Of a DNA stretch of 64,000 nucleotides, positions 1 to 64,000 are shown one piece after another. The notes under the pieces were generated by a model. That model searched no databases. It was not told where the DNA came from and saw nothing but the letters and a program-made list of their open reading frames with translations. The DNA is taken from assembly GCF_003202695.1 (NCBI RefSeq), contig NZ_QGLL01000009.1:248001-312000 (forward strand), in the 5' to 3' direction. The position numbers and the translations under genes were made by a program. Position 1 is the stretch's first letter, and each line of letters opens with the position of its first letter. This stretch comes from Bifidobacterium asteroides. GTDB taxonomy: Bacteria > Actinomycetota > Actinomycetes > Actinomycetales > Bifidobacteriaceae.

Positions 1-2360
1 AGAGCCCAGGGATCCGTGTCATCGCTCATATCCGGCAAAGCCACTTTTTTAGGCTCATGATCCTTCCGACCAGCGGGTCCGTCGCTGCCCTCACCGGACT
101 GCCAGGCCTTTTGTGGCGCATGAGTTGATGGCATAGGGCGGGCCCACGGATCATCGTCCGGCAATACTGTAGAAGCGGTAGAGCCAAAGCCCGCAGCAGG
201 CAGCGATTCCGGGGATGACCGGACAGGCCCGCCGACCGGGTGGTGAGCATCGTCGGAGCTTCCGTCGTCTGGAGCTTCTCCAGGGGTGGACCTTCCGCCC
301 GATGCCGAAGTTCCAGTCTCACCATCATGACCAGCCGAGGCCGTCATCTCCCTAGGGGCATGCCCCTGCTCCGTGGCCGCATGAGGCATGACCGCCGCTC
401 CAAGATTCATAGTGGCCAAGCCAGCACGTGCCAGAGCCACCTCCTTCTTGACCTCTGCCCGACGCTGGGGAGACATCCTGTTAACGGACTCCACCGTCTC
501 ACCGTTGGCAGCCGTCCCTGACGGGGCGATCATGGTGGCCTGTCCGAACTCCTGGCGAGCGCGGACCATGACAATACGAGGCACCTTGGTCTCCCCGTCA
601 ACCGACTGCGCAGCCACGGCCATGGCGAAAGCATGCTGACTGAGCGGACGATCGAAGGTCATGGACAGCCGTTGGCGACCGGAGGGATCCGCTTTCATAG
701 CCACGGTAGGCACCCGGTCCCGCACCACATACTGGCGCACCTCATCCGGCAGGGCAGCCACCAAGGCATCCCAGCGCTTATCCAGTTCCGTGCCGGTCGG
801 CACCTCGGTTTCCTGCCCTTGCGCAACATTCTGCCGTGCAGTCCCAGTTGGCTCCGCAGACCGGGCGGATTCGGAAGGACTGGATGGCGTGGCCTGCCCC
901 CCTGGCTGTCGAGTCGGCGAGGAGGGGGCTTCCATGCGCTCGGGTTGGACAGGGCGGGAGCTGGAAGGAGCCGACTGCCCGTCGCTGGCTTGCAGGCCCT
1001 TAGCGGAGGGATCGGAACGAGAACCGGCTACGGGCTGCGGCCCTGCAAAGGAGGCGGGCGCTGCAGCAGACGACGAGCCTGCCCTGCCAGGCTGTTCGGG
1101 GCCATCAGCGCCATCGGCATGACTATACTGCGTCGTTCTGGACTGCCGGCCATTCTGCTGAGCCCTGTCGGCGCCAATGAACCCGCTGCGGGTTGGCGCA
1201 GAAGCCGACGCATCGACGGAAGCTGCCCCTGCGACCGGTGCCTGCTCCATAGGCTCGCAGCCGATTGCCAGCAGCCTGGCAGCCAGCAACTCCAAACGCA
1301 TCCTAGGCGAGGTGGCTCCGTTCATTCCCGCCAGTGCATCGTTGATGATATCGGCCATTCTGGTCAGGACCTGTAGATCCAAAGCATCCGCCTGCCGATG
1401 CAGGTTGGTCACCTGGTCGTCGTCGGCATCCCCGCTGAGCACGCTTTCAGCCCGATCCCCCGCCAGCTTGAGAACCAGAAGGTCGCGAACATGGGCCAGC
1501 AGATCCTCGACAAAGCGCTGGGACTCGAACCCGCCGACGACCACCTTTTGAATGGCACCGTAGAGTCCGGCTCCATCGTGGGCAATCAGTGCGTCCACAG
1601 CTTCACTGATCAGCGCTGCTGGGGTAAACCCCAGCAGCGCTACCGCCGCATTATAAGTGATGGTGTGCTCGTCAGCGCCTACCATGAGCTGGTCCAAGAC
1701 GGAAAGGGTGTCACGCACCGATCCGCCTCCGGCCCGCATGGCCAGCCTGAGCACACCGGACTCGGCCTTGATGCTCTCCTTTTCGCAAATGTCCTCAAGG
1801 TAGGGCCCCATGACTTCCTGAGGCACTAGGCGGAAGGGGTAGTGGTGGGTGCGGGAGCGGATAGTGCCGATCACTTTCTCCGGCTCTGTGGTAGCGAAGA
1901 TGAACATGACGTGTTCCGGCGGCTCCTCGACGATCTTCAGCAGGGCATTGAATCCTTGCTGGGTGACCATATGAGCCTCGTCCAAAATGAAGATCTTGTA
2001 GCGGTCACGCACAGGGGCGAAGCCTGCCCGCTCCCTGAGCTCCCTGGCATCGTCAACGCCATTGTGGCTGGCTGCGTCAATCTCCACCACATCAATGGAA
2101 CCGGGGCCTCCCGTGGCCAGATCCCTGCAGCTGTCGCATTCGCCGCAGGGATGGCTGGTCGGACCCTTGGCGCAGTTGACGCAACGAGCGAAAATCCTGG
2201 CACTGCTGGTCTTTCCGCATCCTCTGGGACCAGAGAAGAGATAGGCATGGGTCAGCCGGTTCTCATCCAGAGCTCGGGTAAGGGGCACCGTGACCTGCTT
2301 CTGACCGATGATGCCGTCAAAAGTGTCAGGCCGATACCGCCGATAGAGTGCTAGTGCCAT
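1..2360 (-). CDS. dnaX: DNA polymerase III subunit gamma/tau (3' end beyond window)
   Basis: Clamp-loader ATPase of the replicative polymerase. The frame is open from the ATG at 2360 to the window edge (about 786 codons), so the C-terminus is missing. The N-terminus begins MALALYRRYRP, the standard DnaX opening. The Walker A loop GPRGCGKTS lies at residues 44-52, and a four-cysteine zinc module (CVNCAKGP...CGECDSC) follows at about 60-78. The Walker B region reads FILDEAH and is followed by LLKIVEEPP and the sensor segment FIFATTEP. After residue 400 the sequence becomes low-complexity, rich in Ala, Pro, Ser and Gly, as in actinobacterial tau tails. It reaches a DDTDPWA stretch near the edge, which suggests the true end is close. 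It is read in the same direction as the tad genes that precede it. I saw no frameshift site for a separate gamma product. Confidence 0.95.
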   Translation of the reverse strand, partial: MALALYRRYRPDTFDGIIGQKQVTVPLTRALDENRLTHAYLFSGPRGCGKTSSARIFARCVNCAKGPTSHPCGECDSCRDLATGGPGSIDVVEIDAASHNGVDDARELRERAGFAPVRDRYKIFILDEAHMVTQQGFNALLKIVEEPPEHVMFIFATTEPEKVIGTIRSRTHHYPFRLVPQEVMGPYLEDICEKESIKAESGVLRLAMRAGGGSVRDTLSVLDQLMVGADEHTITYNAAVALLGFTPAALISEAVDALIAHDGAGLYGAIQKVVVGGFESQRFVEDLLAHVRDLLVLKLAGDRAESVLSGDADDDQVTNLHRQADALDLQVLTRMADIINDALAGMNGATSPRMRLELLAARLLAIGCEPMEQAPVAGAASVDASASAPTRSGFIGADRAQQNGRQSRTTQYSHADGADGPEQPGRAGSSSAAAPASFAGPQPVAGSRSDPSAKGLQASDGQSAPSSSRPVQPERMEAPSSPTRQPGGQATPSSPSESARSAEPTGTARQNVAQGQETEVPTGTELDKRWDALVAALPDEVRQYVVRDRVPTVAMKADPSGRQRLSMTFDRPLSQHAFAMAVAAQSVDGETKVPRIVMVRARQEFGQATMIAPSGTAANGETVESVNRMSPQRRAEVKKEVALARAGLATMNLGAAVMPHAATEQGHAPREMTASAGHDGETGTSASGGRSTPGEAPDDGSSDDAHHPVGGPVRSSPESLPAAGFGSTASTVLPDDDPWARPMPSTHAPQKAWQSGEGSDGPAGRKDHEPKKVALPDMSDDTDPWA

Positions 2361-2431
2361 GGTTCAAGGCTATCCATTTCTTTAGACACGTTCGCTTTCC
2401 TTCCCAAGGCTTCCCAACCCGCTTCCTTCGC

Positions 2432-2827
2432 TCATCCACAAGGTTCGGGGCCTGCCCGGGCAGACTGGACCAGGCGGGGCATCATAGGGATCCCGGTCTC
2501 TACCCCCACCGAGACCTTCACATCGCCTCCATCCACCTGACAGTCAGTCAGGACCCCACGATTGAGACGAGCGACCCGGGAAGCCAGAGCACAGGGCTGC
2601 GTCTGTCCTTCGTCCAGGGCGGAAGCTGCAGCCAGCGCCGAGACGTCGGCACCGGTACGCGCACGTGTCCGGCAGATCATGAGATTGCCCAGCAGTACCG
2701 CCAAACCCAGCCCTAGGCCGACCAGAACCATCAGCATGATGCCCAGAACCGTGCCGGAGCCCGGATCAGAACCCCCTACCCATGAACCGGTACGTTCGAC
2801 GCGCGTCCTTCTGACATGTCCAGGCAT
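2432..2827 (-). CDS. tadF: TadF-like pilus-locus protein (TadE-like family)
   Basis: Small bitopic membrane protein of 131 residues, last gene of the tad pilus cluster. A single hydrophobic segment at about residues 27-50 (TVLGIMLMVLVGLGLGLAVL) follows a short basic N-terminus. The rest is predicted to be extracytoplasmic and holds cysteines (C52, C78, C96) that could pair. The type is the TadE-like protein found beside tad ATPases in Actinobacteria. An SD GGAGG stands 8 nt before the ATG. It lies 3 nt downstream of tadE and 71 nt upstream of dnaX, so the tad operon may read into dnaX. It lacks the Glu at +5 of a pilin cleavage motif, so it is a weaker pseudopilin match than its neighbours. 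The name rests mainly on position. Confidence 0.75.
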   Translation of the reverse strand: MPGHVRRTRVERTGSWVGGSDPGSGTVLGIMLMVLVGLGLGLAVLLGNLMICRTRARTGADVSALAAASALDEGQTQPCALASRVARLNRGVLTDCQVDGGDVKVSVGVETGIPMMPRLVQSARAGPEPCG

Positions 2828-2830
2828 GAC

Positions 2831-3208
2831 TCATTCCTCCAATATGGCCACGGCATCGCCATGGACCTGTGCAGGCAGCACGCCCATTGGGCCGGAAACC
2901 ACTGGACATGACACTCTAACTGCCGTCTGCCCAGCTGACGAGCTCAGCCGCACCTGGGCATGCGGCCCGGCCATCCGGCTCACCAGCTCTCGGGAATCGC
3001 CCTTGCCCTGGGTGACGATCAGGTCCCTGGCAGCTGCGTTGGCCGCATCCTGACAGACCATGCCGATCCTGATCGTCTGAGTCAGCGTCAGCAGTAAAAG
3101 AGCGAGGACCATAACAGCGGGAAGAACGATGGCGAACTCGGCCGTTACTGTGCCGTTATCGGATCGCCACCGTCGTCTCCGCTCGGCCCCTCTTTCAGCC
3201 GACGGCAC
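2831..3208 (-). CDS. tadE: TadE-like pseudopilin
   Basis: Minor pseudopilin-like protein of the Tad (type IVb) pilus, 125 residues. The basic N-terminus RGAERRRRWRSDNG is followed by TVTAEFAIVLPAVMVLAL. This is the TadE arrangement: Gly, then Glu at +5 and Phe at +6, leading into one hydrophobic helix that TadV-type peptidases cleave and insert. The C-terminal part is a short soluble domain with two cysteines. Translation starts at a GTG at 3208, which overlaps the end of flp by 14 nt and indicates translational coupling. The gene sits in the order flp-tadE-tadF known from bifidobacterial tad loci. Confidence 0.82.
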   Translation of the reverse strand: MPSAERGAERRRRWRSDNGTVTAEFAIVLPAVMVLALLLLTLTQTIRIGMVCQDAANAAARDLIVTQGKGDSRELVSRMAGPHAQVRLSSSAGQTAVRVSCPVVSGPMGVLPAQVHGDAVAILEE

Positions 3209-3575
3209 TGAGCGCCTTCTTCACTAAGCCCATCAGCAAAGTGCGCGTAGAGGAGGATTTGACAATGGCCAGCAGCACTCCGGCCAGCGTGGCGGCAACC
3301 ACCATGATCACAGCGTATTCAGCAGTGATGGCCCCCGATTCAGGCCTTGCCAGTACTACGCTCAGCCGTGCATGCAAGGCACGCACTCCAGAGTCCACAG
3401 CCCGGCTGATGCGAACGTACAAAGCCGCCATGAAACGATTGGAACGTTGCCGCATTCTTTGAAGCCACCGGAATCCGGCATCTGCGGCAGGCCATGTCGC
3501 AGTCGGCACCAATTGGCCTCCTGCCTGTCTGGTCTGCAGATGGAAGACTGTAGCAATCTCCTGTGTATGTGTCAT
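3195..3575 (-). CDS. flp: Flp-type major pilin precursor with long leader
   Basis: Structural subunit of the Tad pilus. The start is the ATG at 3575, preceded by AAAGGTGAG at 5 nt; a longer reading frame exists upstream but has no comparable ribosome site. The 126-residue product has the cleavage motif G81-AITAEYAV with Glu at +5 and Tyr at +6, the Flp signature, followed by a hydrophobic helix. The mature part would be only 45 residues, typical of Flp. The 81-residue leader is far longer than the usual leader of some 10-30 residues and carries many Arg and aromatic residues. Internal ATGs at leader residues 41 and 49 could give shorter leaders, but neither has a good SD. No prepilin peptidase gene is in the window. 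DUF4244 is an alternative family label. Confidence 0.8.
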   Translation of the reverse strand: MTHTQEIATVFHLQTRQAGGQLVPTATWPAADAGFRWLQRMRQRSNRFMAALYVRISRAVDSGVRALHARLSVVLARPESGAITAEYAVIMVVAATLAGVLLAIVKSSSTRTLLMGLVKKALSAVG

Positions 3576-3760
3576 CGTTCTCACCTTTGTCTTTCCTTGT
3601 TTCCCCACCCCAGCGGACGACTGTTCCTCAGGGAATCGGCATCCGGTACCTTTAACTGTGCTCGGTCCGGTCCATCTCTGCCGTCTTGTCAGATACATGT
3701 GGTCGAGCGGACCTGCATCGGCAACCTGTGGACAACTGAACCCACCAGAGCTCCACACCC

Positions 3761-4303
3761 TCAGGACATCCCACCCACAAAGGCCGCAATGCAGGGAATG
3801 ACTCCGATCAGCACGAAAGCGGGCAGAATACACAGCCCGGTCGGCACCAGCAACCTGACAGTGACCGTCGCCGTAGCCCGTGCCAGTACGCTGCGAACAT
3901 GGTGATCCAGCCGGCGCATAGTCGTGTCGATACGCGTCAGGGGCGATGATCCCAAACGCCAGGACGGCTCCAGACAGTCAGCCAGAATCCGCATGGACCG
4001 CCCGTAATCAGGATCGCCGATCGCTCCCGACCAGGACAGAGCCCATCCGTTGCCACGTCCGAGCAGGTGAGCCACGCGAACCATTCGAAGCCCATAAGGA
4101 CCTGGCAGCAGCCCGCCAACCACACTCAGGGCCCTAGGCAGAGAGGCCCCCTGACGAACAGCGACCCTTAGCAAAGCCAATACCAGGCTCAAGGGCGGGG
4201 TGAAGACCTGCTCATCGGCTAATCGCTCACCCAAGCCGTCGAATTCCACGAGCAGGATGGCCAGCATGGTCGACACTGCGGCAATCAGCGGTTTCAGATC
4301 CAT
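3761..4303 (-). CDS. tadC: Tad pilus inner-membrane platform protein TadC
   Basis: Polytopic membrane protein of the type II secretion F family, which with TadB forms the platform on which the TadA ATPase drives Flp assembly. The chosen start is the ATG at 4303 (MDLKPLIAAV) with GGGAGG 6 nt upstream; the frame is open further upstream but without a convincing start. The product has 180 residues, with hydrophobic segments at the N-terminus (about 5-20) and at the C-terminus (LLVPTGLCILPAFVLIGVIP). The central region (LGSSPLTRIDTTMRRLDHHVRSVLARAT) resembles the cytoplasmic loop of F-domain proteins. It overlaps tadB by 10 nt. A gap of 185 nt separates it from flp. Confidence 0.8.
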   Translation of the reverse strand: MDLKPLIAAVSTMLAILLVEFDGLGERLADEQVFTPPLSLVLALLRVAVRQGASLPRALSVVGGLLPGPYGLRMVRVAHLLGRGNGWALSWSGAIGDPDYGRSMRILADCLEPSWRLGSSPLTRIDTTMRRLDHHVRSVLARATATVTVRLLVPTGLCILPAFVLIGVIPCIAAFVGGMS

Positions 4304-4956
4304 AGATCCTCCCTGCCCAGATCGTTCATCAGCAGGTGCATCCAAACCATGCCAAGAACATAGAAGGCCACTCCAAGGATCAGGCATATGGTTCCTGGAC
4401 CTGGGCGACAGAGGAAGGCCATCGGTCGTGCACCCATGAATTCTCCCATGATGATTGTCAACACTGGCAAGATCGACAGGAGGCGGATCGTGGCTTTGGG
4501 CACAGCGAAGGCTTTTTCCCGGGCCTCATCCAGAGCCACCCGCCGCGTCTGCATGGCCTCCACGGCCCGCAGCCCATCCGAGGCCCGGCAGCCCAGGATG
4601 GCGCTGAGCCCATAGCAGGCCATCAAAGCCTGGGCCATAATCAGCAGAGTCGCTCCTCGTTCCTTGGGTAAGCATCGACTCTCCAGCATGGCCATGACAC
4701 GTTCCCATGTGACCTCCCGAGTGGCGAACCGCCGCCCGGATGCCTCCTCGAAGGCCTCTACCAGTCCGCCCCCATTATCAACATAGGCAAGCAGGGAAGT
4801 GATCAGCCCCGCCAGGCCGAGCCGATCTGACCGTGCAGAGGATCTGACTGACATGACTTTCAGTCTTGTGGTCGCGACGCCGCTAGGCGGAAGCAGGGCC
4901 AGACCGGCAATAGTCGTCAACATCGCAGTCAGCCAGACCGCAGTCTCATCACCCAT
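4294..4956 (-). CDS. tadB: Tad pilus inner-membrane platform protein TadB
   Basis: Second F-domain platform protein, 220 residues. An N-terminal membrane helix (AVWLTAMLTTIAGLALL) precedes a soluble part containing the F-domain-like segment DNGGGLVEAFEEASGRRF. Two C-terminal helices follow (IRLLSILPVLTIIMGEFMG and GTICLILGVAFYVLGMVW). The start is ATG 4956 behind AAAGGAGG. The gene overlaps tadA upstream and tadC downstream by a few bases, so the three are very probably translated as one unit. The family is established for Tad and type II secretion systems; the role here is inferred from context. Confidence 0.82.
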   Translation of the reverse strand: MGDETAVWLTAMLTTIAGLALLPPSGVATTRLKVMSVRSSARSDRLGLAGLITSLLAYVDNGGGLVEAFEEASGRRFATREVTWERVMAMLESRCLPKERGATLLIMAQALMACYGLSAILGCRASDGLRAVEAMQTRRVALDEAREKAFAVPKATIRLLSILPVLTIIMGEFMGARPMAFLCRPGPGTICLILGVAFYVLGMVWMHLLMNDLGREDLWI

Positions 4957-6058
4957 GATCCTCCTTTGCCATAGTTGCGCGCGCCGGGACGCTGGTCACA
5001 ATGCCCCACCGCCTGGCGAACCCTGACCAAGCCGATCCATATGCAGCAGCCCCTCGGCCAGGCCAAGTGCAGACAGCCTCTCCAAGAAGCCGACCATCGG
5101 CAGCGGTTGTCAGTCGACCAATCTGGGCAATATGTCTATGACCTGCTGAACGTTCCAGATGGATAACAGCATCAAACGCCCCCTGTGCCAGAGCTGCCAG
5201 AGCCCTCGGCTGCAGCCCCGCCAGCAGCCCCAGAGTCGCTAGCCTGGAGGGAACGCGTTCCACATTGTCGGCATGCAAAGTCGCCATGCCTCCCCGATGA
5301 CCAGAGTTGAAGGCCCGCAGCAAATCCGCTATCTCCTCTCCCCGGCACTCGCCCAAGATAATCCGATCTGGCCGCATGCGCAGTGTGGCCTTGACCAAAT
5401 CGACCAGCCCAACGCCCCCTGCTCCTTCAACGTTCGACTCTCTGGCAGCCAGGGAAACCATATTCCTATGACCGGCAATACGACCTAGCTCGCGAACTTC
5501 CTCCACGACGATCAGCCGTTGCTCCTGCGGGCACATACTCAGCAGGGCCCGCAGCAGCGTGGTCTTGCCGGCACCCGTGCCTCCGGTCACCAGGATGCTG
5601 GCTCGGTTGATCACCAGCGCCCGAAGGATGAAGAGCCAGCTGGCGGGGCACAGCCCCGCAGCAGCTAGCTCATCCAGACCGGGCGGATGCCTGTTGGGCA
5701 ATCTGATGGAGATAGCAGCGCCCTCGGGAACAAGCGGGGCCAGTACGGCGTGAATTCGGATCCCCTCTCTGCTGGAAGCGTCGGCCATGGGACGAGCATC
5801 GTCCAGGCGACGTCCCAACTGAGCGCATAACTGCACAGCAAAGTCCCTTACAGCCTGAGGGCCTGTGAACCCAGGCCGGAGCAGGACCTCCTCCATGCCT
5901 GCGCCTCGATCGATCCAGACATCGCCCTGCCCGGTCACGGCGATGTCAGTCACCGCAGGATCGCTCACCAGTCCATCCAAGTACCCGAAAGTAGGAGGCT
6001 GAGCGGAATCGCCATCACAGAATGGACCTTCAACGCGTCCCCCATTCCCTGTGATCAT
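4949..6058 (-). CDS. tadA: Tad pilus assembly ATPase TadA (CpaF family)
   Basis: Hexameric secretion ATPase that powers Flp pilus extension at the cytoplasmic face, 369 residues. The N-terminal domain (YLDGLVSDPAVTDIAV) is typical of CpaF/VirB11 proteins. Walker A is GGTGAGKTT at about 159-167, the Asp-box region is IVVEEVRELG (about 183-192), Walker B is RIILGECRGEE (about 232-242) and the His box is GHRGGMATLHADN (about 253-265). All catalytic elements are present, so it should be active. Start and stop overlap both neighbours (ATGA with tadZ). This is the best-supported member of the cluster. Confidence 0.93.
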   Translation of the reverse strand: MITGNGGRVEGPFCDGDSAQPPTFGYLDGLVSDPAVTDIAVTGQGDVWIDRGAGMEEVLLRPGFTGPQAVRDFAVQLCAQLGRRLDDARPMADASSREGIRIHAVLAPLVPEGAAISIRLPNRHPPGLDELAAAGLCPASWLFILRALVINRASILVTGGTGAGKTTLLRALLSMCPQEQRLIVVEEVRELGRIAGHRNMVSLAARESNVEGAGGVGLVDLVKATLRMRPDRIILGECRGEEIADLLRAFNSGHRGGMATLHADNVERVPSRLATLGLLAGLQPRALAALAQGAFDAVIHLERSAGHRHIAQIGRLTTAADGRLLGEAVCTWPGRGAAAYGSAWSGFARRWGIVTSVPARATMAKEDHG

Positions 6059-7035
6059 CTGACAGTCCTGGACCGAATCGATTCGTGAGGCGAGATCTGA
6101 TCTCCTTCTCTTTCGCCGACAGTTATCATCCGCGCGATCCGCTCCACCAGGGGGTGAAGAGCACGGACGTATGCGCGCGGCACCCGCTCCAGACCACGCC
6201 CATCCAAGACGGATGCCGACAGGTTCGGCTGCGGCTTGAGAACCGCGTCCAGCGATCGACCCAGGAACTCCTCTGCCTCCTCCGGGTCGACGCCATGACT
6301 GACCCAGTGCTGGATGGGCATCATCCCAATCACAGCCATAGGGGGTCTGCAGGCGATCAATTGACTGTTCTGGTCTCGATCACCAGCACCTCTGCGGCTC
6401 TTCAGCGCATGGAGAAGTGCCTTCGCCCGTGCAAGCCCCAGCACGGTCATGTCCACCATCAACAGCGAAGGCATTCCTCTCAGCGAGCGCAGATTGCCGA
6501 GACCCCGGCCCCGACCGGCATCAATCAACAGCAAATCAGCAAATCCAGCCATTGCGCTGACTGCTGCATCCACGTCCCACCAGCCTTGTGGAGGGGCGCT
6601 CCAGGGATCGTTGCTGAGCACCGGGATGCCATCCCAGATCGGCAGTTCCTCATGGAGAGCTTGCGGATCCACTCGGCCCAAGGGAGCTCGAATTCGCCCC
6701 AGACGCATGCCAGGCGCCCCCTCAATACCGACAAGTACATCCATCCCTCCGCTATCCAGGTCCAGATCTGCCAAAGCGCATGACAGGCCCATGTCCTGAA
6801 GCTGTTTGGCCATCAGCGCGGTCATGGTTGTCAGCCCAAGCCCTCCCGAGGCCGAGAGAAAGACCAGTCCAGTCACGGCGGACTCATATTCGGATCCTGA
6901 ACCGCTACGCCCAATGCCCGTATCTTGGCCTGCAATCCGTTGATCGGACAGGGAAGATCGCCCGAGCCGATCGGCACCCTCATCCTGCAAGCAACCAGGT
7001 TCCGACGATCCCGACTGATCGAACTGTCGGACCAT
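6055..7035 (-). CDS. tadZ: TadZ/CpaE-like ATPase of the pilus locus
   Basis: Cytoplasmic MinD/ParA-like protein that places Tad machinery in the cell. A deviant Walker A, SASGGLGLTTMTALMA, is followed by ALADLDLDSGGMD and later by LLLIDAGRGRGLG. The frame is open up to a GTG/ATG region near 7257. I placed the start at ATG 7035 because a GGGAGGG ribosome site lies 8 nt upstream and because the upstream segment (rich in Trp, Cys and Gly) does not look coding; ATGs at 7122, 7161 and 7170 are alternatives. The actinobacterial version of this protein is described as the CpaE-like member of a helicase/secretion neighbourhood. It is the first gene of the tad operon, so the promoter should lie in 7036-7450. 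Confidence 0.75.
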   Translation of the reverse strand: MVRQFDQSGSSEPGCLQDEGADRLGRSSLSDQRIAGQDTGIGRSGSGSEYESAVTGLVFLSASGGLGLTTMTALMAKQLQDMGLSCALADLDLDSGGMDVLVGIEGAPGMRLGRIRAPLGRVDPQALHEELPIWDGIPVLSNDPWSAPPQGWWDVDAAVSAMAGFADLLLIDAGRGRGLGNLRSLRGMPSLLMVDMTVLGLARAKALLHALKSRRGAGDRDQNSQLIACRPPMAVIGMMPIQHWVSHGVDPEEAEEFLGRSLDAVLKPQPNLSASVLDGRGLERVPRAYVRALHPLVERIARMITVGEREGDQISPHESIRSRTVR

Positions 7036-7458
7036 ACCCGTCGCCCTCCCCGCTCGATGCTCCGGGAGCGACCCGACTGAATTAAAGGAGTGCGGAGTCC
7101 ATTCAGGCTTCCACCCTCTCATGCCAACTTTTATAATCTTCTGCGGTCTGCCTATGCTCATTCCGGTCATGGCTACCAGCACACCCGCCCCTTGGCGACA
7201 GCACCAGCCCCCGGCGCTGATGTGGTCGAATGACCTCATGTCTCCACATTGCTTCATCGCCTCTGTTCACGAATGAATAAATATCACAACACGCCTGAAA
7301 CTCCAGTATTTTCAGCTCCATGCCCGAGCGAAGGCCACAGATAATCACATAGAAACAACAGATTCCTTCAAACCTGGCGTACTTGACCTGTCGAAATGCA
7401 CGAAATCACACAAAAGATCAAACGGGCAGCCTTCTCCGCTCTAACGCGATGGGCATGC
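7036..7458. other. Divergent intergenic region between tadZ and ppk
   Basis: No convincing gene was found. The segment becomes AT-rich beyond about 7260, as expected for the promoters of the divergent tad and ppk transcription units. If tadZ starts further upstream than I placed it, 7036-7257 would be coding. Confidence 0.5.
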
Positions 7459-7486
7459 TTGCCATTGGTCTCAAAACCGGCATAAT
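7459..7486 (+). promoter_or_regulatory. Candidate sigma70-type promoter for ppk
   Basis: TTGCCA at 7459-7464 and CATAAT at 7481-7486 with a 16-nt spacer, in the AT-rich region before ppk. It would give a leader of about 225 nt. Read by eye only. Confidence 0.4.
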
Positions 7487-7626
7487 GACATATACAAGGA
7501 AGGTTCGAGAACACGGAAGCCCACAAAGTGTATGGCCACCAGGACCGATACGTTGAACGAGTGTATTAAGACTTGACCGTTGCAACGATGATGTTGTGCA
7601 GAGATTCCCACCGAATCGACCTTGCG

Positions 7627-7665
7627 GGAACGGCCTCCTGCGGGGGCCGTTCCTATTTATCCACA
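7627..7665 (+). promoter_or_regulatory. ppk leader hairpin and DnaA-box-like 9-mer
   Basis: A perfect inverted repeat GGAACGGCC / GGCCGTTCC (7627-7635 and 7645-7653) is followed by TATTTAT. It resembles a terminator or attenuator stem ahead of ppk, though the T-run is interrupted. It is immediately followed by TTATCCACA at 7657-7665, a perfect match to the DnaA-box consensus. Whether either element acts is inference. Confidence 0.4.
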
Positions 7666-7716
7666 GGCTTTATCGATAATTGCAGAGGACTGCATCTGCG
7701 AATAAAGTGCTATGGT

Positions 7717-9963
7717 ATGGTTCAGAAATTTGACGCACCCTCCAAGGCCTTGCTACGTAGCCAGATCGCGGAGCATATTGCTGAGACCGACGGCAAGGCA
7801 CGGCATGTATCCAGGCACTCGGATCATCCGGTCCCGCCCTTGCCTGAGGATCGCTATTTCGACCGGGAGCTAAGCTGGCTCAAGTTCAACAAACGCGTGC
7901 TTGAGCTGGCAGAAGACGAGAGCGTGCCCCTGCTGGAGCGCGCCAACTTCGCCGCCATATTCGCCAGCAACCTTGATGAGTTCTTCATGGTCCGCGTGGC
8001 TGGTCTGAAGCGTCGCGTGGACACCGGCATTGCTGTGACTGCCGCCAGCGGAATGAGCCCCCGTCAGCAGCTGAGGGCCATCTCCGAGCAGGCGCACAAG
8101 CTTCAGAACGAGCACGCCCACTATGTCATCGACCACATCCTGCCGGATTTGGCCGCCGAAAGCATCATCCTGCTGAGCTGGACGCAACTGAGCAGCCAGG
8201 AGCAGGAACGGCTCACCAACTTCTTCCGCAACCAGGTCTTCCCAGTCCTGACCCCACTGGCCGTCGACCCTGCCCACCCCTTCCCCTACATCTCAGGAAA
8301 CTCCCTGAACCTAGCGGTCCTAGTGGAGAACCCAAGCTCAGGCAAGACCCACTTCGCTCGCGTCAAGATTCCCGACAACCTCTCCCGCCTGGTTCCTGTG
8401 GACGATCTGACCGACGAGGAGGGCCGGGAGGAACGCTATGGGTTCATCACCATGGAGAACCTGATCATCGCCCACTTGGAATACCTTTTCCCGGGCATGA
8501 TCATCAAAGAGGCCCGTTCCTTCCGCGTCACTCGCAATGAAGACATTGACGTAGAAGAGGATGACGCAGAGAACCTGCTCAACGCCATGGAGAAGGAGCT
8601 GATGCAGCGGCGGTTCGGACCGCCCATCCGCCTGGAGATCTCCGACTCCGCTTCTCCCTTCCTCTCGCAGCTGTTGGCCAGCAAGCTGCGAGTCAACCAG
8701 GAGGAGGTCTATCGACTGCCCGCTCCCTTGGACTGCACGGTCCTGTTCGAGCTGCAGTCCATCGATCGGGCCGACCTCAAGTTCCGGCCCTTCATCCCCA
8801 CCACCAACCGGCAGATCGCCGAGGTGGAATCCAGTCAAGCCCAGGACATCTTCGCCGCCATCCGCGAGCATGACATCCTCCTTCACCACCCCTATGACTC
8901 CTTCTCCACCTCGGTTCAGGCCTTTCTGGAGCAGGCAGCGGCTGATCCGCGAGTGTTGGCCATCAAGCAGACTCTCTACCGGACTTCGGGCAACTCGCCC
9001 ATCATCAACGCCCTGGTGGATGCCGCGCACGCCGGCAAGCAGGTACTGGCTCTAGTCGAGATCAAGGCCCGGTTTGACGAGGAGGCCAACATCGCCTGGG
9101 CTCGTCAGCTGGAACGGGCGGGCGTCCATGTGGTCTACGGAATCGTGGGACTAAAGACCCACTGCAAACTTTCCCTGGTGGTCCGTCAGGAGCAGGACGG
9201 CCTGCGTCGTTACTGCCATGTAGGCACCGGCAACTACAACCCCAAGACCGCCCGCCAGTACACCGACCTGGGCCTGCTCACCTGCGACCCGGTGGTGGGA
9301 CAGGACCTGACCCGGCTCTTCAATCAGCTGTCAGGCTATGCACCCAAATCCTCCTTCCACCGCCTGCTGGTAGCCCCACGCACAGTTCGTTCCGGGCTGC
9401 TGCAGCGGATCGCCCGCGAAGAGGAGACCGCCCTCAACGGCAAGCCTGCCTGGATACGAATCAAGGTCAATTCCCTAGTGGATGAAAAGATCATCGACGC
9501 CCTTTACCGGGCCAGCCAGGCCGGGGTTCGCATCGACATCGTGGAACGCGGCATCTGCTCCCTGAAGCCGGGAGTGCCTGGACTGAGCGAGAATATCCGC
9601 GTCCATTCCATCCTGGGACGGTTCCTGGAGCATAGCCGCATCTTCGCCTTCGCCAACTCACAGGGCCCCCAGATCGGTGAGGGCCCCTTGGCTGGGCCGG
9701 AGGTCTGGATAGGTTCTGCCGACCTGATGCACCGCAACCTGGACCGCCGCGTGGAGGCGCTGGTCCGCATCACCGCGCCTGAGCAGGTGCAGGGGCTGAT
9801 CGACTATGTGGATCTGCAGATGGCCGATACCACCAGTTCCTGGCACATGCGGCCCGACGGCACCTACGAGCGCCACAGCAGGGACGATCAGGGCCGGCCT
9901 CTGGTCGACTCGCAGGAGTATCTGATCGACCGTCACACCCGAACCCCTAGGGCCAGGCGATAA
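7717..9963 (+). CDS. ppk: Polyphosphate kinase
   Basis: PPK1 reversibly polymerises the gamma-phosphate of ATP into inorganic polyphosphate. The start is ATG 7717 (MVQKFDAP), giving 748 residues, a normal PPK1 length; the frame runs further upstream but into the leader. The core begins at [21 protein letters not shown], followed by [15 protein letters not shown]. The catalytic half has [14 protein letters not shown] and the first active-site His region [10 protein letters not shown], then [15 protein letters not shown]. The second PLD-like part contains [18 protein letters not shown] and [17 protein letters not shown]. All family motifs are intact. mutT1 follows after 61 nt, a common actinobacterial arrangement. 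Confidence 0.96.
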
Positions 9964-10024
9964 TGATGCGCCTTCAAGCCGACGGGCTCGCCGCCGAGAC
10001 GTATGATCAGGATGGCATTCGGCC

Positions 10025-11104
10025 ATGAGCAGGACAGTCGAGGCAGCCGGAGCCATTCTCTACCGGTGGCGCACAAACTTCCAAGGATGGATGAAATTCA
10101 GTGACGACGGCCGAGCGGCCCCAGGAGCCAGCCCCCGATCCGATCTCGATGAGCTGGAGCTCTGTCTGGTTCATCGTCCTAAGTACGGCGACTGGAGCTG
10201 GCCAAAGGGCAAGCTGGAGAATCGCGAAACCCCCATACGGACGGCCGTGCGAGAGGTCGGCGAAGAGACGGGCTGTCTTGTCCGTCTAGGGCCATACTTG
10301 GGGGATGCCGAATACCCGCTGAACAACGAGGGTCGGAGCCGGGGCAGCAAAGGCGGCCGACTCAAGCATATTCGCTACTGGATGGCCACACCGACCGACG
10401 CGAAACACGCCGCCGGTCAGAGCGCACTGTTAGGACCCATCCACCGGCCTGATTCCAGGGAAGTCGACCAGATACGCTGGGTCGGAGCCTATGAAGCCCG
10501 CAGACTGTTGACCCACCCCAGCGACAGAACCATACTGGATGCCTTCGTGGATCGGGTTGAGCAGGGTGGCATCCGAGCTCGTCAGCTGATCATCGTTCGT
10601 CATGGCAAGGCAGTGGCCCGGAAGGAGTGGACGGGCAAGGATGCAAATCGTCCTCTTACCCCCAGGGGCGCCGGAACTTCTTATGCTCTAGCACGTGAGC
10701 TGGCCTGCTTCGCGCCTGACCACCTCCTGTCCTCCCCCTGGATCCGCTGCGTGCAGACATTGCGGCCTTACGCCGATGAGGTCGGTCTGCCAGTGCAGAT
10801 GGCTGCCTGCCTGACGGAATCCTCCTATCACAGCCGTCCCAACCAGGCGCACAGCTGGCTGGACAGGCAGATGGCCGACCTGCTGACGAGCAACAGAACC
10901 ACTATGATCTGCATGCATCGCCCGGTCCTAGGGGGGATCTTCGAGCAGCTGCGCGGGCTGTGCTCCAGCGGATCGCTATCCAAACGCCTGCCCGATGACT
11001 CTCCCTTCATGCCCACCGGCAACGCCGTTGTCCTCAGTTTGACTGGCGACCCCAATCATCCGACCATCATCGACATACAGAAGGTGACTCCCCTTGTCTA
11101 TTGA
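10025..11104 (+). CDS. Nudix hydrolase fused to histidine phosphatase (MutT1 type)
   Basis: Two-domain nucleotide-sanitising enzyme of the actinobacterial MutT1 type: the Nudix half hydrolyses oxidised dNTPs or dinucleoside polyphosphates and the phosphatase half removes further phosphate. The N-terminal Nudix domain (residues 1-170) has a full Nudix box, GKLENRE...REVGEETG, preceded by WSWPKGK. The C-terminal domain starts at LIIVRHGKAVARKEW, the RHG motif of the SixA/phosphoglycerate-mutase family, with LSSPWIRCVQTLRPY and a later MICMHRPVLGG. It has 359 residues. The start is ATG 10025, with no strong SD. The downstream gene begins inside its last codons, so the two are coupled. Confidence 0.88.
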   Translation: MSRTVEAAGAILYRWRTNFQGWMKFSDDGRAAPGASPRSDLDELELCLVHRPKYGDWSWPKGKLENRETPIRTAVREVGEETGCLVRLGPYLGDAEYPLNNEGRSRGSKGGRLKHIRYWMATPTDAKHAAGQSALLGPIHRPDSREVDQIRWVGAYEARRLLTHPSDRTILDAFVDRVEQGGIRARQLIIVRHGKAVARKEWTGKDANRPLTPRGAGTSYALARELACFAPDHLLSSPWIRCVQTLRPYADEVGLPVQMAACLTESSYHSRPNQAHSWLDRQMADLLTSNRTTMICMHRPVLGGIFEQLRGLCSSGSLSKRLPDDSPFMPTGNAVVLSLTGDPNHPTIIDIQKVTPLVY

Positions 11105-11813
11105 CAGCAATTCCAGAATTGGCTCATCCTCGATCCGCTCTTCCCGCACGGGATTCGTAGCTTCCGGCACTGGAACAACCCGACCCTCACGCCCGGGCCA
11201 GCTGGATCCAGCCATCGCCGACCAGCTTTCCGGAGGCATGGATCCACAGCAGATCAGCGAGATGAGCCATGTTTCGGCAGCTTCCCTGTTGGATCGGGTC
11301 CACCACAGCGCCGACCCCGCCATCGTAAAACGGGTTCTGACCCTGGTAGACCGCGAAGGCGTGGATGTAGTGGCCGAGCTCTGGAGCGACAGCGATCCTG
11401 ACTCCCTGCCGGGCATCCTTTGGCGGCTCTACATGCTCCGCAGCTGGATGCGTAGGGACGCTGATGGAATCAGTCGTCTGTGGCGGCTGGGCGAGCCCAC
11501 CGACACCGCTGCATCAGCCATCGCGGGCGTTGACCAGGCTCCGGAGGCCGACGACATCATCCGAACCGCTGACTCCATCCTCTCCGGAGCCTTCACCGGC
11601 GACTTCGCCATAGCCCTGGAACGGGCCGGAGCATTCTGCGACGTGATCGCCCGCGGCATCAGGACCACCATCCGGGATGCCCAGAGCAGACAGCTGGACC
11701 ATCAGGAGGCCAAGGAGGTCGACGCAGCGCAGCGCACCGTCAACTCCCTCAACCAGACAGCCCGTGACTTCATGCGTGGCGCCTCACTCTGGCGGCGAGG
11801 ACGGCTGGAGTAG
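11094..11813 (+). CDS. Conserved actinobacterial protein of unknown function
   Basis: I do not recognise a named family. The start is a TTG at 11094 with AAGGTGA 7 nt upstream, overlapping the end of the Nudix gene by 11 nt, so expression is coupled. The 239-residue product has no signal peptide or membrane segment. A disordered Ser/Gly/Pro-rich N-terminus (1-40) is followed by a helical domain. Notable stretches are AELWSDSDPDSLPGILWRLY (residues about 99-118) and a C-terminal helix-rich part ending ARDFMRGASLWRRGRLE. The charged helical composition would suit a small adaptor or regulatory protein, but nothing in the sequence shows a function. Confidence 0.65.
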   Translation: MSIDSNSRIGSSSIRSSRTGFVASGTGTTRPSRPGQLDPAIADQLSGGMDPQQISEMSHVSAASLLDRVHHSADPAIVKRVLTLVDREGVDVVAELWSDSDPDSLPGILWRLYMLRSWMRRDADGISRLWRLGEPTDTAASAIAGVDQAPEADDIIRTADSILSGAFTGDFAIALERAGAFCDVIARGIRTTIRDAQSRQLDHQEAKEVDAAQRTVNSLNQTARDFMRGASLWRRGRLE

Positions 11814-12060
11814 AATTCGTCACCTTTCAAGCCGGAAGCGTAAGCACGTCGTGAGCCCGGATCAGACTCAGGCATGCCCTACAATGGGGACTGCGCCGGA
11901 CCATGGTTAAGCCCCGGGCTCCGTTTGTTGCCGCTTCGAGCGGCGTTTGCGCCGACAGGCGCTTGCATGGTTCGGCGTTTTCATTTCCATTCCCAAATCG
12001 AAGACAGCATGGCTTGCCGATCGCTACCAGAAGCCGACCCGCTGAGCTACGCTGAGAGGT

Positions 12061-12699
12061 ATGGAACTTCACGTACTGGAACACCCGCTGATCGAGCATA
12101 AGCTGACCGTACTGCGGGACAAGAACACTCCTTCCAACACCTTCCGCGAACTGATCAGCGAACTGGTCATGCTGGAGGCCTACGAGGCCACCCGCAATCT
12201 GGACATCGAAGACCACCCCATCGAAACCCCGGTCGCTCCCATGGTGGGCAAGAAGCTCTGCTCTCCACGACCCATGGTGGTTCCCATTCTGCGCGCAGGA
12301 CTGGGCATGCTGGACGGCATGACCCGGCTGTTGCCCACGGCCGAGGTCGGATTCCTGGGGCTCAAGCGCGACGAAAACACCTTAGACATCATCACCTACG
12401 CCAACCGTCTGCCAGAGGACCTTTCCGGCCGTCAGTGCTTCCTGCTGGATCCCATGCTGGCCACCGGCGGCACCCTGATCGCCGCCACCAAATACCTGGC
12501 TGAGCGTGGAGCCAAGGACGTAACTTCCATCAACATTCTTGCCGCTCCTGAGGGCCTGAATCGCCTCAAGGAGGAGATGGATTCCTCCATCAACCTCAAG
12601 GTGGTGGTCTGCGCAGTCGATCAGAAACTGAACGAGCACGCCTACATCGTGCCCGGCCTGGGCGACGCCGGCGACCGCCTTTACGGCGTCATCGACTGA
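12061..12699 (+). CDS. upp: Uracil phosphoribosyltransferase
   Basis: Pyrimidine salvage: converts uracil and PRPP to UMP in the cytoplasm. It has 212 residues, the usual length. The opening [20 protein letters not shown] and the segment [13 protein letters not shown] are characteristic. The PRPP loop reads [15 protein letters not shown] and the uracil-binding C-terminus [13 protein letters not shown]. The start is ATG 12061 with GAGAGG close upstream. It is a single-gene unit closed by a strong terminator. The 247-nt upstream stretch holds a GC-rich hairpin (around 11931-11945), which might be a terminator of the previous unit or an attenuator. Confidence 0.96.
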
Positions 12700-12738
12700 C
12701 CCAGCAACCTGACGGGGCATGCGCCCCATCTCTGCCGA

Positions 12739-12771
12739 GGATCCGAATCATCCGCGATTCGGGTCCTTTTT
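12739..12771 (+). terminator. Rho-independent terminator of upp
   Basis: An 11-bp stem (12739-12749 with 12756-12766, one G-U pair) with a 6-nt loop, followed by TTTTT, 40 nt after the upp stop codon. Confidence 0.88.
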
Positions 12772-13300
12772 CAATGGCCGTTATACACGTCCCACGGGTG
12801 CTGCGTGAGCACGACCATAGCCAAATTCAATAAGGCCCCTCTAGGCTGATTATCTATGCAGACCAATAATCAAGCGGGCCAGTCATCCAGAGACAGGGCA
12901 ACCGCGCCATGGGCCCTGTACTAGCTCGTAATGTGATTGCCCTGTCTGCGCGCAAAGGTTCGCTGGCAAAACGTGGTCGCCGTCAGGAACGCTAGACTTT
13001 CCTCCCCCCCGTCAGCGGGAATAGGTTCGCTATGGAACCATCTCTACGCAAACTGTTGGCTCTGCGACGCCATAGAGCTTGGCGACCGATCATCATGCCT
13101 ACGATCCTCCCGACCTCCATCCTCTCGATCCCCATCCTCTCGATCCCCATCCTCTTGCAGCCACCTCTCGCACAGGAGTGTCTAATCGCTCCTCGTCACC
13201 CTGGTTCTTCCCTGGTCTGACCCTGAAAACACCCTGAGTGGGCCTTCGCCTGGTGTTGCAATAAGAACAGCAGCATTCAAGGGTGAGAAAGGAGCGCACC
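12772..13300. other. Long intergenic region before orphan permease
   Basis: No secure gene in about 530 bases. A 62-codon frame at 13032-13220 (+) would encode a basic N-terminus followed by a hydrophobic Ile/Pro/Leu run; it contains the tandem repeat listed separately and may be a leader peptide or chance. The region should also carry the promoter for the permease gene. Confidence 0.4.
13121..13155. repeat. 15-bp tandem repeat, two copies plus part
   Basis: The unit CCTCTCGATCCCCAT occurs at 13121-13135 and 13136-13150, and a third copy begins at 13151. The unit length is a multiple of three, so copy-number change would preserve any reading frame. Confidence 0.85.
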
Positions 13301-15376
13301 ATGGAGGGCAAGACCCTTTCCCTAGGTGGATCAATCACAGGAACCGGAGCCTCAGGACCGATGGGCGGGGGCGGCTCGCAAACCGCAGATCGAACCAAGA
13401 CGCGCACTCCTGGCCTGGCCTCCCTGGTGCGATCCTTTCTGCATGAGCATCGGTCCTCCTACACGGTCATGGTCCTGGCGGTCATGGCCGCTTCGGCCCT
13501 TACCAGCGCCTGGATCCAGGTAGCCATTGCCGCTCGGAAGGGCGACGGGATGCCAGATACGCACGCAATGAATTCCTACGACCGCGCTATGACCCTGTCC
13601 TTACAAGACGGCGCTTCACAGATATCCATAACCTACGCCTGCATATGCGGGTTCGTTTCCATCTTCCTGGTCATCACTTCCGTGGGGTTCCTGATCGAGC
13701 GCCGCCGTCGCGAGTACGCCATGATGCGGCTTTCCGGCGCCTCTCCCAGGACGGTAAGATTCATCTCCCTGCTGGAATTCATGATTCCGGTAGGCTTGGC
13801 CGCCCTCCTGGGCAGTTCGGCGGGATGCCTGCTGGTGCCGGCATTCGCCAAGTCTCTGATCAACTCAGGCCTTGAAGCGCTGGAAATGACCGCGCATCCC
13901 CACCCCATGGGAATTATCTTCGCTTTCGTGGGGATACTCCTGGCAGGCCTCTTAGGAACCTGGTTCGCTGCCAGGAGAATTACCGCGATCTCTCCCATCG
14001 AGGCTTTGCAGGACTCGGAGAATCGAGCTGGAACCAAGTCAATCGGCCCTCTTCGCCTGATAATCGCCCTGGCTGCCCTGGCTGGAGGACTGGCCATGGT
14101 CTATCACCGCTTCAAGGGCATGGACATTGAAATCCAGATCCTGGCCTCAACCGGCTGTCTGCTCGTCATCATCGGCGCCCTGGCCCCAGTCCTGGTTCCG
14201 GCCTGCGCCAACCTGATCGGCATCCCCTTCCAATTGGCCTTCCGAGGTGCAGGTCTCCTGGCGCGGCAAAGGGCGCGGAAGGAAAACCGGAGCTCCACCG
14301 CCGTCGCGGTGCCGATCATACTGATGCTGGTCATCGTGACCGGAGTTGTAGCCCTGGGACGGTCCAGCTGGGCACAAGAAGCCATAAGCCGGTATAAGCC
14401 GGTCACTGCCGAAATCATGATCAATGCAAAGAGCAATGATCCAAGAGACCTGGAGCGCCAGCTTCGAGCCACTGCAGACATCGAATCCGCCGTCACCTAT
14501 AGCGAGGGATCCTGGAAAACTGCAGACAAGGAAGATGCCGGCAGCAATGACGAACCTTCCGTCATGGCTATGCACGTCAACAAAGCAGGCAAGGACGTCA
14601 ATACCATTAGTCCGATCTTCATCGAGGGCTCAGCTGCGGACCTGGGGTCGGGCAAGATCGCCGTCATAGCAAATGGCCGCACTCAGGAGAAAGACCCCAT
14701 TGGCCGCAAGCTGACCCTGATCGACAGGTACGACAAAAGCCATACGCTGACCATCACCGCCGTAGTCGATATGACCCCGACAGGACAGATGGGCGAATAC
14801 CTGATGACGGATGCCGACCTGTCGCAACTGGCGCCCGACAACAGTGGATCGACCACCCTAGCCAGGACCGCTCCAGGTGTTCGGACAGGCGATCTGATCA
14901 GTCAGCTCAATGCTTCATGGGATAAAAAGGGCATCAAGGCCTGCACCAAGAAGGAGTACATTCGTTCCGACATCCAAAGGTCAAAGGAGGTGCAGCGGGC
15001 CATGCCCCAGATGGTGAACGGGGCCATCGTCCTGACGGCCATATTTCTGATCCAGGCATGCGCCATCGCAGTCAATGAGCGCCGCCAGGAGAACCGAAGG
15101 ATGCAGGCCGCCGGTGTTTCACGTGGAACATTGGTCTGCTCTTCGATTTGGGAGTCAGTGATCGATGCTCTTTCGGCCATCCTTCTTTCAGCCCTGGCCA
15201 TGGCGGGAGTGCTGGCCGTCATATTCCATCAGCTGTCCGGCCAGATAGACATGAGCGTCGTGCCTCTCCCCTACGGCTACTTCCTGATCATGGCACTCTG
15301 GGCGATAGGCCTGGCCGCTGCGGCCTCAGGCCTGTATAGCTGGTTCAGCTCCCGGGCAGATACGACTCGAAGATGA
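13301..15376 (+). CDS. FtsX-type ABC transporter permease (large, two-domain)
   Basis: Membrane permease of the MacB/FtsX superfamily, 691 residues. The start is ATG 13301 (MEGKTLSLGG) with AAAGGAG 6 nt upstream. After a 50-residue cytoplasmic tail come one membrane helix (TVMVLAVMAASALTSAWI), an outer segment, then three helices around residues 105-240 containing the FtsX domain with ERRRREYAMMRLSGASPRTV. Further helices follow near 255-310 and 345-365, then an extracytoplasmic domain. A second FtsX-like set at the C-terminus contains NERRQENRRMQAAGVSRGTL. This layout is that of actinobacterial export permeases. No ATPase gene is adjacent, which is unusual. The end overlaps the convergent glycerophosphodiesterase gene by 32 nt. 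Substrate unknown. Confidence 0.85.
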   Translation: MEGKTLSLGGSITGTGASGPMGGGGSQTADRTKTRTPGLASLVRSFLHEHRSSYTVMVLAVMAASALTSAWIQVAIAARKGDGMPDTHAMNSYDRAMTLSLQDGASQISITYACICGFVSIFLVITSVGFLIERRRREYAMMRLSGASPRTVRFISLLEFMIPVGLAALLGSSAGCLLVPAFAKSLINSGLEALEMTAHPHPMGIIFAFVGILLAGLLGTWFAARRITAISPIEALQDSENRAGTKSIGPLRLIIALAALAGGLAMVYHRFKGMDIEIQILASTGCLLVIIGALAPVLVPACANLIGIPFQLAFRGAGLLARQRARKENRSSTAVAVPIILMLVIVTGVVALGRSSWAQEAISRYKPVTAEIMINAKSNDPRDLERQLRATADIESAVTYSEGSWKTADKEDAGSNDEPSVMAMHVNKAGKDVNTISPIFIEGSAADLGSGKIAVIANGRTQEKDPIGRKLTLIDRYDKSHTLTITAVVDMTPTGQMGEYLMTDADLSQLAPDNSGSTTLARTAPGVRTGDLISQLNASWDKKGIKACTKKEYIRSDIQRSKEVQRAMPQMVNGAIVLTAIFLIQACAIAVNERRQENRRMQAAGVSRGTLVCSSIWESVIDALSAILLSALAMAGVLAVIFHQLSGQIDMSVVPLPYGYFLIMALWAIGLAAAASGLYSWFSSRADTTRR

Positions 15377-16430
15377 TCCCATCAAAGTCGGAGCTGGCAG
15401 CCTCTTGTGCGCGCTCGGAGCGGACGGTCCAGGCGATGGGCGTTCCACCCAGGAACCGGTACAGACGCATGGGCAGTGAGTGCCCGCTGTGCCACTCGCA
15501 GGCCACAAAGTCCGGTCGCCCCAGCCAATTGAAGAGAAGGGATCCAGCCATCCAGCGCAGAGCCGAGGAGCAGGTGCCCACCCGGCCGTGGTAGGGGGCG
15601 ACAAGTTGCCCCCTGGTAATGCCGGGATGGTGAACCCGATACCAGACAAGGGCCAGGACGTTGAAGGATTCAATCACATAGGGGCCCTGATACCTGGACA
15701 GGAGAGCATCAGTTCGGCGCATAAGCTCGCCATCCAAGCCTTGGTCCATCTTGATCTCGACGATCAGCGGCACCCGGCCATCCACCAAAGCGAGCACCTC
15801 AGATAGAAGAGGCACATGCTGAATCTCAAGATCGCTGGGGCTTTCGTCCCCTCCTTCTCTTTCGGGACCACCGTCGTGGTCGGCAGAGCCCGAAATCTCT
15901 TCTCCGGGCTCAAGAGCCTGGGCTGGGCTTGGGCACAGAGGCACCCTCCGCAGCTGATCGTAAGTCAGATCAGCCACTGCTCGATTGACGCCAGCAACCC
16001 GCTGCAGGTCTCCATCGTGGATGACCACCACCTGGCCGTCCCGGCTGAGATGGACATCCAGCTCGATCCCGTAACCGGCCCTGCAGGCCGCCTCGAAAGC
16101 AGCCAGCGAATTCTCTGGCGCCACCACCCGATAAGGGTTGTCCGGAGCGGAGGCATGCCTGCCCAAGGGCCTTTCGGACGCAATCTTCAGACAGTCATGG
16201 ATACGGTGCAGGTAGGCAGTCTGACCAGGGTTGGGATTGGTCGTCTCCATACCCGAGCCGGCATCGTGCAGACCCCTGTGGGCATAGGGGTGCGAGGACA
16301 GGCCGAGAGGCTTTCTTCGTCCCGCAACCGATGAAAGGCCAGGGGCCAGAGCCCAGCACCAGGCTCCCAAAACTCCGCATCCCAGCCCTAGTGCTACCTT
16401 GCCGGCCAATCGTGCTTTAGACCCCATCAT
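15345..16430 (-). CDS. Glycerophosphodiester phosphodiesterase family protein
   Basis: Hydrolyses glycerophosphodiesters to glycerol-3-phosphate and an alcohol; in Gram-positives such enzymes act on lipid head groups or wall polymers. There are 361 residues. The N-terminus has a hydrophobic segment (VALGLGCGVLGAWCWALAPGL) that may be a membrane anchor. The catalytic GDPD signature begins AHRGLHDAG. It continues with PENSLAAFEAACRAGYGIELDVHLSRDG, whose ELD acids bind the metal, and VVIHDGDLQRVAG, which carries the second His. The later segment VPLIVEIKMDQ holds the third metal-ligand region. About 50 residues separate HRG from PENS, longer than usual. An SD GGAGG precedes two tandem ATGs (16430, 16427). 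Confidence 0.87.
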   Translation of the reverse strand: MMGSKARLAGKVALGLGCGVLGAWCWALAPGLSSVAGRRKPLGLSSHPYAHRGLHDAGSGMETTNPNPGQTAYLHRIHDCLKIASERPLGRHASAPDNPYRVVAPENSLAAFEAACRAGYGIELDVHLSRDGQVVVIHDGDLQRVAGVNRAVADLTYDQLRRVPLCPSPAQALEPGEEISGSADHDGGPEREGGDESPSDLEIQHVPLLSEVLALVDGRVPLIVEIKMDQGLDGELMRRTDALLSRYQGPYVIESFNVLALVWYRVHHPGITRGQLVAPYHGRVGTCSSALRWMAGSLLFNWLGRPDFVACEWHSGHSLPMRLYRFLGGTPIAWTVRSERAQEAASSDFDGIIFESYLPGS

Positions 16431-16611
16431 CGCCTCCAGCCATCAGCTACTTCACTATCCACGCTAGCATCGAAGGAGGGCTGAACGAGCTTTTCTGGCT
16501 TGACTTCAAGCTGCTTCAAGGTCTTATCCTTGAACAAGCAGAACATAGAGGCATACCCTGCCCTGAGCCAGATCCGCCCAAGCAATCCTGCCAAGAAAGA
16601 AGCACAATACC

Positions 16612-17472
16612 ATGCAGAATGATCCATCCACCACCGTCCCGTCCATCAAGCTCAACAACGGCGTGCTCATGCCCATGGAAGGCTTCGGCGTCTACCAGAT
16701 CACCGACCAGGACGAGTGCCGTCGCTCGGTCCTGGATGCGCTTAAAACCGGGTACCGGGCCATCGATACAGCTCAAATCTATGGAAACGAGCAGGCTGTC
16801 GGAGATGCTCTGGCTCAGAGCAGCATCGACCGCGACCGGATCTTTCTGACTACCAAGGTCTGGATCACCAACTACGGATATGACAAGACCAAGGCCTCAA
16901 TAGAGGAATCCATGAAGAAGCTGGGCACTGACCACCTGGACCTGGTCCTCCTCCATCAACCCTTCAATGACTACTACGCAGCCTGGCACGCACTTGAAGA
17001 CCTCTATGAGCAAGGTGTCCTGCGAGCTATCGGCGTCTCGAACTTCTACGCCGACCGGTATGTGGACCTGGTCAAGTTCAACAGAATCGTCCCGGCCGTC
17101 AACCAGCTGGAGACTCACGTCTTCCACCAGCGCCCCCAGGAGCGCGCCTACATGGACAAGTACGGCACCAGGATCGAATCCTGGGGCCCCTTCGCCGAAG
17201 GCCGCCAGGGGATGTTCACCGATCCGACCCTGACCGAGATCGGGCAGGCGCATGGCCGGACTGCGGCCCAGGTGGCTCTGCGATTCCTGGCCCAGGACGG
17301 GGTTATCGTCATCCCCAAGACCACCCACCGAGAGCGCATGCGCGAGAACCTCGATATATGGGACTTCCAGCTCAGCGACCAGGAGATGGACCGTCTGCGG
17401 TCCATGGACACTGGAAAATCAGCCTTCATGAACCATGAGGATCCTGCCGTGGTCGAAGACTTCGCCGATTGA
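16612..17472 (+). CDS. Aldo/keto reductase
   Basis: NAD(P)H-dependent cytosolic reductase of aldehydes and ketones, 286 residues. The AKR tetrad is visible: D52 and Y57 in DTAQIYGNE, K82 in TTKVWITNY and H115 in LLHQPFNDY. It also has GVSNFYADR and the cofactor-binding end VIPKTTHRERMRENLDIWDF. This matches the 2,5-diketo-gluconate-reductase-like branch. The start is ATG 16612, with a weak AAGAAAGAAG upstream. It is divergent from the phosphodiesterase gene and appears monocistronic. The physiological substrate cannot be told from the sequence. Confidence 0.92.
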   Translation: MQNDPSTTVPSIKLNNGVLMPMEGFGVYQITDQDECRRSVLDALKTGYRAIDTAQIYGNEQAVGDALAQSSIDRDRIFLTTKVWITNYGYDKTKASIEESMKKLGTDHLDLVLLHQPFNDYYAAWHALEDLYEQGVLRAIGVSNFYADRYVDLVKFNRIVPAVNQLETHVFHQRPQERAYMDKYGTRIESWGPFAEGRQGMFTDPTLTEIGQAHGRTAAQVALRFLAQDGVIVIPKTTHRERMRENLDIWDFQLSDQEMDRLRSMDTGKSAFMNHEDPAVVEDFAD

Positions 17473-17917
17473 TTTAGCGATTGACGGCCCCTGTGCAGAT
17501 CGGGCTCCCAGCTTAGGCCTCGCCGTTGCGCCGCCGGCGCTTAAGGGCCCGATGCACCTGTGTGTCAAGGAGACTGATCCAAGGGGCACAGAGTCAATCG
17601 CAGAGAAGATCTGGCCGAGCGGACGGTCTTGCCCGGTGGCCAGGGACCAGTCACCATGGCGTAGGGTGCAGAATCCGCGTCGGCACGCAACTCGAAGAAC
17701 TCACAGCAGGAGGCCTCAGGAAGAATCTGCAAGCACAGGGAGAGAATCTGCCCCACCTTAAAAGCGTGGACCCCGGAGCCTCGAACATGCGGCGCATGGC
17801 GACAGGAAACCAGGCCGTGGATGCTGCCGGACAGTTATCGCTTCGGATCATTTTGGCCATATGACGAACCCTGCCACATCAGTGCCGACGACCGGAGCTG
17901 ACGGCTGCTGACCTTGA
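17473..17917. other. Intergenic region without a supported gene
   Basis: About 445 bases between two converging genes. A GC-rich palindrome (GCGCCGCCGGCGC at about 17528-17540) could act as a terminator stem for the reductase gene but has no T-run. Open frames here lack ribosome sites and protein-like composition. Confidence 0.45.
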
Positions 17918-18328
17918 TCAGCCCTGTTGACCTGCGATGGGATCACTGGAAGTGATGGGGATGAAACCGGTCCGTCGATTTGGCATCGGCGCCTTGGGGT
18001 TCTGGTCATGACGAAGAGGAGCAGCAGGAACAACATGAACCTCAGGCCGGGGCATGTCGACGGCTGGAGCGGGAGCGGCAGGTCGAGGCGCAGCGCTAAG
18101 GACTGGAGCAGGTGCAGCTGGCTGCGGCCCATCTTCGGCCGGGGCAGGTCGCTTCTGCCTGTTGCGTTTGAGCTCCGTATTGAAGATCTTCCCTTGTTCG
18201 ACCGTCAGCTCGCCCTTCCTAACCAGGCCGTCAACGATCTCCTGGCCCTTCTCCACGCCTGTGGCCAGTGCCCCGATGCCAGCCAAAAACACCTTGTGCA
18301 ATCCATCACCGATATGCAAATCCGACAT
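17918..18328 (-). CDS. Phasin-like small protein with Ala/Pro-rich tail
   Basis: Small protein of 136 residues. The start is ATG 18328 (MSDLHIGDGLHK) with GGGAGG 7 nt upstream; a longer frame exists but lacks a ribosome site. The first 55 residues, DLHIGDGLHKVFLAGIGALATGVEKGQEIVDGLVRKGEL onward, resemble the short amphipathic helical protein family related to polyhydroxyalkanoate-granule phasins. The remainder is low-complexity, rich in Ala, Pro and Arg, and probably disordered. Phasin-like proteins of this size are widespread in Actinobacteria without PHA synthesis; the function is unknown. Confidence 0.7.
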   Translation of the reverse strand: MSDLHIGDGLHKVFLAGIGALATGVEKGQEIVDGLVRKGELTVEQGKIFNTELKRNRQKRPAPAEDGPQPAAPAPVLSAAPRPAAPAPAVDMPRPEVHVVPAAPLRHDQNPKAPMPNRRTGFIPITSSDPIAGQQG

Positions 18329-18581
18329 GATATGCCTCCCAGCATTCATACGCCCTTGAAGTACCAGGCTTATTCGAACGGCTGCGCCCCTTTTCACCGC
18401 CAAGAAACGAGCAGCCATCTGCGATTACAGTCTAGCCGGATATTCCAAGCCGAACCGTGCAACACCATGGCGGGAAGGGCAGTCTGCGCCCTTCCCCGGC
18501 GCGCAGGCGACCGCCTCTGCCCTGACCCGAAAGCCGTGTGCGTCTCCTGCAGAGGCCAACGCCAGGAATCGCAGGCTCCTA

Positions 18582-19412
18582 TCACCGTGGCCTTGATGCG
18601 GCAATACGGCTGGCCTGATCAGCCAGGGAGTCCAGACGCTCCAGTTCATTTTGACTCTTCTGGTCCACGGCTTCCTTCATCTGGACGAAGGTGCCCTGGC
18701 CGTACCGCCTTTCGGCCGCACTCTTGATAAGGAAGTCCGTGATGGCCGGATTCTTCGGCAGCAGCGACCCATGCATGTAGGTGCCGATGACCTTTTTCCA
18801 TCGGGCCCCCTCGGTATGGTCCTTGCCATTGTTGCCGCGGCCATCTTCAGCCACCCTGCCCAGAGGTTGGGTACCCTCTCCCAGATAGGTCAGACCCGAG
18901 TGGTTCTCATAGCCGACCACCCTGCCGAAGTCCTCTGCCTGCTCCATCAAGTTGCCGATCATCCGCTCTGGTTGGGCGATGGTGTGCACGTCAAGGATGC
19001 CGATCCCCTCCAGGCGCTCATGGTCGGAGGTCTCGAAATAATGCCCGAAGAGCTGATAGAGCCCGCATATCATCAGCATAGGCACATCCTGGTCGGCCAG
19101 ATCGTGCAGAAGTCCGCCCCGCTCGCGCAGGTCGTCGATGATCCGTTCCTGGCCATGGTCCTGGCCGCCGCCGCCAAGGACCATATCGATCCGCTCTGGC
19201 CATGCATCACCGGGATTGTAATAGCGGACCATGGGACGGAACCCATACAGCTCAGCCCTGCGGGTCACGCTGAGTATATTGCCCGAATCCCCATAGATGT
19301 TCATATCACGGTGGTAGAGGGAGAGGATCTGCAACGGCGGATGAACCCCTGTAGCCTTGGCCTTATCCTGCATCTGCGGCATTCCAGCGCTCCTTTTGGT
19401 TTGCTCGCTCAT
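18582..19412 (-). CDS. gatD: Lipid II isoglutaminyl synthase, glutamine amidotransferase subunit GatD
   Basis: Supplies ammonia from glutamine to MurT for amidation of D-Glu in lipid II to D-isoglutamine. There are 276 residues, a class I CobB/CobQ-like amidotransferase. The N-terminal strand LQILSLYHRDMNIYGDSGNIL is characteristic of GatD. The nucleophile lies in MLMICGLYQLFGHYF, and the catalytic His in GTYMHGSLLPKNP. VLGGGGQDH matches the oxyanion/glycine-rich region. The ATG overlaps the murT stop (ATGA), so the two subunits are co-translated. The first 25 residues have no counterpart in the core fold, and an internal start is possible. Confidence 0.92.
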   Translation of the reverse strand: MSEQTKRSAGMPQMQDKAKATGVHPPLQILSLYHRDMNIYGDSGNILSVTRRAELYGFRPMVRYYNPGDAWPERIDMVLGGGGQDHGQERIIDDLRERGGLLHDLADQDVPMLMICGLYQLFGHYFETSDHERLEGIGILDVHTIAQPERMIGNLMEQAEDFGRVVGYENHSGLTYLGEGTQPLGRVAEDGRGNNGKDHTEGARWKKVIGTYMHGSLLPKNPAITDFLIKSAAERRYGQGTFVQMKEAVDQKSQNELERLDSLADQASRIAASRPR

Positions 19413-20800
19413 GCGCCCACCCCGGCATCGTCCACGCTCGTGACCCTGCCAAGGGCGGACCGGAGCCGGAGCATAGAGGTGTAGGTGCAGTAGATACGCT
19501 TGGGTCGGCCGGGATGCATCGCAAGGAAGGCTGCCAGAGCCCGATCCAGGTCGGTCTCGATCGCCTCCGTAGGCACCTGGTCATAGGCCAGACGCAAGGC
19601 CATGTCATAAGCCCGGGTGCCGGAGACCATGGCCACGCCGGTATCGCTGAGCGAGGTGAAGTCCACATCCCAGAGCCAGCTCATATCACGCCCGTCCGCA
19701 TACTCGTCGCGGATGGCGATCATGGTATCCTGTCCGGCCGGATCGAAGGAGGACAGCGCCAGGCGGAAGCCCATGGGGTTCTTGACCAGGACCAGCTCAA
19801 CCGGCGCGCCCTGGTAGGTGATGACCTCCCCACGGCCGAAGGCGGGCGTCACCTTGGACAGGGCATCCATGAGCGCTGCATCATCTGGCTCCTTCTCCTC
19901 CAGAACGACTCTCACCAGCGCCAGTGCAGCAGCCGCATTGTAGAGGTTGTAGACGCCTTCCAGACGTAGATCGGTCTCCAGGATTCGGCCGTCCAGACGG
20001 AAGGCAGCCCTGTGGTCCATGACCCGTTCCAGGGTCACTTCGGCTGGCAGCCAGTGACCGTGCCGGACTGGGCGGGGAGCACTGCTCGCACCGGCACCGT
20101 CAGCAGCCCGGTCTGAGGCATGCATGTCGTCATCGGTGGGGAAATAGGTCAACAGGTCATCTGACAGGCCGAAGTAGGCCACGCCGGTCTGGGCCGGCGT
20201 CAGGGCGGCCAGGCTGGCGATGCGCGGATCCTCCCGGTTGAGGACGACCGTGCCCGTGGTGGCCTGGGCCACCTGACCCAACAGCCGGGCTGTAGTGTCG
20301 ATTTCCCCAAACCGGTCCAGCTGGTCGCGCATGACATTGAGCAGGAGTGCATAGCGTGGCTTGACCTGTCGCACGAAGTGGACCGCATAGGCCTCGTCCA
20401 GCTCCAGGACCGCAATATCGGCATGCAGACGGCCTGACAGCCCCAGTGCAGATACCAAGGCCGAGACCACGCCGCGGGTGAAGTTGGACCCCGTCGGATT
20501 GGTGAAGACCTTGAGACCCAAGGACTCCAGCATGGAGGCCACCATTCGGGTGGTGGTGGTCTTGCCATTGGTTCCCGAAACCAGAACCACCCCGCGAGGA
20601 AGGCCTGACAGGGTCCTAGCCAAGAAGTCCGGGTCGATCCGCTCCACCACCCTGCCGGGCAGGGCCGAACCGCCGTGATGGGACAGACGCGAACCGAGGC
20701 GTATCGCCTTGCCGACTAGAAGGGCCAGGAAGGCGCGCCAAGGCCGACGGGGATGACCAGGCTGATTGGCAGGCTGCTTCTTGGAAGCCGTGGAACGCAT
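19409..20800 (-). CDS. murT: Lipid II isoglutaminyl synthase, Mur ligase-like subunit MurT
   Basis: ATP-dependent subunit that activates the D-Glu carboxylate of lipid II for amidation, 463 residues. The Mur-ligase P-loop is VLVSGTNGKTTTTRMVAS (about 72-89), followed by NPTGSNFTRGVVSAL and VLELDEAYAVHFV. LLNVMRDQLDRFGEID and the C-terminal DUF1727-type part with LVKNPMGFRLAL fit the family. In Staphylococcus aureus MurT a four-cysteine zinc ribbon is inserted after the NxEDP region; here that region (residues about 190-270) contains no cysteine and is a variable Asp/Ala-rich linker. The only cysteine in the protein is near the C-terminus (RIYCTYT). It lies 3 nt downstream of dnaB on the same strand. 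Confidence 0.92.
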   Translation of the reverse strand: MRSTASKKQPANQPGHPRRPWRAFLALLVGKAIRLGSRLSHHGGSALPGRVVERIDPDFLARTLSGLPRGVVLVSGTNGKTTTTRMVASMLESLGLKVFTNPTGSNFTRGVVSALVSALGLSGRLHADIAVLELDEAYAVHFVRQVKPRYALLLNVMRDQLDRFGEIDTTARLLGQVAQATTGTVVLNREDPRIASLAALTPAQTGVAYFGLSDDLLTYFPTDDDMHASDRAADGAGASSAPRPVRHGHWLPAEVTLERVMDHRAAFRLDGRILETDLRLEGVYNLYNAAAALALVRVVLEEKEPDDAALMDALSKVTPAFGRGEVITYQGAPVELVLVKNPMGFRLALSSFDPAGQDTMIAIRDEYADGRDMSWLWDVDFTSLSDTGVAMVSGTRAYDMALRLAYDQVPTEAIETDLDRALAAFLAMHPGRPKRIYCTYTSMLRLRSALGRVTSVDDAGVGA

Positions 20801-20802
20801 GA

Positions 20803-22224
20803 TCAGACCCCTCCCTGCTGATAGTCCTGGGGCATGTCCTTGAACTTGGACTTCTCGCCCAGGAAGGCCAGCTTGAAGGTGTCGGTGGGACCATTGCGGT
20901 GCTTGGCCAGGATGATGTCGGCCTCGCCGGGACGGTCCTCCTTGTCGTAGAAGTCAGGTCGATGGACCAGAAAGACCACGTCGGCATCCTGCTCGATGGA
21001 TCCAGACTCGCGCAGGTCGGAGAGCATGGGCTTCTTGTCGTTGCGCATCTCAGGACCGCGGTTGAGCTGGCTCAGCGCCACCACTGGAACCTCCAGCTCC
21101 TTGGCCAGCAGCTTCAGAGCGCGTGAGAAGTCGGAGACCTCCTGCTGGCGGGATTCGACCCGCTTGCCCGAAGTCATCAGCTGCAGGTAATCGATGACCA
21201 CCAGCTTCAGATCGTTGGTCTGCTTGAGCCGACGGCACTTGGCGCGGATCTCCATCAGGCTCATATTGGGCGAATCGTCCAGGAAGAGCGGGGCGTCCTG
21301 CAGTCTGCTCCAAAAAGTGTTCAGGGTGTTCCAACGCTCAGGGGTGATGTCGTCCGCCCGGCGCAGGGCCACTAGGGGGATGTCGGTCTCCGCCGAGATG
21401 ATGCGCTGGGCCAGCTCGGTCTTGCTCATCTCCAGGGAGAAGACCACTGTGGTCATGTTGTTGTGGAGGGCTGCGGCGCGGGCGAAGTCGATGCCCAGGG
21501 TGGACTTGCCCATGGCGGGGCGACCGGCCACCACGATCATCTGCCCGGGCTGCAGGCCCTGGGTCACGTCGTCGATGCTCTTGAAGCCGGTGGGCACGCC
21601 CCGCTCCATGTCGCCGTTCTGCAGCTTGTCCAGCTGGTCCAGGGTGTCATGGACGACCGGCCCGATGGCCTCGTAATCCTGACGGACCCTGCCCACGCTC
21701 ATCTCGTAGACCTCGGCCTGGGCCAGATTGACGATGTCCTCGGCCTGAGAGCCCTCGGCCGAGTAGCCCAGCTGGGCGATCTTGGTGCCGGCCGCGATCA
21801 CATTGCGCAGGATGGCCCGCTGGTGGACGATTTCGGCATAGTAGGTGGCGTTAGCGGCGGTCGGGACCGAGGCCACCAGGGAATGCAGATAGTCGGTGCC
21901 CCCCACCTTCTCCAGGTCGCCGGACTTGAGCAGCTCGTTGGCCACCAGGACGGCATCAACCGGCTGGGAGGCCGAGAAGAGAGTGACGATGGCCTCGTAG
22001 ATGGTCTGGTGCTTGGGCTGGTAGAAATCGGATATCTCTATCATCTGGCTGACCTCGCCGATGGCGTCCTTGCTCATGAGCATGCCGCCCAGCACGGCCA
22101 TCTCCGCATCGTCGTCATGCGGGGGCACCCGGTCGAAGAGCATGTCGCGGCCTGTCCGGGCATGATCGGTGGGACGCTGCTCGGGATGGGTGTAGTCGGT
22201 ATAGTCGTCGGAAGCCATAGCCAC
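20803..22224 (-). CDS. dnaB: Replicative DNA helicase DnaB
   Basis: Hexameric helicase that unwinds the fork and binds primase. There are 473 residues without an intein. The N-terminal domain begins VPPHDDDAEMAVLGGMLMS, the standard DnaB opening. Walker A is GRPAMGKSTLGIDFARAAA, followed by VVFSLEMSKTELAQR. Walker B is LKLVVIDYLQLM, then VVALSQLNRGPE and the C-terminal LRESGSIEQDADVVFLVHR. Two ATGs occur at the N-terminus (22224 and 22218). It is upstream of murT-gatD and divergent from a MATE gene; the shared promoter region carries DnaA boxes. Confidence 0.97.
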   Translation of the reverse strand: MAMASDDYTDYTHPEQRPTDHARTGRDMLFDRVPPHDDDAEMAVLGGMLMSKDAIGEVSQMIEISDFYQPKHQTIYEAIVTLFSASQPVDAVLVANELLKSGDLEKVGGTDYLHSLVASVPTAANATYYAEIVHQRAILRNVIAAGTKIAQLGYSAEGSQAEDIVNLAQAEVYEMSVGRVRQDYEAIGPVVHDTLDQLDKLQNGDMERGVPTGFKSIDDVTQGLQPGQMIVVAGRPAMGKSTLGIDFARAAALHNNMTTVVFSLEMSKTELAQRIISAETDIPLVALRRADDITPERWNTLNTFWSRLQDAPLFLDDSPNMSLMEIRAKCRRLKQTNDLKLVVIDYLQLMTSGKRVESRQQEVSDFSRALKLLAKELEVPVVALSQLNRGPEMRNDKKPMLSDLRESGSIEQDADVVFLVHRPDFYDKEDRPGEADIILAKHRNGPTDTFKLAFLGEKSKFKDMPQDYQQGGV

Positions 22225-22350
22225 GATTCTACGAAGAGAACCGTTCTTGACGGCCCCATGAGGAGGATTTCACCCAAGGCATTCACTAGGAGACCCAGGG
22301 CACTCTGGATATAGCTTCGAGTCGTTCCTGCATGTGTACAGAAAAATAAG

Positions 22351-22401
22351 TTATCCACATTCAAGGCGTGTCCTAGAGGACATGTGCGCAACTTATCCAC
22401 C
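22351..22401. promoter_or_regulatory. DnaA-box pair upstream of dnaB
   Basis: TTATCCACA (22351-22359, perfect consensus) and TTATCCACC (22393-22401, one mismatch), same orientation, 42 nt apart. They lie in the 327-bp AT-richer gap between divergent dnaB and the MATE gene. The rest of the gap shows no gene. A role in DnaA control of dnaB is inference. Confidence 0.5.
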
Positions 22402-22551
22402 TCATGGGTATAACTCTGTGCAAAACTTGGGGACAGTCTTCCACATCATCAATCCAGCTTGCGCTCATGTCTGTTCGGTGATATTGCATCTACCGGCAAG
22501 GTGTCCACGGACTGGCTTCCCGGGGTTGTGTCTTCAGTCCAGAGCATTAGC

Positions 22552-23952
22552 ATGGCGTCCATGCGCAGCCACAGGCACACCCCCGAAACCAAAAACGGAT
22601 CAATCACGCCGGAAGAACGGCGGGCAACCTACCGGACCATCGCTGGCCTGGCTATACCCACCTTCGGCCAGCTGATCGCATCCCCGCTCTTCGTCATGAT
22701 CGACACCGCCATCGTGGGCCACATCAGCGACTCGGCCCTGGCCGGGCTCTCCATCGGGTCCACCGTGGTGCTGACCACCGTAGGCCTGTGCATCTTTCTG
22801 GCCTACGGAACCACCTCCCAGGTGGCCCGGCTCATGGGCGCCGGACGCCGCAGGGAGGGAATGCAGGCGGGGGTGGACGGCATGTGGCTAGCCTTCGTCA
22901 TCGGCCTTGTCGTCTGCGCCCTGATCCTGGCTCTGAGCCGGCCCATCTGCAGCCTGATGGGAGCCCGGGGGCCGGTCCTGCAGGCGGCGCAGACCTATCT
23001 GAATGCCCTGGTCTTCGGCCTGCCAGCCATGCTCCTGGTCTACGCCGCCAACGGCATCTTCCGGGGGCTGCAAAAGGTAAAGATCACCCTAGTGGCCGCC
23101 GTATCAGGCGCTATCCTCAACACCGCCCTGGAGGTCCTGCTGGTCTTCGGCCTGCACATGGACATTCTGGGCTCGGGCCTAGCCACCCTGATCGCTGAGT
23201 GGGCCATGGGACTCTTCCTGACCATACCAGCCCTGGTCTGGGCTCGTCGAGAAGGCGCCCAGCTGCGACCCCGACTCTCAGGCATGGCGGCCAGCATGGG
23301 CGATGGCTTCCCGCTCTTCCTGCGAACCCTGGCCCTACGGGTCTGCCTGTTCATGACCGTGGTGGCTGCGGCCCACCTGGGCGAGCAGGTGCTGGCCGCC
23401 TACCAGGGGGTCAACTCGGCTTGGAACTTCGGACTGAACATGCTGGATGCCGTGGGCATCGCCGGTCAGTCACTGGTAGCCACCGAGCTGGGCGCCGGAC
23501 AGCGGCTGCGAGCACGGATCATGACCGACCTGTCAGCCAAGGCCGGCATGGCTATGGGCGTGCTGGTCGGGCTGGTCATGATCGCTCTGGGCCTCTTCGC
23601 CGCTCCCCTGTTCAGCCCCACGCCGGCCATCAGGTCGCTGATCACCGTGGGCATGATCGTCCAAGGTGTCTTCATGCCCGTCGCCGGATGGATGTGGGCA
23701 CTGGACGGAATCCTGATCGGAGCCGGGGACTATCGATACCTGGCAGCTACCTGCTCCCTGACGGCTGTGATCTACGTAATCGGGCTGCTGGGCATGACAG
23801 CTCTGGCCGTGAACTGGACGCCCACCTGGCGGATAGCCATGCTCTGGGCCGTTCTCAATGTCCTCTTCATCGGCGTCAGAGCCATCTGCAATGGCTTGAG
23901 AACGCGCACCGATGTCTGGATGGGAACAATCGACCAGGCCGGCCAAGCCTGA
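22552..23952 (+). CDS. MATE family efflux transporter
   Basis: Cation-coupled multidrug or metabolite exporter of the inner membrane. The start is ATG 22552 (MASMRSHRHTP) because upstream codons are in promoter-like sequence; the SD is weak and ATG 22561 is an alternative. The 466-residue product has about 12 membrane segments. The first MATE repeat opens with GLAIPTFGQLIASPLFVMIDTAIVGHISDSALAGLSIG, the D in MIDTA being the conserved N-lobe acid. NGIFRGLQKVKITLVAAVSGAILN ends the first half. The second repeat starts near FPLFLRTLALRVCLFM. The subfamily is DinF-like, judging from GxxRGLQ. Substrate unknown. Confidence 0.92.
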   Translation: MASMRSHRHTPETKNGSITPEERRATYRTIAGLAIPTFGQLIASPLFVMIDTAIVGHISDSALAGLSIGSTVVLTTVGLCIFLAYGTTSQVARLMGAGRRREGMQAGVDGMWLAFVIGLVVCALILALSRPICSLMGARGPVLQAAQTYLNALVFGLPAMLLVYAANGIFRGLQKVKITLVAAVSGAILNTALEVLLVFGLHMDILGSGLATLIAEWAMGLFLTIPALVWARREGAQLRPRLSGMAASMGDGFPLFLRTLALRVCLFMTVVAAAHLGEQVLAAYQGVNSAWNFGLNMLDAVGIAGQSLVATELGAGQRLRARIMTDLSAKAGMAMGVLVGLVMIALGLFAAPLFSPTPAIRSLITVGMIVQGVFMPVAGWMWALDGILIGAGDYRYLAATCSLTAVIYVIGLLGMTALAVNWTPTWRIAMLWAVLNVLFIGVRAICNGLRTRTDVWMGTIDQAGQA

Positions 23953-23992
23953 AACAGTCACCTACGGCGAGCAAATGCGCAGAAGACGCAAG

Positions 23993-24035
23993 AACCCCAC
24001 CGCTGAACCATGAAATTGGCCATGGCGGCGGGGTT
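23993..24035. terminator. Shared hairpin between MATE and PII genes
   Basis: An 11-bp stem (23993-24003 with 24025-24035, one mismatch) lies between two convergent genes. T-runs are poor on both sides, so termination efficiency is uncertain. Confidence 0.45.
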
Positions 24036-24093
24036 GTGCAAAGCCAGCAAAGCAGGAATGGCCATGCCCAAGCGACGGCGGCAGACTGCTGCC

Positions 24094-24432
24094 TCAGATG
24101 GCGTCTACGCCGGTCTCTCCGGTGCGGACCCTGACCACCGAATCCAGGGTCTGCACCCAGACCTTGCCGTCGCCCACGGTGTTTGTGGCAGCGGCCTGGA
24201 TGATGGCGTCTACCAGGTCATAGACCCGCTGGTCCTCGGTCAGCACCTCCACGCGCACCTTGGGGACCAGGTCCACCTTGACAGTGCTGCCCCGGTAGAT
24301 TTCCTTATGGCCGCCCTGCCGACCATAGCCCCGAGCTGACGAGACGGTCATGCCGTGCACGCCCACCTCTGTCAGAGCCTGCTTGACCTGTTCCAGCCGT
24401 CCGGGCTGAATAATGGCGGTGATGAGTTTCAT
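24094..24432 (-). CDS. glnB: Nitrogen regulatory PII protein lacking Tyr51
   Basis: Trimeric PII signal protein that reads 2-oxoglutarate, ATP and ADP and gates the ammonium channel; 112 residues, the standard length. The family opening MKLITAIIQPGRLEQVKQAL and the segment GVHGMTVSSARGYGRQGGH are present. The C-terminal VGDGKVWVQTLDSVVRVRTGE is the second PII signature. The T-loop reads HKEIYRGSTVKVDLVPK. Counting from Met1, Tyr46 is kept, but position 51, the Tyr that GlnD uridylylates in enterics and adenylylates in corynebacteria, is Val. It lies 17 nt downstream of amtB. No glnD follows; the next gene is convergent. The pairing with amtB suggests GlnK-type work. Confidence 0.93.
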   Translation of the reverse strand: MKLITAIIQPGRLEQVKQALTEVGVHGMTVSSARGYGRQGGHKEIYRGSTVKVDLVPKVRVEVLTEDQRVYDLVDAIIQAAATNTVGDGKVWVQTLDSVVRVRTGETGVDAI

Positions 24433-24449
24433 GCTGCCTTCCTTTCTGA

Positions 24450-25715
24450 TCAGTCCAGACCAGACCCGAACTCATAGGCGCTCTCGCCTTGGTCGCTCTG
24501 GTCGACGCCGATGATCTCCTGGTCCTCGCTGACCCTCCAGCCAATGGTCTTCTCCAGCGCAAAAGCGATCACGCCAGTTACTGCAGCCGCGTAAATAATC
24601 GCAATCAGCGCTACCAGGAACTGAACCAGCAGCTGCCGGAAATCGCCACCGGCCAGAAAGCCCGTGCCGGTACCAAAGAAGCCTATCAGCAGAGTGCCCA
24701 AGAGACCACCCACACCGTGGATGCCTACCACATCCAAGGAGTCGTCATAGGCGAAACGGAACTTGAGTCCGCAGGCCAGGCAGCAGACAAAACCAGCTAA
24801 CAGACCGATGACCAGGGCCCAGAGCGGGGAAACCACGTCGGCCGCTGGAGTGATGGCCACCAAACCGGCGACCATGCCGGATGCGGCACCCATGGCGGTG
24901 TAGTGCCCCGTGCGTATCCGTTCAGTAAAGAGCCAGCCCAGAGTGGCGGCACTGGCGGCCATGGTCGTGGAAACCCAGGCATATCCTGCCGTTCCGTTGG
25001 CAGCGAAGGCGGACCCGGCATTGAAGCCGAACCAGCCGAACCAGAGCAGGAAGGCGCCCAGCATGACCATGGGCACATTGTGGGGCCGCATGACCTGCTT
25101 GGGGAAGCCTACCCGCCTGCCAATGATGAGCACAATGATCAGAGCCGCCACGGCTGCATTGATGTGGATGACCGTGCCACCAGCGAAATCATGAGCGGGG
25201 GCTCCGATGGCGTTGGAAATGGGACCGTCTGCCGAGAGCAGGCCGTGATTCCATACCATGTGGGCCATGGGCCCGTAATCCAAGGTGACCCAGAGGGCAA
25301 CGAATATCATCCAGGTGCTGATTCTGACTCGCTCTGCCAGGGCTCCCGAGATCAGAGCCACGCAGATCATGGCGAAGGCGGCCTGGAAGGCGATGTCCAC
25401 CGTATGCGGGTAGGCAGCGTTTGCGGAATCAAGCGAGGTGAAGACCCCATCCTTGGCTATGACCGTGTCCTTGAGCAAAAAGCCGGTGATGGGATCGCCG
25501 AAGACGCCTCCGATATCCTTGCCTGCAAAGGAAATCGACCATCCCCAGAGGGCCCAGATAATCCCCGTCACGGCAATGGCCAGCGTGGACATCATCATCA
25601 TGTTGAGTACAGCCTTAGCCCGGACCATACCCCCATAGAAGAAAGCCACCGCCGGAGTCATCAGAAAGACCATAGACGCCGCTACCAGCATCCAGGCAGC
25701 ATTTCCAGAATCCAT
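24450..25715 (-). CDS. amtB: Ammonium transporter AmtB
   Basis: Trimeric ammonium channel of the Amt/Rh family, 421 residues. The start is ATG 25715 (MDSGNAAWML), preceded by GAGAGG; a TTG/ATG 27 nt upstream would lengthen it. There are about 11 membrane segments. The opening segment contains VFLMTPAVAFFYGGMVRAKAVLNMMM. The pore histidines are in GGTVIHINAAVAAL and VGIHGVGGLLGTLLIG. DYGPMAHMVWNHGLL and WFGFNAGSAFAANG are typical. The C-terminal tail (about 30 residues) is the PII-docking part. It is first of a two-gene operon with PII; a nitrogen-limitation promoter would lie in 25716-25903 but I could not pick one. Confidence 0.95.
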   Translation of the reverse strand: MDSGNAAWMLVAASMVFLMTPAVAFFYGGMVRAKAVLNMMMMSTLAIAVTGIIWALWGWSISFAGKDIGGVFGDPITGFLLKDTVIAKDGVFTSLDSANAAYPHTVDIAFQAAFAMICVALISGALAERVRISTWMIFVALWVTLDYGPMAHMVWNHGLLSADGPISNAIGAPAHDFAGGTVIHINAAVAALIIVLIIGRRVGFPKQVMRPHNVPMVMLGAFLLWFGWFGFNAGSAFAANGTAGYAWVSTTMAASAATLGWLFTERIRTGHYTAMGAASGMVAGLVAITPAADVVSPLWALVIGLLAGFVCCLACGLKFRFAYDDSLDVVGIHGVGGLLGTLLIGFFGTGTGFLAGGDFRQLLVQFLVALIAIIYAAAVTGVIAFALEKTIGWRVSEDQEIIGVDQSDQGESAYEFGSGLD

Positions 25716-25903
25716 GCCTACACCTCTCTTTTCCCCATCCATGCGATCAGCCCCCCAACAAAGAGGACTTCCCTCTGGACAGCCTACGTCAGATTCTCTT
25801 CCACTTCCCGATTCATCAAACAGGAGCAGGATGTCGGTCAGGTCACCGCCGCATTACCTCCGAGTGACTATTGGATGACCACCTTATGACCAACTCGATC
25901 AGA

Positions 25904-27226
25904 CTACTCGTCTCCCAGAATGCCGTCGACAAAGGACTCAGGGTCAAAGACCGCCAGATCGTCCGGCCCCTCGCCCAATCCGACGAGCTTGACAGGCACG
26001 CCCAGCTCTCGTTGGACAGAGACGACGATGCCGCCCTTGGCCGAGCCGTCCAATTTGGTCAGGACAATGCCCGTGACCCCGATTGCTTGGGCGAATACCC
26101 GGGCCTGGATCATCCCGTTTTGCCCCGTGGTGGCGTCCAGGACCAACAGAACCTCGTCCACGGGCAGGTTCTTCTCGATCACCCGTCGGATCTTGCCAAG
26201 CTGATCCATCAGATTGGCCTTGTTCTGCAAGCGCCCAGCCGTATCCACGATGAGAACATCAGCCTGATCATTTTTGGCTCGTTCCGCTGCTTCGAAAGCC
26301 ACCGAGGCAGGGTCGGCGCCGTCACGATCGCTACGGACCACGGGCACGCCCACCTTGCCGCCCCAGGTCTCCAGCTGGTCAGCGGCGGCAGCACGGAAGG
26401 TGTCGGCAGCACCCATGACCACCGACTTGCCATCGGCCACGAAGAGCCTGGCCAGCTTGCCCGCCGTGGTGGTCTTGCCTGTGCCGTTGACGCCCACCAT
26501 GATGATGACCGACGGTCTGTTGGCCTGAGGTCGGGCAGCGACCAGGGTTCGATCCATATTGGGGTCGACCAGATCGATCAGACGCTGACGAAGACCGCGG
26601 CGCACCGCTGCGGGATCCTTCTGCCCGGTAATCCGGGCATCGTCACGCAACTGTTTCACTAGCTGTTCGCTGGCCTCGGCACCCACATCCGCCATAAGCA
26701 GGGTGTCTTCCACATCCTCCCAGTCGGACTCACTCAGATGGTCCTTGGTCAGAATAGCAAAGAGGGCCTTGCCGAAGGGGTTGGGGCTCTTGGCCAGTCT
26801 GGCCTTGAGCCTAGTCATACGGGATGCGGATGCCTCCGGGCGGGCCGGCTCCTCCTGTGCTGACGGGCTGGCCTGGTTGGCCGTGGACGACTGACTGGAC
26901 GCCTCTGAATCGATTGGGCCAGCTGAACCCGTAGAAGCGTCCGGATCGGCAGCAACACCTGATCCACGCGAGGCAGATCGGGCTGCCTGATCAGCCGACG
27001 AAGCTGCTGGGGAAGCCTCAGGTTGGTCTTCAGCATGACCCTTTGCGACACCCATCGTTGAGTCCGGGGACGAAGAAGAGCGGCCATCACCAGGCTCTTC
27101 CGCCCTGCCGGGGCGTGCGGAATCCCCCTGGGGCCGACGTCTACGGACCGCCGCCAGAATGCCGACCACTGCCAGCACTAGGACGATCAACACCGCGATA
27201 AGGATAAGGAGCTGCTGTGTTGTCAT
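25904..27226 (-). CDS. ftsY: Signal recognition particle receptor FtsY
   Basis: GTPase that docks SRP-ribosome complexes at the membrane. There are 440 residues from ATG 27226; ten more codons upstream are open but the membrane anchor starts exactly here (MTTQQLLILIAVLIVLVLAVVGIL). This N-terminal helix is the actinobacterial style of anchoring. A Ser/Ala/Glu-rich linker of about 110 residues is followed by the N domain (KDHLSESDWEDVEDTLLMADVG). The G domain has G1 GVNGTGKTTTAGKLA, DTFRAAAADQL, DTAGRLQNKANLM and TKLDGSAKGG. GEGPDDLAVFDPESFVDGIL closes it, all standard. Confidence 0.95.
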   Translation of the reverse strand: MTTQQLLILIAVLIVLVLAVVGILAAVRRRRPQGDSARPGRAEEPGDGRSSSSPDSTMGVAKGHAEDQPEASPAASSADQAARSASRGSGVAADPDASTGSAGPIDSEASSQSSTANQASPSAQEEPARPEASASRMTRLKARLAKSPNPFGKALFAILTKDHLSESDWEDVEDTLLMADVGAEASEQLVKQLRDDARITGQKDPAAVRRGLRQRLIDLVDPNMDRTLVAARPQANRPSVIIMVGVNGTGKTTTAGKLARLFVADGKSVVMGAADTFRAAAADQLETWGGKVGVPVVRSDRDGADPASVAFEAAERAKNDQADVLIVDTAGRLQNKANLMDQLGKIRRVIEKNLPVDEVLLVLDATTGQNGMIQARVFAQAIGVTGIVLTKLDGSAKGGIVVSVQRELGVPVKLVGLGEGPDDLAVFDPESFVDGILGDE

Positions 27227-27275
27227 AGGCACCAGCCTAAATGCGAAAAGGGACACGGGCCTTCATCATGAACGG

Positions 27276-27848
27276 TCACTTTTCGCTCGGACGGCTCTTT
27301 TCCCTATGCGAAGCGCTCTCGACTGCTGGCATGATGTCGGAAGTGATGGGCTGAGGCTCCCGGCGCTGAGGGCGTGAGGGCTCAGGGCTGGATGATCGTA
27401 CAGTGGAGCTCCTGGGAGCTGGGGGCCCAGAGGCCGCAGAAACCGACGGCGCGACATTCTTCTTTTGCCTCGGGCTGACCGGCGATGCGGAATCGGTGCT
27501 TGGCGGTCGGGGCGGATTTATCTCGTCCGTGGAGCTGGAGGCCATCAGGCCCCGAACCTCCATCACCGAGGAGGAGTTGACATAGACCGGATAGGGACGT
27601 GCGAAATCCTCATCGGTTGGTGCATCCTGGCCTGAGCCAGGTGCGAAAGACAGGCGTCCTCCTGCTATCCGCGGCAGCTGGTTCTCTTGCTCCCGCCGAC
27701 GACGGGCGGCCCGACGCACACGCTCATCCATAGACTGAGAGAAGGCACGGTCCTGGGACTCGCCACGCGCCAGGCGCATGACAAATACGATGAATGCCAC
27801 CACCACCAGCACCCATATCAGGACAATCAGCCAAACCATACTTGCCAT
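27276..27848 (-). CDS. Small membrane protein of unknown function upstream of ftsY
   Basis: 190 residues. One N-terminal membrane helix (MVWLIVLIWVLVVVAFIVFVM) is followed by a basic patch (ERVRRAARRRREQENQ). A long tail follows, rich in Ser, Pro, Arg and Glu, that looks disordered and is presumably cytoplasmic by the positive-inside rule. The short segment FARPYPVYVNSSSVMEVRGLMA in the middle looks folded or conserved. It is on the same strand as ftsY, 49 nt upstream of it, so they may be co-transcribed. No function can be assigned. Confidence 0.65.
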   Translation of the reverse strand: MASMVWLIVLIWVLVVVAFIVFVMRLARGESQDRAFSQSMDERVRRAARRRREQENQLPRIAGGRLSFAPGSGQDAPTDEDFARPYPVYVNSSSVMEVRGLMASSSTDEINPPRPPSTDSASPVSPRQKKNVAPSVSAASGPPAPRSSTVRSSSPEPSRPQRREPQPITSDIMPAVESASHREKSRPSEK

Positions 27849-27926
27849 TCTGTCAGAAGAACTACACAGACGCGCTAAGACACGAGGAATCTATCGGCCT
27901 CTTTCACACTGGCTCGTTCATCGGCC

Positions 27927-28057
27927 TGCTCGTTTGGTCAGGCAAATCAAACCAATACCTTTCTATGGCTGACCAGAGCTGCTGGGAAGCACATTCCCCA
28001 GTTGCTCACCACCCGAAAGAATGACCCGCCGACTGTCCAGGTGCGATTCGGCGCATC
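27927..28057 (-). pseudogene. Remnant of GNAT acetyltransferase 3' end
   Basis: About 115-130 bp match, at roughly 80% by eye, the 3' end of the intact acetyltransferase gene (27941-28052 against about 43453-43564). A 1-nt deletion near 27966 and many substitutions have destroyed the frame. It directly abuts the duplicated permease fragment, which marks a recombination junction near 28058-28060. Confidence 0.75.
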
Positions 28058-28701
28058 TCTGCCAATGCTGCCAGCAGAAACAAGGCAGCGGCGATACGAC
28101 GAGCCAAACCTGCTGTTTTTGGAGGAATGTTTGCAGCACGCAGAGATTCCACCGGACTGATTCTGCTGATGGTCCGGATGGTCAGCAGCGTGCCGATCAA
28201 GGCCACCACTACTCCGCATGAGGTTCCTGCTGTCCAGGAAGCCAGCTGGTGGCTGGCGATAAAAGGCTGCCTGCCGATCAGGAACTGTGAGGTCTCCCAG
28301 GCGTAGAGGGGACGGGCCAGCAGCAAAGAAGCCGCCAGCGAGACTACACTGGCCGCGAGCGCCAAGATGAACACCCGCAGACAGGTCAGTGAGGTCAACT
28401 GCCAGGGCGTGGCACCTTGCAGGGCTAGGAGGGCGAGGTTGTGTCTGCGCTGGTTGATCACCGACGAAACGACTTGCAGAACGATCAATACTGCGGCAAC
28501 GAGAAGTGCTGCGAAGGGGATCATCAAGTTTTGATAGGCAGTGCGACCTTGCTCGGTCATGCCGGGAAGATCGCCCAGGGCCTTGGCCGAAGAGAGCATC
28601 ATGGCAAGCAGGCCGACCATGGTCTGCGAGGCGATCAGCACAAGCACTACGCCAGACCAGGCCAAGGGGGCATCCTTGAAATCTCGCAGAAGAAGCCGCA
28701 T
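28006..28701 (-). pseudogene. Truncated duplicate of FtsX-type permease gene
   Basis: The first 214 or so residues equal the N-terminal part of the permease encoded at 46262-47683, beginning MRLLLRDFKDAPLAWSG. At FLLAALA the match ends and the frame runs on into the acetyltransferase remnant, adding a 17-residue nonsense tail. The product would keep four membrane segments but lack the outer domain and last helices. The upstream ATPase gene is not duplicated, so it is very unlikely to work. It might still be translated. Confidence 0.85.
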
Positions 28702-28752
28702 CAGATGCCCGCTTCCGGCACAGAAACCTTAGCTGCTGCGGCTATACGACCG
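28060..28752. repeat. Direct repeat copy A (partner 47042-47734)
   Basis: The offset is a constant 18982 bases. The only differences I noted inside the permease part are a handful of single-base changes, for example near 28469, 28529, 28570, 28622 and 28638. Similarity fades past the start codon, with about 50 bp at lower identity up to 28752. Confidence 0.92.
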
Positions 28753-28766
28753 TTACGATATATGAA

Positions 28767-28815
28767 AAGGTGCGTCCTTTCGCCCGGTAGAGCCGGTGCT
28801 GAAAGGACGCACCTT
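28767..28815 (-). terminator. Strong terminator of the pilus operon
   Basis: A perfect 15-bp inverted repeat (28767-28781 and 28801-28815) with a 19-nt loop. Read leftward it ends in TTTTC. It starts 14 nt after the stop of the RCC1 gene and separates the pilus operon from the duplicated permease fragment. Confidence 0.92.
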
Positions 28816-28829
28816 ATGATCAGGATTCT

Positions 28830-31190
28830 TCAGACAATTGGATTCGAGGTGGTATCGGAATCAACCTCGGCACTGTTGCCATCCAGCAGCGTCGTCTTGC
28901 CTGTCACTTGAGACCCCGGTTCACCTGTCACCTTCACACTGAACTTCAGCGTAAGGGTGTTCCGAGGATACAAGGCCAACGGTTTGGAGGTCACACCAGT
29001 CCCATCACCATCCAAAGTGAACTGATCCGATATGTCCAAGGGCTTCGACGCATCAGTATCAGGCTTAGTGTAAACAGCACTTACCGAGCCCTGCAGCTTG
29101 GCATTGGGCCCCCACGTGTCCTTGATCGTCACCGTTGGATTTTCGAAGGACGTACGATCGTTATGAATAAGCACCTCATATTCAATCGTATCCCCTTTGT
29201 GCACCGCTTTCCCCTCGAATGGATAGGCGTTCCTTGACACCGTCATGTACTTGCCAACGTTCTGCACAAGGGGCACGAAGTAGGCAGGCCAGACGAATCT
29301 GGGTGTACCACCCATTGATGTGGTAGGAGTCTTCACATTGTATCGTTTACCATTACCGTCGTCCGTCAACGGCGATACGCAACTGAGCACATTGTTCGGA
29401 TCCCTGTCATCTACGATTCCCGGCAGACAGATGTTTCCATCTTTTGCACTTCCATCATTGAACCCAGAGAGACCACCTGTAGCTGTCCCGCCCATGTTAT
29501 CTCCCCAGGAATATATACTTCCGTCTTCAAGGTTCAACGAGGCGCTGTCCTTGTTGCCTCCTACGCTCACGGCTTTTCTGTGTTGAGGGTCCTCATCCGG
29601 GGTCCAGATCAAACCTGGTGAACTTTTCTCATTGAATGGCACGGCCCAGGTGATTTTGCTTCTAGAGGAAGACTCAACCCCACCTTCGTTACGACGGCCC
29701 CATCCCCAGACGGTACCATCGGACTTCACGAAATTACCGGCATAATATTCCATATTGAAGTCAACTACATTTTCTCCGGTGACCATATTTCCATCCATGT
29801 CGGGAGCATTCAACACCTTGGGCTCTACCCGCCAATGGTTGTTGTCCATATCGCCGTCTGCAGCTTCCACCATACCTTTGCGGTTTTCGGCACCGCCCCA
29901 AGTCCAGAGCTTTCCATTCTTCGTCAGCAGCGCGCCACAGGCATATCCGCCCATTCCCTTGACATAACCACCATTATTTTTGATGACATTGTCAAGATAT
30001 GGAACCTCCACAGGGGCATAACAATAATACTGCTGCTCGCTCCCGCCTAAACTGACGCATGGCTTGGTCAAGTCGTTTGAAGAGGCCGCATCCAGCTGTG
30101 CCGTGGTCAAGGCTCCACCACCGGTGAAATTCCTGCCCCAGAAATACACTTTCTGCTGGTCCGTGACAGCGTAATAGCTCTCATAGCCCGGGAACAGGTC
30201 TACAATCTTCTCATTGTTGGGGAATACAACCTGAATCGGAGACAGGGCAACCCCATAGTTGTCGTCATTCAGATTTTTCGCATCATCATGATTCTCAACA
30301 GGCCAGCCCCTTTTACGTGTACGACTCCACTCATCTCTATTCGAGCCATTGTGCTTACCAACACCTCTCTCACCATACTCATGCTTCCCGACGGTCCAAA
30401 CCGTTCCGTCGTCCTTCAGGTAAGCAAAACCGTATTCAGTACCTGCAACATCAATGACCTTGCTGGTATTATTCCCGCCAGGATAGGTTCCCACCGGTGC
30501 AGCTGGACCGTCAATAGGCTTCCACGTCGCCGGGGACTCGTTGGGATTTTTCTGATTAACATGATTAGGGATGCCTTCAGGGGCAGCCGTTTGATCTTTA
30601 TAGACGCCATACACACCTCCGGTGTGGTAAGACGTTGTCTTCTCATAACCTGGCTGACTCGTTATGATCGCATTGGTCGGAAATGTCTGACCTTTCTGAT
30701 CATTGTCGCCCCAACCGTACACATTTCCGTAACAATCTACTGCCATCAAGGCATAGGCGGAACCGGCGACACGTTTTACACACCCGATCCCGCGCACAAT
30801 ATCAGGCTTGTGATAGTTATTCAGCGGAGAATTATCTCCTGTACGAACCTGAGCACCGTATTTTTGCCATTTTCCATTGATGGTCCAGGAACCGTTCATG
30901 CCCGTGTCGGTCAACTTCTGTCCGCCCGAATAGTAACCCCACATCCAAACATTGCCGGCCTTGTCCAAAGCGACCGTATCATCTAGGGCGTAGGTTCCCT
31001 TGACACCTGCACTCGAGCCGAAACTTGATGAAGGAGTCGTCACAATGACGGGATTCTTGCTGACATATGCAGCATCTGCATGAGTGACACCTGCAAACGC
31101 AGCCATTGCCAGAGTCACAACAGTGACAGCCAACTTCACAACCCTTGACCAGAACCGATGAGACTCATGCACTCTAAATGTACTATTCAT
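28830..31190 (-). CDS. Secreted RCC1-repeat (beta-propeller) surface protein
   Basis: 786-residue exported protein, last gene of the sortase-pilus locus. A signal peptide (hydrophobic LAVTVVTLAMAAFAGV, cleavage near HADAA, about residue 40) is followed by a domain with seven RCC1-type blade motifs. These include KAGNVWMWGYY, CYGNVYGWGDN, DDGTVWTVGKH, QQKVYFWGRNF, KNGKLWTWGGA, SDGTVWGWGRR and EDGSIYSWGDN. Seven blades would close one propeller, which suggests a binding or adhesion role. The last 150 residues form an Ig-like DUF11-type domain (YEVLIHNDRTSFENPTVTIKD). There is no LPXTG motif or C-terminal membrane helix, so anchoring is unexplained. The start is ATG 31190 with AAGGA 10 nt upstream. 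It lies 48 nt after the small secreted protein gene. Confidence 0.82.
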   Translation of the reverse strand: MNSTFRVHESHRFWSRVVKLAVTVVTLAMAAFAGVTHADAAYVSKNPVIVTTPSSSFGSSAGVKGTYALDDTVALDKAGNVWMWGYYSGGQKLTDTGMNGSWTINGKWQKYGAQVRTGDNSPLNNYHKPDIVRGIGCVKRVAGSAYALMAVDCYGNVYGWGDNDQKGQTFPTNAIITSQPGYEKTTSYHTGGVYGVYKDQTAAPEGIPNHVNQKNPNESPATWKPIDGPAAPVGTYPGGNNTSKVIDVAGTEYGFAYLKDDGTVWTVGKHEYGERGVGKHNGSNRDEWSRTRKRGWPVENHDDAKNLNDDNYGVALSPIQVVFPNNEKIVDLFPGYESYYAVTDQQKVYFWGRNFTGGGALTTAQLDAASSNDLTKPCVSLGGSEQQYYCYAPVEVPYLDNVIKNNGGYVKGMGGYACGALLTKNGKLWTWGGAENRKGMVEAADGDMDNNHWRVEPKVLNAPDMDGNMVTGENVVDFNMEYYAGNFVKSDGTVWGWGRRNEGGVESSSRSKITWAVPFNEKSSPGLIWTPDEDPQHRKAVSVGGNKDSASLNLEDGSIYSWGDNMGGTATGGLSGFNDGSAKDGNICLPGIVDDRDPNNVLSCVSPLTDDGNGKRYNVKTPTTSMGGTPRFVWPAYFVPLVQNVGKYMTVSRNAYPFEGKAVHKGDTIEYEVLIHNDRTSFENPTVTIKDTWGPNAKLQGSVSAVYTKPDTDASKPLDISDQFTLDGDGTGVTSKPLALYPRNTLTLKFSVKVTGEPGSQVTGKTTLLDGNSAEVDSDTTSNPIV

Positions 31191-31238
31191 CTAGATCACA
31201 TCCTTCGGACCATACATGGTTACAACTATTGCTCTTGC

Positions 31239-31928
31239 TCATCGTGTCTCACCTTTTACAATCAATGACAGACCGGTGGTCGTCCCGTTATAGGCGGATA
31301 GGTCATCCTTTGACAACGTGCTATCCACATAGACACGCAGCGTCAATTTGCGCTCCGGATCTCCGGGCTTCAGATCGAGAGGCATGCTCATCTTCAGGTA
31401 GCCAGGCTTAGCGGGTTCATTCTTGTTCGGATCGCCAAGTTGTATTTCACCGTCAGTACCCAGTTTGCCGTCCCAGACCTTGTTATCGCCATCCAGTACC
31501 TCAAAGCGAAGTTGCGTAAACAAATCCGGATAGTACCTAACGTTCAATGGACTGTTTTGTCCCACGGAGGTCGGTGCCATGTGTTCTTTCACCTTACGAT
31601 CAGGGTCTGTGTCCACGAACTTGATGGACAGACGACCCATCTCCTGCTTCACCGAACTCACCCCTACGGTCCAGGTCTGAGGACCACTTGAAAAAGCATC
31701 CCTCAGATTAACGGCAATGGGCTTACCTGCCTCGCCGGTCGAAACCGGGTCCGTTCCATCCTTCTGAGCCGCAGTCACCGTAACTTTAAATTCCGTGTCA
31801 TCGGAAGCCGCCTGTGCATCCCTGAGCCCCAAAGCACGAACCCCTGTACCTGCCAACACAATCAATATCACAGCGACCGCCAGCATCAACTTGGCAACCG
31901 TCGCGTGATTCTTGAATAACCTACGCAT
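31239..31928 (-). CDS. Small secreted protein of the pilus locus
   Basis: 229 residues from ATG 31928 (MRRLFKNHATV), with GGAGAAGG just upstream; the frame extends further but into non-coding-looking sequence. A signal peptide or anchor (AKLMLAVAVILIVLAGTGV) has probable cleavage after AQA near residue 41. The mature part is beta-rich and acidic (KVTVTAAQKDGTDPVSTGEAG, LSIKFVDTDPDRK). The end, TLRVYVDSTLSKDDLSAYNG, resembles Gram-positive extracellular beta-sandwich proteins of the TasA/camelysin kind. That likeness is impression only. No sorting signal. It is probably a partner of the RCC1 protein, with which it is closely linked. Confidence 0.7.
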   Translation of the reverse strand: MRRLFKNHATVAKLMLAVAVILIVLAGTGVRALGLRDAQAASDDTEFKVTVTAAQKDGTDPVSTGEAGKPIAVNLRDAFSSGPQTWTVGVSSVKQEMGRLSIKFVDTDPDRKVKEHMAPTSVGQNSPLNVRYYPDLFTQLRFEVLDGDNKVWDGKLGTDGEIQLGDPNKNEPAKPGYLKMSMPLDLKPGDPERKLTLRVYVDSTLSKDDLSAYNGTTTGLSLIVKGETR

Positions 31929-32370
31929 TCCGCCTTCTCCTGCCATCACAACATACATCCGATATAGAGCAACGAATATCCTCAACCAAGTATGTAAGAC
32001 TTCTATTGGGGACCGGACCTGCATCAACTCGCATCAATTGCCACTGCATAATGAATCACCTATTCAACTACAGAAGACCTTCATCACTGAGGACAACCAT
32101 GAGTGCGCTCACAAATCCACATCCCCACTCTCGGCTCCACCATCAAGTCTCATCTACTGGATAGAGCCATAATCAACACTGTCAATCGCAGATGGCAGGG
32201 ATCCGGGACATTGCAAAACTCGCATATGTCCCGGTCCATACCTGTATATGCAACCAAACAACGGATGCATCAACCTGTTGCAAGCGATTTCATGAATGAT
32301 CTGAAATCAGTCAGCCGCATTGCGCAGAGGACCAATCCTGATTACGCACCGCTTTCCCAGGTTACTTAGT
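31929..32370. other. Intergenic region after the major pilin gene, with inverted repeat
   Basis: No gene seen in 442 bases. A perfect 9-bp inverted repeat (CCGGGACAT at 32203-32211, ATGTCCCGG at 32226-32234, 14-nt loop) stands in the middle. It lacks a T-run, so it may be a processing or readthrough-control stem or an operator rather than a full terminator. A separate promoter for the two downstream genes may also lie here. Confidence 0.55.
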
Positions 32371-34155
32371 TCATGCATGAACAGCGCTGCTGGCATCACG
32401 CTTGCTACGCATGGAAGCAAGGTAGATGCAGACACCAGCTGCAACCATGAGCCCACCAACAATGACAAGGAACATGATTCCAGCCGCACCAGTCAGAGGC
32501 AACTGTGTCAAGCTCTTTACGTTCATAAGCTGGTAGCTGCCCTTAGTCGAGCTGGTCATCTGGGCCAGACCGTAGGGATCTGCAGCAAAACCGTACTCCA
32601 GAGTCTTCAACTCCTGCTCACCTGAGGCATCTGGACCATAATTCGGGAGGATCTTGACTCCGAAGGACAGATCTTTCAGTGTCATGAAACCGTTAGGGGC
32701 TTCCGTCTCCTTGACCTGGTAATCATCTCCTGATGCCACGCCTTTGATCGCAAGGTTGCCTTGTGCGCCGGTCTCGACTGTGGTAACCGTCGAAGCAGGG
32801 GCGTCAGTAGCCATGGCCTTACGATACGAACCATCAGCAAGCTTTACGAACTTCAGATCGGCACCACCCTTGGAGATGGAGAACTTCGCACCTGCCAGCT
32901 TCTCGTTCGTTGCCTTGTTGATCTTGGTCAGATCGAAATTATAGGTATATACTTTGGCCTTGCCTTCAGGTGTCTTACCAGGACTTGCAGGTTCACCGGA
33001 GATGCTTGCATTCGGATCGTTTGAATATTCAAGAGATGCCGAATTGTGAACGTCGCCTGGAGTCGTATCAATCGCATTGGCGTTGAGGGTCGTATCATAT
33101 TTGATCACAATCTGTGCACCTGCATAATGACCATCACCTTTAGTGATCAGATCACGGAAGAAGCTTGACAGGTCGAATACGATTTTCCCGCCATTGCTCA
33201 TGTCGGAATCAGTCGTTAGGGCATAACCAGGAGTTCCTGCAGGAATGGTCGCAAGCACCTGATCGGTCCCCAACTTGTTCAGGGTCACCGTCACGTTCGC
33301 CTTGGCGGCATCAAAGGTCAGACCTTTCGTCAGAGTATCGTTCATCTTCAGGTCGTATGTGCCCGCATCATATCCCAGATAGGTCGGAACAGTTGCCTTG
33401 ATGGTGAACCGAACAGTGTCACCCACATTGTAATCAGCTTTATCCGTGGTCTTCTGAGGGGTACCGGGGGCTTCACCCTTGGCATCGATATCCTCAGTCA
33501 TACCCTTCACATCCACGCGCGTGCCGCCCTCTGTTTTCGCGGTGGTGCTTACGAACATCGGAAGCGTTACGCCGTTATCCGCAGTATGTGCTGTCTTGTC
33601 CACCAGCACATATTCGCCCTGGGGTATACCGGTGAACTCCACCGTATCCGTTCCCTCAGCGGCCGTCTTCGTGATTGCTGAATCCGAATCGAACAGATTG
33701 CGGAAATCCGCATCCTTCCATAGATTGTTCAGGAACAACCTGACCTTGCCATCATACTGAGGCTTGCCGGCATCGGTCGGAGTCGTCGCTCCATCGGAAC
33801 CAACTCCCCAGTTCGTCGCCACATAGGCAATGGGGTCCGTGGTCACACCATCAGGTACTGGATCCGTTCCGAACATGGCGGACAGCGCTTTAGTGCTACT
33901 TGTTTTCACCTGAGCGGGGTTGGCCACGGTCGCCACAGATACGGACCCTTCCCCACCCTCTTGCGCGGGAGGCAGCACTTGCGTATAGTCGCCAACCTTT
34001 AACGCTGTAAACGTGCGCCCGGCAGCATTATGTATCTTCAAATCGGCAGTTTGCTCAGCCGCATTGGCAGCAACTGCACCGGTAGCCCCCATGGCGAAGG
34101 CAGCTACTAGCGCTGTCGCAGATGCGACCAGACTCCTGATACTACACCTTGTCAT
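32371..34155 (-). CDS. LPXTG-anchored isopeptide-forming major pilin
   Basis: Probable shaft subunit of the sortase-dependent pilus, 594 residues. The start is ATG 34155, with AAGGAAAGGAAA upstream. Signal peptide 1-33. An N-terminal D1-type domain runs to about 210. In the usual pilin-motif position is VDVKGMTEDIDAKG with K217, a candidate for the inter-subunit link. A middle CnaA/B-type domain (YNVGDTVRFTIKATVPTYL) follows. A C-terminal CnaB-like domain begins YNFDLTKINKATNEKLAGAKF and contains the E-box YQVKETEAPNGF (E483). The sorting signal is LPLTG at 552-556, a hydrophobic stretch and RSKRDASS. No classic WxxxVxVYPK motif. It lies 114 nt downstream of the LPFTG gene. Confidence 0.9.
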   Translation of the reverse strand: MTRCSIRSLVASATALVAAFAMGATGAVAANAAEQTADLKIHNAAGRTFTALKVGDYTQVLPPAQEGGEGSVSVATVANPAQVKTSSTKALSAMFGTDPVPDGVTTDPIAYVATNWGVGSDGATTPTDAGKPQYDGKVRLFLNNLWKDADFRNLFDSDSAITKTAAEGTDTVEFTGIPQGEYVLVDKTAHTADNGVTLPMFVSTTAKTEGGTRVDVKGMTEDIDAKGEAPGTPQKTTDKADYNVGDTVRFTIKATVPTYLGYDAGTYDLKMNDTLTKGLTFDAAKANVTVTLNKLGTDQVLATIPAGTPGYALTTDSDMSNGGKIVFDLSSFFRDLITKGDGHYAGAQIVIKYDTTLNANAIDTTPGDVHNSASLEYSNDPNASISGEPASPGKTPEGKAKVYTYNFDLTKINKATNEKLAGAKFSISKGGADLKFVKLADGSYRKAMATDAPASTVTTVETGAQGNLAIKGVASGDDYQVKETEAPNGFMTLKDLSFGVKILPNYGPDASGEQELKTLEYGFAADPYGLAQMTSSTKGSYQLMNVKSLTQLPLTGAAGIMFLVIVGGLMVAAGVCIYLASMRSKRDASSAVHA

Positions 34156-34269
34156 TCCCTGTTTCCTTTCCTTAAATCGGGTGAAGACGAAACCGAAAGG
34201 ATCCCTCAGCACCCAAACCATCAACCACCGGTCCGGATCACACCCTGCCGGACCGGCAGAAATTCTTCA

Positions 34270-37092
34270 TCACCTACGACTCGTATACCTGTTCGCTGCG
34301 TATCCGGCACTTACCAGGAACACGCCAAGAATCAAGGCCAATACCAGCCATAGGACATGACTCCCGCCAGTGAATGGCAGATGGGACACAGGATCCATGC
34401 CTTGTACGTTCACACGGGTTGTGGGTCGCTGTCCCGATTGCGGAGACTGCACACCATTGACAAGAGATGAACCAGAATGGGCATCGGACTTTACCGTAAC
34501 GCGATATGAAACGGTCACCGTCTCTCCTGGGGCGACACCGCTTGAGTCCGACCAGGACAGAACACCTGAAGCCTCATCAAAGGTTGGCGCTGCAACCTTG
34601 TGATTGGTCACGCTCGATACGGCTGAAAGATCCATAGGCTTTCCGGCGCTACCCAGAACACCTGAAAGATCATCCTTCAGCGACGCATCGTATACGGTCA
34701 CACCCGTCGAATTTCGATACGTCACCCGGTAGAACAGATCCTTGCCCTTCCTTACCGAAGACACACCTTCGGAAGAGGTTGCGGAACCAAAGGCACCCTT
34801 CCCCAAATCAACACTAGATACGTCATTCTTCACGCTGACGGAATCCGGTCCACGGTTATTCATGGCCTGATTGATCAACTTGTGATCGCCAGCAGGCGAA
34901 TGATCTGCTGGGTAGGTCGTCACTTGAATACGGACGACAGCCTGTTGTCCCTTATCCAAGGTGCCCTTCCACACTACTTTCCCCGGCGAGGAAGCATCAT
35001 TCCAGGTCACGACTCCAATAGGCGAATCACCCACTAATGAAGCGCTCTCGACAGAGGCGTCATCCGCTACATCATGCATGTCATCGGACACCGTCACATC
35101 GACAGGATCGGCAATTGCATCCGCCGGCAGCGGATTCGACACAGTCACCTCATATACATATCGTTGGCCAAATGCAACGGATGACCCCTCTGTCACTGGT
35201 GTCAAAGCACCGTCAGAGGACACGGCGAGAAGACGCTTGTTCACCTCTATGCGTCCCAGCCCGTTCGATGTCTTCGGCTCATCCTGCGAATAATCCGATA
35301 CGAAGGTGTTCTCGATGGAACCCTGGTAATACGATGCGTCCTGGCTACGCAAAACCGTCACACTGTATGTCACGGTAACCTTGCCAGGCCCCTGAGCGGA
35401 TTCACCCGGCACAGCGCCTTTCCAGGTCAGACGAGCGGCATCGACGTCAACCACAGGTGCACCCGGAGCAGCACCGGCCGGATCAGTAGAAACCTTCACA
35501 TTGTCCACGGTCCCGCTCTGGGAATATGGCAAGACGCCTGAAAGATCATCAGCCAGCACAGTTTCCACAGCGCCACGGTTCGGGTTGACGGCCGTCAATG
35601 TGTATGTCAACCGCTGGCCTGGGAAGACGCGCGAACCCTCGGTATGATCAGCCGATTTTGACAACTTCAGGGGGATTGGGGTCCCGAAATGGTACACACC
35701 ACCACGAGCGCTCACCAGTAGATTTCGGTAGCCAATACCATTCTCCGTGAAGGTGTTCGCCACCAAGGCGCCACCAAGCAGTCCAAGGGATCCGAACCCA
35801 TCTTCACCGGCAGCATCCAGGGGCTGGAATGTCGCCCTCTGCGCTTCACTACCTTTAGCCGGAACCGCATACCCGGCCACACGCCCGGCACCAGCTCCGT
35901 CACGGTACCCGACGAAGACGGTATCACGACCATCCGGCGCATCACCGACAGCCACGGATGAGCCGAAATACTGTGCCCCTTCCTTGCCCTTCAGCGTTGA
36001 ATTCACAGAACCATCAGCCACGTTGAATCTATACACGACACCGCGCTGTTCCGCCCACTGGGTCGATGAATCCCACGAGGGGTCACCTGCGAGCACCTGT
36101 CCGCCGTCGGAACTGAATGCCAACGAACGACCAAGACCCGCACGAGCGGTCGAGGCATTAGCCGCCGGATATGAGCCTTGGGCCTTATCCACATTCAAAT
36201 CACGTACAAATCCGGAACCAGAGAACAACTGGACGCCACCAGTCAGACTGTCGACTCCTGCTACGGTACGTTCCTGGCCAGGAGCACCCAACGCCACCGA
36301 GCCGCCGTGCACGGCCACCGTCTGACCAGCCAGCGCCCCCTCCACTATCGAAGCATCGCCTTTCGGCGCCAGCAGAGGAGTTGGAACCGAAGCAGCATCG
36401 GACAAATCCACGACGAACCCCATACCAGCATCATCGACATCATCAACGGTTGAATTCGGTGCCCCGATTACCAGAGAGTTCCCGTCCAATGCCAAGGACT
36501 CACCGAAGTTGTCAACCTCATACCTGTCCGAATCCGCCGGAGCGCCTATCGTGCGGACCAAGGAGCCGGACAGGTCAAATACCAAAACCTCCTGCGACCA
36601 CTTAGCCCCGACCACGACGTACTGATCGTTCAAGGCCACCTGGTATCCGAATCCCGATACAGCGGCGGGGGCGGCTATCCTCACTGAACCGGCAGGTGCG
36701 GATGCGCTGTCGGCATCACCACTCCAGGCACTCACACCGTTACTGTCAGAAGACAAGGTCTGCACCACCACGGCACCGTCACCGGAACCCCCTGGCACGC
36801 CCTGCGACTCTACGTAGGCAAGCCGTTTACCGAATGCAGCAGCGCCATACCCGACGCGGTCTCCCCCGGTGAACCGTGCATCCTGCACCAGACGAGGGAA
36901 ATCGGATTTATCGTTACCCGGCAACCGTGACCCTGCAACCAGGCCCGAACGCACACCCACACCGGTCGATCTGGCAATGTCACGCCCATCATCCCCACGC
37001 CGAGCCGCAGCGGTCAAGGCGAATGCGGACAAGGCAAGACACACCACTACCAGTATGCCAACTATAGGAAAACTCTTCTGCAATCTTCTCAC
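34270..37092 (-). CDS. Large LPXTG surface protein with propeller-like N-terminus (probable pilus tip)
   Basis: 940 residues. The start is a GTG at 37092; an out-of-frame ATG just upstream stops at once. N-terminal membrane/signal segment FPIVGILVVVCLALSAFALTAAA. Residues 60-460 carry repeats with VVVGAKW, LVIGAPNS and VALGAPGQ, the alternating pattern of FG-GAP/integrin-alpha beta-propellers. Three DUF11-type Ig domains follow: near 490 (TYTLTAVNPNRGAVETVLADDLSG), near 650 (YVYEVTVSNPLPADA) and near 790 (FYRVTYRNSTGVTVYDASLKDDLSG). Sorting signal LPFTG at 905-909, hydrophobic segment, then NRYTSRR. Size and position before the major pilin suggest the tip adhesin. Confidence 0.87.
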   Translation of the reverse strand: MRRLQKSFPIVGILVVVCLALSAFALTAAARRGDDGRDIARSTGVGVRSGLVAGSRLPGNDKSDFPRLVQDARFTGGDRVGYGAAAFGKRLAYVESQGVPGGSGDGAVVVQTLSSDSNGVSAWSGDADSASAPAGSVRIAAPAAVSGFGYQVALNDQYVVVGAKWSQEVLVFDLSGSLVRTIGAPADSDRYEVDNFGESLALDGNSLVIGAPNSTVDDVDDAGMGFVVDLSDAASVPTPLLAPKGDASIVEGALAGQTVAVHGGSVALGAPGQERTVAGVDSLTGGVQLFSGSGFVRDLNVDKAQGSYPAANASTARAGLGRSLAFSSDGGQVLAGDPSWDSSTQWAEQRGVVYRFNVADGSVNSTLKGKEGAQYFGSSVAVGDAPDGRDTVFVGYRDGAGAGRVAGYAVPAKGSEAQRATFQPLDAAGEDGFGSLGLLGGALVANTFTENGIGYRNLLVSARGGVYHFGTPIPLKLSKSADHTEGSRVFPGQRLTYTLTAVNPNRGAVETVLADDLSGVLPYSQSGTVDNVKVSTDPAGAAPGAPVVDVDAARLTWKGAVPGESAQGPGKVTVTYSVTVLRSQDASYYQGSIENTFVSDYSQDEPKTSNGLGRIEVNKRLLAVSSDGALTPVTEGSSVAFGQRYVYEVTVSNPLPADAIADPVDVTVSDDMHDVADDASVESASLVGDSPIGVVTWNDASSPGKVVWKGTLDKGQQAVVRIQVTTYPADHSPAGDHKLINQAMNNRGPDSVSVKNDVSSVDLGKGAFGSATSSEGVSSVRKGKDLFYRVTYRNSTGVTVYDASLKDDLSGVLGSAGKPMDLSAVSSVTNHKVAAPTFDEASGVLSWSDSSGVAPGETVTVSYRVTVKSDAHSGSSLVNGVQSPQSGQRPTTRVNVQGMDPVSHLPFTGGSHVLWLVLALILGVFLVSAGYAANRYTSRR

Positions 37093-37966
37093 TGCAGCCC
37101 CGCTAACATGAATAATCCAGCGCTCGTGGACAACTCCCTTTTGGGAATCTTTCCGAGAACGACATCATCAACGTCTCTTCCGAATTCCATATTACGAAAG
37201 AAGACAAAAAGATGCAAGTTGATTGATATATGCATTGAATATGCAACCTGGGTTTTCCTGACTCAAGCTGTAGAGAGCAATTGACTCTGTGTAGCACCAA
37301 GTAATCTGTTTACGCCGACTTCCGCTCAATAACTGCCTTTTACTAAGTTATTGCCGTGCAATCAGCTCCGCTCGCAAATACCGGATGAATGAACTCTGTC
37401 GGTATTATGACGATGGAATTTTCAATCAGTCACTTTAATAAAAGGTCACAGTTTATTGATTATTAACCACTAATAGTCTATTAATTATTGATCACTGATT
37501 ATTACTTCATTGAAGCAGGAGTAAAGGCGGCAGAAAGTCCTACTCTTTCATCGCTTGCCTGATCGTTCTTTTCCCCGTAGCCTTCAGACCCTTCAGGAAC
37601 GGTTAGCCCAATTTTCTCACCATCGACCGCATCATCCCCATGCACGCCAACAACCACGACCTGATAATGCTGCCCCTCCTGCTCTGCAGAATGCGACGAC
37701 CGCTGTCCTGGAGTTCGCTCACAACCAGGTCATGAGGTCATGAACCCCAGCACTCCACTCAAGGCATGGAGTCTCCCGTACTCCCATACCGACGGTTCCG
37801 CCATTATCCAGTCACGGTCATTCGCATGATTCACGCCTTCGCTGGATTCGACCATTCACTCATAAGCACTCCATGTACAGTCGGCACAAAAAGGGTACAA
37901 TTACGCATCTTGCCTTTCCTGAATTCGCGCTTTTTACGGTTTTGCATCTTCCGCGCCAAGGAACCG
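37093..37966. other. Long AT-rich intergenic region between sortase and pilin genes
   Basis: About 870 bases with no supported gene. The stretch 37430-37510 is very AT-rich, with reiterated ATTGATTATT-like words (37453-37464, 37479-37505), a likely promoter or regulator-binding zone for the pilin operon. Short frames at 37555-38101 lack ribosome sites and partly run antisense to the sortase. Confidence 0.55.
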
Positions 37967-39001
37967 TCAAGATTTTCGCTTGAGGGCTGTCCGCGTACCA
38001 GGCCTTCGCGGCCGGACAAGCCCCCCAGCTGGCTCCACGGGCACACCGGCCGCGTGCCGCACAATAAGACACGGGGATCTCGTCAGTCTGACCAGCAATA
38101 AGGCGAGCGCGGCGCACAAGACCGTCATTATCAGGATGAGCCTGCCGTCCTTCTTGGCATCCTTGGGAAACGGGATAGGATCCGGCATCGGTTCCCTATG
38201 CCCCGACACCAACAACCTATGCGTATTGATCCCATAGGGCGTGCAGGTCATCAGCGTGACCCTGTCCTGCCCGGCTTCTATGCGCAACTTGCTGGTATCG
38301 TTGGGCTCGATGACGATTATGCGGTCTACCTTGTACCCCATGGTCTTGCCCATGGACTTGATGTAGAACGTATCTCCCTTCTCCATCTCGTCCAAGCGGG
38401 TGAACATCGGGGCTCTGACAAGGCCGCGATGCCCTGTCACCACGGCATGTGTCGACGGACCGCCGACCGGAAGCGAGGACCCGTACAGGTGGCCGGCACC
38501 GGATGCCAGGACCTTCTGGGAGGTTCCATGGTAGATGGGCAAGTTGACCGATATCTTGGGTATGAGTATCGAACCCATGATTCCGTCGCCTTGATTCAGC
38601 TGGGACTGATAGACGGTATCCCTCTCTGAAGCCGTCTGGCCTTGGGTCGTCCCGCCACTGAAGGGGTCGATGATCTCTCCCAGCACCGGCTGTCCGGATG
38701 ATGCAAGGTGCCTGTTATACTCCTCTGCAGCCTTCAGTGCCTCCTTGGCCTTGGGATATGGCCAGCCAGCGACGTCACTATCGGAACGCGATACAAGGGC
38801 TTCCTGCTTTTGACTGTAGGCAAATTGCAGAGCGAAGGGAGCTGCGATAGTGCAAAGGCCCGCCACAAGGATCAGGATGGCGAAGATCTTCAGCCAGCGC
38901 GCGGCCCTACCGCGGCGCGGCTCCTTCTGAAATACCAGGGCACGAAACCGGTCCGGCTCATCATGGGATTGACTGAAGGCCACGGAATCCGACCGCACCA
39001 T
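37967..39001 (-). CDS. Class C (pilin-polymerising) sortase
   Basis: Membrane transpeptidase that cleaves LPXTG pilins and joins them to a Lys of the next subunit. There are 344 residues. N-terminal anchor at about 37-62 (WLKIFAILILVAGLCTIAAP). The lid motif is DPF in EIIDPFSGG (112-114), typical of class C. Catalytic His is in VVTGHRG (H191), Cys in TLMTCTPYGINTHR (C253) and Arg is R262. A second hydrophobic helix (LILIMTVLCAALALLLV) and a basic tail follow, again typical of class C. The start is ATG 39001 with AGAGG upstream. It precedes its likely substrates but is separated from them by 874 bp, so may have its own promoter. Confidence 0.93.
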   Translation of the reverse strand: MVRSDSVAFSQSHDEPDRFRALVFQKEPRRGRAARWLKIFAILILVAGLCTIAAPFALQFAYSQKQEALVSRSDSDVAGWPYPKAKEALKAAEEYNRHLASSGQPVLGEIIDPFSGGTTQGQTASERDTVYQSQLNQGDGIMGSILIPKISVNLPIYHGTSQKVLASGAGHLYGSSLPVGGPSTHAVVTGHRGLVRAPMFTRLDEMEKGDTFYIKSMGKTMGYKVDRIIVIEPNDTSKLRIEAGQDRVTLMTCTPYGINTHRLLVSGHREPMPDPIPFPKDAKKDGRLILIMTVLCAALALLLVRLTRSPCLIVRHAAGVPVEPAGGLVRPRRPGTRTALKRKS

Positions 39002-39548
39002 GGACGTCGCCTCTTTTCATAATTCAAGGTCATCTGGTCAATGAATCCTGCAAGGACTGCGCTGCGCACCGAGCACCCTGACACTTCCGCACCACTCTTC
39101 GAGTTGGAAATACCCAATCCGCCTGGTCGCAATCCAGGCAAAGGCTGGAATCCACATGGGCCTTGCACCTTCTGAATTGCAAGTTTACCCTTATGCCGCT
39201 CAGCGGGATTGTTCATCAAACCAACGGATCCTCATCTGTCACCGCATGAAACGACCACGACAGCCTCACGAACACCGAATACGAGTCACGCGCTTGGAGG
39301 TCCACAAACTTCACACCCGGTAACCGCCGCTTCATAACCTTGTCGGTCCTGCCCATGCGAAACCGTACAAATTGACACCCTTGATCCATGTCATATCCAT
39401 CAAGGCCACCAATCAAACACAAATCTGCCGTCACCATATGGCGGCACAAGGCACTATAGGCAATCTGGACGCATCAGGCAAGTGGAGCGATACCACGAAC
39501 GAAGGAAACCCGAGCCCAACCAGTGGCGGCTGCGCACATCCAGGTCGC
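39002..39548. other. Region upstream of sortase with possible coding remnants
   Basis: No intact gene. A leftward frame at 39216-39449 (77 codons) has protein-like composition in its second half (GVKFVDLQARDSYSVFVRL) but no start signal or recognisable family. It may be a scrap of a gene lost together with the adjacent AraC regulator. Confidence 0.35.
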
Positions 39549-40494
39549 TCATCTCCTGGTCTGCCTGGCGCATGACTCGGAACCGACCGTCTCGCTGATT
39601 TCCTCATTCGAAAAGTCGGTGCTGTTCATCATCTTCTGCGCCTCGATCAGCCTGCGCCCATCCAACGACTCCTGGAAACCCTCACCTGTGGCCTTCCTCA
39701 GTTTGTTGCTCAGGTAGTCGGGATTGCACCCGAACCGATCAGCCATCGAGACCAGACTCACCGAGGCATAGGGCTGGCTGATGCACGAGATGATAGGCGC
39801 CAACTGCTCGGCCTGGATATTGTCAAAATCGATGACGCTCTTAGAAATCAGCGCCTTCAGCTCGATGACCAGGGCTGAAAGCACCAGCTCCATGGCACGG
39901 TTGCGGCCTGACAGAACGGCGTTCGGCCAACCCCTGCTCGGTGATGAGCGCTTCGACCAGATTCGTAGGCACGGCATGGCCCTCGAGGCCGAAGACAATG
40001 AGGTTGTATCAGCGTGGGGCGTTGCCCACGTTGGCGATAAGCTGGAAGATGACATTGAGCGACTCGGGGACCATGGTGAGCATGGAGGCGATGTCCGCAT
40101 TTTCCTGAACGAGGTTGTTCACCAGGATATCGTCCTCATCGGTATAGAAGATCCTGCGCGGCACCGCCTTGCCGAGCATGACCAGGCTGCCCTGATGCAG
40201 CTCGACCAGCTCGTTGTCGATGTATTGCGTGCACCGTCCGGACTACATGTACTTCATCTCGATGGAGCTGTAGGTGTACTCGGGCACGCAGGAAAAACGG
40301 TTGCTTTTGGTGACGGCGATGCCGCCGTCCTTGAAGAAGATCCGCTCAGGCATCCACGGCACGGCATCCACGGAAAAACCCAGGTTCATGTGATTGAAGT
40401 TGCTGACGGTGCTGAGCCGGCGGCGTTCAACATTGTTGTGCTCATGCAGAATGCGATCAAGCCGCTGTGAAAACATGCCCCCGGAATCCGCCAT
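39549..40494 (-). pseudogene. Disrupted AraC-family transcriptional regulator
   Basis: Leftward reading from 40494 gives an N-terminal sensor domain (MFSQRLDRILHEHNNVERRRL, then VPWMPERIFFKDGGIAV). A stop at about 40243 interrupts it. The same frame continues (YIDNELVELHQGSLVMLGKAVPRRIFY) to a second stop near 40012. A shift into another frame restores the C-terminal DNA-binding domain (CISQPYASVSLVSMADRFGCNPDYLS and FQESLDGRRLIEAQKMM). The second HTH breaks off after EEISETVGSES. Two stops, a frameshift and the lost end make function very unlikely. It lies upstream of the pilus locus, so it may once have regulated it or a sugar gene. Confidence 0.8.
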
Positions 40495-40571
40495 ACGGAA
40501 TCAGTCGATTGGCCCAATATCCGACCTTATGTCTGAGCAGATAATACCGGATAAACAAGAACCTGCAATTC

Positions 40572-40817
40572 TCAGATGCCATCTTTCTTCTGCTCGTACT
40601 CCTGTAGCACTGAGACGAGAGCTCTCCTTATCTCGTCAGCAAGAGGAATATGGTTTCGGTCTATTCGTCGAACGTTCTGCTGGAGTATTCTCACCAGAAA
40701 ATCAGGCCGAGTCCGCAGCCATCGCTCACGTAAATCAATCTCTCTTACCGCCAACCCCGAAATCAGAAAACCTCCTGGGACGGCAGTGACACGAACACCC
40801 TCATCAGACATAATCAT
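40572..40817 (-). CDS. Small protein coupled to ABC-2 transporter genes
   Basis: 81 residues; not recognised. Its ATG (40817) overlaps the TGA of the ABC-2 permease gene (ATGA), which strongly suggests real, coupled translation. Soluble and charged, with a helix-rich C-terminal half (LADEIRRALVSVLQEYEQKKDG) and a basic middle (RWLRTRPDFLVRILQQNVRRIDRN). It could be an accessory or immunity-type protein for the transporter; that is inference from position only. Confidence 0.55.
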   Translation of the reverse strand: MIMSDEGVRVTAVPGGFLISGLAVREIDLRERWLRTRPDFLVRILQQNVRRIDRNHIPLADEIRRALVSVLQEYEQKKDGI

Positions 40818-41545
40818 TTCCAGCGGAAACCATATATGGAAACAAGACCTAGGGTTATGCAGCCCACGGCCAGGTATAGGATCCCGAGCCAGGCATGAGG
40901 CCAGGTGCCCGATCCGATCAGCATCATCGATAAGGCCTCTCTCATGTGATATAGGGGCGTATACGGTGCAATGGCCTGCATCCAGGACGGCAACATATTG
41001 ACAGGCATCATGGCTCCGCCGATGAAGCCCAAGGGCAGAATAATGATGTTCGCAAGGATGGATACCCCTGCGATGGAGTAAATTAGCATGGCGATAATGA
41101 CACCCAGGAAAAAGAACAAGAGGTAGCCAAGGATCAGGGGAAGCAGTCCTGACAAAAACGTCGGTTTCAGCGACATCCCCATGATCATCCCCAGAATGAC
41201 AAGCACTACAGCCTGTGCCAGGAGGACGACAATGCCTACTACAGTCTGGGAAAGGATAATCACATTCGAGGATAGAGGAAAATTGCGAACCGTCTGAAGC
41301 ATGCCATTCTCACGCCAGAGAGCAAGGTGCGAAGCGCCTGCAAAAATACCCACGTAGGCCGCGCCGAATGCAATGACGTTGGCGCTGATTTGACTGGCAA
41401 TATCAACTCCAGGAACCAAGCTCTTAAAAGACAGGACCAGGGCCAATAACAAGGCTATCGGGAAGAGAAAGGTGAAAACCAGAGTGGACCAGTCACGAAT
41501 ATCGTAATGGAGCATCAACTTGAATAGAGTTTTGAAGCTGTTCAT
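40814..41545 (-). CDS. ABC-2 type transporter permease
   Basis: 243-residue integral membrane protein with six hydrophobic segments, beginning MNSFKTLFKLMLHYDIRDWSTLVFTF. The family feature is the run from FGAAYVGIFAGASHLALWRENGMLQTVRNFPLS through the helices VVGIVVLLAQAVVLVILGMI, LLPLILGYLLFFFLGVI and IIILPLGFIGGAMMPVNMLP, the ABC-2 signature region. It overlaps the ATPase gene by 4 nt (ATGA). It is likely a drug, peptide or lipid exporter; the substrate is not evident. Confidence 0.9.
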   Translation of the reverse strand: MNSFKTLFKLMLHYDIRDWSTLVFTFLFPIALLLALVLSFKSLVPGVDIASQISANVIAFGAAYVGIFAGASHLALWRENGMLQTVRNFPLSSNVIILSQTVVGIVVLLAQAVVLVILGMIMGMSLKPTFLSGLLPLILGYLLFFFLGVIIAMLIYSIAGVSILANIIILPLGFIGGAMMPVNMLPSWMQAIAPYTPLYHMREALSMMLIGSGTWPHAWLGILYLAVGCITLGLVSIYGFRWK

Positions 41546-42450
41546 TTGACGTTCCCCTTTTCGAGAAGGCGCAGGTAGACATCCTCAAGACGCCCATCCT
41601 TGACTTGCGCCTGGCTGGTATTGATCCCGGAATCAACCAATTTCGCAAAGGTAACTCCAGTATTTTGAGTGCGCACTGTCAGACCGTCGGACGTGGCTTT
41701 CACGTAGTCAGCTCCCACGAGATGGGCTACTTGATCGGCCTGATCCAAGGCATTTGGAAGAAGAATGGTCGATTCCATCTCTGCTTGCGCAATAAGCTTG
41801 CTGGGACTGGCTGTTACGAGAATATGCTTATCCGCCAAGATCGAGACTACGCTGCACAACCGCTCCGCCTCATCCAGATGGTGGGTGGTATAAAGAACCG
41901 TGGCGGCCAATTGCTGACTCGACTTGAGCAGGCTCACAAGGTCATGGCGTGACTCAGGGTCGAGGGCGGCAGTGGGCTCATCCAGAAAGAGCAGGCGAGG
42001 ATGATGGACGACAGCCGTGGCGATAGCCAGTCTCTGCTGTTCACCGCCGGACAATGATTCAACCTTGTTGGATGCCACATGTTCCAGTTTCAGCGCATCA
42101 ATCAGATCGCCCACACGTGACCGGGGCACCTGGTAGATGTCCGCCACTGCAGTAAGGTGCTCAAGGAGCGTCGTTTTGGGGAAGAAGGACGACTGCTGGG
42201 GCTGGATGCCTATTTGGCGGAGCAAGGCCAGGTTTCGCGGATAGGGCGCCTTGCCCAGAACAGATACCGTTCCCTCAGTCGGTTTTTGCAGTCCCTGCAA
42301 AACGGTGAACAGCGTTGTCTTTCCTGCGCCATTTGGCCCGATGACCCCATGAAAGGCCCCTTCTTCAACCTCCAGTGAGAGATGGGAGAGAATCGTTTTA
42401 TTCTTTATTCGAACAGTAAGATTCGATACGCTCGCTTCAATATTGCCCAT
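41542..42450 (-). CDS. ABC transporter ATP-binding protein (ABC-2 partner)
   Basis: 302 residues from ATG 42450 (MGNIEASVSNL) with AAAGG upstream; a TTG 21 nt earlier is possible. Walker A GPNGAGKTT, Q-loop IGIQPQQSSFF, signature LSGGEQQRLAIA, Walker B LLFLDEPTAALD and switch His in TTHHLDEAERL. The C-terminal 90 residues are the accessory extension seen in DrrA/CcmA-type ATPases (DGLTVRTQNTGVTFAKLV). It is first of three coupled genes. It probably energises the ABC-2 permease. Confidence 0.93.
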   Translation of the reverse strand: MGNIEASVSNLTVRIKNKTILSHLSLEVEEGAFHGVIGPNGAGKTTLFTVLQGLQKPTEGTVSVLGKAPYPRNLALLRQIGIQPQQSSFFPKTTLLEHLTAVADIYQVPRSRVGDLIDALKLEHVASNKVESLSGGEQQRLAIATAVVHHPRLLFLDEPTAALDPESRHDLVSLLKSSQQLAATVLYTTHHLDEAERLCSVVSILADKHILVTASPSKLIAQAEMESTILLPNALDQADQVAHLVGADYVKATSDGLTVRTQNTGVTFAKLVDSGINTSQAQVKDGRLEDVYLRLLEKGNVK

Positions 42451-43430
42451 TCCAGAGCCTTTCAGCGTCAATACTCATGGGGTAAAGCACAGACAGTGCC
42501 GTCTATTGTTGCCTGTCTCTTCATAACTATTTGCATTTGCTGGATCGGAGCAGATAGAAGACATGAATCCAAATGCCGACCCACTATATTCCAGGTAATT
42601 TTCGACTCCGACGGTCTTAGCCATGAGACCATCTGCTTCAACTGCATTAGACGATTAATTCATATTCTTTCCTCACACATGAGCCCAGAATTCAGGCATT
42701 TCTTTAATAAAGTACAAGCCGGATCGGACATAAAACTGCTACCGTCCTACAAATTATGGCATACAAGAACAGGAACTGACAAACACTGATTCCACTCAGA
42801 AGTTACCAACAGCCGGAACAGCTGTAGTCTCCATTTATCAAGCAAGGGGCAGCCAGGGGCATCTACTTGGTTTCAATTGGCACTTTGACAAGAGAAGCCA
42901 TACCTGTATCAGCCAACAAAAGATATTGAGAAAGTGGGTGATTGCCCCCTAGCTCATGCTCACTAACCGAGAGATCGCTGGAACCTACTAATTCACCCCC
43001 TTTCGCATATTAGCTATCTCAAATCATGCCGGTCTTTTTCGTACGCAGTCAGTGTCTTATCACCATGAAGATAATCATTATCAGCCAAGCTGCTGGGTAC
43101 GTGCATAAACCCCAGAACTGCGAACCGGTGACAAACGATATGACATGCGCACGAATTAACACCAATGCGAAAAACTGTCAGCAATGACTAGTGGCTTATC
43201 GAATGGTTTCCATGTCGAAGCTGTATATCTCATGGCGGTTCCTTTGCCGTCGTACATAATGCACGGAATGCGCACAAAAACAAAATATACACTAACCGGC
43301 ATTCGCTCAAAATAAACTTAAAATAAGTTCGCATTCTGGATGCACATATACGTCTTAGCCAAAAAATCAATGCAGAGAGCCTAGCCAGGAAGCAATTACA
43401 TGAAAGCTGCTTTTGCATCCAAGATTGCGT
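42451..43430. other. Long AT-rich intergenic region
   Basis: About 980 bases, clearly lower in GC than the flanking genes. It should hold the promoter of the ABC-2 operon. Two short frames (rightward to 42789 and leftward at 43230-43418) lack ribosome sites and protein-like composition. No RNA gene was recognised. Confidence 0.5.
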
Positions 43431-43994
43431 TTACCGATCTGTTCGTTCCGTAGGCAAATCAATCCAATACCGTTCTACTGGCTGACCAGATCTGCGAGGG
43501 AGCACATTCTCCAGTTGCCCGCCCCGCGAGAGGATGGTCTGGCGACTGGCCAGATTCGACGGGGAACAAGTAATCAGGACCCTGCTCATGCCCAGAGTGG
43601 CAGCCCGTCGAAGACATTCATCCAGCATCAGCCCGGCATAGCCCCGCCGGCGACAATCCGGACGAACTGAATAGCCGATGTTGCCGCCCATGCGCAGAAG
43701 CGCCTCCGTAAGTCGTAGCCTCAGCTGGATCATTCCCACCAGTTTGCCGCTGGGCGCAAGGGCGGCGAACTGCAGGGCGGGCACAAATCCCGACGGCAGA
43801 TCATCGCCACGCGCCTGACGAGCCACCTCGGGCAGACCTGACCGACGAACTTCATCCAGGCTGTGGCAGTCCTCCAGGGGGCCGAGACCAGCCGCTTCAT
43901 CCTGAGGCTGAGAACGGCAGGCCTGCAGATATTCCCAGATCATTTCGGCATCGACTGCCCCCGGCTGGTCCACCCTCACCAGACGGATTCCCAT
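43431..43994 (-). CDS. GNAT family N-acetyltransferase
   Basis: 187-residue cytosolic acetyl-CoA-dependent acyltransferase. The start is ATG 43994 with AGAGGTGG 5 nt upstream. The acetyl-CoA loop is SVRPDCRRRGYAGLMLDECLRRA, matching the R-x-x-G-x-G/A motif; VGMIQLRLRLTEALLRMGGNIGY is the preceding strand pair, and MSRVLITCSPSNLASRQTILSRGG is the C-terminal signature. Close relatives are predicted acyltransferases of the RimI-like group. A decayed copy of its 3' end lies at about 27.93-28.05 kb. It is monocistronic by spacing. Confidence 0.88.
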   Translation of the reverse strand: MGIRLVRVDQPGAVDAEMIWEYLQACRSQPQDEAAGLGPLEDCHSLDEVRRSGLPEVARQARGDDLPSGFVPALQFAALAPSGKLVGMIQLRLRLTEALLRMGGNIGYSVRPDCRRRGYAGLMLDECLRRAATLGMSRVLITCSPSNLASRQTILSRGGQLENVLPRRSGQPVERYWIDLPTERTDR

Positions 43995-44291
43995 GATCCA
44001 CCTCTTCTGTCGAGTGCTTGGCCACCCCTTTGTGCTTCAGCTTACAAGAGCAGCATTCAACGGAACTGGGGTTTCCAAAGTGAACAAGCGCCACAGGGAC
44101 ATCGCGCGCATGGGCGAATAGTCGGAACTCAATACAGCAAGAATCACAATGTTCAATAAGGTTCTTCCAAACTTAAGTTCTGGTCTTTAGTTCCCAGCTT
44201 CAGCTTCATCAGGTCAACGAAGGCGTCACTCCGAAATCTATCGTTCTTCTGCTTTTCTTCTCGCGATGCCCCGAATGGCTGGTCAGGACCG

Positions 44292-44972
44292 TCAGTCAGA
44301 CATTCCGGCTTGGAACCATATGATGACAATTTGTGTACGGTCCCGCAGTCCAGTCTTGTCAAGTATGCGGCTTACGTAGCGCCGGACGGAGGTAGTTTCG
44401 AGAGTGAGGCGCTGGGCTATTTCCTGGTTAGAGAGCCCTTGAGCGATGAGCCCGGCTATCTCGTACTCCCTTGGGGTCAGCTTGTCCAGCTGCTGCTTGG
44501 CCTGCGGATCATTGACCTCATGCCGGGCATAGGCTCTGTCGCGGTTGATGAGCTCTGCTGTGACACGGGGGGTGAGCACCGCGTCCCCATCGGCCACTGC
44601 GTGAATGGCTCGGTGCAGGTCTCTCGTGGATACGTCCTTGAGAAGAAAACCATAAGCTCCTGCATGCAGTCCCGTGAAGGCATAATCGTCTTCGTCATAG
44701 GTGGTCAGGATCAGCGTGCGAATGTCGGGGAACTCCTTGGCGATGACCACGGTGGCGCTGATGCCGTCCATCACCGGCATGCGAACGTCCATCAGGATCA
44801 CCCGAGGCAACTGCTGGGCGGCTGCTTGCATCTCTCGCAGCATGGTCACTGCCTCCTGACCGTTGGAGGCTTGTCTGACGACCTGTAGATCGTGGTCGGC
44901 CTCGATCATACGCACCAACCCCTTGCGGAGGAGCGCAAGGTCGTCGACCAGCATCAGGTCAATCATCGGCAT
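44292..44972 (-). CDS. NarL/LuxR-family response regulator
   Basis: 226 residues. Receiver domain: acidic pair in LMLVDDLALLRKGL, phospho-acceptor Asp in VILMDVRMPVMDG, switch Thr in LILTTYDEDD and Lys in GFLLKDVSTRDL. The LuxR HTH is LTPREYEIAGLIAQGLSNQEIAQRL followed by TSVRRYVSRILDKTGLRDRTQIV. It overlaps the histidine kinase gene by 14 nt, so it forms a pair with it. It probably controls the ABC permease/ATPase operon just upstream. Confidence 0.94.
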   Translation of the reverse strand: MPMIDLMLVDDLALLRKGLVRMIEADHDLQVVRQASNGQEAVTMLREMQAAAQQLPRVILMDVRMPVMDGISATVVIAKEFPDIRTLILTTYDEDDYAFTGLHAGAYGFLLKDVSTRDLHRAIHAVADGDAVLTPRVTAELINRDRAYARHEVNDPQAKQQLDKLTPREYEIAGLIAQGLSNQEIAQRLTLETTSVRRYVSRILDKTGLRDRTQIVIIWFQAGMSD

Positions 44973-46224
44973 TGCCCTCTTTCTCGCTGGTGCCAGGCAA
45001 GACGGCTTCTACAGCCCATCCCCCATTCTTGCCCGGTCCGCAACTCAGACTCCCTCCCATCAGTTGGCATTGCTTGCCAATCTGCTTGAGGCCCACTCCT
45101 TGATGATCATGAATAGCCGGTTGCTGATCGCCCAAGGCTGGCCCATGCCCATGCCCATGCCCATCGTCGTGGATGCTGATGCGGAGGGTTCCGTCCTGCT
45201 CATAATCACGAGAGATGACGATGGTGCTCGGGGCTGAGGCGTGCCGGAGCGTGTTGGTGATGGCCTCCCTGCTGATGATGAAGCAGAGGTTGTCCTGTCT
45301 GGGATCGTGCCGCTGATGCCCTGTTTCGGTAGACACGACAGCCAGACCAGCTGCGCGGGCATGGGCGATTACGGTGTCGAGTTCGTCGAGCGTGTGCAGC
45401 CTGGAACCAAACCTGCGCCCATCATCATCGGACTCTTGAGGGAGCGACTCATGTTCTTGGACAAGGGTATGGACGGCTTGTCGGGTGTCGGCCAATCCAT
45501 CCCTGGCCACCTGATTGATGTCCTTAAGCACCTCTTGCAGCTCTTCGATCTCAACCGAGTCAGCAAATCCCTGGGTCAGGGCGATGATCGTGGTGAGGTC
45601 GTGGCCCACGCTGTCGTGCAACTCCCCTGCCACCTGGGCGCGCGATATAGCCTGATCCCTTTGCCTGGCAAGCATCTCAGAGCGGATGCGCTCCTGCTCC
45701 TCACGCTGCTGCGTCTCGCGCCGAATCCGGTAGGACCTCACAGCTATGGCAGCGGCCGCGACCGCCATGATGACAGCCATCCGGGCAGTCCATTCCAGAA
45801 AGAGCATGCGCCCGGCGTGCATGCTGACAGTGACCAGACTGACGGCCGCGACTGCCTCACCTACGCCTGCCGCAATCCTGGGTGCTGACGATAAACAGAC
45901 GCAGAAATAGAGAGCGCCTACCAGGGGTATTAGGAAGCTATCGTCCGAGGTGGCAAATGACAGGCTGAGGTATAGCAGGGTCTCCATGGTCGTGATGAGC
46001 AGGGGAAATTGTCTGCTCCAGTACAGCAGGCAGGAACACAGGAGTCCGATCAGACCGATGGCCGTCTTCCAAACGCGCAAAGGAATGTTCTCGGCCCAGA
46101 TTGGAGGGAACGTGGGGGCGCTGACATAGAGAAGCGTATAAATCAGGCTCAGCAGAGGCATGACGAATCTGGTCAAGCGTTGATTGCTCAGCAGCTCGAA
46201 TAGGTTGGTTGCCATGCCCTTCAT
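44959..46224 (-). CDS. Sensor histidine kinase (HisKA_3 / DesK-NarX type)
   Basis: 421 residues. The N-terminal half has about five hydrophobic segments with almost no extracytoplasmic domain, as in intramembrane-sensing kinases. It has a coiled linker RIRRETQQREEQERIRSEML. Phospho-acceptor His in AGELHDSVGHDLTTIIALTQG, N-box FIISREAITNTLRHA and G-box SIHDDGHGHGHGHG followed by GVGLKQIGKQCQLMGGSL. The Gly-His run in the ATP-lid region is encoded by a CCCATG repeat. Intramembrane sensors with an adjacent ABC exporter often respond to cell-envelope antibiotics; here that is inference. Confidence 0.92.
   Translation of the reverse strand: MKGMATNLFELLSNQRLTRFVMPLLSLIYTLLYVSAPTFPPIWAENIPLRVWKTAIGLIGLLCSCLLYWSRQFPLLITTMETLLYLSLSFATSDDSFLIPLVGALYFCVCLSSAPRIAAGVGEAVAAVSLVTVSMHAGRMLFLEWTARMAVIMAVAAAAIAVRSYRIRRETQQREEQERIRSEMLARQRDQAISRAQVAGELHDSVGHDLTTIIALTQGFADSVEIEELQEVLKDINQVARDGLADTRQAVHTLVQEHESLPQESDDDGRRFGSRLHTLDELDTVIAHARAAGLAVVSTETGHQRHDPRQDNLCFIISREAITNTLRHASAPSTIVISRDYEQDGTLRISIHDDGHGHGHGPALGDQQPAIHDHQGVGLKQIGKQCQLMGGSLSCGPGKNGGWAVEAVLPGTSEKEGNADD
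45142..45163. repeat. Hexanucleotide CCCATG repeat in histidine kinase gene
   Basis: Three full CCCATG units and most of a fourth. It encodes alternating Gly-His in the ATP-binding G-box. Slippage would add or remove Gly-His pairs without a frameshift. Confidence 0.85.
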
Positions 46225-46261
46225 CGCGCCCCCTCACGCCGCATGCCCAGGATCCCCAGGT

Positions 46262-47683
46262 TCATTCGCCAGTGTACTGTGCTATCACACCGGCAGGGGA
46301 ACGACCTGCTGATTTGCGCACCGTGACCCACGAAGCCAGTGATGCCGCCGAGGTCAGAAGCAGGTAGACCAGCGCCCAGTGAGCCCAAGGTATGCCGATG
46401 CTGGCAGCGCCAAAGACCTTGCGGAATCCGACAGCGTAGGCCATGACGGGCAGGATGCTGGAGGTGAAGGATATCAATACGGCGGTAGTCGCCATGATGA
46501 ACCCCTCGAGAGCGGACATGATTTCAAGTTGGTTCGGATCCGCGCCAGCGATAGAGATGAGGGACAGATCCAGGCTTCGACCGTGGGCTGAGATCAGGTA
46601 TCCGGCGCATACTCCAGCCAGCGTAACGACAAGTGCGGGGCCCAAGAGCGTAATGAACATGGAGAAATCAGAGCTGCTGACATCCAGGTTGGGAGGCAGC
46701 AGGCGACTGGAATCGGCGCTGGTCTGATAGAAGGAATCAGTCATCATCAGCAATGAAACCCCCACAATAAGAGGTATGACCGTGGAGCTGAGACTGCGCA
46801 TGCGGGCACTGGCTTGCCGACAAGCAACCAGCCATGAAGGCTGGCGAAGAGCGATAAGCCTGGTCCAGCCGCTGGTGACCGTGCCCAGCAGAGAGGGACC
46901 CGCCAAGCAGATTGCGGCCAGCAGGAGCATGAAACCGAAAGTGCTGCCCATGGCGATAGGCAGGATGGGTGCCGCGGTGTGCAAACGGACCAGTTGCTCA
47001 TCAGGAATGGTCCGCGCTTGCATAATCGGCATCAGCATGATTGCCAATGCTGCCAGCAGAAACAAGGCAGCGGCGATACGACGAGCCAAACCTGCTGTTT
47101 TTGGAGGAATGTTTGCAGCACGCAGAGATTCCACCGGACTGATTCTGCTGATGGTCCGGATGGTCAGCAGCGTGCCGATCAAGGCCACCACTACTCCGCA
47201 TGAGGTTCCTGCTGTCCAGGAAGCCAGCTGGTGGCTGGCGATAAAAGGCTGCCTGCCGATCAGGAACTGTGAGGTCTCCCAGGCGTAGAGGGGACGGGCC
47301 AGCAGCAAAGAAGCCGCCAGCGAGACTACACTGGCCGCGAGCGCCAAGATGAACACCCGCAGACAGGTCAGTGAGGTCAACTGCCAGGGCGTGGCACCTT
47401 GCAGGGCTAGGAGGGCGAGGTTGTGTCTGCGCTGGTTGATCACCGACGAAACTACTTGCAGAACGATCAATACTGCGGCAACGAGAAGTGCTGCGAAGGG
47501 GATCATCAAGTTTTGGTAGGCAGTGCGACCTTGCTCGGTCATGCCGGGAAGATCGCCCAGGGCCTTGGCTGAAGAGAGCATCATGGCAAGCAGGCCGACC
47601 ATGGTTTGCGAGGCGATCAGTACGAGCACTACGCCAGACCAGGCCAAGGGGGCATCCTTGAAATCTCGCAGAAGAAGTCGCAT
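46262..47683 (-). CDS. FtsX-type ABC transporter permease
   Basis: 473 residues from ATG 47683 (MRLLLRDFKDAPLAWSG), which overlaps the ATPase stop (TGATG). One N-terminal helix (VVLVLIASQTMVGLLAMML), then three helices of a first FtsX domain with NQRRHNLALLALQGATPWQLTSL, and a second set after residue 235. It ends with LVYLLLTSAASLASWVTVRKSAGRSPAG. It belongs to the MacB/LolC-like permease superfamily. With the ATPase upstream and the two-component genes downstream (37-nt gap to the kinase) it looks like one envelope-stress or antimicrobial-peptide resistance operon. Its first 640 bp are duplicated at 28 kb. Confidence 0.9.
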   Translation of the reverse strand: MRLLLRDFKDAPLAWSGVVLVLIASQTMVGLLAMMLSSAKALGDLPGMTEQGRTAYQNLMIPFAALLVAAVLIVLQVVSSVINQRRHNLALLALQGATPWQLTSLTCLRVFILALAASVVSLAASLLLARPLYAWETSQFLIGRQPFIASHQLASWTAGTSCGVVVALIGTLLTIRTISRISPVESLRAANIPPKTAGLARRIAAALFLLAALAIMLMPIMQARTIPDEQLVRLHTAAPILPIAMGSTFGFMLLLAAICLAGPSLLGTVTSGWTRLIALRQPSWLVACRQASARMRSLSSTVIPLIVGVSLLMMTDSFYQTSADSSRLLPPNLDVSSSDFSMFITLLGPALVVTLAGVCAGYLISAHGRSLDLSLISIAGADPNQLEIMSALEGFIMATTAVLISFTSSILPVMAYAVGFRKVFGAASIGIPWAHWALVYLLLTSAASLASWVTVRKSAGRSPAGVIAQYTGE

Positions 47684-47734
47684 CAGATGCCCGCTTTCGG
47701 CACAGGAACCTTGTCGGCTGTGGCTATACGACCG
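47042..47734. repeat. Direct repeat copy B (partner 28060-28752)
   Basis: This copy lies within an intact gene and its upstream ATPase 3' end, so it is the likely parent. Same orientation as copy A; the distance between copies is 18982 bp. Confidence 0.92.
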
Positions 47735-48420
47735 TCGCACAGATGCACGAGAGTATTGCAGCGGGAGGCGACTTCAGGACTGTGGGTGACCATGATCACT
47801 GCGTGGCCCGGTCGATCGGCGAAGGCGGCGAACTCATTGACGACCGCATTGCCAGTCTCCTGGTCAAGGGCGCCAGTAGGCTCATCGGCGAAGATGATAT
47901 CGGGATCTGAAAGCAGCACGCGGGCCAGAGCCACACGCTGCTGCTCGCCCCCTGACAGGAGGCTCACATTGGCCTTGAGCAGCCCCCTGATGCCCAATCT
48001 GTCCAGCAGCTTGGCCGCCCGATCCTCCGGCCAGCGGGTCTTGCGCAGAATAAAGGGCAGCTTGAGGTTGTCCTCCACACTCATCGAAGGCACCAGATTA
48101 TAGGACTGGAAAACGAAGCCCAGGTGCACACGCCGGAATCGCGCTGACGCCGCAGGACCCATGGCAGAGATGCGCCGACCCAGGACTTCCACCTGGCCCG
48201 AGCTGACTGGTTCGAGACCTGCCAGACAGTAAAGCAGAGTTGACTTGCCGCTACCCGATGGCCCTACAATTCCGGTCATAGCTCTCCAAGATGCAGTGAA
48301 TTCCACGTTGTCCAGGAGAGTGATGGTCTCCCCCTTCCTAGGCGAAACCTGCTTGCACAGGCCGGATGCATGGATGGGGAAGGGCTCGTCCAGGCCGGAA
48401 GGATTGGCCGTATGCTTCAT
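47683..48420 (-). CDS. ABC transporter ATP-binding protein (MacB/LolD type)
   Basis: 245 residues. Walker A GPSGSGKSTLLY, Q-loop GFVFQSYNLVPSMSVEDN, signature LLSGGEQQRVALARVLL, Walker B IIFADEPTGALD and the switch His in MVTHSPEVASRC. Typical of ATPases paired with FtsX-type permeases. It is the first gene of a four-gene unit ATPase-permease-kinase-regulator. The start at ATG 48420 has no strong SD visible. Confidence 0.93.
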   Translation of the reverse strand: MKHTANPSGLDEPFPIHASGLCKQVSPRKGETITLLDNVEFTASWRAMTGIVGPSGSGKSTLLYCLAGLEPVSSGQVEVLGRRISAMGPAASARFRRVHLGFVFQSYNLVPSMSVEDNLKLPFILRKTRWPEDRAAKLLDRLGIRGLLKANVSLLSGGEQQRVALARVLLSDPDIIFADEPTGALDQETGNAVVNEFAAFADRPGHAVIMVTHSPEVASRCNTLVHLCDGRIATADKVPVPKAGI

Positions 48421-48917
48421 AGCAGTATCCAGCGCTCACAAACGGGTGAATACCGGTATGAGCCTGTGACGCTCTGCACACGCGGCGATGCGTATTGAGC
48501 CGGATGTTTCATCGGAGCTCCCTCCCTCAGCGCACTTGCGAGGACAAAAGATCGCCTCGCAGAGATGATTCTTTCAATCCGAGTACGGGGAATCAACGTC
48601 GGCCGCCAGTTCGCCATCTGTAGATGACAAAACAACGACCAGCCAACGCCTAACGGGGAGGAATGCCTCTCAACAGCCTTGGCAGAAGCTCTGGCATACA
48701 GGTTCGTTTATTGTCCGGCAGGGATCCCGTCGCACAAGTTCAGTGCTTGACCACCACCCGCCCTCCACGCATCTCAACCTTCCTAAGCGGGCGGAAGGAT
48801 AACATTTCATGCTGAGATTCTTCATCGATCTGTACAGGTTTTCAGTGAGGCTTCGCCTGAGAACCGGCTTGCCGCGAACTGGAAAAATCCAAAACAAACA
48901 TGTAGTGTTGAGCTGTT
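48421..48917. other. Intergenic region before tRNA-Lys
   Basis: Nearly 500 bases with no supported gene. An imperfect GC-rich hairpin is visible around 48837-48867 and could be a terminator-like stem. The promoters of the ABC operon (leftward) and tRNA-Lys (rightward) should be here. Confidence 0.45.
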
Positions 48918-48990
48918 GCCCCTCTGGCTCAATGGTTAGAGCAGCGTCCTTTTAAGTCGTGGGTTGTGGGTTCGAGTCCCACGGGGGGCA
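48918..48990 (+). tRNA. tRNA-Lys (anticodon TTT)
   Basis: 73 nt without encoded CCA. The acceptor arms GCCCCTC and GGGGGGC pair, with the discriminator A at 48990. The anticodon loop is CTTTTAA (anticodon TTT) and the T-arm is GTGGG-TTCGAGT-CCCAC. CTTTTT follows directly as terminator. Its 3' end is a typical integration target; the island to the right begins here. Confidence 0.95.
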
Positions 48991-49149
48991 CTTTTTCTGC
49001 TGGCTTGCATTTGGTGGCTCAGCGATAGGTAGGAACTATCAGCACAAGCATGGTTCAGAGCTGTTCTTGGGAGCAGACTCTATGAAATAAGAGAAGCTCT
49101 GTTCCGTGACCAGTAAGATAATCCCGAGCGTTATAAAGATCCTGGAATT

Positions 49150-49377
49150 TTGGCAACACAATGTTTGATAGATGCTGAGATTGTAGATAAAACATATACA
49201 GCGGCAAAATTCAATGAGCCAGCTCAAATTCTGCAGACTCATAATAACAATGCTCAGGGCACTCTTCAAGAAATTTTCGGCTTCCCTGTAGCAGGTAAGC
49301 AAGTATCACAGGCGCGGTATTCGTCTTTCTTTGGAGGCCAGTCCATTATCATAAGTGATGGGGCCGATAATCCATGA
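49150..49377 (+). CDS. Possible small protein, unrecognised
   Basis: 75 codons from a TTG at 49150; no clear ribosome site. The product contains plausible folded-protein composition (LIDAEIVDKTYTAAKFNEPA, GFPVAGKQVSQARYSSFFGG) but matches no family I know. Its stop overlaps the start of the next short frame (ATGA). It may be the tail of a truncated gene at the tRNA-proximal end of the island. Confidence 0.35.
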   Translation: MATQCLIDAEIVDKTYTAAKFNEPAQILQTHNNNAQGTLQEIFGFPVAGKQVSQARYSSFFGGQSIIISDGADNP

Positions 49378-49469
49378 AAAATCTTTTATATTTCAAAAAA
49401 TCACGTGGTAGGCTCATCTCTGCGCTCTTATTGTTATCTGCTGTCATTGTTCTAATAGTAAGGCGTTGA
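49374..49469 (+). CDS. 31-residue membrane peptide, or start of a truncated membrane protein
   Basis: ATG at 49374 overlaps the stop of the preceding frame (ATGA). The sequence has a basic N-terminus (MKNLLYFKKSRGR), one hydrophobic helix (LISALLLLSAVIVLIV) and ends RR. It runs straight into the relaxase remnant, so it may be the N-terminus of a larger protein cut off by recombination rather than a true peptide gene. Confidence 0.3.
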   Translation: MKNLLYFKKSRGRLISALLLLSAVIVLIVRR

Positions 49470-49983
49470 CGGCGATCGCATTGTCGGGTCTAGTCGTGGA
49501 CGTGTCAGTCGGCCCCGCCGGTGCAAGGAAGATTACGGCCATGAACGCGCTGCGCCGCGCATAGGAGACAGAGCACGGCAGAGGCTCAGTGGCCAGGCTC
49601 AACCCCTCAGCGGCCGCGACGCAGGTGCTCGCCAAACGGCAAACTCTCATTGAGCAACGCGCCGCCACGCTCCTGACAAGGCCATCGCAAATCGTGAGCC
49701 TTGAACTACCCAACTCGGTCCCAAACCCACCGAGACAAAACGGCAAGCAACATGGCTCAAAGCTGCACATACCATCGTCGCCTACCGCGATCGCTACCAC
49801 ATCATCGACAGCCAGCACCCCCTCGGACCAGAGTCAAAAGACTGGGCCATAAAGCAAAAGATCAATGCAGCGCGCATACGAACAGTGCTGGATACAACAC
49901 GAAGCAATGTGCTGGTTACAAATTCCATTCCGCATGTTCGTAGGGATACCCAGACTATGACGCGCACAGGCAGAAACCTGTGA
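49466..49983 (+). pseudogene. Broken MobF/TraA-type conjugative relaxase-helicase
   Basis: Remnant of the helicase part of a TrwC/TraA-like relaxase. The frame from 49466 reads GLVVDVSVGPAGARKITAMNALRRA, where the intact family has GPAGAGKTT, so Walker A is ruined. A stop at about 49562 follows. The same frame resumes with GRGSVARLNPSAAATQVLA, a match to the family's next motif. After a shift, TWLKAAHTIVAYRDRYHIID resembles the C-terminal region, ending at 49983. Most of the gene is deleted. This marks a former conjugative or mobilisable element at tRNA-Lys. Confidence 0.75.
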
Positions 49984-50265
49984 TAGGAAGAAGGGTATTG
50001 ACCAATATTCAAAACCCCAAAACACAGGTCAACGAGAACTGTTAGACCTGTTGCGAACACGCAGCTGTCTAAGTATGGTACCTAAGTTCCAGAATCGAGA
50101 AGATCAATGGCAACTTAGCAAGCAACTAAGAAAGAAGCAACGTGTTTCTCGACTTCGAACATTGGCTACTTTTATCCCACTTGCGGCTCTATCTTTAGCA
50201 TCTGATATCGAAGTAAAATAACCGTATCATCGAGTTTTAAAATCTTGCATGCGAGAGAAGAGCAA

Positions 50266-51372
50266 ATGTCTGGCAATAATACATCCAACGATGGTGAGTA
50301 TCCCGCCCCGCACCTAGATATCCGACAGCTACGAAAGCTATGTTATAGCAAACGACTGAACTTCCTTCTTGGAGCAGGGGCGTCACAACCAGCCATACCA
50401 ACCTTGACAGATGGGCAGGAGCCAAAAGAACTTATCGACCAAATACGCCAAGTCTCTTGTAATCTTGCCGCCGGGTCGGTCTCGGCTGGTGAGGAAATGG
50501 ACACTCTAGGGGCATACGTCAGGTTCATATCAATGATCATTTCCATTCTCAGTATGTCCAATTCGAGGGCTGTGCCAAGATCCGCGAACATCTTTACTAC
50601 GAACTACGACCTTTTCATTGAAGCTGCCATGGACCAAGTTATGCAGGAGAACTATGGTGTCATTTTCAACGATGGTGCGAACGGCTATTTTAGGCGGTAT
50701 ATCAACACTTTCAACTACGACCGATCCACGGCACTCAGGGGTCAGTTCGACAATTACAATCACGAAACCCCGACGATCAGACTCATCAAACCACATGGAT
50801 CCATTAATTGGAGACAATCCAAAGCGGACAAAGATCAAGAGCTCATCGAGGTGCTCAGCCAGCCCGTAGAGAATCCTTTTCTTGTTCTGCCTGATGCAAA
50901 TGAGTCGGAGCATACGATGGAGAGCCGCCACTTCTTCGAGATGCTTCGGTTGTTCAACATCGAATTGGATAAACCGCAGTCGATACTGTTCGTCATAGGC
51001 TTCTCCTTCCAAGACAAGCACATCAAGGGCATGGTACAGAGGGCTTTGCAAAATCCTGGACTTCAGGTGTGCATCTTCGCCTACTCTGATGAGACATCTA
51101 AACCGGACACTGGCAATGCGAGAAAAGACATCCTAAACAATCTCGGAACGATATCGAATTCGAACCTGTTGATTCTCTCACCTAAAGACGTGGCCAATTG
51201 TGTGATCAATCTTGGAAAGCATGACCCGCCTCACGCAGACTCCAAGGCTACAGAAAACAAGTCGGATGGCATACGACTAAACCTAAAGACCGTGACAAGA
51301 CTGCTCATGCCCAACAATGCCGACAGCTTTCCCATACTGGCACAAGCAGACAGTGGGATAGGGAGCAAATAG
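50266..51372 (+). CDS. SIR2-like NADase domain protein of a SIR2-HerA defence system
   Basis: 368 residues from ATG 50266 with GAGAAGAG close upstream; a TTG 21 nt earlier is possible. The SIR2 fold is shown by LNFLLGAGAS (31-40, the glycine-rich NAD loop), NIFTTNYDLFIEAA (108-121) and the catalytic-His segment IKPHGSINWR (174-183). FVIGFSFQDKHIKGMVQRAL gives the later strand-helix. No transmembrane segment. In characterised SIR2-HerA pairs the SIR2 subunit depletes NAD+ on phage infection and aborts growth. The gene is followed after 2 nt by herA. Clearly lower GC than the core genes, consistent with transfer. No promoter could be chosen in the short AT-rich gap upstream. Confidence 0.88.
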   Translation: MSGNNTSNDGEYPAPHLDIRQLRKLCYSKRLNFLLGAGASQPAIPTLTDGQEPKELIDQIRQVSCNLAAGSVSAGEEMDTLGAYVRFISMIISILSMSNSRAVPRSANIFTTNYDLFIEAAMDQVMQENYGVIFNDGANGYFRRYINTFNYDRSTALRGQFDNYNHETPTIRLIKPHGSINWRQSKADKDQELIEVLSQPVENPFLVLPDANESEHTMESRHFFEMLRLFNIELDKPQSILFVIGFSFQDKHIKGMVQRALQNPGLQVCIFAYSDETSKPDTGNARKDILNNLGTISNSNLLILSPKDVANCVINLGKHDPPHADSKATENKSDGIRLNLKTVTRLLMPNNADSFPILAQADSGIGSK

Positions 51373-51374
51373 AT

Positions 51375-53342
51375 ATGAGTGAGGCGAACTATGCCATTGG
51401 TGTTGTCATATCTGTTGACGGAGACCAGACACTGATAGGCACGTATGATCTCATCAATGACGATGAGATCATCCACAACGGTCAAATCCTCTACGGACCG
51501 CGACTCGGAGCGTACGTCACGGTCAGGCAGAACGACGTCAAACTCATTGCGAAGATCACCTCGGAAAAGGTCATTGATCAGCAGAACACCATCAGAAGCA
51601 ACGAATTCGACAATAGATACAGCAAGAACTCCATCAATCGTCTCATCAGCGTCAAAATGCTTGGAGCGATCGAGGATAATCAATTCATCGTCACCAGCTC
51701 ATACGCCCCGATGGTAGGCAACGAAGCCTACATCACCACCCAGGCGGAGCTGTCCGCGATCTATGCCATCGGACGAAATACAGACAGCATCGCCATCGGC
51801 ACAGCCTTGCTCGAACGCTCCAAAGTGCTTATCCCCATCAATGCGTTCTTCGCCGGACACATCGGCATATTCGGCAACACCGGCAGCGGCAAATCAAATA
51901 CTCTGCACGCGCTCTATTATAAGCTGCTGCACAGCAAATATCGCGAAGGCATTCTGAAAAAGAGCAGGTTCACCGTCATCGATTTCAACGGCGAATACCG
52001 GAGCGAAGGCATCTTCGGATTCCCTAAGAATCATATAGAACGCTACGACGTGGACACGCGATCACAAGAAGGAATGGCCAAGAAGGTCGAAGTCTCCGAG
52101 GATTACATCATCAACCCAGATGTACTTATCATGCTGTTCGAAGCGAAACCAGGAGTGCAAGCGCCTTTTATTAGACGATCTCTGAACGTGTTCGAAGAAG
52201 TGAAGGAACCAGAGCCCTTCATGAAACTTTGTATGGGACTGCTGCAAAAGATAATCTTAACGGGCAACGCCCCCAATGATGATGCACTAGGTGATTGGGT
52301 GGAAGTCACAGAAAACTATTGCGGTGCCGGCTGCCTTTCCCAGCTCAGAGAATTGAGACACTACACTAACGGCAGCTCAACAATACAAGATTCCTCTGGC
52401 CGCAGTATATGGTTCAACTCCCAAGATCAGACAATCAGCGACGAAGGCAAGAAGCTGCTGGGCTGGGAGGGGATAAGCTCTGCTATTCAAAACACATATA
52501 AAAGCTTGAGCATTCTTGATAAATTGCACATGTTCTTCCGCTACCAGAGAGTGTATTCCACTGCTTGGAATGGCACCGATCCACAATATTTGGGTCCCAT
52601 GTTTTCACGGATCAAGACCAGACTTGAATCATTGAATAAAGTAGTTGACATTGTTCCAGCCGCTCAGATGGGGAATGCATACCAAAGTGGGAAGTCTTTG
52701 ACGATCTATTCCTTTGTCCATGCAAATCAAGAGATCAAGCGCATCCTCCCCATGCTGATCGCGAACATGATTTATGACGAACAAAAAAAGGAACAGTCAG
52801 ACACCGAGTCGATCACCAAAACATCGCATCTCATTATCGATGAGGCGCACAACATACTTAGTGACATCCAACGTGATGATGGCGACAACTGGCAGAACCA
52901 CCGATTGGATTCCTTCGAGGAAATCATCAAAGAAGGCCGAAAATTCGGCTTCTACCTCACTATCGCATCACAACGTCCAGCTGACATATCATCAACCATT
53001 CTTTCCCAAATACATAACTACATCATCCATCGACTGGTCAATGACAGAGATTTAAGGTCGCTGGAAAACACTATGCCGACGCTCGATCACTCCTCCCTCA
53101 TGACCATTCCCTCATTGGGCAAAGGCCAAGCCGTGCTGACCGGAACAGCATTCCCAGTACCGCGCTTCACCCAAGTTGACAGGATTATCAAAGTAGCCCC
53201 GGCAAGCGATGACGCCGAGCTCACACGGTTGTGGCGGTCACATGAGAACGATGCCAAACCGGATTCAGTTGCTTCGACGATCACGGTTTCAGGCAGTGAT
53301 GGTGCTGATCACGTACCGGATGACTCTGACACCAGATTTTAA
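51375..53342 (+). CDS. HerA-type hexameric ATPase of a SIR2-HerA defence system
   Basis: 655 residues. The N-terminal HAS-barrel-like region (GVVISVDGDQTLIGTYDLI, GAYVTVRQNDVKLIAKIT) is typical of HerA. Walker A is GIFGNTGSGKSNTLHAL (164-180), followed by VIDFNGEYRS. Walker B is HLIIDEAHNIL (485-495), sensor/arginine region FYLTIASQRPADISSTIL and the C-terminal IPSLGKGQAVLTGTAFPVP, all family traits. HerA hexamers form a scaffold with SIR2 subunits and regulate NAD+ hydrolysis. It is the second gene of the operon. The C-terminal 35 residues are low-complexity and acidic. Confidence 0.93.
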   Translation: MSEANYAIGVVISVDGDQTLIGTYDLINDDEIIHNGQILYGPRLGAYVTVRQNDVKLIAKITSEKVIDQQNTIRSNEFDNRYSKNSINRLISVKMLGAIEDNQFIVTSSYAPMVGNEAYITTQAELSAIYAIGRNTDSIAIGTALLERSKVLIPINAFFAGHIGIFGNTGSGKSNTLHALYYKLLHSKYREGILKKSRFTVIDFNGEYRSEGIFGFPKNHIERYDVDTRSQEGMAKKVEVSEDYIINPDVLIMLFEAKPGVQAPFIRRSLNVFEEVKEPEPFMKLCMGLLQKIILTGNAPNDDALGDWVEVTENYCGAGCLSQLRELRHYTNGSSTIQDSSGRSIWFNSQDQTISDEGKKLLGWEGISSAIQNTYKSLSILDKLHMFFRYQRVYSTAWNGTDPQYLGPMFSRIKTRLESLNKVVDIVPAAQMGNAYQSGKSLTIYSFVHANQEIKRILPMLIANMIYDEQKKEQSDTESITKTSHLIIDEAHNILSDIQRDDGDNWQNHRLDSFEEIIKEGRKFGFYLTIASQRPADISSTILSQIHNYIIHRLVNDRDLRSLENTMPTLDHSSLMTIPSLGKGQAVLTGTAFPVPRFTQVDRIIKVAPASDDAELTRLWRSHENDAKPDSVASTITVSGSDGADHVPDDSDTRF

Positions 53343-55130
53343 GAACATGATAAGTCAAAACAAAACGATGAATGGGTACGGTAAGGACAGAGCATTAGCT
53401 CTCTTTCAGTCAGAACTCGGCATCATTTTCTCTAAGCGGTCGTCGTCCACTAGTGAGAGAGACAAGGAAAAGTACTGATGAATGAATGCAAGACTGTCTC
53501 AACTTGCCTAATCGATTCCCAAAGTCAATATGCCGTAACTGAGTATTAAATTTCTTCCTCAGTCGATCGTCCGGCGAAAACGTTGATTGGGACAAAAATA
53601 CCGTTATCCCAATCGACGTGATTCCATAGTTTCTTCGTGTTACTCAATCAATAACCGCTATTTTCAAACTGTCCTGGCCGACTGTATCGCGTAAAGTCCT
53701 ATGAAGCATTGAATTCTATACACATAAGTTAAGACCCTTTGATGCCTAACATATTTTCAAGTGCGTGTGACTGAACATAGAATGTTAGTGATCCGTCCGT
53801 TAAAAAGAGTCTTGAACACAAACATTTTCAACAGGCACTGGATGACCCCCGCGGTGCAAGTGAATACGGACGCATAACGGCGGGTCAGGTATTCGACGAG
53901 ATTGTCGAGGCCGAGGAGAGCCCGGATTTCATCATGAAGATGTCTACCCTTATCGGTGTCAAGCATCCTCACACGGACCCGAGTGGGCATGGGTACAGCA
54001 ACCAGAGCAGACGCAGCAAACCACCGACCCACTAGTTCGAGCTTAAAAGAGTCAGGAGAGTGCAGGATACGCTCCAGGAGGATGGCAGGCAGATCGACTG
54101 GGATGAATCACGAGCAGATTTCCTGAATCGTGGAAAGGCGCAACAAAATCATCTCGGACGATGTGTAAATCCTGTCTGAATCCGATGCACCCCGTCAAAT
54201 AGGGATCTCAACTTTTTCTCTTCAACACTATCTGAAGAACACGGAATCATATCGAAACAATGTTCTGAATTGCGGTAGCCGCATGTCGCCACGGCATGAG
54301 TATGGGGGTCTCGTCTTTTACATCGATATGCAATGCGACTATTCCTTTTTCACCATCAACCAGCCAGGCCGGGTGCCCCGCAAATGCTGTCAGGGCGAAC
54401 TACCCTATTACTCGAAATCATTCGCTTGATACGTGAAGCGGCCAAGAACGATGTGAGATGGATACTCATCAGTACCTCGATGATGATCACCCACGACATG
54501 ACCGATCTTCTATTCGACACCACGGATATAGAAACGAGTATGGGCCAGTAGGGATTGAACCAGTGCCTGTGGTTCATCTGCCAGATGCAAAGGGGGAAGT
54601 GAACAACGACAATGAAATCGACTTCATCCTCAACAGGAAACAGTATGCCGGCACAAGACGCCGACTACAACGACTCGGCAAAGTGGAGGCATGCAAGGCC
54701 ATCGACGCAATGGAACACAACCAGACCTTCATCACTTCGCCAGCTGCGCAACTCATGATTAATAGGCATGGAGCCAATCTACTGAAATGCAAATAACCAA
54801 GAGTGACTCTCAAACCTAGTGTGATCGACAGGCCAATAGGGCTCATAAGGCACTGAGTGCAGTAAAAGTACCCAGAGATCGATGAAGCCTCTTTCCAAAG
54901 CAGAAAATCTTAGAAAGTCCGGGAAGAGCACGGATAAAATCAACCTGAGCCGCCTAGAACGACACCACGGCCGATAGAATATATTGAAAAACATGAGCTC
55001 TGAACATGAGGATGGGCAGGATTCCATCCTTCCTCGGTAGAAGGGGCATAAAACAGATTCAGCTCACATAACTGTTTGTGCTAGCAATAGCGCGAATGAG
55101 AACAATAGCCCTATCCGATTGGAGATCATT
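53343..55130. other. Decayed coding region between HerA and the next unit
   Basis: About 1.8 kb with no intact gene. Three rightward pieces look like protein. About 53800-54032 includes ITAGQVFDEIVEAEESPDF and ends at a stop. 54333-54551 contains LLLEIIRLIREAAKNDVRWI, then ILISTSMMITHDM, faintly like an SMC/OLD-type ATPase end. 54560-54796 in another frame contains NNDNEIDFILNRKQYAGTRR. Stops and frame changes separate them. I read them as remnants of genes lost from the island; the families are unresolved. Confidence 0.45.
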
Positions 55131-56483
55131 GTGGCCGAACAAAACCTGCTGAATGAGAAGCAGCTGGCTGTTTTGCGGTGGGTCGGTGAAGGGCGACCGA
55201 AAGGAGTGTATGAGCATGGGTTCGATCATCGGGTGACGGCGCGCGCATTGGATCGACGTGGGTTGCTATCCGTACAGGGGCATGGTAGATCCTGGCGTGC
55301 AAGCCTTACTGATGAAGGACGTTACTACTTGGAACATGGCTCATATCCAACATCCGAAGATTCCGACACTACTGAAACGAAACTGGCTACATCCCTCCCT
55401 GCCTACGAGCCACCATACAAGCCTGTTGATGATCTTCTTGATCGTCTTGAGTCTGCGGGCGGCGTACTTCGTTTCGACGCACCAAGTGATGCGGAGCGAA
55501 TCGGTTATGTTCGTACCGTCAGACAGCTGCGTTTTTCAGGATGTTTGAGCCCTCAACACCTATTCAAAGTGACCGGGACTAAGCGGGGACCGTTGACCAT
55601 TAAACTCATACGATCTTCAACGCAGGCAGAGATACCGCCCCAGATTCCCGTGCCGGTTGAAGCTGATCGCAATCGACCCGAAATACAAGCGCTCATTGAG
55701 CACGCTTCACATCTCATGGTTAATGAGACAACCCGTCCGCGAGCATTGGCACTCGTACAAGGCATTAGTGAAGAATGCGTTCGGCGTGGATGGACGCTGA
55801 GTGTGGACAAGAAACCGAGCTTTCTTATCACGGTTGGCCAAGATCACTATCGCTGCAAACTCAGTGAAGAGAGGGTAAAACGCGATGTCTACACGGACGA
55901 GGATATGGCTGAATGCAGGTATGAATGGCAACGAGTCAGCCCGACGCGGAAGGAAGTCTGGTCAGGCCGCCTCAAATTGGAGCTCAATCCTGGCTATGAT
56001 TCCCGATCGTGGGCAGATCGCCAGCGATGGACTCTCGTCTCCAAACTTCCCGAGTTCTTCGACATCATCGAAGAATGGAGCCACGCCGCACAAGATAGAC
56101 GAAAGAAACTTGAAGCCTATCATGCCAAGCAGGTCAAGGAATGGGAGGAAGCCATTCCCAAGGCCCGCGAGGCCTATTTACTCAAGCTCAATGCTGATCG
56201 TGCGAGGCAGCAAGCTGAACAATGGGAGAACGCGGCACGGCTGCGCTCCTATAGTCAAGCGATTCGGCGTCATGCGGAGGAATTCGACGAGCAAGCACAA
56301 GAACACGCGCTAGAGTGGGCGACCTGGATCAATGAACATGCAGATCATATCGATCCCCTCAATGACAAATCCCAACTGACCATGAGTGGGTGCATCAAGT
56401 TAGGAGCAAAAGAACTGGATGCGTACATGCCTCATGGATGGAGTGTTGAGAACCCTCCCGAACCAAGCACCTGGCTACCGTGA
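55131..56483 (+). CDS. Actinobacterial unknown with winged-helix-like N-terminus and coiled coil
   Basis: 450 residues from GTG 55131, with GGAG 6 nt upstream; a TTG 12 nt earlier is possible. The N-terminal 70 residues (LNEKQLAVLRWVGEGRP, ALDRRGLLSVQGHGRSWRASLTDEGRYYLEHG) look like a winged-helix domain. A middle domain follows, with TRPRALALVQGISEECVRRGW and FLITVGQDHYRCKLSEE. Residues about 320-410 are strongly helical and charged, likely coiled coil. No catalytic motif or membrane segment seen. I believe related unknowns occur in other actinobacterial genomes; no function is known to me. It converges on the next gene with a 9-nt overlap. Confidence 0.7.
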   Translation: MAEQNLLNEKQLAVLRWVGEGRPKGVYEHGFDHRVTARALDRRGLLSVQGHGRSWRASLTDEGRYYLEHGSYPTSEDSDTTETKLATSLPAYEPPYKPVDDLLDRLESAGGVLRFDAPSDAERIGYVRTVRQLRFSGCLSPQHLFKVTGTKRGPLTIKLIRSSTQAEIPPQIPVPVEADRNRPEIQALIEHASHLMVNETTRPRALALVQGISEECVRRGWTLSVDKKPSFLITVGQDHYRCKLSEERVKRDVYTDEDMAECRYEWQRVSPTRKEVWSGRLKLELNPGYDSRSWADRQRWTLVSKLPEFFDIIEEWSHAAQDRRKKLEAYHAKQVKEWEEAIPKAREAYLLKLNADRARQQAEQWENAARLRSYSQAIRRHAEEFDEQAQEHALEWATWINEHADHIDPLNDKSQLTMSGCIKLGAKELDAYMPHGWSVENPPEPSTWLP

Positions 56484-57338
56484 TTTGCGAGCTTGCATAA
56501 TCGGAACGCCGAACCGACGCTGAATATCATCAGCCTGTGTCGTGAGTTTCGCGGTACGTAGAACACGGATCGCGTGAGTCACTAGCTCATCCAGTCGCAC
56601 TACCTCTTGTCGTAACGCTTTGAGCTCGTCCTGACGCGCGACAGCCTCGGCGCCACACCATTGACGCAACAAGTCACGGCACCGTTTACCATCCGGCTCT
56701 TCGAAGTCGCTGGATGCAACTTCTTCCGGTGTAACAAAAATATTTTCGTCTTTATTAAAGTAACTCTTATACCATCGCCCATGCGTTGATTCCAATTGAA
56801 CTTCTGATTCCTGCTTTTCGACCTCATGCAGCATCTTGTCAGAGAAGAGAGTGCAGGCAGTTCTCACGATAAGCTCAGTGGTCGCCCAGGGCACAATCCA
56901 CCCATCTTCGTCATCAAACGATTCGGGAGCATCTCTCAGCAAAGACTCATCAAGTTGCAAATATCCAGCGAGACCAGCAACATCCTTTACAGCAGTCACT
57001 CCGGTATAGCGATACGCGGGAATAGCCAACTCTTCGTTAATTAGCGTTCTAAAGACTTCATCGATCGCAAACTCTATTGGCCCGCCTTCCAAACCAGGAT
57101 GAGTATCGACTCTATCCCAGCGAGCCTCTCGAGCCTCGAACTCCACAGCATCTTTCCAGATCACCTTCAAACGAGTAGGTGGAATCCACTCCTGTCTACC
57201 CTCAAATTGTTCATCGATAAACCGGACAAGCGTCCGCGGTGGTTTCTGCGTCCCAATCTTGAGAACTTCGACCTCAACCAAGGAGTCAATGTTATGCGCC
57301 CGATAACCCCAACGCTCACCAATCTTCATAGACAGCAT
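56475..57338 (-). CDS. Unknown protein paired with the SF1 helicase
   Basis: 287 residues from ATG 57338; ATG 57329 (MKIGERWGYR) is equally possible and neither has a good SD. The frame is open 600 nt further upstream, but there it overlaps the helicase gene and is not protein-like. The N-terminal 75 residues (MKIGERWGYRAHNIDSLVEVEV, RFIDEQFEGRQEWIPPTRLKV) look like a small beta-barrel of SH3/Tudor type. The rest is helical, ending in a C-terminal coiled-coil-like stretch (ELKALRQEVVRLDELVTHAIRVL). No enzymatic motif seen. Same strand and 67 nt downstream of the helicase, so probably one operon. Confidence 0.68.
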   Translation of the reverse strand: MLSMKIGERWGYRAHNIDSLVEVEVLKIGTQKPPRTLVRFIDEQFEGRQEWIPPTRLKVIWKDAVEFEAREARWDRVDTHPGLEGGPIEFAIDEVFRTLINEELAIPAYRYTGVTAVKDVAGLAGYLQLDESLLRDAPESFDDEDGWIVPWATTELIVRTACTLFSDKMLHEVEKQESEVQLESTHGRWYKSYFNKDENIFVTPEEVASSDFEEPDGKRCRDLLRQWCGAEAVARQDELKALRQEVVRLDELVTHAIRVLRTAKLTTQADDIQRRFGVPIMQARKSR

Positions 57339-57405
57339 TATCCCAGACGAGGGATGATGACGTGCTGTATCTAAAGGAATTCTGGCCGCACCTTCCCAGC
57401 TCCAC

Positions 57406-60400
57406 TCAGTTTTCTGCGCTCGCCTCCACCGGCAGGTCCTTAGCGATCCTGGACGTATAGGTTCCATTCTTCCAATCAGCGAGGTTGCCGACCACGTAGA
57501 CACGGCGCTTGGCTCGAGACACAGCGACGTTGAGCAGGTTGGGTGAACCATTAACCCATAAACGAGAGCCTTCTCCACGCCTGCCGGCTCTACTGCCAAG
57601 GACGATGAAGACCACATCGGCTTCCCGCCCCTGGGAGGTGTGTACGGTTCCAGCCTGGCTTGATGCCAGCCGATCTGCCTCGCGTCTGTTGCAACCAGTG
57701 CATTGCTGCAATGCATCCGCAAAGGTGTCACGCACCCCGTTAGCCACAGCCCTGAACGGAGCGATGACCAGAATATTGGTGGGGTCGATCCCACCCTGGA
57801 AGAGCCCGCACAGACGCTTTTGAAGTTCGCGGCCTTCCTGCGGCCTCCATTGCGTTCTCCCGGTTTCGCCGGAATTCGGCGGCACATCGTACCAGCAGGA
57901 GGCCGGCAGCTCATCGCCCGCATGAGGCCCGGAAGGATAGGCACATGGCTGATGCTCCGGCCCTACGCGAACCATCCTGCCGGAGTAGGCCATATCGTTG
58001 CATATGGAGAACATAGGCTCATCACAGCGCCGGTGTACCACCAGAGGCATCCCCAGCCAGTGGTCATTCGTCTCGTCCAACAGGCCGCAAGGAGTCTGAT
58101 AATCGACCAAGGCCTGCATGTTTTCGGATTCCAGTCCCAGACGCTGGAGGTGATGGGTGCTCGCCAGAAGTTCACGCATCGGCTTGGGCATGGTATCCAC
58201 GGGCTGAAGCTGCATAGGATCTCCAACTGCAACCGCATGTTTCACGCGCTGCAGCAGACCGGCAGCAGCCTGGGGCAGGGCCTGTCCGGCCTCATCCACA
58301 ATCGCCCAGCCGAGCGCCTCCTTGCCTATCCCCGAAAACATTCTGGATATTGATGCAAAGGACGAGGAAACGACCGGGATCACCAGGAAGAAAGTCTGCC
58401 AAGCCACCAGCCTCTCGTCATCCGTAAAACCATTCGACTGCATCACAGCGCAAGCCAAGGAAAGATTGCACATGAACTGGTGGGCAGCACCCGTGACGGC
58501 CTGCTGATGAAGAGCCAGCGCCTTGATGTAGACCTCCGTCCGCGCCTTGCTCCATTCCGGGTCCATCCACGCAACATGGTCATCGCCAATGTCGGGCCTA
58601 GGCCACTGAATCTGCTTGGCCTCAGCAATTTGCCTTTCTACCGTAGTTAGCTGATCGAACAGGTCTGTAGCTTGTTTTTCGCAATTCTCTAAATCTTGTC
58701 TCGCATCATCAAGGCTATCCTGCAAAAAAGATAACTCCTGACTGGCAGCATCAACTTCGGCGTCGCAATAACCCCTTTTCTTCCACGCCTTTTCCAGAGT
58801 AGTGCGTTTCTTGCGCTCATCCTGTTGTTGTTCTTTCGTTTTTTGGAAAAAATGTTTCAAAGGATGTTCCCGACAAGATGATAGATGATCCTCATAGGCA
58901 GTTTCGGCTTGCTCCTGGGCAGCGCATGCAACATCGGCAGCTTGCTTGGCTTTTGACAGCCGCTCTTTTACGGCTGTGATCTGTCTCTCGTACTGCATCT
59001 GCTCGACTTTCAAGTCGTGCCACATTATCTTTAATTCATCAAGCTTGGCCGAAAGAGCGGATCGTTGATCACACAGGTCTGAATAAGAACGAACGAGGTT
59101 ATACTCATACACTTTTTGAGCACGAATGCGCTCTTCTTTCTTCAGAGCATCATTGAATCCTCTTTTGGCTTCTTCCCATCCGTCAATTACACTTGTTCTA
59201 GTAGATAAATTCTTCAAAAAATTATATACAAACTCATCCTTGAAAGAGCCCAAGAACCGCTTTTTATTGCGCCTATTACCCAAAACTGCAGATATCAGAG
59301 CCCAGGATGAATGGGTATTGGAGGGTTTACTCCCATTATGCTTATCCTGACTGTTGAAGATTAATGTAGCAATGTCCCGGAAGTCGAACCCACGAGGTGC
59401 CTGTTTCCACATGCTCTCGATATAGGATTCCCACTCACTGTCTATAGCATCGGCTCTAGGCAGATCTTGGCTGACGTTCTCAACAGCCTTGTTGTTGCTC
59501 GAAGCCACAACAATCTCAAAACCAGTCACCGACGGATCAAGCGTCCAATATTCATAACTCTTGCGCCGATCGAAAATATTCGTGGCATAACGTTGCTGTT
59601 TGAAAATATCGTCAGGCTGCTGTAATTTCGCCAATCGTTTAGCTCGTGCCACGATAATTTCGGCTACTACATCCTTCAAAAGGGTAGTCTTACCAGTACC
59701 GGGGGGCCCATTGACACCCAATAGCGGTGAGCCACAGATTCCTTCTGCAACTGCACGTATTTGATTAATGGCAAACTGCTGCCCAACGGACTGGAACTGA
59801 TTGGAAGCACTAGGCCATCTTCCAATCGGCATGTTGGAAGGTTTCACAGCACCATCAACGAGAAGACCCTTTGAATCCTCAGCCAAATTGAATCGTCGAG
59901 GATGGCTCATCGACAGATAACTCCTGACCGGACGAGAAAAATTGTTTGGTCCGTCGTTGTGGAGCTTTTCCAAATCGTCTAAGAAGAAGGAGTCGATTAA
60001 CCCGCCATTGAGATATTCCGAATTAGCTTCTAAATGACAATTGACATAATTGTGCATCAGAGGCGATCCGTCTTGCGGGGAGAAAAGAGGAGAACAACTT
60101 ATACTATGGTCGTCAAGCCTCATCAAGTTTGTCGTCCTACGAATAAGCTCTCTTATGTCATCTTTGGTAACTGGGCGTTTCTCGTGCTTTATCCGCCCCT
60201 GTACATCTTTGAGTTCCTTGCACACCGAAGTGTTGAAATACGATTCGATTTCGTTCTCTGCCCCATTGAGTTCGGTAATATCAGGCCACCCAGTCGGACA
60301 ATCGGGCCAACCTCGATGATTGAACAAGCAAGAAACCGCTTTAGCATATTGAGAGATAGCCAGCGATCCTAAGACCAATCTGCCGTCATCCCCTATGCAA

Positions 60401-61242
60401 AACTCCATAAGAGAAGCCATGACACCAAGACCGCCTCCGCGCTTGTACTGGCGATGAGCAAGTTCCAGCATTGTCTCGTTTTGAGCTATCTCTTCTACAG
60501 ATGACAGATTTCGGACAAGCGTAGCTGCAGTCATCAACGCATTCGTGACCACATCCTGGCGGAGTCCGACAGCTATCCGGAAACGTTCATGATGAAGCCA
60601 CGGGCAATCTATATACGTCTCTAATGTTTTCCGGTTTCGTTTCAGCTTCACCGCCCGCAGGACAGGGGAAGAGACAAACCGGGGGTCATAGTCCTTACAG
60701 TAAACAGCGCAGACTACGCCGCGCCGCCGGACTTTTATTGCCAGCTCTCTCACTACCCTCAGAAGACACAAAACCATGGAATCCGTCAGCTTGGTACCTA
60801 CCGGCAGAGGTTCGTGCTGATCCACTATTCCACGCCATAGCTGATTTGTTTCTTCAAGAAGACCAGTTATGGCCTGTTCGTCGAGTCCCGATTTGAACGC
60901 CTGGGACCGTAACCAGCTCTCAGTATCTCCTGCGAATGAGAAGGGTTTGGTCAGCCGGGCGTTCATGTCTGTCTGCAGCCGGTATATTTTCCTGCTCTGC
61001 AGGTCGTTATAGAGGTTTGTATATGAACGATGCTCATTGTTAACCGGCCCGATGAGAAGATCAGCATGAATGCCATCCCATGGAAGTCGCTCCTGCTCAG
61101 AAACGCTTACCCTTTGGCCGACGTTGCGGGAGGAGGATAAAGCAATGAGCTGGTTATCCCTCCAATTTTGTGGTGAGAACAGTTCAACCGCGCACCAATA
61201 TGACAAAACATCTATTGCATGCTGTTGCTCATCGTTCCCCAT
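57406..61242 (-). CDS. Large SF1 (UPF1/DNA2-like) helicase with coiled-coil insert
   Basis: 1278 residues. A 480-residue N-terminal region of unknown fold begins with YWCAVELFSPQNWRDN. Motif I/Walker A is NGPPGTGKTTLLKDVVAEI (511-529), then VVASSNNKAVENVSQDLP (578-595). About 200 residues of charged helix, likely coiled coil (690-875), are inserted before motif II IVDEAGQALP (981-990). Motif III is VGDPMQLQPV (1006-1015), IV VVHRRCDEPM (1068-1077), V GTVHTSQGREADVVFIVLG (1198-1216) and VI NVAVSRAKRRVYVVGN (1238-1253). All helicase motifs are intact; no nuclease motif seen. Lower GC than the core. It is probably the motor of an uncharacterised mobile-island system. Confidence 0.88.
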   Translation of the reverse strand: MGNDEQQHAIDVLSYWCAVELFSPQNWRDNQLIALSSSRNVGQRVSVSEQERLPWDGIHADLLIGPVNNEHRSYTNLYNDLQSRKIYRLQTDMNARLTKPFSFAGDTESWLRSQAFKSGLDEQAITGLLEETNQLWRGIVDQHEPLPVGTKLTDSMVLCLLRVVRELAIKVRRRGVVCAVYCKDYDPRFVSSPVLRAVKLKRNRKTLETYIDCPWLHHERFRIAVGLRQDVVTNALMTAATLVRNLSSVEEIAQNETMLELAHRQYKRGGGLGVMASLMEFCIGDDGRLVLGSLAISQYAKAVSCLFNHRGWPDCPTGWPDITELNGAENEIESYFNTSVCKELKDVQGRIKHEKRPVTKDDIRELIRRTTNLMRLDDHSISCSPLFSPQDGSPLMHNYVNCHLEANSEYLNGGLIDSFFLDDLEKLHNDGPNNFSRPVRSYLSMSHPRRFNLAEDSKGLLVDGAVKPSNMPIGRWPSASNQFQSVGQQFAINQIRAVAEGICGSPLLGVNGPPGTGKTTLLKDVVAEIIVARAKRLAKLQQPDDIFKQQRYATNIFDRRKSYEYWTLDPSVTGFEIVVASSNNKAVENVSQDLPRADAIDSEWESYIESMWKQAPRGFDFRDIATLIFNSQDKHNGSKPSNTHSSWALISAVLGNRRNKKRFLGSFKDEFVYNFLKNLSTRTSVIDGWEEAKRGFNDALKKEERIRAQKVYEYNLVRSYSDLCDQRSALSAKLDELKIMWHDLKVEQMQYERQITAVKERLSKAKQAADVACAAQEQAETAYEDHLSSCREHPLKHFFQKTKEQQQDERKKRTTLEKAWKKRGYCDAEVDAASQELSFLQDSLDDARQDLENCEKQATDLFDQLTTVERQIAEAKQIQWPRPDIGDDHVAWMDPEWSKARTEVYIKALALHQQAVTGAAHQFMCNLSLACAVMQSNGFTDDERLVAWQTFFLVIPVVSSSFASISRMFSGIGKEALGWAIVDEAGQALPQAAAGLLQRVKHAVAVGDPMQLQPVDTMPKPMRELLASTHHLQRLGLESENMQALVDYQTPCGLLDETNDHWLGMPLVVHRRCDEPMFSICNDMAYSGRMVRVGPEHQPCAYPSGPHAGDELPASCWYDVPPNSGETGRTQWRPQEGRELQKRLCGLFQGGIDPTNILVIAPFRAVANGVRDTFADALQQCTGCNRREADRLASSQAGTVHTSQGREADVVFIVLGSRAGRRGEGSRLWVNGSPNLLNVAVSRAKRRVYVVGNLADWKNGTYTSRIAKDLPVEASAEN

Positions 61243-61320
61243 ATTTGCCAGTATGCGGATAAGCGGGGACAGGTGCAGGAACAGGTTCGAGCCTCAACTG
61301 AGACCATAGGAGGCAATCCC

Positions 61321-61352
61321 GATGCGGCATTGTCCAGTCCAATCGCCGCATC
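61321..61352. terminator. Hairpin between helicase and P-type ATPase genes
   Basis: GATGCGGC...GCCGCATC (61321-61328 with 61345-61352), extended by ATTG/CAAT inside. It lies 13 nt beyond the P-type ATPase stop. No T-run follows in either direction, so it may be a stability stem rather than a terminator. It also marks the right edge of the low-GC island. Confidence 0.4.
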
Positions 61353-61364
61353 AGGAAGAAACGA

Positions 61365-64000
<2,636 letters not shown>

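Follow-up and report, generated by a model that had tools for sequence, protein, structure and literature searches.

A 1278-residue protein encoded on the reverse strand of the window (the whole stretch of 64,000 nucleotides analyzed here) belongs, with its motifs I to VI and its AAA_11 and AAA_12 domains, to the UPF1-like SF1 helicases. With a probability of roughly one half, it is a single-gene, mobile accessory protein from an unnamed family of such helicases that probably acts in conflicts between hosts and mobile elements. To judge from the genes, its most likely role would be anti-phage or anti-plasmid defense. The features of the window are as follows.

48918..48991, forward strand: tRNA-Lys, on the opposite side of the island from the helicase
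50245..53342, forward strand: SIR2–HerA defense pair in the same island (PADLOC, SIR2 4.7e-99 and HerA 3.5e-223)
53790..54853, forward strand: broken gene related to one of 379 residues (matched by tblastn as two pieces that differ in frame)
55119..56483, forward strand: P0003, 454-residue protein, convergent with P0002 (open reading frame, co-occurrence)
56475..57338, reverse strand: P0002, 287-residue protein of the putative P0002/P0003 module (presence and gene order)
57406..61242, reverse strand: stand-alone UPF1-like SF1 helicase (open reading frame and motifs, Pfam, 80 relatives)
57502..57648, reverse strand: motifs V and VI, helicase residues 1199–1247
58279..58296, reverse strand: Walker B or motif II, DEAGQA, helicase residues 983–988
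58603..59175, reverse strand: coiled-coil-like insert between motifs Ia and II, helicase residues 690–880 (composition, alignment, PDB matches)
59686..59709, reverse strand: Walker A or motif I, GPPGTGKT, helicase residues 512–519
59803..61242, reverse strand: N-terminal region, helicase residues 1–480, in which no family stretch starts
60028..60585, reverse strand: predicted alpha/beta segment, helicase residues 220–405 (AlphaFold2 model)
61365..63971, reverse strand: gene that we take, from its sequence, to encode a P-type ATPase, bordering the variable site (22 of 27 genus genomes)

Architecture of the helicase

All the SF1/UPF1-like motifs reported by the sequence-only reading are indeed intact. 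Seven strings follow each other in the expected order, with SSNNKAVEN (residues 581–589) after Walker A, VGDPMQL (1006–1012) and APFRAV (1161–1166) after Walker B, and then TVHTSQGRE (1199–1207) and NVAVSRAKRR (1238–1247). The motif numbers given to them are presumably those in use for SF1 helicases. The Pfam matches above the cut-off are AAA_11 and AAA_12, and the nearest solved structures found with the core profile are UPF1 (9.9e-22) and SMUBP-2 (1.2e-19). The motif set is common to UPF1, SMUBP-2, Sen1, and Dna2, whereas the N-terminus is unlike theirs; the helical insert is presumably longer in the window helicase than in these four. HKD and HEPN patterns are absent from the protein (pattern scan), and the loose PD-ExK-like and HNH-like strings that do occur are low in information, in agreement with the earlier statement that no nuclease motif is visible.

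The N-terminal 480 residues, described before as unknown, are uncharacterized in four profile libraries, since no best-scoring stretch starts before residue 480 in Pfam, PADLOC, NCBIfam, or PHROGs (E ≤ 1). The region opens with the pattern W..VE.FSP (residues 16–24), present in 45 of the best 80 relatives. A profile search of the PDB with the N-terminal profile gave no trustworthy match outside the Walker A end. The AlphaFold2 model of residues 1–531 has a mean pLDDT of 66.9 and a pTM of 0.64; over 10-residue stretches, the mean pLDDT is 85–86 at 221–240, 62–68 at 241–270, 74–93 at 271–380 (except 51 at 311–320), and below 50 at 381–400. Gly (2) and Pro (1) are rare among the 191 residues of the insert, and the insert columns of the family alignment match PDB coiled coils of tropomyosin and myosin. 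The coiled coil seen earlier between motifs Ia and II is thus retained, as about 190 residues that are coiled-coil-like by composition.

A variable site in Bifidobacterium

In a survey of 27 Bifidobacterium genomes (helicase match at E ≤ 1e-20), the helicase is present in 11, and three of these 11 copies are broken, unless they are assembly errors. The P-type ATPase gene, at least 92% identical in 15 of the 22 genomes that have it, lies at most 130 bp from the helicase in five of the 11. The helicase occurs mostly at a site that is variable and defense-rich in this genus: AbiH, type I RM (HsdR, HsdS), a KAP NTPase, and GmrSD are found there in other genomes, and SIR2–HerA in the window. Among 10 selected cargo genes that were scanned, HsdR, HsdS, AbiH, KAP, and GmrSD were matched as such; the others gave DUF4062, a subtilase, DUF3800, one weak match below the cut-off, and one gene without match.

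In the window, the GC content per kb drops to 45%–56% at 49–61 kb, vs. 56%–63% in the adjoining 44–49 and 61–64 kb, so that the helicase and the 287-residue open reading frame do lie in a low-GC island, as proposed from the letters alone. A further low-GC stretch (47%–60%) is seen at 29–44 kb. The tRNA gene at which the island had been placed is the tRNA-Lys. No repeat of this tRNA of 14 bases or more was found inside the island, and integration at tRNA-Lys was rejected for lack of such a copy. The PADLOC matches bear out the SIR2–HerA system described beside the helicase; it shares the island with the helicase but is a system of its own.

A defense role of the helicase is plausible because the site in Bifidobacterium is variable and holds several defense genes. 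In such a role, the alpha/beta N-terminal region may recognize the nucleic-acid substrate or a protein bound to it, and the RecA core would drive ATP-dependent translocation on single-stranded RNA or DNA, the presumed substrates. The coiled-coil arm in RecA1 could be a brace, a dimer arm, or a docking stalk. The effect itself would then be that the invader nucleic acid is unwound or stripped, without a dedicated nuclease. Taken in full, as a helicase-only immune family that remodels invader nucleic acid with neither nuclease nor partner and with a separate convergent two-gene module alongside, the proposal is tentative. Such a family, with N-terminal recognition and a coiled-coil arm, would span many bacterial phyla, plasmids, and prophages. 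If the family is defensive, the Mokosh and CoCoNuT helicases would have in it a widespread relative that lacks a nuclease and that many Klebsiella plasmids already carry, and an SF1 translocase would itself be able to act as the effector.

The family outside the genus

Relatives of the helicase number at least 442 in the genome contigs, and the best 80 of the 442 were studied. The family is unnamed, extends across phyla, and forms a single clade. In 43 of 50 pairs of helicases at least 60% identical, no flanking gene is common. Among 138 nearest neighbors (open reading frames of 120–899 residues within 3 kb, at 79 loci, with the Bifidobacterium row L059 dropped), no Pfam family recurs in more than five and no PADLOC family in more than two. 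No fixed partner of the helicase was seen at the sensitivity used, at which a partner encoded elsewhere or by a gene of fewer than 100 residues would escape the search.

In an insensitive search with single sequences at 1e-8, ten queries (seven defense proteins from the Bifidobacterium site, P0002, P0003, and MkoC) matched none of the 79 family loci and none of 20 control loci; in the ten-query search of viral loci, a KAP relative was found in one of 10. The defense-island enrichment raised as a check by the earlier reading was therefore not seen outside the genus, with ten insensitive queries at 79 loci. At 1e-10, the 138 nearest neighbors matched 138 PADLOC models and 128 random actinobacterial genes matched 12, an excess given no weight because dozens of models are matched by a single methyltransferase and the random genes are not taxon-matched. 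The neighborhoods outside Bifidobacterium do not support a defense role. Of the defense or element-maintenance role suggested before, defense thus keeps the plausibility that comes from the Bifidobacterium site and gains none elsewhere.

On the other hand, the helicase could aid the replication, transfer, or nuclease resistance of plasmids, prophages, and islands, an unlikely explanation but one with evidence of its own. The helicase has matches (E ≤ 1e-30, members not individually checked) on 573 plasmid records, 528 of which are typed conjugative. The gene adjoins transfer genes on two Klebsiella plasmids and repABC genes on one other plasmid, which fits plasmid maintenance, and relatives are also found on viral contigs. 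(The alignment row OR844989.1 carries the label of a Staphylococcus phage, but this 283-kb record is unverified and may be bacterial.) However, the plasmid count is dominated by Klebsiella (505 records), many of which look like near-copies, the helicase is also chromosomal and lacks a constant partner gene for replication or transfer, and the defense-rich site in Bifidobacterium counts against such a function. If it does serve plasmids, the helicase would be an overlooked accessory of conjugative plasmids.

An ordinary gene of host RNA or DNA metabolism, spread by chance transfer, is improbable. The named nearest neighbors outside Bifidobacterium are mostly housekeeping genes, and the helicase is solitary, as in the solitary housekeeping gene that the sequence-only reading held against its proposal; but a gene that is patchy, mobile, broken in some genomes, and mostly without common flanks even between close relatives is not a housekeeping one.

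Comparison with Mokosh and CoCoNuT

The best PADLOC match of the helicase is MkoC (PDLC03924; 2.2e-59, residues 506–1255). The match spans the coiled-coil segment, which implies a stretch of about the same length in MkoC. Like the window helicase, MkoC of Mokosh type II is a single protein whose UPF1-like SF1 core has motif Ia separated from motif II by a long segment. The window helicase lacks two parts of MkoC, an N-terminus peculiar to MkoC and a PLD nuclease at its C-terminal end. A diverged Mokosh type II, with an MkoC helicase minus its PLD nuclease, is accordingly a quite improbable description. In the 22 genomes searched, the MkoC profile matched the helicases of the family in the helicase part only (about 239–972 of 1136, 135–255 bits), and the match of the window helicase ends at profile position 945 of 1136. 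A true MkoC, in one of the 22 genomes, scores 1408.7 over 4–1135 and carries the PLD-like HxKxxxxD. This pattern is absent from the window helicase and follows motif VI in none of the 79 family members with a recognized motif VI; it is not applicable to four of the 10 viral-contig members (including L145, of 1512 aa). The helicase family and MkoC fall in separate clades, trees that group the window protein with MkoC are rejected by the AU test (p 8.3e-66), and the N-terminal profiles of the two align in the Walker A region only. On architecture and trees, membership in MkoC is rejected.

Mokosh type I (MkoA + MkoB) has NERD and PLD domains, according to the part of the published account used here (PMC10952713). 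The helicase matches MkoA in part, in the helicase region only (3.6e-22), and none of the six window proteins scanned matches NERD or PLD, the domains that this part of the account calls for.

In the sections of the CoCoNuT description used here (PMC11090510), the UPF1-like SF1 helicase CnuH carries a large helical insertion behind Walker A that is coiled coil in part; in its operons, the winged-helix effector CnuE is encoded downstream, and McrBC-like genes are also present. Compared by this description only, CnuH shares the coiled-coil insertion after Walker A with the window helicase, which, unlike CnuH, has no fixed CnuE or McrBC-like partner. No McrBC or effector match was obtained with the six window proteins scanned.

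The P0002/P0003 gene pair

The 287-residue open reading frame does lie downstream of the helicase on the same strand, 67 bp apart; its relatives suggest that the start is more likely the ATG at 57329. The two-gene system proposed by the first reading, with the helicase as translocase and P0002 as adaptor, fits this adjacency and the closeness of both genes in G019 and G011 (within 8 kb and about 3 kb, respectively), but it is very improbable, since P0002 is immediately behind the helicase in only one of the 11 helicase-bearing genus genomes (that of the window), two of the six P0002 genomes are without helicase and seven of the 11 helicase genomes without P0002, and no helicase is near P0002 in the 12 regions outside the genus (up to about 6 kb on each side), nor does the window helicase have a match in two Rhodococcus plasmid regions. 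Gene presence and gene order led to rejection of the pair.

P0002 follows P0003 instead. Both occur in the same six of 27 Bifidobacterium genomes, and a convergent P0003 stands at the end of P0002 in all six near-full-length loci of the genus and on both Rhodococcus plasmids. Outside the genus, in the same class, 12 P0002 loci were examined: nine are near full length, each with the convergent P0003, and three fragmentary ones are without it. P0003 itself was found in 17 genomes (G100 and G269 were left out of the inspection). The two genes are tail to tail, with ends that overlap or almost touch. P0002 has no family match (E ≤ 1) and P0003 no profile match in Pfam, PADLOC, NCBIfam, or PHROGs; a profile search of the PDB gave no credible match for either, and no P0002 relatives were found in viral contigs. 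These searches gave no family or structure with which to compare the small beta-barrel-like N-terminus that the first reading saw in P0002. The N-terminus of P0003, without profile match, is by eye what we take to be winged-helix-like, yet the P0003 gene is convergent and shows no association with the helicase. P0002 and P0003 probably form a module separate from the helicase, perhaps a DNA-binding pair, of which we found no earlier description. With the helicase and the 287-residue protein treated apart, a false two-gene system does not enter the databases, and a convergent gene pair conserved in Actinomycetes comes to light. The 379-residue gene, broken in the window, is intact next to P0003 in two other Bifidobacterium genomes.

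A UPF1-like helicase in a low-GC island

The island is limited by a tRNA-Lys on one side and a P-type ATPase gene (named from its sequence) on the other, and contains a SIR2-HerA pair, a broken 379-residue gene, P0003 (plus strand), P0002 (minus strand) and the helicase. Its GC content is lower than that of the adjoining 44-49 and 61-64 kb, in agreement with the sequence-only reading, which had seen a low-GC island at a tRNA with SIR2-HerA. The features are:

53790-54853, broken relative of the 379-residue gene
55119-56483, plus strand, P0003, 454 residues
56475-57338, minus strand, P0002, 287 residues
57406-61242, minus strand, helicase, 1278 residues
61365-63971, minus strand, P-type ATPase gene

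An intact 379-residue gene adjoins P0003 at two other loci, L018 (11414-12553) and L019 (10224-11363), and a Pfam search with it gave no match.

The helicase has the complete set of SF1 motifs in the correct order, Pfam AAA_11 and AAA_12 exceed their own cut-offs in a profile search, and the solved structures closest to its core profile are UPF1 and SMUBP-2 (PDB profile search). A stretch between motifs Ia and II (residues 690-880) is coiled-coil-like. The intact motifs and the coiled-coil-like stretch are as first read, and so is the N-terminus of about 480 residues without a family: no Pfam, PADLOC, NCBIfam or PHROGs family has a best stretch starting upstream of residue 480 at E ≤ 1. A model of residues 1-531 (68 sequences; pTM 0.64, mean pLDDT 66.9) is best at residues 221-240 and 271-380 (10-residue means of 74-93, only 51 at 311-320). 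Strands occupy residues 220-227, 277-284, 341-345, 351-355 and 400-405, and helices lie in between; as modeled, this part is an alpha/beta region. The poorly modeled residues 74-103 and 172-216 lie inside a stretch that is long in Bifidobacterium only. The helicases of four other loci (L141, L142, L148 and L016) have an additional N-terminal segment of about 100 residues, common to them by eye.

P0002 belongs with P0003

The proposal of a two-gene system formed by the helicase and the 287-residue protein finds no support, and the neighborhood analysis suggested as a check for conserved pairing pairs P0002 with P0003 instead. Among 27 Bifidobacterium genomes, 11 have the helicase, six P0002 and the same six P0003; P0002 and the helicase occur together in four, and P0002 lies directly behind the helicase in the window's genome only. 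P0002 was found in 13 of 394 genomes of the class. At the 12 P0002 loci outside the window's genome (up to ~6 kb per side), the helicase is always absent. P0002 is near full length in nine, all with a convergent P0003 at its end (gaps between -71 and +42 bp; L168, L172 and L176 have a split or cut P0003), and the other three hold fragments without P0003. Two Rhodococcus plasmids carry the same convergent pair. From this co-occurrence and convergent order, inside and outside Bifidobacterium, P0002 associates with P0003 and not with the helicase, and the two form a convergent module unrelated to the neighboring helicase.

The pair (55119-57338), with ends that overlap or almost touch, is kept in Actinomycetes. 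Near-full-length P0002 is always with P0003 at the loci inspected; P0003 is also found alone. It is present in 17 of 296 genomes, seven of which also hold P0002, and in eight further genomes no P0002 was found at P0003 (~3-5 kb per side; 15 of the 17 covered). DUF3800 genes occur near P0003 on the Rhodococcus plasmids (L010:10934-11638, L011:10891-11664) and in one further genome (L294:5878-6957).

Comparison with Mokosh and CoCoNuT

The top PADLOC match of the helicase is MkoC of Mokosh type II, restricted to the helicase part. Membership is rejected on this restriction, on phylogeny and on the N-termini. The family is a single clade beside MkoC (SH-aLRT 100 in a 102-row tree, 100/99 in a 29-row tree), placing the window protein within MkoC is rejected (AU p 8.3e-66), and profiles of the two N-termini align at their Walker A end only. 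MkoC has a PLD-like C-terminus, whereas HxKxxxxD after motif VI occurs in none of the 79 family members with a recognized motif VI. A single Vibrio neptunius contig holds both a true MkoC, which scores 1408.7 bits and ends in a PLD-like C-terminus, and a family member at 245.6 bits (profile positions 247-950). In passages of PMC11090510, the CoCoNuT helicase CnuH is described with a helical insertion, by its description similar to that of the window helicase, and with a fixed effector partner, which is not seen here.

A stand-alone, mobile family

At least 442 relatives occur in genome contigs. The best 80, which include a Bifidobacterium protein (L059, 72%), come from Actinomycetota, Pseudomonadota, Bacteroidota, Bacillota, Nitrospirota, Acidobacteriota and Verrucomicrobiota; 74 have 1000-1300 residues (automatic ORF calling), 79 stop within 45 residues of where the window-protein match ends, and 45 show the N-terminal pattern as searched. 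Just one of them has a long C-terminal extension, of 310 residues, in Arthrobacter (L121:9122-13261).

The 138 nearest neighbors at 79 family loci have no common profile family: the most frequent in Pfam, LysR, accounts for 5 of 138, and in PADLOC the maximum is 2 of 138. Among 50 helicase pairs with 60% identity or more and five or more flanking genes per member, 43 have no flanking gene in common at 40% identity, which speaks against a partner without a profile. Plasmid records with a match (E ≤ 1e-30) number 573, of which 505 are from Klebsiella. Viral contigs gave 16 loci; in the tree ten fall in the family, four with MkoC and one beside it, and one was too short to place. The family is thus stand-alone, mobile and UPF1-like. 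No description of it was recognized in literature on Mokosh, UPF1-like/SF1 defense helicases and Bifidobacterium SIR2/hotspots (few subscription papers covered), including passages of PMC10952713, PMC11291487, PMC11090510, PMC11514479 and PMC9519451.

On two large Klebsiella plasmids, family helicases (L014:7188-10541, L202:6021-9362) lie beside transfer genes, between those for TraG and a lytic transglycosylase.

A variable site in Bifidobacterium

The family probably acts in host-element conflict. The defense role first proposed is favored by association within Bifidobacterium, since the ATPase site is variable and carries AbiH and a KAP NTPase (at helicase-bearing sites of one genome each), GmrSD with DUF4062 (13-15 kb from the ATPase in another helicase-bearing genome) and, in a genome without the helicase, type I RM HsdR/HsdS. 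Elsewhere this association was not matched: ten queries, single sequences of limited sensitivity, gave zero matches at 79 family loci outside Bifidobacterium, and in other phyla the named neighbors are mostly ordinary genes.

Six helicase-free ATPase sites were opened and vary in gene content, with, besides HsdR/HsdS, a subtilase in one and sugar-transport-like genes, judged by eye, in another. In the 11 helicase-bearing genomes, the distance from ATPase to helicase is at most 130 bp in five, 3.6-4.0 kb in three and ~19 kb in one; in two the helicase is elsewhere. Three of the 11 copies are broken, one by an in-frame stop and two by a split (assembly errors are possible). The cargo site as a whole (48918-63971) runs from the tRNA-Lys/ABC-transporter genes to the P-type ATPase, and its defense genes differ by genome.
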